Source: a virus. Taken from it: DNA of 26,459 nucleotides. The first letter of the stretch is position 1. Every line of letters begins with the position of its first letter. This document shows positions 1 through 26,459 of this stretch, one piece after another. Position numbers and translations under genes: made by a program. The notes below the pieces were generated by a model. The model saw nothing but the letters and a program-made list of their open reading frames with translations. It searched no databases and was not told the DNA's origin. The DNA lies in IMG/VR virus record IMGVR_UViG_3300044612_000316, positions 1 to 26,459 of that record. One strand, 5' to 3'.

Positions 1-41
1 AGCATTTGGTTAATTGCTTGTAACTTAGTAATTAAGCCCAT
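1..41 (-). CDS. Tail tubular protein A (gp11-like), N-terminus only
   Basis: An ATG at 41-39 follows a very strong ribosome binding site (AAGGAGG, plus-strand positions 47-53) and opens a frame that runs off the left edge after 13 codons. The peptide reads MGLITKLQAINQM. The pattern of hydrophobic, Lys-Leu, then Ala-Ile/Val-Asn-x-Met/Leu is how gp11-type tail tubular (head-to-tail adaptor) proteins of T7-like phages usually begin, and gp11 follows the capsid gene in T7. The gene lies just downstream of the capsid terminator, so it would be reached by read-through or by a promoter not visible here. The assignment rests on position and a short N-terminal pattern, so it is an inference. Confidence 0.6.
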   Translation of the reverse strand, partial: MGLITKLQAINQM

Positions 42-54
42 ATAGCCTCCTTAG

Positions 55-91
55 AAAAAAAACCACCCGGCTCCCACTTAAGGGAGCCGGG
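55..91 (-). terminator. Strong intrinsic terminator after the capsid gene
   Basis: On the minus strand a perfect 10-bp GC-rich stem (arms at plus 82-91 and 66-75, CCCGGCTCCC with its complement) closes a 6-base loop. After three further bases comes a run of eight T (plus A55-A62). It lies between the capsid stop at 166 and the next start at 41. T7 has its main late terminator, T-phi, at the same place, just after gene 10. Confidence 0.92.
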
Positions 92-102
92 GGTAGATAT
101 GA

Positions 103-113
103 GATCACCTCCT
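103..113 (-). promoter_or_regulatory. Perfect 11-base Shine-Dalgarno sequence without a start codon
   Basis: The minus strand carries AGGAGGTGATC, complementary over 11 bases to the 3-prime end of bacterial 16S rRNA. No ATG, GTG or TTG follows at a usable distance. The nearest codon that could be used is an ATA 7 bases after GGAGG, opening a 22-codon frame straight through the terminator hairpin. It may be a remnant of a lost gene, a ribosome-holding or RNA-stabilising site, or a non-AUG start. A 16-codon frame at 116-166 (ATG overlapping the capsid stop as TAATG) ends just before it. Confidence 0.5.
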
Positions 114-165
114 CTTCAGACGCGGTTCATAAAGACAAACCCGAAAGTAGAGTGTGAATCAATCA

Positions 166-1380
166 TTAGACTACAGAGAAGTACTCTGAGCTGAAACCGT
201 TAGTGAGGTTGTTAGCAGCACCATTCAATGCAGCACGGAGTTCGGCTCTAGTTGGTGTAGAATCATTCATACCAACGATAGCGCGGCAAAGCTCTGGACG
301 GATAATACCAGTACCCTTCATCATGCTAGCTACGGTGAACTGAGTGTTACGACGAACATCAGCAACGGTATCAACCTTCATACCCTGTAGGGATAGACCA
401 GCAATTGCTTCCTGCTGGAAGATAATGCCGTGAAGATTAATTGTATCGCACTTTAGGTTGTACTTGGCAGAACCAATGGCAGCACCTTCAAGGTCTGTCT
501 TTGGTAGGTGATTGCTCTTGACAATCTTGACACCCATGTAGTCAAGGCTATCAGTCATAGCATTCATGCCCATTGTGTATGGAGCGCCTAGACCACCGTA
601 CTCGTCTGAACCACCAAACATTGGATTCTTGGTGAAGTTTAGACCAGCAAGAGCGGTGGCTGCGGTAGTTGAAATATCAGCAGAACGAGTCAAGCCAAGA
701 CCACGAATGACTTGGAAGACCTTTGGTGTAACAACGCAATAAACATTGGTAACCTGTACATCGTTTTCCTGACACTTGACGAGGTAATCTTCAATACCCT
801 CAAGAACCTTAAGAGCAGTTACTTCAGTTGCGGCTGAAGGAGCAACATTGCCTACATCAATTGGAGCTTGGAAAGCATTGGTAGTAAAGTCAGAACCACG
901 GGGATCACCTGTGATTGGAGCTACAGCGCAAGCAGCGAGTAGAGCTACGGCAATCTGACGATCACGGGTGTTAGCAAGAGTTAGACCTGACTGACGAGCT
1001 AGCTCTGAGCGGTAATCCCACTGAGTGATGAGCAAGTCAATGTTGTCGGTTTCAAAGTGAGCAGCCATTGGACGAGCATCAAGATTTACCTTGAAGGTAC
1101 GGCTGGTGTTGCCCTTACCTGAAAGCTCTTGACCAGCTTCCCAAGCAGCGTTGAGATCTACGGTTCCAGTAATTGGGAACTCGTATGAGAAACCACCAGA
1201 AATAGTACGGGTGGCAATCATGTTCTCAAACATATTGTACTGATCATAAGCGTTGATTACTTCGCCAGACCAGAGTGGGAGCCAGAGTTTATTTGCTCCG
1301 AGATTACCACCAGAAGTTGCAGCGGTGGTTGAAGTGCGGTAAACCATATCGGTTCCGGCTAATGGATCATTTAGTGGCAT
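166..1380 (-). CDS. Major capsid protein (T7 gp10-like)
   Basis: This 404-residue protein forms the icosahedral head shell. Its identity comes from length (T7 gp10A is about 345, marine relatives somewhat longer), its place directly after the scaffold gene, and a typical N-terminal half: a Gly/Ala/Thr-rich start, a FEN-x-IATRTI stretch near residue 51, an FPITG strand near residue 68 and a Gly-Gln-Glu-Leu turn near residue 83. The ATG at 1380 follows AAGGAA with a 9-base spacer. Codon use is balanced and GC is near 47 percent in the stretch counted, richer than the tail block upstream. It is the only gene here with both its own long leader (1381-1555) and a strong terminator (55-91), which fits very high expression. 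No slippery site for a 10A/10B-type frameshift is apparent at its end. Confidence 0.92.
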   Translation of the reverse strand: MPLNDPLAGTDMVYRTSTTAATSGGNLGANKLWLPLWSGEVINAYDQYNMFENMIATRTISGGFSYEFPITGTVDLNAAWEAGQELSGKGNTSRTFKVNLDARPMAAHFETDNIDLLITQWDYRSELARQSGLTLANTRDRQIAVALLAACAVAPITGDPRGSDFTTNAFQAPIDVGNVAPSAATEVTALKVLEGIEDYLVKCQENDVQVTNVYCVVTPKVFQVIRGLGLTRSADISTTAATALAGLNFTKNPMFGGSDEYGGLGAPYTMGMNAMTDSLDYMGVKIVKSNHLPKTDLEGAAIGSAKYNLKCDTINLHGIIFQQEAIAGLSLQGMKVDTVADVRRNTQFTVASMMKGTGIIRPELCRAIVGMNDSTPTRAELRAALNGAANNLTNGFSSEYFSVV

Positions 1381-1555
1381 GTGTTTATTCCTTTTATAAG
1401 TAGACTAAAATTTGAGACAATAATAGAAAGCTCAATCGTTCGATTGTTCCTGAAGGAGTCTACTGGTTTGAGTGAGTCCAGCCAAGGGTCATCCATTACC
1501 TTTCGGGGGATTTACCCATAGGCTGTCCTCAGTCAATCCGCTGTCTCGGAGCGGA
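1381..1555 (-). promoter_or_regulatory. Leader and probable late promoter region of the capsid gene
   Basis: This 175-base gap between the scaffold stop and the capsid start is the longest stretch without a convincing gene. It contains inverted repeats (described separately). The minus-strand octamer GACTCACT (plus 1471-1478) matches the core of the T7 promoter, in the right orientation, but the bases after it do not match, so this could be chance. In T7 the equivalent gap holds promoter phi10 and an RNase III site, so a promoter for the phage polymerase is expected here. None is proven. Confidence 0.5.
1399..1464 (-). promoter_or_regulatory. Long-range stem in the capsid mRNA leader
   Basis: Two 8-base complementary arms, AGTAGACT and AGTCTACT (plus 1457-1464 and 1399-1406), enclose 50 bases. 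Within them lie a near-palindrome at 1433-1446 (CAATCG-AA-CGATTG) and a competing pair TTGAG/CTCAA (1431-1435 with 1412-1416). The inner pairings share bases 1433-1435 and so exclude each other. The outer stem ends 18 bases before the capsid start codon, just upstream of the AAGGAA ribosome binding site. Confidence 0.45.
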
Positions 1556-1557
1556 TT
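1535..1557 (-). other. Hairpin at the scaffold stop codon
   Basis: An 8-bp perfect stem (AATCCGCT / AGCGGATT) with a 7-base loop overlaps the scaffold stop codon. No T-run follows, so it is not a classical terminator. It could mark an RNA processing point between scaffold and capsid messages or protect the 3-prime end of the scaffold message. Only the structure is seen; the role is inferred. Confidence 0.45.
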
Positions 1558-2479
1558 ATTTGGGTAGTTTTGTAAAGTCGGTTCGTAGCATCCGCTGTTC
1601 CACATATTCGCGGAACTTTGGATTAACTTCAAACCGTCTATCATTACGCTCAGCCATGAACTCTCGCTTAGTTTGGTAAGCGGTAAAGCCTTGCTGAGTG
1701 CTTGCCATTGGAACTTGTCCTCTGGCTGTTTGTTTTGGTTCAGCAGCCTTGCTTGTCCCTGTAGCCTTGGCAAACTTTGCCTGTAGACCATAGAGAGCAA
1801 CATCCCAAGAAGGTGATGCGAGGTTCTGATTGATTGCATTCTGTTCAGCTTGGGTAAGATTCTTACTTGCCCAATCAAACATCTTTGCTAGTTGATCCTT
1901 TCCACCAATAAGCTCAGCAGCCTTGCTATAAGCAATCTCTAGCTTTGCCTTTTGACCTATCATGTATTCACTAATGATAGATTCTGGTAGATTAGTCTTC
2001 TTCTTAATCGTGTCTAGAGTTTCAGTAGATAGATTATTATTAGTAGCGAACTCAACAGTCCACTGCTTCCAATCATCTTCGGTAGCAACAGCTGGAGTTT
2101 CAGCTTTAACTTCTTCTACCTTCTTCTCTGGGATCTTCAGAACTTCTGGTACGACAGGAATCTCTTCCTTTGTTGGAGCAGCATCCTGTTTGACTGGGTT
2201 TGCTGTAGTGGGATTCTGCTCGTACTTCTTCTTGAGGTCGGATACTTCCTGCCGTGACTTGGTGTATTCCTTTTGAGCAGTCTTAAGACTTTCAAACCAA
2301 GCTCCTGCGTCCTTAAAGTTTTCAGGAACAGCCATACCTTGGTTTCTTACATAAGCGTCAAAAGCAGCCTTCTCACGGGAGAGAATAGCATCCTCTGCTG
2401 TCGATGTAAGAGATTGTTCCTGTGATACTACTGGAGTCTCGGAAGATTGTTCCATCATATCGGGAGTCTCTTCATTCAT
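1556..2479 (-). CDS. Capsid assembly scaffolding protein (gp9-like)
   Basis: This 307-residue protein is highly charged, has no cysteine and is mostly helical, as scaffolds are. The N-terminal 40 residues are acidic and Ser/Gln-rich. Residues 60-90 form a Lys/Glu helix, residues 95-135 are a Pro/Lys/Glu/Val-rich disordered linker, and the C-terminus is basic and aromatic (an RRFEVNPKFREYVEQRM stretch near 281-297), the usual capsid-binding end of gp9-type scaffolds. It acts inside the prohead and is lost on packaging. The start at 2479 has only a weak purine-rich site (GAAAG). It sits directly before the capsid gene as in T7, but is separated from the portal by about 4.9 kb of tail genes, which is unusual. 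Confidence 0.85.
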   Translation of the reverse strand: MNEETPDMMEQSSETPVVSQEQSLTSTAEDAILSREKAAFDAYVRNQGMAVPENFKDAGAWFESLKTAQKEYTKSRQEVSDLKKKYEQNPTTANPVKQDAAPTKEEIPVVPEVLKIPEKKVEEVKAETPAVATEDDWKQWTVEFATNNNLSTETLDTIKKKTNLPESIISEYMIGQKAKLEIAYSKAAELIGGKDQLAKMFDWASKNLTQAEQNAINQNLASPSWDVALYGLQAKFAKATGTSKAAEPKQTARGQVPMASTQQGFTAYQTKREFMAERNDRRFEVNPKFREYVEQRMLRTDFTKLPK

Positions 2480-2507
2480 AGTGTGTGTCTTTCGTTAGAG
2501 TTAAAAA

Positions 2508-2600
2508 TTAATAAGACTTCTTCTTAGCAGCCATCTTCTTAACAGCTGCCATCTTCTTTTCAGCAGTCTTCTTGACTGCCTTCTTCATTGGCTTCTTCAT
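2508..2600 (-). CDS. Tiny lysine-rich protein (30 aa), histone H1-like composition
   Basis: An ATG at 2600 opens a 30-codon frame ending TAA at 2508. About half of the residues are Lys, with Ala, Met and Val between: MKKPMKKAVKKTAEKKMAAV and then more Lys/Ala. The spacing KKxxxKKA repeats like a basic amphipathic helix or an H1-type tail. AAAGGA lies 6 bases before the start, and the ATG overlaps the previous stop as ATGA, so translation is probably coupled. It lies 28 bases before the scaffold gene. A nucleic-acid-binding or head-packaged role is possible from composition alone. No family is recognised. Confidence 0.7.
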   Translation of the reverse strand: MKKPMKKAVKKTAEKKMAAVKKMAAKKKSY

Positions 2601-2695
2601 TTTTTTCCTTTCTTTGGGTATACCATTTTTTGTGCGTCTTTACCAGTGCATGTTGTGGTCTTACCACAGTTACACTTATATGTTTTCTTAGCCAT
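2597..2695 (-). CDS. Tiny Cys/Lys protein (32 aa)
   Basis: The ATG at 2695 follows GGAG with a 6-base spacer and opens 32 codons: MAKKTYKCNCGKTTTCTGKD and then a Lys-rich tail. Cysteines at 8, 10 and 16 (CxCx5C) recall half of a zinc ribbon, but a fourth ligand is missing, so metal binding would need a dimer or another residue. The start overlaps the upstream gene by 8 bases, and the stop shares ATGA with the next gene. This tight coupling on both sides is the best evidence that it is real. No family is recognised. Confidence 0.65.
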   Translation of the reverse strand: MAKKTYKCNCGKTTTCTGKDAQKMVYPKKGKK

Positions 2696-2879
2696 TATTG
2701 TCTCCAGTTGGAGGAAAGAATCTAGGAGAACCATTGAGATCATAGATCCACCAAGGTTCGCATAGTTCATCGGCTGCTAGTTCAATAGCTGTATCTGATG
2801 TAGTCCACGGCGTAATGCCATCCCACTCAGCTACATTATCGACTGTGTTATTATTTGGATTGATTAAAGCATATCTCAT
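2688..2879 (-). CDS. Small tail-associated protein of unknown function (63 aa)
   Basis: This short protein has the pattern M-x-Y-A-L-I-x-P-x-N-N-x-V-x-N-V-A-E-W-D-G at its start. That resembles small proteins often found beside fibre genes in tailed phages, where a recurrent hydrophobic strand, Asn-Val and then Trp-Asp-Gly opens the protein. The rest is acidic with several Trp (residues 15, 25, 43, 44). It begins 5 bases after the glycine-rich fibre gene, with only a weak GGAT site, and overlaps the next tiny gene by 8 bases. A role in fibre assembly or as a minor tail part is inferred from position. Confidence 0.65.
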   Translation of the reverse strand: MRYALINPNNNTVDNVAEWDGITPWTTSDTAIELAADELCEPWWIYDLNGSPRFFPPTGDNNG

Positions 2880-2884
2880 TTGTA

Positions 2885-3916
2885 TTATCCACAGATTGTG
2901 TATACGATGCAGTAGCCTACGCCACCTGCACCACCTGCGCCCCCTGCAGTAGTACCACGGCCACCGCCGCCACCGCCAGAGCCACGGATACCTGCGCCAC
3001 CTGTACCACCTGTGGTGCTGCTTCCGCCGCCACCACCGCCGCCAGAACCGAATCCGGTTGCGGTTACGGTTCCTGCACCTCCTGCTCCTCCGGGGGTTCC
3101 AACTACACCTGCTGTGCCACCACCGCCGGAATTAGGGGTAGTAACGGATGCCCAACTACCCTGACCACCTTGTCCGCCTACGCCACCTGCGCTGGATACA
3201 AGTTGTGCTCCACCACCACCACCACCGGGACCGTTGTATTTACCAACGCGACCGGGGTTTCCAGAGGCAATGCCAGCACCAAAACCACCAGTAATTGTTC
3301 CGCCGTCATTTGTTCGGATTACAAGAGTACCGCCACCACCACCAACGGCAAAAACCCAGTTACTAAGAGCAGGACCAAACTGAGTCAGTCCTCCTGCTCC
3401 ACCATTGTTGACAGTTCCGGCTGCTCCGGCTGTACCAGCCGCGCCACAAGTAACTGTCTCAGTTGTACCAAGGCGACTTGCTGGAATCCAAAGTTCGGAT
3501 ACTTGACCAGCACATCCACCCGCACCACCAGATGCTGTGGATGCGCCGCTGCCTCCTGCGCCACCACCAATACAACGAATGAAAACCATTTGAGCATTGG
3601 CTGGCTTTGTCCATGTACCACTACTTGTGAATTCTTGTGTATTTACTATAATACCAGCAGTAGCTACAGCAGCTAATCCTGAAGTAATATCACTAGCAGT
3701 ATGGGTATGTACTAAATTAGCTTTACCTGCTAAACCAGAAGTTAAAGCTGTTGGTTTAATAGAATCATCTGCAGCTTGAAGCGCACTACTTGCAGTTTTA
3801 ACAGCAGAGTCAGCAGCTGTTTTAACATTTGAGATTTCTTGAATAGAAGATTCTAGCAAACGCTGCAACTTCTTATTTAATAGTAACTGTTGTTGTAGTT
3901 TGCTATTTAAATTCAT
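2885..3916 (-). CDS. Glycine-rich tail fibre / adhesin-like protein
   Basis: This 343-residue protein has three parts. Residues 1-50 are a coiled coil (Leu/Gln/Lys, then Ala/Ser heptads). Residues 55-80 carry an H-T-H-T collar-type motif (70-73) found in trimeric phage fibres. Residues 95-343 begin with the FTSSGTWTKPAN strand that introduces glycine-rich fibre tips and continue as long Gly-Gly-Ala/Gly-Gly-Gly repeats, ending in a short hydrophobic strand with two Cys. Such Gly-rich sheets of polyglycine-II type form receptor-binding tips in other phages. It probably sits at the tail end and contacts the host. The repeats raise GC locally and create a spurious long frame on the plus strand. 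The start at 3916 follows AGGA. Confidence 0.82.
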   Translation of the reverse strand: MNLNSKLQQQLLLNKKLQRLLESSIQEISNVKTAADSAVKTASSALQAADDSIKPTALTSGLAGKANLVHTHTASDITSGLAAVATAGIIVNTQEFTSSGTWTKPANAQMVFIRCIGGGAGGSGASTASGGAGGCAGQVSELWIPASRLGTTETVTCGAAGTAGAAGTVNNGGAGGLTQFGPALSNWVFAVGGGGGTLVIRTNDGGTITGGFGAGIASGNPGRVGKYNGPGGGGGGAQLVSSAGGVGGQGGQGSWASVTTPNSGGGGTAGVVGTPGGAGGAGTVTATGFGSGGGGGGGSSTTGGTGGAGIRGSGGGGGGRGTTAGGAGGAGGVGYCIVYTICG

Positions 3917-3924
3917 TCAATATC

Positions 3925-6057
3925 CTATAAATTTGTAGTTGTCAAAGAAGACAACACATTGTTCATATACTGAGTATAACCATCAGCAGGGTGAATAGTA
4001 ATAAGTTTATAACTTACATTCTTATTTCCAGCCGCACCAACATCTAGTGGTGTTATACCACCACCGCTATTGATAGGAGTTCCACCGGGCCATGCTCTTA
4101 CTTTAGCAACTTTTGTTGAGCCATTATATTCTGTTATAAAAACAAGCTGAGGTTGTCTATTTGGAATACCATAAGTAAAAGTTAATCCTGTAAGCGGACC
4201 TGCTGTTGTTGTAATGGCTGCTCCACCATAACTAGCTGAAAGTTGAAAATTTGTGTTTGTTGGTGAGCCTGCTGGTGTGTTTGTTGGTGTTCCTATGATA
4301 TAATATGTTGTTGGATTAGAATAACCAGTTATGGTTCCTCCTCCTCCAGATAAAGTACCACTTACTACTATAGGTCTATTTGCAACAAGTCCTGAAAACA
4401 AAGCGCTAGTAAAATTACCACCAGTACTTGCTACTACACTTGTAAGGGAACCACCAGAAACATAACCAACTTCAATAATTTCTAGTAATCTATTAGTAAA
4501 GTAATTAGTTGTTGTTCCTTCTGTTGCATAAGTACCAGTAAGCGTAAAACTTGTAGAATCAAAAGTTGCATTAGGGGCAAACAATGTAGTACCTGTAATT
4601 GCTCCTCCACCCGCTAGATGAGCAGGAAAATCAGGAGCAACAACAGGAGAATTATTCCAATACTGGAATAAACTCTGTCCATTTCCATTACCTGTAACTA
4701 AACTGTTATAACTTATTAATCTTTTAATATCAATAACAGTCATGTCTGGATTTTCAATAGCCATTTGATTAGCAGCAGAACGCACAGAAATAAGGTTATT
4801 AGCCAAAGAGCTACCAGAACTACCATCAGCTAAAGAAATGGGATGACTTACCCAAGAAACAATAGCAAGATCAGATAAAGGATATCCTAAAGAAATCCAA
4901 ATTTCTTTAAAAGATGCCCAAATAGATTTATATGCATCAGTCCATCTTTGTGGTGTTTCATAGTTTAGGCCAGTTGAATAGGAGTTTACTCCTGATTGTG
5001 CCATTATTACAACACGACCACTACCACCAGCTGTTATTTGTCTTTCTCTAATTTCTTTAACTAAAGCTTTTAAGGATGTATTTTTAACACCCCCTAAAAC
5101 ACCAGCAATTCCTTGGCTGTTATATCCACCTAAATAACTTAGTGAAGTTACTGCCCATCCTTTTCTTCTGGCATACATTGATTGACAATGTAATACCATA
5201 GGTCCACATGTTTTTTGTCCACCCGAACCAACAAAACCCCAGCCAGCTCTGTAACCAGTAGAAGAAGCTGTGGTAAATTGTAAATCTTCTACAAAAACTT
5301 GTCCAACTTCATTAGCATTTGCTGCAGCACATGACACAAATTTTCTTGTTGTGATTTCAGTACCACCGCCGTTAACACTTCCTGCTAGTTTAAATACTAT
5401 AGGACAAAAACCACCATCTTGTGCTGGAGAAACTGTTGTATTAGTAGCATTTAATAGTTTACCATACTTTAAACGATAATATAATGTGTTACTATTAGCA
5501 GATAATGGATGATCTGGGTCTATTCCCATACCATAAGAATTAAAATAAGATGCACTATTTCTAGCTAAATAGGCCCAAGATTCAATATTAGGTCCAAAAC
5601 TACCTGTACCACTAGAACCATATCTTACATAAACAGGATTAACTGCTGTCATATCAATATAACCAGCAGGACTAAACTGAGAATAATAAGAAGGAGCCTC
5701 AGACTGTGCAGTAGCTTCATTTCCTGATAAAAGTACTGTGCCTTTTAGTGGAATAGTTGCTCCAGCTTTCCAGCCAGCAGCTGTTGTGGGCTGTGTTGTG
5801 CCTTCGCTAAAAACAGGAAAAACGGATGTTCCATAGCAAGTATATCCTTTATTATTTAATGCTTGCTGTAATCCATTATGATATCCCCACATACCAGCAA
5901 CAGCAGATCCTGTGTTACTATCACCAATAACAACAAAGTCTATACTGTCCTGCCCTGTCTCTAAATCTTGTAGAAATTTACTGGCTTTAGTAGATCCATA
6001 TACATTATTAAGAGCTGTTTGTGAGTCTTCTAATTGTTTTAATCTATTACGATACAT
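3925..6057 (-). CDS. SGNH-hydrolase-domain tailspike candidate
   Basis: This 710-residue protein has a short helical N-terminus (1-40), then a GDSN block (45-48, likely Ser47 nucleophile) after a hydrophobic strand. A block III-like G-V-N-S lies at 356-359 and a D-x-x-H at 476-480, which together fit an SGNH/GDSL esterase fold spread over about 450 residues. The region from about 500 on is Thr/Ser/Gly-rich beta sheet, with a YYIIG...FQLSASYGG...GLTF segment of the kind seen in other phage tail proteins. An esterase that deacetylates surface polysaccharide, or a lipase-like tip, is plausible. It follows a 185-residue gene with a one-base TAATG overlap and precedes the glycine-rich fibre. The gene is AT-rich (about 22-35 percent GC in the lines counted), unlike the capsid gene. 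Substrate is unknown. Confidence 0.72.
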   Translation of the reverse strand: MYRNRLKQLEDSQTALNNVYGSTKASKFLQDLETGQDSIDFVVIGDSNTGSAVAGMWGYHNGLQQALNNKGYTCYGTSVFPVFSEGTTQPTTAAGWKAGATIPLKGTVLLSGNEATAQSEAPSYYSQFSPAGYIDMTAVNPVYVRYGSSGTGSFGPNIESWAYLARNSASYFNSYGMGIDPDHPLSANSNTLYYRLKYGKLLNATNTTVSPAQDGGFCPIVFKLAGSVNGGGTEITTRKFVSCAAANANEVGQVFVEDLQFTTASSTGYRAGWGFVGSGGQKTCGPMVLHCQSMYARRKGWAVTSLSYLGGYNSQGIAGVLGGVKNTSLKALVKEIRERQITAGGSGRVVIMAQSGVNSYSTGLNYETPQRWTDAYKSIWASFKEIWISLGYPLSDLAIVSWVSHPISLADGSSGSSLANNLISVRSAANQMAIENPDMTVIDIKRLISYNSLVTGNGNGQSLFQYWNNSPVVAPDFPAHLAGGGAITGTTLFAPNATFDSTSFTLTGTYATEGTTTNYFTNRLLEIIEVGYVSGGSLTSVVASTGGNFTSALFSGLVANRPIVVSGTLSGGGGTITGYSNPTTYYIIGTPTNTPAGSPTNTNFQLSASYGGAAITTTAGPLTGLTFTYGIPNRQPQLVFITEYNGSTKVAKVRAWPGGTPINSGGGITPLDVGAAGNKNVSYKLITIHPADGYTQYMNNVLSSLTTTNL

Positions 6058-6614
6058 TAGATAGCTCCGTAATAAGCATTAGCTCCGTTTGTTACGGCGG
6101 TTCCACCATTGAACTCTACTTCAATAAGCTCACATCCTAGGGTATCTACTAAAATAAAAGCTGTATCATTAACATTAGTTGCATTATATATTTTAGCATC
6201 ACCTTGTGCTTTTGTAATTGTTACAATCCGTCTAAAACCACCATCAGCATTTACTGTTATAGCGTCTGATCCTATAGTCATGGATGCTGAAGCAAAGAGA
6301 CAAAGAGGAACCCATGCAGTAATTGCTCCTGCTGAATTTACAACTCTAGTCCAACCAGTAACTTTAATATTAGGAGAAGTTACTGTTGACTTTACAACAG
6401 GGATTAGTTTTAAATAACTAAGTGTTGAATTTGGTACAACAATACAACTAGATGTATTTACTGGAAGATCTGTTTGTGGAATATTAAGTGTAAAAGGTGT
6501 CGTATTAATTACAACATTTAGATTGTCTGTACTTGCTGGAGTTACAGAAGTTTTTAATAATCTTAGTGGTTCTTGAACCGTTTTGATTTGTGCCATTGTG
6601 TGTGTATGAATCAT
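6057..6614 (-). CDS. Beta-rich tail-block protein of unknown function (185 aa)
   Basis: The protein is rich in Thr, Val, Asn and Ala, with alternating hydrophobic strands and few charges, typical of phage surface or fibre-adaptor proteins. A segment near residues 30-60 reads like a beta sandwich edge (Thr-Pro-Phe-Thr-Leu-Asn-Ile-Pro). AGGA with a 7-base spacer supports the ATG at 6614, although a second Met lies at residue 7. It ends in a TAATG overlap with the SGNH gene, so the two are probably translated together. No family is recognised. A structural role in the adhesion device is inferred from position and composition. Confidence 0.6.
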   Translation of the reverse strand: MIHTHTMAQIKTVQEPLRLLKTSVTPASTDNLNVVINTTPFTLNIPQTDLPVNTSSCIVVPNSTLSYLKLIPVVKSTVTSPNIKVTGWTRVVNSAGAITAWVPLCLFASASMTIGSDAITVNADGGFRRIVTITKAQGDAKIYNATNVNDTAFILVDTLGCELIEVEFNGGTAVTNGANAYYGAI

Positions 6615-6624
6615 TGTTTATCCT

Positions 6625-7071
6625 TTAAGCTGGTACGACACTCACTGAAAACGGAGTGCTGCATACGAGATTGTCTAGTGAATTATAAAGAGCAAAAGAA
6701 AAATTTCCAGCAGTATCGCCTGTAGTAATAGCTAATCTAATGGTATCTCCACTTGTAAAGGTTGTATTTGTAAATACATTTCTTGTCCAAGTATTAAAAA
6801 CTCCACCATTTTTTGACCAGCGTACACCAGTGCCTTTTGGTACTGCACCAGAAACCACATCCCATTTTAAAGCTACAGGTTGAAGTGTATTATTAATTGG
6901 GAGTAAATTTGTTATAGGCGTGTTTACAGAAAACACTTCCAAAATAACATAATCTTGAGGACTCCATTGAATAAGATCAAGAGCTGGTACATAACCATCT
7001 ATATTAACAAGACGATTTCTACTAAGACGAAACACGGGAGAAGTAAAAGACCAGACTCTATTGCGGTGCAT
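6625..7071 (-). CDS. Beta-rich tail-block protein of unknown function (148 aa)
   Basis: This protein starts MHRNRVW, close to MYRNRL of the SGNH protein two genes downstream. That may be a shared attachment segment or chance. The rest alternates hydrophobic and Thr/Asn/Ser residues, with a WDVVSG stretch near 73 and a TGDTAGNFSFALYN strand near 120, compatible with an immunoglobulin-like or jelly-roll fold. It begins 2 bases after the stop of the previous gene and has only a weak AAGAAG site, so coupling is likely. No family is recognised. Confidence 0.58.
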   Translation of the reverse strand: MHRNRVWSFTSPVFRLSRNRLVNIDGYVPALDLIQWSPQDYVILEVFSVNTPITNLLPINNTLQPVALKWDVVSGAVPKGTGVRWSKNGGVFNTWTRNVFTNTTFTSGDTIRLAITTGDTAGNFSFALYNSLDNLVCSTPFSVSVVPA

Positions 7072-7073
7072 GG

Positions 7074-7373
7074 TTACTTCTTACACCGCTTGTTCTTTGG
7101 GCACGATGTCTTAGATTTACCGGGACCACCCCATAGATCTTTACATGCCCAGTATTGTGCGGATAGTTTATTCTTTGCTGAGTCACATTTATGCCGTGCA
7201 CGGAAAGACTTACGAGCACTAGCACTATAGTTATTACCATAGCCTGTTGCTCCATAATGAATAATCTTTTCTTGCCCGTTAGCGCAAGCTTTTACCACAC
7301 GCTTCTTAGCGGGGTTAGGAGACTTGCGTGGTTGATTACAAGGCATGTTAGCTTTGTTTACTTTCTTAGCCAT
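7074..7373 (-). CDS. Conserved basic Cys-containing phage protein (99 aa)
   Basis: The central part, K-I-I-H-Y-G-A-T-G-Y-G-N-N then R-K-S-F-R-A-R-H-x-C and a later Y-W-A-C-x-D-x-W, matches a small-protein type seen repeatedly in marine and other tailed phages, with function unknown. Cysteines at 12, 30, 63, 76, 90 and 97 and about 25 percent Lys/Arg suggest a compact, perhaps metal- or nucleic-acid-binding protein. It starts in a TAATG overlap with the portal stop and is therefore tied to the late genes. I infer a head or packaging role only from position. Confidence 0.7.
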   Translation of the reverse strand: MAKKVNKANMPCNQPRKSPNPAKKRVVKACANGQEKIIHYGATGYGNNYSASARKSFRARHKCDSAKNKLSAQYWACKDLWGGPGKSKTSCPKNKRCKK

Positions 7374-8977
7374 TACTGACCTCCCATAAAGGCTGACATA
7401 TCAGCACCTGAATTCTGTAGGACATTCATAATACCCTGTCCACCATTCTGAGCAAGGTCTTGCTGACCAGCAGTTACTGCTAGATTACCTAGCGCACCAG
7501 CTACAGCCTGACCACCAGCTTGCATTGTCTGCTGCTGCATCATCATGCGCTGCTGTTGCATCTGCTCCATCTGAATATCTTCAGCAGATCGTACCCAATT
7601 ACGGGCATCAAATCCTAGTGAAGTAATTAATGCTCTTGCATATTCATCCCACTTGAATGACATTGCTGCCTGTTCTGGTAGGTTGCGTACCATCTCACCC
7701 ATTTGCATAAGCTTCTGGAGATCGGTGTCGCGGCTAAGAGCTTGTAGACCAGTGATTACTTCTACGGATAAAGAACCTTCAGCGTCAAAGAACTGTTCAT
7801 ACATGCGTTGATCTAGTTCTTCAGCTTCAATCATTAAGAAGACTGAGCGCTTAACAATTGGTTCCATGAGATCTCTAGCAATAGCGGAGAATGCACCACC
7901 TAAAACTGTCTCAAGTTCTGATCCAATCATTCTAACGGCGGTAGCAGTAACGCGATCACCACTAGGAATAGATGCGCTAGACATAAGGAAGGCTTGGCCA
8001 ATCTCATTACGCATTGTTTGCACAGCAGTCTGTGCTGCACCAATCTGTGGATTCATTGTCTGTGATGGAGACAGGACAAATACATCCTGCTGTCGTACAG
8101 GAACCCATGAGCCATTGGTAGAGTCTGCAATGTCATCTACTTCAGTAATACCGGATGGATCAATACACATCCAGAAAGCTGAAGCAGCGGCCATGCCATC
8201 AAGCATTGCGCGTGTATAGCCATCAAGACTTGAGAGATCTCCTAGGATATCTTCGCAGTGCGACCTTCCGTAGTTTTCTCCGGGTATGCCATACCACCGT
8301 AGAACCGTTACAGGACAGACTTCGTAGACACCTTCCGCTAGTACTGAACCATCGGAGTCTTCTTTCTTGTACTTCCATACATTATCCTCCTTTAGATACT
8401 GGCAGTAGGTGGTCTTATAACCTTTTCTAGCAGACTGTGGAAGTGAGTAGTGATTACTAATAACTTCTGGATCTACTAGATCGTATTCAATATGAATGAT
8501 TTCATTTACATCTCCAGCTACAGTACGCTGAACCACATACTGATCCAAGCGGGTAACACGGAATTTAAAATCATCCATCTCATGTACCAAGCAATCTCCA
8601 ACAACAATTAAGTTTTGAATAGCTTGATAGATTGTTTCTCGTAAATTAGTACCAATAAGCTTTCGGTAAACTTGATAGCTCATTGTTTCTAAGTACTGGC
8701 CAATTTCTGCGGTAGGTTCTACACCAGACCGCAGACCAAACTTAAAGAATGGAGTATCATTTAAAGGCATCATTGCCGAAAGCATTCGGCTTGCTAAGGA
8801 AGTTACTCCTCTAGCACCAACAGAAGATGTTGGTTGTGGTAATTCCATTTCTTCAGTCCACCCTTCAGGTGGTAGAAGACTGGGAATTGTTAGAGCAGAG
8901 CATAGTCTTGCTCGGTATAGCTTAGATGTTCGCATAGCATCCAGCATTCGGAAGCGATCAACTAGATTGCCTGTCAT
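7373..8977 (-). CDS. Portal (head-tail connector) protein, gp8-like
   Basis: This 534-residue protein forms the dodecameric ring through which DNA is packaged and ejected. Length matches gp8-type portals (about 530). Supporting features are an N-terminal helical stretch of the form R-x-R-L-C-S-x-L-T-I-P-S-L-L-P-P-E-G-W, a conserved G-A-R-G-V-T-S-L-A-S-R-M-L block near residues 54-66, and a long C-terminal helix that is extremely Met/Gln-rich (470-500), as in this family. The start at 8977 follows AAGGAG. The gene begins 10 bases after the acidic coiled-coil gene. Unlike T7, the scaffold does not follow directly. Confidence 0.9.
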   Translation of the reverse strand: MTGNLVDRFRMLDAMRTSKLYRARLCSALTIPSLLPPEGWTEEMELPQPTSSVGARGVTSLASRMLSAMMPLNDTPFFKFGLRSGVEPTAEIGQYLETMSYQVYRKLIGTNLRETIYQAIQNLIVVGDCLVHEMDDFKFRVTRLDQYVVQRTVAGDVNEIIHIEYDLVDPEVISNHYSLPQSARKGYKTTYCQYLKEDNVWKYKKEDSDGSVLAEGVYEVCPVTVLRWYGIPGENYGRSHCEDILGDLSSLDGYTRAMLDGMAAASAFWMCIDPSGITEVDDIADSTNGSWVPVRQQDVFVLSPSQTMNPQIGAAQTAVQTMRNEIGQAFLMSSASIPSGDRVTATAVRMIGSELETVLGGAFSAIARDLMEPIVKRSVFLMIEAEELDQRMYEQFFDAEGSLSVEVITGLQALSRDTDLQKLMQMGEMVRNLPEQAAMSFKWDEYARALITSLGFDARNWVRSAEDIQMEQMQQQRMMMQQQTMQAGGQAVAGALGNLAVTAGQQDLAQNGGQGIMNVLQNSGADMSAFMGGQ

Positions 8978-8987
8978 TGATAGCTCC

Positions 8988-9323
8988 TTACTGGTTGTTC
9001 ATACCGTTGTATAGAGAAGAATAGAAATCTAATGAGCGAACATTAGTACCTTGAATGCCCTGCGTCTGAGTTTCTTCAGCCTGAGCTTGTGCTTCTAGTA
9101 CTGCTTCTTGTTCAGCTTGGGAGGCTTCTTGTATAGCCTGTTCTTCTTCTGCTTTAAGTTTAGCTTTTTCAGTTGCTTCTCTAGCAACTCTACGAGTCTC
9201 TGCATCTTCAGCAGCTTTTCTTCGTTCTTCTTCTTGTTGTTTTTGGAATTCTCTTTCTTCCTGTAACAGTTTCTGCTGTTCGGCAAAGGTCATTCCACCA
9301 CTAATCTTAGGTGATCCACCCAT
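8988..9323 (-). CDS. Charged coiled-coil protein upstream of the portal (111 aa)
   Basis: The protein is one long Glu/Lys/Gln/Ala helix from about residue 12 to 88, with a flexible tail (SLDFYSSLYNGMNN). The longer frame would begin with GTG at 9338. I chose the ATG at 9323, which has AAGGAG 6 bases upstream and begins one base after the previous stop. T7 has a small virion protein (gp7.3) at this position, but no clear similarity is visible. A minor virion or tail-assembly role is inferred only from position. Confidence 0.65.
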   Translation of the reverse strand: MGGSPKISGGMTFAEQQKLLQEEREFQKQQEEERRKAAEDAETRRVAREATEKAKLKAEEEQAIQEASQAEQEAVLEAQAQAEETQTQGIQGTNVRSLDFYSSLYNGMNNQ

Positions 9324-9324
9324 A

Positions 9325-9489
9325 TTATGCTCCTTCACCTTGGTTTAGTAACCAATTATTAAACCAAAGTAAATCATTTTGTTGTTGCTCAGCAAATATA
9401 CGCTGCTGCTCTTCAAAATATGCTTGTACTATTGGGTTTTGTTCTCTGAGAATTATAAACTCATCATATGTTAATTCGGTTTCTGGCAT
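9325..9489 (-). CDS. Small acidic Gln-rich protein (54 aa)
   Basis: This 54-codon frame fills the gap exactly: the upstream gene stops at 9490 and its ATG is at 9489, while its TAA at 9325 precedes the next ATG by one base. GGAGG lies 7 bases before the start. The peptide opens MPETELTYDEFIILREQNPI, continues as a Gln/Glu helix and ends with a Trp-rich L-L-W-F-N-N-W-L-L segment that could touch a membrane or another protein. No family is recognised. Confidence 0.72.
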   Translation of the reverse strand: MPETELTYDEFIILREQNPIVQAYFEEQQRIFAEQQQNDLLWFNNWLLNQGEGA

Positions 9490-9681
9490 TTATTTACCTC
9501 CTTGTTGTTGTTTGAGGACAGCTTTCAGTTTATTGACAACCTCTATCTGTCCTGCTCTGAACGCAGCTTGTCTAGCAAACTTTAGTTCATTAACATCGGG
9601 GTCGTATTCTAAAGGTTTATAAAGGTCTTCCAGAATCTTTATTAATTCTGGGTCGATTCTCGGAAACTTTTCTGATTTCAT
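9490..9681 (-). CDS. Small phage protein of unknown function (63 aa)
   Basis: It opens with K-F-P-R-I-D-P-E-L-I-K-I-L-E-D-L, then has a helix with F-R-A-G-Q-I-E-V-V-N-K-L. Short proteins with F-P-R-I-D-P near the start and an R-x-G-Q-x-x-V-V helix occur upstream of portal genes in other podoviruses, as I recall. The ATG at 9681 has no strong ribosome binding site and lies inside the previous small frame (65-base overlap), so re-initiation would be needed. The end abuts the 54-residue gene directly (TAA-ATG). Confidence 0.68.
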   Translation of the reverse strand: MKSEKFPRIDPELIKILEDLYKPLEYDPDVNELKFARQAAFRAGQIEVVNKLKAVLKQQQGGK

Positions 9682-9796
9682 TTGTTAGTTCATCTAGCTT
9701 AGTATAGATGTCTTTGAGCATAAGCTTAACTTCTGGCATATCAATACCAGAAGCAAGGCTTAACTTTGTTTTTGCTGATTGAATATTTGTAACCAT
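9617..9796 (-). CDS. Small helical protein overlapping the next gene (59 aa)
   Basis: An ATG at 9796, three bases after the stop of the 281-residue gene, opens 59 codons ending TAA at 9617. Residues 18-45 form a charged heptad helix (IDMPEVKLMLKDIYTKLDEL and on). It fills a gap that would otherwise be 118 bases long, but its last 65 bases lie in another frame of the following gene. The ribosome binding site is weak (AAGAAAA). Real coding is likely because the composition is protein-like and the spacing fits the genome style. Confidence 0.55.
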   Translation of the reverse strand: MVTNIQSAKTKLSLASGIDMPEVKLMLKDIYTKLDELTNEIRKVSENRPRINKDSGRPL

Positions 9797-9799
9797 AGT

Positions 9800-10645
9800 T
9801 TATTTTCTTGCGATTTTTTTTGTTAGATCTGCTATATTGGCAGTAGTTTTTGTTTGTTTTCTAGTAAAATCAGCTATACTACTTTTTAATTCATCGGCAT
9901 AATAATTTGCCCATGTCTTTTGTAAATCAGCTGAAGACATAAAACGAGTAGTTTCAATCTCTCTTGTTAATTCTCTTTTTGCAGCTGACTCTGATTCAGA
10001 TAATTTAATTGAATAAATAGGTTCTGTTTTTTTAGTAACTGGATTGTAACTATATGTTACTTCTCTGTTACTTCTTCTAGCTGCATTCCATCTAGCTAAT
10101 TCAGCTGGATTTTTAAGATCTATTTGATCATACTGAAATGGATTTATTCCACCTCTAGGAACAACAGGATTTAAAACAGAAGATAAATATTTTTGTAATA
10201 CTCCTGATTGAGCTGTTTGTTTTTCACTACTCAAAAACTTTGCAATATCTTCTTGCTGTTTTTGATAAGCTAAATTATTTTTTTCTACTTCACCAATCTG
10301 CTGTTCTGTCTTTTGTTCAGCTGTCCTAGCTGCGTTAAACACATAAAAAGCTTTGTCAGTATTTGAAGCAGTAGAAGCATCACCACCAAGTGTAAACTGA
10401 ACATCTTTAATAGCAGAATATTCTTTATCATATACATCAGTATATCTAGGAACTTCTTTTGTTGCTAACTTTTGAGCACCTGTTTGTTTAAAGTAAGCAG
10501 ATTCACCAATGTCTTTAAAATCCAAAAGACCTGATTGAACAGTAGCTAATGTTTTTCCAAGACTTTCTATTGAAGAAGTATAGCTATTTAAGTTAGCTTT
10601 ATTTGTTGCAACCGCTGCTTCAAGTTGGGCTATTGTTCTACCCAT
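9800..10645 (-). CDS. Helical coiled-coil protein of unknown function (281 aa)
   Basis: The protein is mostly helical. Residues 1-45 are a heptad-rich segment, the middle is Ala/Gln/Lys-rich (105-150), and 155-190 is a Pro/Gly-rich linker (V-V-P-R-G-G-I-N-P-F). The C-terminal 60 residues are again coiled coil. It has no cysteine and no signal or membrane segment. It lies between ribonucleotide reductase and the portal gene cluster, 3 bases after the reductase stop, with AGGA within that stop region. It is AT-rich with many TTT/AAA/GAA codons, closer to the tail block than to its neighbours. A virion or assembly protein is most likely, but no family is recognised. Confidence 0.6.
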   Translation of the reverse strand: MGRTIAQLEAAVATNKANLNSYTSSIESLGKTLATVQSGLLDFKDIGESAYFKQTGAQKLATKEVPRYTDVYDKEYSAIKDVQFTLGGDASTASNTDKAFYVFNAARTAEQKTEQQIGEVEKNNLAYQKQQEDIAKFLSSEKQTAQSGVLQKYLSSVLNPVVPRGGINPFQYDQIDLKNPAELARWNAARRSNREVTYSYNPVTKKTEPIYSIKLSESESAAKRELTREIETTRFMSSADLQKTWANYYADELKSSIADFTRKQTKTTANIADLTKKIARK

Positions 10646-10648
10646 GTC

Positions 10649-12541
10649 TTATCCTTTAAGATCTATGATCTCACACGCACCAGCAGTGCATGCCATTGTA
10701 TGAGAGGATGTTGTTGTATCTGTCTTTTCATAGAAAGAGAGATGATTAAAATCGACAGGAACCATTACATATGAATCATATGTTTCTTTAGTGATTGCCT
10801 CAAACGGAGCCTGAGCATAGATATGATCAGACTTAGGTAGAAATGAGATACCAGAGATCTTATCAAAGTTCTCCCATACCCACTGACCTACTGGCATAAA
10901 CTCACTATCGGAATAATTAACAGTAATGCTTGGCTTATGCTGGCAGTAATACTCCTGATAGGCAAGCCACAGATTAAGGTGGTCGATTGCCTGTAGTTCA
11001 TCTTGGGTAAGAGAACCTGATGGAGCAGACTGAGCAAAGGTAAAGACAGCGGTTGAATCTGGATTCATTACGCAGTCTTCTACCATAACCTGTGCATCTC
11101 GCATAAGCTGATAGATAGGATCTTTCTTGTCGATACGAACTCTACGATAATAGTGCTCAGCATATCGTGGATGTAGACCACTGGCTGAATTAGCCAAGCA
11201 TGAGGTAGTTCCCTCTGGCTTGATGCAAGTGATTGACTTGCTTGGGTTGATGCCCAACTGTTTAGCCCAATCAAGGTTAGTCTTGATTGCGATCTCACGG
11301 AGATTCTCAAGAACATGCTTGAGCTTTCCGTAACCATGAATGCCGGACATTAGCTTGTTATCAAAGATGCCTGTCATAGATACACCAAGTAGTCTCTCTT
11401 CTTCACAGTTCTTTGTCCATGAAGAATCTTCACGGGAAAGATAAGGGAAGTAAGTAAACATACTTTGAATTGTACCAATAATTGTAGCCATCTCAATCTT
11501 CTTAGCTAATGTCTCAGGTGTATCTGAAGCGCGGACTACAACGGTCGATAGGTTGCAGAACTGATTGGGTCTGAGAATAATCTCAGAGCAAGGATTGGTT
11601 CCATAATAAATACTTTCATCACGACCAGCCTTGACTGCAATAGCCCTCATCGCATCACGGTTGCAGATACCGCGCTCTCCACTGTGAGAATTGTACAGAT
11701 CAGTCCACTCCTCTAGGAATTGTCCCATTGAAGGGCGACCATTGTACACAGCGGAATTATTGGCTAGGGCGCGGTGACCTGATGATTCCCACCAAGCACC
11801 ACTCTTACATGTTGCCATCTCACGATCCGCGAGATCACTGAGAGAGATCATTGCTGAGCGGCGAACGCCACCAACGATGACTGACTGAGCAATCTTGCAG
11901 CAAATGTCGTGACACTCAAGCGGAGTGAGTCTTCGTCCCTGAGCCTTATAAAATGTCTGGACAATAAAGCGGAATACTTCCTCAAGCGGGGCAGGACCAC
12001 TTGCGCGTCCTCCGAAAGTCTTGAGTTTTTCTCCAGCCTTGCGTACCTTACTAGTGTCCCACTTTAAGTGAACACCTTTGTATAGATTGTCGATTAGTTG
12101 ATGGAGCGAATCACACCAGCCTTCACGACTATCTTCTACGAACATAACATTATCAAACATCTTATGGATGGTTGGAATAGTTGGCATCTTGTCTGTGCAT
12201 CTACGCTCAACAGTATAGCCAACACCAGTACCACACATAAGAATGTACATTAGATTAGAGAAAGACTTTGCTGAGTCAATCTCTAAATATGAGCAGTTGT
12301 ATAATGCGGTATGATCGCGGTCCAAAGCTGGCCCTGCGGTCATAAGCCCACGCATTGAGGGTAGAACCTCAAGATTTAGAATTGCATCACGAACATCTGG
12401 TCGTGAAGCTAGGGCTGGAACCTTGGTTGTAAAGTAATTCCACCAACGATCCACGGTTTCATCCCAAGTTTCACGGCGAGATTCAGAATCCATCCATCGG
12501 CTATAGCGAGAGATGGCAATAAAGTTTTGAAATGTATCCAT
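10649..12541 (-). CDS. Class II (B12-dependent) monomeric ribonucleoside-triphosphate reductase
   Basis: This 630-residue enzyme reduces ribonucleotides to deoxyribonucleotides with adenosylcobalamin as radical source. Its key residues align with the Lactobacillus RTPR type: Cys83 in N-C-S-Y (first redox Cys), N316-P-C318-S-E320 (thiyl Cys318, with Asn and Glu) and Cys329 eleven residues on (second redox Cys). A C-terminal Cys pair at 618 and 623 re-reduces the active site. A G-T-G-V-G-Y block follows Cys83. No nrdB-like subunit is needed or seen. It follows dUTPase after a 20-base gap with strong AAGGAAGGA. The position between exonuclease and portal is the same as in marine podoviruses with this gene. 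Confidence 0.93.
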   Translation of the reverse strand: MDTFQNFIAISRYSRWMDSESRRETWDETVDRWWNYFTTKVPALASRPDVRDAILNLEVLPSMRGLMTAGPALDRDHTALYNCSYLEIDSAKSFSNLMYILMCGTGVGYTVERRCTDKMPTIPTIHKMFDNVMFVEDSREGWCDSLHQLIDNLYKGVHLKWDTSKVRKAGEKLKTFGGRASGPAPLEEVFRFIVQTFYKAQGRRLTPLECHDICCKIAQSVIVGGVRRSAMISLSDLADREMATCKSGAWWESSGHRALANNSAVYNGRPSMGQFLEEWTDLYNSHSGERGICNRDAMRAIAVKAGRDESIYYGTNPCSEIILRPNQFCNLSTVVVRASDTPETLAKKIEMATIIGTIQSMFTYFPYLSREDSSWTKNCEEERLLGVSMTGIFDNKLMSGIHGYGKLKHVLENLREIAIKTNLDWAKQLGINPSKSITCIKPEGTTSCLANSASGLHPRYAEHYYRRVRIDKKDPIYQLMRDAQVMVEDCVMNPDSTAVFTFAQSAPSGSLTQDELQAIDHLNLWLAYQEYYCQHKPSITVNYSDSEFMPVGQWVWENFDKISGISFLPKSDHIYAQAPFEAITKETYDSYVMVPVDFNHLSFYEKTDTTTSSHTMACTAGACEIIDLKG

Positions 12542-12561
12542 GTCTATCCTTCCTTAGTTAG

Positions 12562-13074
12562 TTATAAACCTGTACTTCCAAAACCACCAGTTCCCCGCGC
12601 AGTCTCTGGAAGTTTATCGACAGAGATGAATGGGAATTGAGTAACAGGTAGGAAGACAATCTGAGCAATACGATCACCAGTATTTAGTGTGACAACATCA
12701 TAAGAGTTGTTTACCAAAGATACCATGATCTCACCACGATAATCACAATCAATAACACCCACAGAATTCTTGAGTGTAATGCCCTTTGTAGCCAGACCAG
12801 AGCGTGGGAATATAAGACCCACGAATCCCTCTGGAATAGCAAGGGATACTCCAGTAGCAACCATCTGATTACTACCGGGATGCAGTACAATATCTAAAGC
12901 ACACTTAAGATCTGCACCAGCAGCACCCTTGGTCTTATACTCAGGATGACACTTAGGTTCATGGAGAACCATAGGGATACCCTCTGCTCTATAGGTATAA
13001 GTAGAAGTATTGTAGTTATTGTTATTAGCAAAGGTAGCTGAGTTTGTATCAAAGCAAGTAACTTTAGTATCCAT
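12562..13074 (-). CDS. dut: Deoxyuridine 5-prime-triphosphate nucleotidohydrolase (dUTPase)
   Basis: It hydrolyses dUTP to dUMP and pyrophosphate, feeding ThyX and keeping uracil out of DNA. All five trimeric dUTPase motifs are present: AGADLK (52-57), PRSGLA (90-95), GVIDCDYRGEI (106-116), GDRIAQIVF (133-141) and RGTGGFGSTG (160-169). The first 34 residues are an Asn/Thr/Tyr-rich extension not usual for the family. The ATG at 13074 has AGGAG and overlaps the exonuclease stop by 11 bases. A second ATG at 12972, with GAGGG 7 bases upstream, would give a family-length enzyme, so both forms are possible. Confidence 0.95.
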   Translation of the reverse strand: MDTKVTCFDTNSATFANNNNYNTSTYTYRAEGIPMVLHEPKCHPEYKTKGAAGADLKCALDIVLHPGSNQMVATGVSLAIPEGFVGLIFPRSGLATKGITLKNSVGVIDCDYRGEIMVSLVNNSYDVVTLNTGDRIAQIVFLPVTQFPFISVDKLPETARGTGGFGSTGL

Positions 13075-13834
13075 TAGTATCTCCTAAGGTTTGTTCTTCA
13101 GTAGCCCCAACTATTGGGCAGTATAGTTTTACTTGTTTGGTAGCCTTATCGTACTCACCATCCCGTAGGATGCGGACAGATCGGGCCATAGCCAAACAGT
13201 AATCATAATCATATTTACCGCCATCTGCGGTCTTAGCTTGGTCATAAGCTGCCAGTACAGCAGCCGACCAGTTCCGGGGGTGGACATACTTAAGCCACTT
13301 CTCAGCCTTAGCTGGCCCCCACTTCCAGATACCGGGGATATTATCGGTCGTATCCCCGGTAATCCACTGCTTGTGGAAGTTATAGTCAGCAGTGTAATCA
13401 TCTACTATATCTGGTGTATGTTCCTTGTCAGGATTCCAGTGCCACCCCGGTACAGACTTGAGATCTTTATCAATGGTAACAGCTATCCCCTTACCAGAAG
13501 AAGCCATAAGTCCCATAATATCATCAGCCTCTAGCCTTGGTACTGTCAGAATGTCATGCTCTTTGATAAGCTCAAGAGCGTAGTCCATGCAATCTGGGAT
13601 CTGCTTACGAGTATCACGGTGAGCCTTATAGGGTTCCCAGAAGTCCCGTCTGTAGTTATCCTTGCGGTTACAAGACATGGCAATGTAGACCTTCTTCATT
13701 CCCATTGGTGTCCAAGCCTTAACATCATGGGATAGCCGTTCTTCTAGATACTCAACACCTTCTTGATCAGCCCAGAAAGCAGCACGATAACACAAGATAT
13801 CTCCATCTAGAACAGCAACATCAGGTCTTTCCAT
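13064..13834 (-). CDS. 5-prime to 3-prime exonuclease (T7 gp6 / FEN-like)
   Basis: This 256-residue nuclease removes RNA primers and degrades DNA ends during replication and recombination. The PIN/FEN metal-binding acidic clusters are visible: L-D-G-D near residue 10, an E-A-D-D-I-M-G cluster near 102-108, T-I-D-K-D-L near 120-125 and G-D-T-T-D-N-I-P-G near 160-168, followed by the helix-hairpin G-P-A-K-A-E-K-W-L. An ATG at 13849 exists but has no ribosome binding site. I chose ATG 13834, which has GAGG 9 bases upstream. It overlaps the kinase gene by 14 bases. Confidence 0.88.
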   Translation of the reverse strand: MERPDVAVLDGDILCYRAAFWADQEGVEYLEERLSHDVKAWTPMGMKKVYIAMSCNRKDNYRRDFWEPYKAHRDTRKQIPDCMDYALELIKEHDILTVPRLEADDIMGLMASSGKGIAVTIDKDLKSVPGWHWNPDKEHTPDIVDDYTADYNFHKQWITGDTTDNIPGIWKWGPAKAEKWLKYVHPRNWSAAVLAAYDQAKTADGGKYDYDYCLAMARSVRILRDGEYDKATKQVKLYCPIVGATEEQTLGDTNGY

Positions 13835-14552
13835 TATCTTTTTCCTCATCTAGTAGTTTAAGAATGTCTTGAATAATTTGCTCTTCATCAGGAGAGCGAT
13901 CCTCACGGCATGACATACACAGTTCACAGTTACAAAGATCACCAAGCAATCCTTCAGTTAGAATGTGAAACCATTCTTCAAACCTTTGAGTTGCTTTTTC
14001 TTTGTACTTCTTTTCTGTACCGTCATTACGAAGTAGGTAATTAAAGACATCAGAATAATTCTTGTCTTCATTTTCTAATGAGTTAGCCATTGCTTCTGAC
14101 TCATGCTTTCTCCACTCAGCAGTATCTTCGGGCAACACACGATTACCATGTGATACAAAGACAGTCAATGCTCGTAGTTCACGGGCAGCAGCAACCTCAT
14201 TCATGTAGCGACAGTCATCTACAATGACAACCTTTTCATGCCATGTTTCTGGGTCTTGGTCTAATGCTTTCTTTTCTTGTTCGTATAAGAACTTAATCTT
14301 TTCTTTAAACTTCTTTACCCAGAAGTCGGAGTCAATAGTTCTCATGTCTGAACCAAGAGTCTGGCAAAATGCACGATACTCTTCTGGGTTCTTATCTTTT
14401 GAGAAGCCTCTTGTTTCTGCTTCTTCCTTTAAAGCCTGAGCAAAAGGAAGTAAGATAGGAGAGTAACCTTCATTATAAGCGTACTCACTCAGCCATTTGG
14501 CTAGTGTTGTTTTGCCCACGCGGGCCTTTCCACCGATCATTATTATTAGCAT
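13821..14552 (-). CDS. Deoxynucleoside monophosphate kinase-like P-loop protein
   Basis: The N-terminus carries a Walker A motif G-G-K-A-R-V-G-K-T-T (7-16), and a V-V-I-V-D-D-C-R-Y segment near residue 110 resembles the D-D-x-R strand of phage dNMP kinases (T4 gp1 style and relatives). The probable reaction is dNMP plus ATP to dNDP plus ADP, which would pass ThyX product on to dTTP. The C-terminal 40 residues contain a C-x-C-x4-C-x2-C-like cluster (CNCELCMSC) and an acidic tail, unusual for the family and possibly metal-binding. GGAG lies 7 bases before ATG 14552, and the gene overlaps the preceding one by 68 bases. Confidence 0.72.
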   Translation of the reverse strand: MLIIMIGGKARVGKTTLAKWLSEYAYNEGYSPILLPFAQALKEEAETRGFSKDKNPEEYRAFCQTLGSDMRTIDSDFWVKKFKEKIKFLYEQEKKALDQDPETWHEKVVIVDDCRYMNEVAAARELRALTVFVSHGNRVLPEDTAEWRKHESEAMANSLENEDKNYSDVFNYLLRNDGTEKKYKEKATQRFEEWFHILTEGLLGDLCNCELCMSCREDRSPDEEQIIQDILKLLDEEKDNGKT

Positions 14553-14988
14553 GTAAGCTCTCCCATAGTTCCTTTGGACTGAAGAGGTCAGGGATATCCC
14601 AACCTTTAAACTTTAAATAGTCACAGATAAATGTAACACAACTAGCTGGTTTCTTCATACCAAAGAAACGACCAACTGCACAATAAAAAATCATCTTAAC
14701 TGCGTTAATCTTTGGATAGCTTTGAAAGAATGTAAAGTCAGCAGAAGATAACTCAAGATCACCAATGTCATACTCATAGTACTTTTCTGCTTTCAGTTTA
14801 GATAAAGTTTTTACCTTTGTAATTTCAGCAGCCTTACCATCAATGACAATAACAGCTATTGGTGGTTCGGTACTAAACTCAAGATGAGCATGAGTATGCT
14901 TAGCATTAGTAAGTATCCGAATAAAGGCATAACGCCACGCTTGTATTGGCTTGAATTTATAGAAACAAATTTTAACATTAACTCTCAT
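14485..14988 (-). CDS. Possible permuted NlpC/P60-type (papain-fold) protein
   Basis: This 167-residue protein has a His-rich strand H-T-H-A-H-L-E-F (31-38) and, about 80 residues later, P-A-S-C-V-T-F-I-C-D-Y-L (115-126). His before Cys, with the Cys at the start of a helix, is the layout of circularly permuted NlpC/P60 or YiiX-like cysteine hydrolases. Between them is a Y-E-Y-D-I-G-D strand. Such enzymes cut peptides or amide bonds in walls or lipids. No signal peptide is visible, so action on the wall would need a holin or lysis. It starts in an 11-base overlap with the DUF4406 gene, with a weak upstream site. The function is uncertain. Confidence 0.5.
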   Translation of the reverse strand: MRVNVKICFYKFKPIQAWRYAFIRILTNAKHTHAHLEFSTEPPIAVIVIDGKAAEITKVKTLSKLKAEKYYEYDIGDLELSSADFTFFQSYPKINAVKMIFYCAVGRFFGMKKPASCVTFICDYLKFKGWDIPDLFSPKELWESLHANNNDRWKGPRGQNNTSQMAE

Positions 14989-15310
14989 AAAAGATTGGCA
15001 TCCCTAAATATGTTGCGAGTGAATGCTCAACTCTTGCTCCCTCAGAGTGTTCCCACCCATGTAGCATTACTAGTGCATCGCACACTAGGATAGCATTAAG
15101 ATCCCGTTCCATGCAGCTACGAAGGTGTTCCTTGGAATCCTCCGCAATCTGTGGATCAAACCCCTCATCCTCATCCATACGAGCTGGATTAAAGATCCGG
15201 CCAATCATGGGATTTGAGGACCACTTCTTCTCTGCCTTGTAGAAGGCGTCAAAGTTATGGTTCTCATACCCACGCATTGGACCAGCAATATAAATATTCA
15301 TACTGTTCAT
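14978..15310 (-). CDS. DUF4406 / nucleoside 2-deoxyribosyltransferase-like protein
   Basis: The N-terminus N-I-Y-I-A-G-P-M-R-G, followed by N-x-N-F-D-A-F, is the signature of DUF4406, a branch of the nucleoside 2-deoxyribosyltransferase fold. A C-D-A-L-V-M-L-H-G-W-E-x-S-x-G-A-x-V-E-H segment near residues 80-97 matches the second half of that fold (Asp and Glu in the active-site region). It could act in nucleotide salvage, or on a nucleotide signal or cofactor. The longer frame starts with TTG. ATG 15310 has GAGG 7 bases upstream and is preferred. It begins 9 bases after the DNA polymerase stop. Confidence 0.8.
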   Translation of the reverse strand: MNSMNIYIAGPMRGYENHNFDAFYKAEKKWSSNPMIGRIFNPARMDEDEGFDPQIAEDSKEHLRSCMERDLNAILVCDALVMLHGWEHSEGARVEHSLATYLGMPIFYES

Positions 15311-15319
15311 ATACAATCC

Positions 15320-17011
15320 TCAGTGGGTCTCGGCCCACGATTTGCCAACACGATACTCAGCATCAATGCGGATGTTCATCTTAAGAATCTCACCCGCAGT
15401 TGTTGCTGCCTTGGTCACTGCCTTGCCAAACTCATCGGCAATACTAGCAGGACAAGAGTATTGTAACTCGTCATGGATATAAGCAAGCTGCTTAGCACCC
15501 ATAGACTTGACTGCCTTGTTAGCCTCAACCATCCAATACTTACTGACGATTGCACCAGAACCTTGGAGTAGGGTATTGAGCGCAGCATGTTCGCTACGCA
15601 CAGGAACCTTACGACCATCTGGTAGGATAACCCCACCACGCTTGGCAGTCTCAAACTTAACCGCATCTTGCACCTTTGCAAGAGCGGGGATCTCCTGCTG
15701 GAATCGCTCCCGTAAGTTACGCGCAGCATTGACGCTGCAGTTACATACAAGAGCAATCTTCTTATCACCCGCACCGTAGAGATAAGCATAGATGAATGAC
15801 TTGGCAAGGGATCTTGACTCAAGACCCGCTGCTTTCTGGTTGTGTGTATGAATGTCACCAGTAAGCAGCACCTTAGCATACTCACCGTTGTCATACTTAG
15901 CCATGAAGTGAGCAAGCATACGCAACTCAAGACCTGACAAGTCAGCACCAACTAAAGACTCACCAGCATTTGCAACCCATAGTTCTCTTGCACGGTGGTC
16001 GCCACTTACCTGAGCAATGTTAGGTTGGCTGTGTGTGCAACGACCTGTAGCAGCACCTTGTGCATTGATGCCACCGTGGATACGATGATCTCTGCTAGAT
16101 GTTACACGGGTGTTCCAGTCTTCAACCATACCCATAAGCTTGACTGTGTTAAAGTACTCAGTCAACTTCTTTGCTTCGGGATAGTCAAGAGTAGCAAGCA
16201 CTGCTTCATCTACCTTGGGATTTCCCTTGTCAGTTAGTGGTGGTTCCCATCCATACTTCTCATTTAAGCGGGATGCAATTTGCTGTCGGCTACCGGGATT
16301 AAAGATCTCAATCTTATCCTTCAGTCTTTTACCTGTCTTTTCTGAATGACGAATGATGATCTTGTTAGGAAAGATCTCACGCATTTCATCTTCAATACCA
16401 AGCTTCTCAAGCATAAGCTTTTGATACAGCTTGTCTCCTGCATCACTGTCATAATTAAATCCATGCTCTACTTGCTCCATTAGAACTTCAGATACACTGC
16501 TCTCAAAGCGAACTAGTTCTTTGTTCTTTGTAATGAATTGTTTCTGGGCTTGATAGATAGCCATGCCTAGTCTGACATCTTGTAAGCAGTAAGTACCCAT
16601 CTCATCTGAGTACTGGCTCCATCCACCCTTGTAATCTATCTTGGGATACTTAAGATACTTGCCCCAAGATTCCAGAGAGTTATCACCTAGTGGGTGATTG
16701 TTAATGTCTGGATGCATTAACTTGCTGATAACGAGCGTATCAACAATGCACTTCGGTCGCGCCATCCCATGCAGTCTACGCATCACGGGAAAATCGTAGC
16801 CCCAGATATTATGTCCGATAATCACGGGCATCTCACTAAGGTACTTGACCAGATCTTTCATCTGGTGTTCTAACCAAAGGATAGGATCTTCGTCATTGAC
16901 CTTAGTAGCGGCACACAGAATTCTAGTAACCTCTGCATAAGGCTTACCCTTACTATCAAGGATTAGTTCACCAAGTCCGTTACCTTCAATGTCAAGGACG
17001 CATACTTTCAT
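15320..17011 (-). CDS. DNA polymerase, family A with 3-prime to 5-prime exonuclease (T7 gp5-like)
   Basis: This 563-residue polymerase is shorter than T7 gp5 (704). Exonuclease motifs are D7-x-E9, an N-x-x-x-Y-D strand near 68-73 and Y141-x3-D145. Polymerase motif A is D357-L-S-G-L-E-L-R, motif B is K404-S-F-I-Y408-A-Y-L-Y-G-A-G, and motif C is H513-D-E. The residue equivalent to E. coli Pol I position 762 (T7 Tyr526) is Tyr408. In virioplankton surveys the Tyr state is associated with fast, accurate, lytic replication. No partial DnaJ insertion of the HMO-2011 type is seen. The ATG abuts the helicase stop, with AGAGGAG upstream. The T7 thioredoxin-binding loop cannot be judged. Confidence 0.95.
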   Translation of the reverse strand: MKVCVLDIEGNGLGELILDSKGKPYAEVTRILCAATKVNDEDPILWLEHQMKDLVKYLSEMPVIIGHNIWGYDFPVMRRLHGMARPKCIVDTLVISKLMHPDINNHPLGDNSLESWGKYLKYPKIDYKGGWSQYSDEMGTYCLQDVRLGMAIYQAQKQFITKNKELVRFESSVSEVLMEQVEHGFNYDSDAGDKLYQKLMLEKLGIEDEMREIFPNKIIIRHSEKTGKRLKDKIEIFNPGSRQQIASRLNEKYGWEPPLTDKGNPKVDEAVLATLDYPEAKKLTEYFNTVKLMGMVEDWNTRVTSSRDHRIHGGINAQGAATGRCTHSQPNIAQVSGDHRARELWVANAGESLVGADLSGLELRMLAHFMAKYDNGEYAKVLLTGDIHTHNQKAAGLESRSLAKSFIYAYLYGAGDKKIALVCNCSVNAARNLRERFQQEIPALAKVQDAVKFETAKRGGVILPDGRKVPVRSEHAALNTLLQGSGAIVSKYWMVEANKAVKSMGAKQLAYIHDELQYSCPASIADEFGKAVTKAATTAGEILKMNIRIDAEYRVGKSWAETH

Positions 17012-18733
17012 TTAGTTCTCCTCTGGGTCAAAGACAAGAGAGCCATCCTCTGCCATAGCAAAGCCGATCTCTTTCAAACGACCCGTAGTGTGGTCATAAA
17101 ATAGTGTTGCTGCAATACCAGCCCTACCTGTCAGGCGATTCTTGAGAACACGAACAATTGTAGTATTGGCAATCTTGTGGTCTGTGTTCTGACGATCACG
17201 CTCAAGAGCAATAACTGTGTTAGGCACACTAGCCAAAGCACCGGAGCCACGCAGATCTTGCAAAGTAATTCGATCACCTTCTTCATAAGCCTTCTCTGAT
17301 TTCTTGAGCTGCGATACAATATCAATATGCACACCAGTACGAACAGCCAATGCTCTTAGTTCTTTCATAAGCGTATCAATAATGATTCGTTCAGAACCAC
17401 CACCCTCAACATCTTTGTCAGACATGCTCATAAGACCAGCGGCTGCTGCCGTGATATGATCTAGGACAATGACCTGAACACCAAGAGACACAGCCATAAA
17501 CTCCATACGAGCAAGCAGATTCTGCATGGCATTGTTGCCAAGGTGATCATAGATATAGAAGCTAGTCTCGCTTAGCTTACGCTTAGCAGTGTAGTACTCT
17601 TCATCTGTAAGATCATCAATCATCTGCATGTTGATAGGATTCTTACCCATCTGTACCCGTAGCTCATTCATCATACGACAAGCACGGATAGCACGGACAG
17701 GCTTGTTAAGCATAAGGCTAATCATGTCATCCATTGTCTCCTGCGGAGACTCCTCAAGCATGATACAACCTACGCTGCGACCTTCTGTAAGATGGTGCAT
17801 CATAAGTTCGCGGAGGATAGTAGACTTACCTGAGCCAGTACCAGATGCCCATAGGCTAATCTCTCCACCACGCTGACCAATCAGAAACTCTGATAGACCA
17901 TCGTATGGGAAGGGATATACCTTACTGTTTGTCATAGTCTCTGATGCATCTACAATCTTAGAGATATGTAGGATTTCATCTGGAGAATACTGGTGGGCTT
18001 CCCAGATAGCAGACACAAGCTGTTTAGTCTGAGCATTGACAAGACACTCATTGGCATCTTTGTACGGAAGCTTAGCAATCTTGCACTTGCCCGGTGGTAG
18101 TAGTTCGGCAACCTCATTGGCTGCTTTGATACCCGGCTCATCCATGTCAAAGCACAGAACAACTTCTGCATAAGAGTTAACAAACTCTAGGTTATCACGG
18201 ATAGATTTAGCTGCTGACTGCGCTCCATTTGGGATGGAGACTACAGGCCAAGTACCACCAAGAACTTGATTGACAGTCATACAGTCAATCTCACCCTCAG
18301 TAATCACAAGTCGCTTGCCACCATTCTTCCATAGGTTCTGACCATAAAGCTCAGCACTCTTGGCTGATCCCTTCCAAGCAAACTGCTTGTTAGGACCACG
18401 AAGATGTTGACCAATCAACTCACCATTGGTATAGTAGTTAGCAATCTGAACTTCCTTGCCATTGACCTTAGCTACCTGATAGCCATAGAGTCGGCAAGTC
18501 TTTTCCGTAATACCGCGATCTTCAAGATCAATGTAAGAACCAGTGAGAGTCTTAAACTCTTTAGGTTGTAGCGTAACAGTCTCATCGGTCATCTCTTTTC
18601 CTTTTGTATTACGGTGATAACTACACTTGAAACAATACACATGGTCATCATAGACCGCGAGATTGTCTCCACTGCGGTCTTCACCATTAGCCGCGCAGCG
18701 TGGACATTCTGTTTTCTTTTGAAATAAGCTCAT
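17012..18733 (-). CDS. DNA primase-helicase (T7 gp4-like)
   Basis: The 573-residue bifunctional protein has a zinc-binding domain with Cys10, Cys13, Cys34 and Cys37 (CPRC and CFKC). A TOPRIM domain follows with E-G-E-I-D (146-150) and D-M-D (196-198). The RecA-like hexameric helicase has Walker A G-T-G-S-G-K-S-T (298-305) and a Walker B-type V-I-V-L-D-H-I strand near residues 425-431. It makes primers and unwinds DNA ahead of the polymerase encoded next to it. GAGG lies 9 bases before ATG 18733. The C-terminus is acidic (D-P-E-E-N), as in gp4, where this end binds the polymerase. Confidence 0.95.
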   Translation of the reverse strand: MSLFQKKTECPRCAANGEDRSGDNLAVYDDHVYCFKCSYHRNTKGKEMTDETVTLQPKEFKTLTGSYIDLEDRGITEKTCRLYGYQVAKVNGKEVQIANYYTNGELIGQHLRGPNKQFAWKGSAKSAELYGQNLWKNGGKRLVITEGEIDCMTVNQVLGGTWPVVSIPNGAQSAAKSIRDNLEFVNSYAEVVLCFDMDEPGIKAANEVAELLPPGKCKIAKLPYKDANECLVNAQTKQLVSAIWEAHQYSPDEILHISKIVDASETMTNSKVYPFPYDGLSEFLIGQRGGEISLWASGTGSGKSTILRELMMHHLTEGRSVGCIMLEESPQETMDDMISLMLNKPVRAIRACRMMNELRVQMGKNPINMQMIDDLTDEEYYTAKRKLSETSFYIYDHLGNNAMQNLLARMEFMAVSLGVQVIVLDHITAAAAGLMSMSDKDVEGGGSERIIIDTLMKELRALAVRTGVHIDIVSQLKKSEKAYEEGDRITLQDLRGSGALASVPNTVIALERDRQNTDHKIANTTIVRVLKNRLTGRAGIAATLFYDHTTGRLKEIGFAMAEDGSLVFDPEEN

Positions 18734-18744
18734 TCATTTTTACC

Positions 18745-19038
18745 TCACCACATAACATTATTATTACTTACTTTAATAACACGAACAATCTTTAGCAAGA
18801 GTTCGCGTGGCATGCTAAATGAAACAACAGTCTCTTCGTTAACACCACGCAGACCACCACGATCTTCAGGCGTTTCATTAATAACAAAGTGAGCACTGTC
18901 TGAGTTCTTATCAAACTCAATCCTCATATAATGATTCTTTGATGGTACAATATCTCCACCAACAACGATCATTGGACCAGTACCAACTGGGAAGTTCATC
19001 TGCAACCACTCATCACTAAGAACATTATCATTAAACAT
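18745..19038 (-). CDS. Protein of unknown function (97 aa)
   Basis: This small mixed-charge protein has a beta-rich centre (M-I-V-V-G-G-D-I-V-P near residues 23-32; A-H-F-V-I-N near 50) and a hydrophobic helix near the end (L-L-L-K-I-V-R-V-I-K). The frame is open further upstream to a TTG at 19062, but ATG 19038 overlaps the preceding stop as TAATG and is preferred by analogy with the other junctions. It lies 11 bases before the primase-helicase start, so it belongs to the replication operon. No family is recognised. Confidence 0.6.
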   Translation of the reverse strand: MFNDNVLSDEWLQMNFPVGTGPMIVVGGDIVPSKNHYMRIEFDKNSDSAHFVINETPEDRGGLRGVNEETVVSFSMPRELLLKIVRVIKVSNNNVMW

Positions 19039-19262
19039 TATTCGTCTTTGCCTTTTCCCCAACCTAATTCGATTGGATAAGAGTTTGTGTAGGATTTAAA
19101 AGCAGCTGCAATATTATTCTTTAAATCGTCACGCTGCTCAACCAGTTTATTATACTTTGCTTGAGTTGAAGTACCATCTGTTTCAATACGACCAACCTTA
19201 TAACTAAGTGCCGCAAGATCATAGACCATCTCTTCAAGTTCGCTTAGTGTCTTTGTCTTCAT
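19038..19262 (-). CDS. Small coiled-coil protein of unknown function (74 aa)
   Basis: The protein is helical throughout its first 60 residues (LSELEEMVYDLAALSYKVGR, then K-L-V-E-Q-R-D-D-L-K) and ends in a Gly-Lys-Gly-Lys-Asp-Glu tail. It overlaps the preceding small basic gene by 29 bases and ends in a TAATG junction with the next. Length and helix content suggest a dimeric regulator or adaptor, but there is no direct evidence. No family is recognised. Confidence 0.6.
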   Translation of the reverse strand: MKTKTLSELEEMVYDLAALSYKVGRIETDGTSTQAKYNKLVEQRDDLKNNIAAAFKSYTNSYPIELGWGKGKDE

Positions 19263-19392
19263 TGTCTTTTAGTTTCTTTAAAGCTTTATCGAATTTCTTG
19301 TTGATACGATCAAGAGATCTGAAGATAGCATCATAGTTTTCTTCGTATTTCTTACGATCAACTGGACGATATTTACTTCCTTTGCCGTTCAT
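19234..19392 (-). CDS. Small Lys/Arg-rich helical protein (52 aa)
   Basis: An ATG at 19392, in an ATGA overlap with the previous stop, opens 52 codons. It begins MNGKGSKYRPVDRKKYEENY and continues as a basic helix (L-D-R-I-N-K-K-F-D-K-A-L-K-K-L). AAAGGA with a 9-base spacer precedes it. The start M-N-G-K-G-S-K-x-R-P resembles many short phage proteins that open with Gly-Lys/Ser-Lys-Arg-Pro. Nucleic-acid or protein binding is possible from charge. Function is unknown. Confidence 0.68.
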   Translation of the reverse strand: MNGKGSKYRPVDRKKYEENYDAIFRSLDRINKKFDKALKKLKDNEDKDTKRT

Positions 19393-19556
19393 AGTTTTTT
19401 ATCCTTTGTAAAAAGAATTAAGTAATCCCATCCTCTAGCTTTGGCTGCATCAGCAACCGATAACTTACCGTGGATTGCGTCATATGCAACTAATTCTTTA
19501 CGGGCTTGATCTCTTTGTAACTTAATATATTCAAGTTCTTTTTCATGGTCTGTCAT
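19389..19556 (-). CDS. Small protein of unknown function (55 aa)
   Basis: The ATG at 19556 opens 55 codons, helical at the start (MTDHEKELEYIKLQRDQARK). The sequence I-H-G-K-L-S-V-A-D-A-A-K-A-R-G-W at residues 28-43 looks like the first part of a helix-turn-helix, but a recognition helix is not clear. AAGGA lies about 10 bases upstream. It overlaps the deaminase gene by 14 bases and the next gene by 4 (ATGA). No family is recognised. Confidence 0.66.
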   Translation of the reverse strand: MTDHEKELEYIKLQRDQARKELVAYDAIHGKLSVADAAKARGWDYLILFTKDKKL

Positions 19557-19902
19557 TTATAATTAATCCTTCTTCATTAGAATAAACTATCCGATCAAAC
19601 ACATGGGAACACCAAGGCATACAGAACTTGCATGGCCTAGCCATTCCTAATCTACCTGTCTTACTAAACCTAAAGTTATAAAGAACCATCTTATCATGTG
19701 GTGTCTTTATCTTTCGGAAGGCATCCAACTCAGAGTGAAGATAGGGATACATGTACCCATACTCAGCAGTCTTAGGATGAGTCTTCCAATTGTTAGTACC
19801 CAGAGCAAGCAGCCTATTCTTTCTAACGATCAACGATATATGCGCCCTGTCTCTATCGACAGTCGATGCAATATGTTTAGCTAGATCAATCCACTGTTCC
19901 AT
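19543..19902 (-). CDS. Cytidine/deoxycytidylate deaminase-like zinc enzyme
   Basis: The 119-residue protein carries the deaminase zinc motifs: H56-S-E58 (His ligand and proton-shuttling Glu) and P-C91-x-x-C94. The most likely reaction is deamination of a cytosine nucleotide or nucleoside, giving dUMP or its precursor. That fits its position directly after thyX. It lacks the long allosteric insert of T4-type dCMP deaminase, so substrate level (dCMP, deoxycytidine or other) is open. A much longer open frame starts at 20019 inside thyX. The true start is ATG 19902, with GGAAGG 7 bases upstream and a 17-base overlap with thyX. Confidence 0.8.
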   Translation of the reverse strand: MEQWIDLAKHIASTVDRDRAHISLIVRKNRLLALGTNNWKTHPKTAEYGYMYPYLHSELDAFRKIKTPHDKMVLYNFRFSKTGRLGMARPCKFCMPWCSHVFDRIVYSNEEGLIINDRP

Positions 19903-20542
19903 TAAGAGCCTTCCAAGACATTGGGAACGCCTGAGCACATGCATCATCAAGACACATGGCAACCTGTCGGCATTCATTCTGAGCATGAGCATCGAGCCGT
20001 AGCTGGCACACACGGGCAAAGCCGTACAGAGAACCAGTCCAGTACCACTCTGTCATCATAGACTGAGGAAGCACAGCACGGGCTTGCTCTGGGCATACGC
20101 CATAAGAAAGCATTAACTCGTAGGTCTGCCAAATATAAAGCATAGCGTCTTCATAGAATTCCTGTACTTCAATATGATCCTGTACTAAATCATCAGATGA
20201 GCCTTGCTTTTTATTTTCAGCACGACCTCTCCAATTACGCTTTGGATTCCAGAAAGTAGGATCGCAATCAACATAACGGCGACTCACTTCATTCCAAGCA
20301 AACCCAACCTGATGCTTCTGCAACTGTCGGGCAACAAAGATAGGAGCCTTGATTCTAAATTGTAGAGTACAATGAGCGAAAGGACTCCAGTGATTATGCT
20401 TTGCCAAGTACTTGATAAGCTTACTGTTCTGCTCTTCTGTGTAGTTAGCAGCTTCTTTGCTGAACGACACTCTAGCAGCATCGACAACCGTGTTGTCTGT
20501 TCCCATCTTGTCGATCAACTCAACTGAAATATTTTCGTACAT
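19886..20542 (-). CDS. thyX: Flavin-dependent thymidylate synthase
   Basis: It converts dUMP to dTMP using FAD, NADPH and methylenetetrahydrofolate. The signature region is K-H-Q-x-G-x-x-W-N-E-V-S-R-R-Y (76-90), a variant of the classical RHRxxSxNExSxRY seen in many phage ThyX proteins. Upstream W-S-P-F-A-H (52-57) and downstream E-Q-A-R-A-V-L-P support the family. Length of 218 is typical. AAAAGGAG precedes ATG 20542. The gene follows a strong terminator (20556-20589), so its supply of transcripts depends on read-through or a separate promoter. It is coupled to the deaminase gene. Confidence 0.95.
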   Translation of the reverse strand: MYENISVELIDKMGTDNTVVDAARVSFSKEAANYTEEQNSKLIKYLAKHNHWSPFAHCTLQFRIKAPIFVARQLQKHQVGFAWNEVSRRYVDCDPTFWNPKRNWRGRAENKKQGSSDDLVQDHIEVQEFYEDAMLYIWQTYELMLSYGVCPEQARAVLPQSMMTEWYWTGSLYGFARVCQLRLDAHAQNECRQVAMCLDDACAQAFPMSWKALNGTVD

Positions 20543-20555
20543 GATTCTCCTTTTG

Positions 20556-20589
20556 AAAAAAGGAAAGGGGATTTCTCCCCTCTCCCTTT
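20556..20589 (-). terminator. Intrinsic terminator between resolvase and thyX
   Basis: On the minus strand GGAGAGGGGA pairs with TCCCCTTTCC around a GAAA tetraloop. This 10-bp stem (one G-T wobble, arms at plus 76-85 and 62-71 of the 20500 block) is followed by six T, and flanking AAAG can pair with part of the T run. It overlaps the resolvase stop codon. It would divide the upstream genes (polymerase to resolvase) from the thyX-replication genes. Confidence 0.85.
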
Positions 20590-20959
20590 AGTTAGATACT
20601 TCTAATGTGAAGTAACCATCTTCACCTTTATTAGCCCACTGTTTAGATACATAGAGTGATGTGATCTGAGAGTCATCCTTCCAGATCTTAGTATTCATTG
20701 TATCCAGAACAGCCTTAGCAAAGTTGTCTATGTCTGCCTTTGGCCATCCTCTTTCAGTAGACTTTGGTTGCTTTACATACAGTTCTATTGTTACTGATAG
20801 CTCACCCTCAAGGGCTTGCCAACTAGTACCAATAGTATCCCATACAATTTCAGAGGCTTTCTCTCTGAACTCTTTGTATGTACCTGTATAGTATGCACCC
20901 CATTTACCAACCCGTGGTCTTGAAGCAGCCACGGGATTGATATTAAACTTCCAGTTCAA
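20588..20959 (-). CDS. RusA-type Holliday junction resolvase
   Basis: This 123-residue endonuclease resembles RusA. The core is P-K-A-D-I-D-N-F-A-K-A-V-L-D (73-86), whose Asp76, Asp78 and Lys82 correspond to RusA Asp70, Asp72 and Lys76, then K-D-D (94-96) for the third acidic site. N-terminal P-R-V-G-K-W-G-A-Y-Y and Y-K-E-F-R-E-K fit the family. It cuts branched DNA before packaging or during recombination. It starts immediately after the SSB stop, the position of endonuclease I (gp3) in T7 and cyanopodoviruses, so it looks like a non-homologous replacement. A strong terminator follows. Confidence 0.9.
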   Translation of the reverse strand: MNWKFNINPVAASRPRVGKWGAYYTGTYKEFREKASEIVWDTIGTSWQALEGELSVTIELYVKQPKSTERGWPKADIDNFAKAVLDTMNTKIWKDDSQITSLYVSKQWANKGEDGYFTLEVSN

Positions 20960-21496
20960 TTAGAATGGAAGGTCTTCGTCCTCAGTCTCTTCAACTTCGG
21001 GCGCAGACTTTGGGGTTGCTGCGCCAACAAACCCACCATCGACAGCACTAAAGCCACCGCCAGTAGATCCGGTCATGTTGTTGGCATTCTTCTCTACGAT
21101 CTGGATACCATTAAGGTAAACAGACAGACTGTTATCACGGGCGACAACAGCAGGGGCAAGCTTCAGTCGAACCTTGTCACCGCCAAATGGAACCGCATCA
21201 GTTTCCTGTGCAGCAGAGTCAACGCAAGGGAACTTACCCTGCTCTACATAGACACGGCTCTTAGCCTTGAGTGTCTTGACTCCATCCTTCTCCATGATAC
21301 CATTGATCTTCTTAGCACCAGACTGCTTGAGCAACTCAGCGAGCTTCTTCTCAAGAGTCTTGTCCAGAAGAATCGTAATGTTATGATTAGCAGAAGCCTC
21401 ACCAAAAGCCGTGTCTGGCTTAAGGAGATTGCTCCACTTAACTTCAGAAACCTCAGTCACAAACTGAGGCATCTTCTTCATCTTTTTATTAACCAT
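20960..21496 (-). CDS. Single-stranded DNA-binding protein (T7 gp2.5-like)
   Basis: The 178-residue protein has a short basic N-terminus, an OB-type core (about 15-150) and a highly acidic tail ending E-E-T-E-D-E-D-L-P-F. A terminal Phe after a run of acidic residues is the hallmark of gp2.5, where it binds polymerase and helicase. It covers single-stranded DNA in replication and helps annealing. Just before the tail is a Gly-rich linker (G-S-T-G-G-G-F). The ATG at 21496 overlaps the previous stop by 8 bases, with AAGGAT upstream at a long 11-base spacing. Confidence 0.85.
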   Translation of the reverse strand: MVNKKMKKMPQFVTEVSEVKWSNLLKPDTAFGEASANHNITILLDKTLEKKLAELLKQSGAKKINGIMEKDGVKTLKAKSRVYVEQGKFPCVDSAAQETDAVPFGGDKVRLKLAPAVVARDNSLSVYLNGIQIVEKNANNMTGSTGGGFSAVDGGFVGAATPKSAPEVEETEDEDLPF

Positions 21497-21698
21497 TAGT
21501 GGTCTTATCCTTATTCATTTCGCCAGTGATTTGATTCACTTGCATGTTCAGGTCGTTAACAATAGCACTCAGACCAGACGCAAGTCCGCTGAGATACGCA
21601 ACTACGCTATCACTACGGATAGCAGGAACCATTTCCTGTGCGGGAGTGGTGGTAGCTTCAGTAACAACGCCATCAACCATTTCAGTTTCAGTATTCAT
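21489..21698 (-). CDS. Small protein of unknown function upstream of SSB (69 aa)
   Basis: The peptide begins MNTETEMVDGVV, has a Thr/Pro/Glu linker, a helix rich in Ala/Leu/Ser (V-V-A-Y-L-S-G-L-A-S-G-L-S-A-I-V-N-D-L) and a polar end. The frame is open upstream to a TTG at 21743. ATG 21698 has AAAGGAG about 10 bases upstream and is preferred. A palindrome (21718-21732) lies just before that site. No family is recognised. Confidence 0.6.
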   Translation of the reverse strand: MNTETEMVDGVVTEATTTPAQEMVPAIRSDSVVAYLSGLASGLSAIVNDLNMQVNQITGEMNKDKTTNG

Positions 21699-21717
21699 AA
21701 TTTCTTTTCTCCTTTCT

Positions 21718-21732
21718 GATATACAGTATATC
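21718..21732 (-). promoter_or_regulatory. 15-base palindrome before a ribosome binding site
   Basis: GATATAC-A-GTATATC is a perfect inverted repeat of 7-base arms around one base, in the 58-base gap between the phosphoesterase gene and the 69-residue gene, about 3 bases upstream of AAAGGAG. It could be an operator, or an RNA hairpin (6-bp stem, 3-base loop) that limits translation. No matching copy was noticed elsewhere. Confidence 0.4.
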
Positions 21733-21756
21733 TGTAGCCCCAACCATAGGGCTTAT

Positions 21757-22413
21757 TTAAAGACTCATCATTTCAATATAGGGCTTGCCATCAACGACAA
21801 CGCCACAACTAATTACGGGTTTCTTAATATGGTCTTCGCCATACTTCATAGCAAGGTGCTTGCGATCAACACCACATCCAACATTCATTCCAAAGAGCGA
21901 ATGCATTGGGCTAACTTGCCAGTTAATTCCGGCGCAAGAATGGTGATGACCAGCAACCACAGAAATACCCATACTTTTAGCAGTGTTGAAAGCAGGGTAT
22001 AGACCGCCACCCCCAATACCATGATAATAAAACACATTATCAACAGTGTGGTTCTTAACCCAGTGCCAACTTGTATTATAAATTTCATTGAAGCTCCTGA
22101 TATAAAAGTCTGGAATACCAGCATCACCTGCTAGTCGGCGCACTCTATCATCATGGTTACCAACAGTAACAATCATGTTCTTGAATGAAGCCTTCCATTC
22201 TTTAATGCATTCCATTGCTTGCTTGTATTCCGACACAGCACCGGGATGATCCGGGTGCTTAGTATGGAATGAGATACAATGGTGGTCGATCACATCGCCA
22301 ATATGAATAACCTTGTCACACTTGTATTCTTTCTTGACATCCTTCACAAACTGAAGGTATCCATCTAGAACTGCGGGGAAGTGGGTATCCCCGATAACTA
22401 AAACTCTACTCAC
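21757..22413 (-). CDS. Calcineurin-like metallophosphoesterase
   Basis: The 218-residue enzyme carries the metal-binding series G-D-T-H (8-11), G-D-V-I-D-H-H (39-45), G-N-H-D (85-88), a His at 131 and G-H-H-H-S (155-159), a full set for a dimetal phosphoesterase. The usual substrates are phosphomono- or diesters. Here the substrate is unknown, with nucleotide turnover or a signal nucleotide as options. Start: GTG 22413 with GGAGG 7 bases upstream and a GTGA overlap with the preceding gene. The longer frame to 22458 lies inside that gene and is unlikely. Confidence 0.88.
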   Translation of the reverse strand: MSRVLVIGDTHFPAVLDGYLQFVKDVKKEYKCDKVIHIGDVIDHHCISFHTKHPDHPGAVSEYKQAMECIKEWKASFKNMIVTVGNHDDRVRRLAGDAGIPDFYIRSFNEIYNTSWHWVKNHTVDNVFYYHGIGGGGLYPAFNTAKSMGISVVAGHHHSCAGINWQVSPMHSLFGMNVGCGVDRKHLAMKYGEDHIKKPVISCGVVVDGKPYIEMMSL

Positions 22414-22425
22414 TTGCGATCCTCC
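22409..22425 (-). repeat. Direct repeat, copy 1, flanking a GC-rich gene
   Basis: Plus strand CTCACTTGCG, then a one-base spacer and TCCTCC, matches copy 2 at 22693-22710 (10 and 6 identical bases, spacer differing by one base). Each copy holds the ribosome binding site (GGAGGA), the preceding stop and a GTG start in a GTGA overlap. The two copies are 284 bases apart and bracket the whole intervening gene. Confidence 0.7.
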
Positions 22426-22697
22426 TTGAAGCAGTCCCAGCCGCGCTCTTGCGCCCATTGCTTTGCGTTTGTAGATGCGGAGATGGCGGCAACACCTTCA
22501 CATATCTCCCGCCTCGCCTCGTCGCGCTCGGCGGTGAGGGTTGCGTTCTCCTGCCGCAGTCGCTTGTTTTCCTGCCATGCCTTTTCGAGCATCGAAACTG
22601 CCTCGGTCGGAGTCATCTCTACGATCACTTCTCCTTCGCACCCCATCAACGTAACGGGGCAGGAAGCATCAATCGTCTTTGGTTTCTTCTTGCTCAC
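22410..22697 (-). CDS. GC-rich coiled-coil protein, probable recent insertion (95 aa)
   Basis: The protein starts GTG 22697 with GGAGG 8 bases upstream. A strongly heptad-like helix (M-L-E-K-A-W-Q-E-N-K-R-L-R-Q-E-N-A, about 36-65) is flanked by a beta part with Cys at 13 and 20, and the end reads E-R-G-W-D-C-F-K-E-D-R-K. A Gly-Trp-Asp-Cys-Phe end after a coiled coil is familiar from small proteins of other phages, as I recall. GC over the four lines covering most of the gene is about 58 percent, against about 38-48 percent in flanking lines, and codons such as CGC, GCG and GCC are frequent only here. It sits between direct repeats, indicating transfer. Function is unknown. Confidence 0.72.
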   Translation of the reverse strand: MSKKKPKTIDASCPVTLMGCEGEVIVEMTPTEAVSMLEKAWQENKRLRQENATLTAERDEARREICEGVAAISASTNAKQWAQERGWDCFKEDRK

Positions 22698-22710
22698 TTG
22701 CGCTTCCTCC
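22693..22710 (-). repeat. Direct repeat, copy 2, flanking a GC-rich gene
   Basis: Partner of the copy at 22409-22425. It contains the stop codon of the 63-residue gene, the GTG start of the GC-rich gene and the ribosome binding site between them, in the same order as copy 1. Confidence 0.7.
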
Positions 22711-22885
22711 GGTTGAATGAATCCTTCCACTGCTGAGCGAGAGAGGGAAGTCCATTGATTGGGGCATAGACATCAAGCTTACCATCAAAGTGATCCTTCT
22801 GTAGTTGATTCCAACTATCATAGAGATCACCCCAACGCCAATGCTTTCCATTAAGCATCTTGTTCGGTTTCCAGATCGTCTTCAT
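22694..22885 (-). CDS. Small Trp-rich basic protein (63 aa)
   Basis: The peptide begins MKTIWKPNKMLNGKHWRWGD, with Trp at 5, 16, 18, 25 and 53, and ends in a basic N-R-R-K-R-K tail. The frame is open to a TTG at 22897, but ATG 22885 has GGAGG 5-6 bases upstream and is preferred. It overlaps the previous gene by 35 bases, and its stop overlaps the next GTG as GTGA. No family is recognised. Confidence 0.62.
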   Translation of the reverse strand: MKTIWKPNKMLNGKHWRWGDLYDSWNQLQKDHFDGKLDVYAPINGLPSLAQQWKDSFNRRKRK

Positions 22886-23111
22886 TATCTCCTCCAATAT
22901 AGATATTAATATTCATGTTAGGCTGCGGCGGTATGTTCTTCAAAGAGAACTCCGTATACGCAGCGTTTAAAAAGATATCACTGAATGCTTCGGTAGCAAA
23001 CCATAGCGATAACTTCTTACGTTTTTTCTTTGACATAGCTAGAGCAGTAAATACTTTAACCGCTTCTTCCATGTCACCTTCACTTGTTATTTTGTACACT
23101 TTGTCTTTCAT
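22851..23111 (-). CDS. Small protein directly after RNA polymerase (86 aa)
   Basis: This protein has a helical N-terminal half with a K-K-K-R-K-K cluster (28-33), a hydrophobic middle and a very acidic end (G-G-D-N-E-D-D-L-E-T-E). The ATG overlaps the polymerase stop as ATGA, so it is translationally coupled to RNA polymerase. In T7-like phages this position often carries small inhibitors of host functions (T7 gp1.1-1.6 region). That role is only a guess here. No family is recognised. Confidence 0.62.
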   Translation of the reverse strand: MKDKVYKITSEGDMEEAVKVFTALAMSKKKRKKLSLWFATEAFSDIFLNAAYTEFSLKNIPPQPNMNINIYIGGDNEDDLETEQDA

Positions 23112-25579
23112 TGAAAGAAGTACTCGGCATCTAGAACATTATCAATGTTGAATGTGCCTACCTCTGGGGTCTCGGGCAATTCAATACCAATGTTTTGAAT
23201 AAGTTCTTCTCGCATATCTGCTAACAGATTAGTGCTGTGCATCTTATGAAACTCCTCATTAGTAAAGGCTCTCATAAGATTAACATCTGGAGCAGGACAA
23301 CCATAAGAGTCGTGGATCATGCTGAACTGAGTGATACCTGAATCAATCATTCGCTTGATGGTAGACCACATATGACTCGCATCCAACGAGTGTATGTAAT
23401 TTGGAGAGATAGCCAGATTAACTGAGCTTCCATCTATTGTTTCCTTATCCGGCGCACCAAAGTGCAGCTCTTTCATATCGAACAGTTTGGCAACTGATCG
23501 TCTAGTTAATATTTCATAGTACTGGTGAACAACCTTAAAGCCACATGGTGTAGTCCACTCAACATTCTTACCAACTTCAGAGAACATATCAGCCGTAACC
23601 TTGAGCCAAGCCTTACCCTTATTAGGTTCAATTAGTGTACCCTTGAGGGCGCGATCAATAAAGGAAGCAAGTTCCATAACTGCACCAGCAATCTGATCTT
23701 TACCTACCCAATCAAGATGTCCTTCAGTCTTACAGTATCTGCGAATACCATAGAATGTTACACCATATGGGTCAGTCATCACCGCTCTCTTAACTACTGA
23801 GCGATCAATATCCCCTTCCCAATACTCAAGAAATTTACTTGCCCACCGCCCCTTATTACTGTCTTCTTCTTTTACAGCAATCATATTATCAGTCATGCTA
23901 TCTGCAACAAACTGATATAGATCCTGTGGCTGTGCTGTCTTGACTAGATTAACCTGCTTAGCTAGAGCAGGGTCACGCATAAGCGCAGCCCAATGCTGTA
24001 CACCATTGCAGGAACCATCCATCTGTACGGGAACCTGCGTCATACCATCAGTACGACACAGATCAAACACAGCAGCAAGTCTCTGGAAAGAAGGATTCTT
24101 TTTCTTCTTGTCCGATACCCATAGCTTGCGTGTCTCATACGGATCATCATTGATTCGTCTAAACATATCCATATTATCTTGTACCCACTTAGCTCGTTGA
24201 TCAAAAGGAACTTTGTCCTGATCAAAGAGATTAGCGACATGTACTTGTAGCCAGTACTTACCAGTTGTGGTTTGCTTGCGCGGTTCGGCAAACATAATAA
24301 GACCACGATCAAAGTCAGATGCTTGTGGCGACAGTAGATCACATGCTGAGTTAGCACGACCACGAAAGTCACAAGTAAAGATATGATAGAAGAACTTCTG
24401 AGGGATCAGATACTTAGCAAGCTGTAGCCTGACAAGCATACGACCACGCAACTGTTCTTCTTTATACCAGTTACTATAAGCCTCTTCCTTTTGAGCACAC
24501 CATCTTGCTTGCTCTTCTTTAGTACCACTAGCAGGATATGTTTCAGCAAAGTCAAATGCTGAGAAGTCATACGCAGGAAGATTAGCTTCCCGTGTATTAT
24601 TCTTAAACAAGTTCTCCATTACTTCAAGTACTTTAGTATTGATAGTCCATTCAGTATGCATCATTGCATTAAGACCATCAAGCACAGTCTGTGATGGTGT
24701 ACTACCATTCTGCTGTACCTTCTCATCCCACATTACATCTTTAAACTTCTGAACCACAGGCTTACGAACATACTGGAGAAGATTACCTCCGCTGCTGGTA
24801 AGCGTATGCTCAATAGGTGGGACAATCATAGGACGATAAAGCAATGCTGCCTTAGCAATAACATCTTGATGTCGCTTGTGCAACTCGCTAAGAATATCAT
24901 CAGTAAAGGTAACAACTACTCGCTCAGTCCATCGCTTGCCTGTATGCTTGCGAATATTCTTGAGCTGAATAATCTCAGACATCTCTGCAATACGCAGCAT
25001 ATGATGTCCAAAGTCTTCTCGTTGTTTCCTATTAAAGTTCTTCTTGTTTAACGTACCCATCTTATAAGCAAATGCTTTGCATCGCTTAGCAGTCCACTTC
25101 TTTTGGTAGTGAGATTGCTTAAGCCAATCCTCACGGAATTGTTTCTTAGCTTGCTGATAAGCAACAATCTCAATTACCATCTCAGATATAACATGAGCAA
25201 TATGCTGAGCAGTAGGCAGAGGAAAGAGATCTCCCTCATACTTACGCTCCCAGAAAGATGAGTTGAACCACTCAAGAATCAAAGCTCTGATAGTAATGTC
25301 AGCCATCTTTGCAGCACCTACTGCAAACAAAGGCGTAGCCCACTCAGGAGTCTTTCTATTCTCTGAGATAGTATCAATCCACTGCTGATAGAAAGGAGTA
25401 AGATGAATAACACAAGCATCAATCAATGTCTGTTCTGGAATACCTTCATCGGGATTAGCATTGTATGCATCCCAATACTTGTTCTCAGATAGAGCAAGCA
25501 TCTCCTCTTCAGTAACGATCTGAAGGGTTGTTCTCTTCTCCTGTTCCGTCTTCGTCATCTGATTCCATAGTCTCGTCAA
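23108..25579 (-). CDS. Single-subunit DNA-directed RNA polymerase (T7 gp1-like)
   Basis: This 823-residue enzyme (T7 gp1 is 883) transcribes middle and late phage genes from phage promoters. Motif A is M-D521-G-S-C-N-G-V-Q-H, motif B is R-S-V-V-K597-R-x-V-M-T-D-P-Y605-G and motif C is I-H-D757-S-Y-G. These correspond to T7 Asp537, Lys631, Tyr639 and Asp812, with the same 8-residue Lys-Tyr spacing. The C-terminus ends in Y-F-F-Q, near the F-A-F-A end of T7. Start: TTG 25579 has AGGAGG 6 bases upstream; ATG 25558 has only GGAA. It overlaps the upstream Cys-rich gene by 71 bases (50 if the ATG is used). Confidence 0.95.
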   Translation of the reverse strand: MTRLWNQMTKTEQEKRTTLQIVTEEEMLALSENKYWDAYNANPDEGIPEQTLIDACVIHLTPFYQQWIDTISENRKTPEWATPLFAVGAAKMADITIRALILEWFNSSFWERKYEGDLFPLPTAQHIAHVISEMVIEIVAYQQAKKQFREDWLKQSHYQKKWTAKRCKAFAYKMGTLNKKNFNRKQREDFGHHMLRIAEMSEIIQLKNIRKHTGKRWTERVVVTFTDDILSELHKRHQDVIAKAALLYRPMIVPPIEHTLTSSGGNLLQYVRKPVVQKFKDVMWDEKVQQNGSTPSQTVLDGLNAMMHTEWTINTKVLEVMENLFKNNTREANLPAYDFSAFDFAETYPASGTKEEQARWCAQKEEAYSNWYKEEQLRGRMLVRLQLAKYLIPQKFFYHIFTCDFRGRANSACDLLSPQASDFDRGLIMFAEPRKQTTTGKYWLQVHVANLFDQDKVPFDQRAKWVQDNMDMFRRINDDPYETRKLWVSDKKKKNPSFQRLAAVFDLCRTDGMTQVPVQMDGSCNGVQHWAALMRDPALAKQVNLVKTAQPQDLYQFVADSMTDNMIAVKEEDSNKGRWASKFLEYWEGDIDRSVVKRAVMTDPYGVTFYGIRRYCKTEGHLDWVGKDQIAGAVMELASFIDRALKGTLIEPNKGKAWLKVTADMFSEVGKNVEWTTPCGFKVVHQYYEILTRRSVAKLFDMKELHFGAPDKETIDGSSVNLAISPNYIHSLDASHMWSTIKRMIDSGITQFSMIHDSYGCPAPDVNLMRAFTNEEFHKMHSTNLLADMREELIQNIGIELPETPEVGTFNIDNVLDAEYFFQ

Positions 25580-25709
25580 GTATATCCTCCTGTTCGTCTA
25601 CATATTCTTGACAAATCCAACAGAGCATTTCGTATGGGTCTTCTGTTCTTCGACAGTCACACACATACCCATGCTCGTCACTATAGTAAGCACGATTACG
25701 CTTACACAT
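25509..25709 (-). CDS. Cys-rich acidic protein before RNA polymerase (66 aa)
   Basis: The N-terminal half has Cys at 2, 17, 19, 30 and 33 (C-x-C and C-x-x-C), with Trp and His between, suggesting one zinc site. The C-terminal half is almost all Asp/Glu, as in DNA mimics or acidic inhibitors. AAGGAG precedes ATG 25709. Its last 71 bases overlap the RNA polymerase frame, an unusually long overlap that would link the two. A regulator of host or phage transcription is possible but not shown. No family is recognised. Confidence 0.62.
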   Translation of the reverse strand: MCKRNRAYYSDEHGYVCDCRRTEDPYEMLCWICQEYVDEQEDILDETMESDDEDGTGEENNPSDRY

Positions 25710-25718
25710 TGTTACTCC

Positions 25719-26000
25719 TTATCCGAGATACCAATCATCATCGTCACCGTCATCATAGCCATCGTCATCGTCTTGAACTACTTCAATAGTATCAAGCGCC
25801 TTATCAAGTGCATGGCACAGTTCAAACAGACGCTCAACTAGTTCCTTATGAGTAACCTCTCCATTAAAAGCATCATCCTTCAAACGAAAGAGACTATAGT
25901 GAACCTCACTAACCTCATCGGCAAAGGTCTTGTAAAGAGTCAGTTCCTCCACAACAACATTCTTCTTCTCAATCTTCTTCTTAGTCTTCTTAGTAGCCAT
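25719..26000 (-). CDS. Small protein with Lys-rich start and Asp-rich end (93 aa)
   Basis: Residues 1-15 are nearly all Lys and Thr (M-A-T-K-K-T-K-K-K). The middle is a helix with Leu/His/Phe, and the last 20 residues are mostly Asp (D-D-D-D-G-Y-D-D-G-D-D-D-D-W). The frame is open upstream to 26030, but ATG 26000 has AAGGAG 7 bases before it. The split of charge suggests a flexible, partner-binding protein. No family is recognised. Confidence 0.65.
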   Translation of the reverse strand: MATKKTKKKIEKKNVVVEELTLYKTFADEVSEVHYSLFRLKDDAFNGEVTHKELVERLFELCHALDKALDTIEVVQDDDDGYDDGDDDDWYLG

Positions 26001-26010
26001 AGTGTTCTCC

Positions 26011-26459
26011 TTAAGCGAAAGTAAGAGCATACTTCATAACCTCAATAGTAGCATCCTGATTCTTACCCAACAAGTTATTGTAAGCAGCCGACTCAAAGGT
26101 AGGCTTCTTACCACGGGCAGGAATACGATGCTGCATTTCCTTAGTCACAGCATTAGCAACAAGCCACAGATTGGCAGTGCTATTAAGAGACTGGCGCTCA
26201 CTATCAAAGGTATCAGACCACTTAGCAATCGTGGTAGTAGCCTTAAGATAGTTAGTATACTCAGCCTCAGTCTGCGGATTGGCAACAATAGGAGTCTCAA
26301 TCATACCCCAAACATCCATCCAGAACTTCTGGATCTCAGTCTTGGTAAACTCCTTGTTAACAAGGGCAGACACCTTCTCTTCAAACAACTTACCAGTCTT
26401 CTGGTAGAACTTAAGAGCATCAGCCATAGCTTCCTGCTTCTTCTTGATATCACCAGTAT
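26011..26459 (-). CDS. DUF932-like early protein, C-terminal part (cut by window edge)
   Basis: The frame is open without a stop to the right edge, so the ATG at 26427 is internal and the true start is outside. The visible end (about 148 residues) has a helical K-F-Y-Q-K-T-G-K-L-F segment and an N-L-W-L-V-A-N-A-V-T-K-E-x-x-H helix, then a Ser/Ala/Tyr-rich stretch and an A-L-x-x-A-type end. This is how the C-terminal part of DUF932 phage/plasmid proteins reads (L-W-x-x-x-N-A-V-T-x-x-x-x-H). Those proteins are of unknown function and common in phage early regions. The N-terminal two thirds are not visible. Confidence 0.65.
   Translation of the reverse strand, partial: TGDIKKKQEAMADALKFYQKTGKLFEEKVSALVNKEFTKTEIQKFWMDVWGMIETPIVANPQTEAEYTNYLKATTTIAKWSDTFDSERQSLNSTANLWLVANAVTKEMQHRIPARGKKPTFESAAYNNLLGKNQDATIEVMKYALTFA

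Follow-up and report, generated by a model that had tools for sequence, protein, structure and literature searches.

The major capsid message of an uncultured T7-like phage carries in its 3' untranslated region (UTR) a structured RNA, identified here by sequence comparison, that has no Rfam match in the loci scanned. Its hairpin, P1, stands at the capsid stop codon and holds in its 3' strand a Shine-Dalgarno (SD) sequence with no start codon behind it. A ribosome-binding site normally marks the start of a gene, but uncultured T7-like phages have conserved this one past a stop codon and within a hairpin that covaries; very short AUG-started ORFs (micro-ORFs) follow it in some relatives. If 30S subunits do dock on this site, 16S pairing would have been kept as an end-of-message signal, coupled to ribosomes finishing the coat protein.

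The window, by which we mean the whole stretch of DNA analyzed, is a virus contig of 26,459 bases. It was assigned to a T7-like phage because of its gene set (capsid, scaffold, head-tail adaptor, ribonucleotide reductase, DNA polymerase, primase-helicase and single-subunit RNA polymerase), and all recognized genes lie on the minus strand. The T7 gene order is capsid, terminator, gene 11; the same order is found in isolate relatives, in which a tail tubular protein A is annotated 3' of the capsid gene. Among the host clues considered, WhiB was not found in 12 records and no tRNA was found in 16 loci, while all isolate matches were below 60 percent identity and gave no host assignment. Following the capsid stop codon are 52 nt, AGGAGGTGATC, TCAT, ATCTACC, the terminator hairpin with its T tract, and the AAGGAGG-CTAT-ATG of a gp11-like gene, whose ATG is 62 nt downstream of the start-less SD. 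The features of the region are:

166-1380, minus strand: major capsid gene (phrog_267, E 3.9e-27), stop codon at 168-166
144-157, minus strand: 5' strand of P1, UCAC-A-CUCU-A-CUUU, in the minimum-energy fold; directly behind the capsid stop and resembling the 16S tail
116-166, minus strand: 16-codon ORF overlapping the capsid stop, inside P1
105-117, minus strand: 3' strand of P1, GAAG-A-GGAG-GUGA, in the minimum-energy fold and the covariance-model match; overlaps the 11-mer
103-113, minus strand (read from 113 to 103): AGGAGGTGATC, complement of the 16S tail on the capsid coding strand, no start codon behind it
94-98, minus strand: ATCTA, with which the invariant ATCTACC (98-92) opens, 4 nt past the 11-mer; end of the covariance-model match
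66-91, minus strand: intrinsic terminator hairpin followed by a T tract, with one compensatory pair among relatives
1-41, minus strand: start of the gp11-like tail-tube gene, ATG at 41-39 and SD AAGGAGG at 52-46; runs off the window

The earlier note had described the 11-mer as a perfect 11-base SD, stronger than that of any real start in the window, which is followed by no start codon and lies just before the terminator of the capsid message. This description is borne out. The 11-mer is complementary over 11 bases to the 16S 3' tail GGAUCACCUCCUUUCU, which we assumed for all matches in place of that of the host, whose own tail may differ. It is the longest 16S-tail match in the window (the runner-up has 9 bases) and occurs there exactly once; sites with up to two mismatches number 10 against 6.5 expected, so near-misses are ordinary. 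The site is also the longest 16S match, or tied for it at 10 nt, in four other whole contigs, again in single copy. A repeated phage promoter was ruled out by this single occurrence in each of the five sequences checked. No ATG, GTG or TTG lies 2-15 nt after GGAGG except a GTG within the 11-mer, and the hairpin at 91-66 with its T tract comes next. Initiation at the internal GTG was rejected: its frame is not kept among relatives, as their distance to the next invariant block varies between 3, 4 and 5 nt. The earlier suggestion of a start at ATA running through the hairpin was likewise abandoned, as the ATA is not conserved and the spacer varies in both length and sequence.

Conservation of the 11-mer in the absence of a start codon, which the earlier note had proposed as a check, is extensive. 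A search for capsid homologs, made independently of the SD, yielded 67 loci, of which 5 end before the region and 62 are readable. GGAGGTGATC without a start codon is present in 54 of these 62; in three of the 54 the first A of the 11-mer is replaced by C. The other eight comprise five loci that lack the element (L035, L036, L046, L056, L058) and three, L060-L062, in which the 11-mer serves as the SD of gene 11. From the gene-11 side, 80 homologous loci were found and 78 tested (two begin inside the gene), with the element in 71. Many contigs are near-copies, and distinct sequences are thus a better count than loci. Across 42 distinct elements GGAGGTGATC is invariant but for one A to G change (L286), although these were gathered with a loose pattern that already demands most of these letters; in the same 42, substitutions and indels affect the spacer (3-5 nt), the preceding stretch and the sequence past the terminator. 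Scanning with a pattern produced 116 stretches, a count conditioned on the pattern itself. In a wider set of 92 loci, thinned by capsid from 206 readable ones, GGUGRU...AUCU follows the stop codon in 45; in three of these (L060, L062, L392) the match is the SD of gene 11 itself, and 42 remain. As controls, the pattern occurs in 3 of 92 3' ends of capsid genes, and shuffling predicts about 0.5 of 92; the set derives from searches with four different capsids, and the fraction is not a census. No isolate carrying the element was found by DNA search or in the seven isolate junctions examined. The same 11-12-mer stands directly before the gene 11 ATG as an ordinary SD in L060-L062, L392-L394 and L399.

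The region of the window that contains the element folds with a z-score of -5.74, and its minimum-energy structure includes P1. Farther relatives have the same layout with other stems, such as CUCUCUGU/ACAGAGAG or CCCUUCUG/CAGAAGGG, followed by GGUGAUC and then AUCU. When the 3' strands of P1 were swapped between 14 lineages, the duplex weakened from -15.8 to -11.5 kcal/mol per lineage and none of 50000 permutations was as good, whereas for control pairings with downstream sequence 33236 and 25950 of 50000 were. For the window lineage taken alone the P1 partner was not lineage-specific (rank 6 of 15), a rank obtained with an anchoring that misplaced the loci reading GGTGGTGATC; the swap-test figures use the corrected anchoring. 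A pairing of the SD with the downstream AUCUACC, picked by RNAalifold on a MAFFT alignment, was rejected by the same test (48208 of 50000 as good).

Covariance models built only on distant relatives locate the element in the window. R1, made from eight relatives with no member of the window clade, has its best window match at 161-94 (E 0.00045; next 0.32), and its successor R2, made from 14 sequences again excluding the window clade, finds the same 161-94 (E 0.0011; next 2); all these E-values are rough. In the 14 rows of R2 every inner-helix cell pairs, double changes occur in four of the seven inner pairs, and the covariation score is 0.314 compared to at most 0.135 when slid, with the caveat that the rows were aligned to the model itself and the alignment leans towards the structure. 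Within the window clade, R2 matched 25 of 32 loci in place (E 0.0017 to 0.95) and missed seven, with two off-site matches (L011, L016); none of 18 loci without the element was matched. Applied to a mixed set of 51, it matched L402, L413, L417, L423, L451, L396 and L400 in place, gave one match on the opposite strand, and missed several GGUGAUC...AUCU loci, for example L377, L382, L397 and L409. Rfam 15 returned no match at gathering threshold in four loci; in ten loci scanned up to E 5, the only hit was a weak, sub-threshold, off-site match in L417 (E 0.17). Twelve of these 14 Rfam-scanned loci carry the element.

The SD strand resembles the 16S complement beyond what its composition predicts. 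Over 14 lineages, 16S pairing of the nine nt upstream of GGUGAUC was -18.2 compared to -14.5 for their own shuffles (0 of 2000), and over the nine lineages outside the window clade -16.8 compared to -14.4 (15 of 5000), although the lineages share descent and the counts overstate their independence. Exceptions are L382, L397, L409 and L483, where 16S pairing is weak. Selection for 16S pairing is therefore likely in most lineages and strongest in that of the window. GGAGG does not change within the window clade, unlike its 5' partner and the paired bases next to it.

Two kinds of short ORF accompany the element. The 16-codon ORF that overlaps the capsid stop has counterparts of 14-17 codons in relatives, with length and frame mostly kept and a pN/pS of 0.71; in the largest group the three codon positions are equally variable, and a frame-shift is seen in two types. 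Considered by eye for a T7 gene 10-type programmed frameshift, it lies in the -1 frame in most lineages of the clade, whereas L024 and L045 have it in frame 0 after two stop codons. A selected peptide was rejected on the grounds of the pN/pS value and the frame-shifts, and P1 accounts better for the sequence; the ORF probably does not encode a selected peptide. L030-type loci (16 rows) have a one-base difference in a G run, by which the short ORF stops 8 nt before the GGAGG block, with the SD and AUCUACC unaffected.

The second kind, the micro-ORF, starts at an AUG 4-6 nt after GGUGAUC and is found in 11 distinct relatives' elements: ten (L408, L413, L414, L415, L417, L419, L423, L427, L428, L451) and L552. 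An L117 row was left out as a chance match inside a gene. The predicted peptides (MSRCIY, MLSCIY, MVICIW, MKICIY, MMICIW, MKSCIY, MRCIY) follow the consensus M-x(1-2)-C-I-[YW]-stop over 5-6 codons, and UGA, UAA and UAG are all used as stops. Among 40 stretches found by pattern, 12, which are repeats of nine distinct elements, combine a P1-like context with a stop that follows at once, and all 12 have gaps of 3 or 6, which keep the frame; the remaining 28 have no P1-like context and gaps of 3 to 9. Start-less lineages instead read AUC UAC (window clade) or AUC UAG (L354, L356-L358, L377, L396, L400), with the AUC near the distance from the SD core that AUG occupies in the AUG-bearing lineages.

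The distance from GGAGG to the core of the terminator hairpin is 16 nt in the window and 15-17 nt in relatives. In L328 and L354-L358 a hairpin without a T tract stands directly behind the element, and the terminator is likely further downstream. Several relatives have a second hairpin downstream of the element, with an invariant 8-nt loop, GCUAUCUA, and 6-bp stems that differ between lineages (L328 at 6465, L354 at 3360, L356 at 2771, L357 at 3329, L408 at 3037, L419 at 3305). Of the 42 distinct GCTATCTA sites, 6 have such a stem and 36 can form no more than three pairs, which suggests that the second hairpin is part of a larger structured RNA in these phages.

The reading we favor, tentatively and at a little under even confidence, is that the SD is masked by P1, is freed by the ribosome that ends capsid translation, and in the window clade docks a 30S subunit without efficient initiation. 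A ribosome terminating at the capsid stop would cover the 5' strand of P1, and a 30S subunit, either just released or new, could then dock on the exposed SD. In some relatives the micro-ORF would next be translated; in the window clade, where only AUC lies near the start position, the 30S would park. With the usual 30S footprint, a docked subunit would abut the terminator hairpin or reach its 5' arm. Of the possible consequences for decay or termination, the likelier would be that this end of the capsid message is shielded during its translation; alternatively, read-through into gene 11 would be tuned. Folding estimates are consistent with such unmasking: in the window the cost of opening the SD falls from 9.6 to 5.3 kcal/mol when the nucleotides under the terminating ribosome are kept unpaired, and it falls in 15 of 16 elements, barely in L024 (10.7 to 10.5) and with a rise in L377 (10.1 to 12.0), a drop that is a model estimate and partly follows from P1 itself. 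Also in favor are the retention of the start-less SD in both sets of loci, the swap-test and covariance-model results for P1, 16S pairing better than that of shuffles, and the AUG micro-ORFs at the corresponding position in relatives. Counting against it are the weak 16S pairing of L382, L397, L409 and L483, the behavior of L377 and L024, the failure of the SD-AUCU pairing in the swap test, the unspecific P1 partner of the window lineage and the loci that R2 misses. A broader version, which we hold more loosely as one possibility, is that a mimic of the 16S tail at the coat-protein stop codon masks the SD until each finishing ribosome frees it, that some phages translate a 5-6-codon C-I-Y/W peptide while others use the docked 30S itself, and that these elements form a new class of phage 3'-UTR RNA.

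The covariation of P1, together with the retention of GGUGAUC and AUCU where GGAGG is not kept, would also be expected of a structured RNA, or of a signal bound by a protein, that acts in the termination, processing or decay of the capsid message. In that case GGUGAUC...AUCU is what is recognized, and the 16S match arises incidentally because one strand of P1 is rich in purines. The second covarying hairpin with its invariant loop, and the weak 16S pairing in four lineages, point the same way. We nevertheless regard this as doubtful, as composition does not account for the fit of the upstream strand to the 16S complement in most lineages, and GGAGG stays fixed in the window clade while its 5' partner and neighboring paired bases change. 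An attenuator of the leader type, in which a ribosome on the micro-ORF, or one initiating weakly at AUC in the window, sets the balance between termination and gene 11 transcription, would account for the conserved C-I-[YW]-stop ORFs, for the position of AUC in start-less lineages, and for the terminator that directly follows in the window clade. It is unlikely in our view: no competing antiterminator is supported, the downstream pairings failing the swap test; L328 and L354-L358 have a hairpin without a T tract directly behind the element; and the AUC start is putative only.

The earlier note had read the 11-mer as a STAB-SD. What stands of this is a strong SD that starts no gene, is kept by selection and precedes a terminator; it is not free, being one strand of P1 at the capsid stop in a wider RNA family. 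A STAB-SD in the plain sense, with a 30S on the SD blocking a 5'-to-3' nuclease and so protecting a read-through or processed gene-11 message, is highly improbable. A start-less SD 62 nt upstream of the gene-11 ATG does fit the definition in PMC4113751, but the SD lies within P1 and upstream of the terminator, and the conservation of P1 and AUCU would be left unexplained. The same note had held that an ATG-started gene in relatives would indicate decay. Some distant relatives do have an AUG-started ORF of 5-6 codons; the start-less form is nonetheless itself near-invariant across diverged loci with indel-rich flanks, by which gene-start decay was ruled out and a relic of a lost gene start is hardly credible.

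Comparison with known systems gives partial likenesses. According to PMC4113751, the STAB-SD of Bacillus thuringiensis cry3A is an SD-like sequence without initiation that is proposed to keep a 30S subunit bound to the RNA, and it lies near the 5' end of the 5' UTR. The phage element resembles it in that neither the window nor 54 of 62 relatives have a start codon there, which would make it SD-like without initiation, but it lies behind the capsid stop, in a hairpin and before a terminator, and is 5' only of a gene-11 read-through RNA rather than in the 5' UTR of a stabilized message. Leader-peptide attenuators share with the AUG-bearing relatives a very short ORF and an SD close to a terminator; the window clade differs in having no standard start behind the SD, and the downstream pairings show no covariation that would indicate a structure competing with the terminator. 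The bar minigenes of bacteriophage lambda are likewise minimal ORFs, only very few codons long and preceded by an SD, and the micro-ORFs of the relatives are alike in this respect. According to PMC5009743, the T7 terminator CCCC, more than 200 nt downstream, affects gene 10 frameshifting, an effect called unexplained there; no such element was seen in the seven isolate junctions examined. No description of such an element was found in the titles and first abstract lines of open-licence papers, or in passages of PMC4113751, PMC5009743 and PMC6498945.

Three further observations were made on these contigs. An ORF at the end of the window contig (26014-26427, minus strand) has a weak match to DUF932 (E 4.6e-5). 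The 67-kb contig IMGVR_UViG_3300044695_001206 (L006, L014, L098, L127) has two capsid genes as well as two copies of the element, located near its ends, and may be a joined or mixed assembly. In L384, the sequence 3' of the capsid gene contains AAGGAGGTGATCC, which matches the 16S-tail complement over 13 bases and again has no ATG close behind it.
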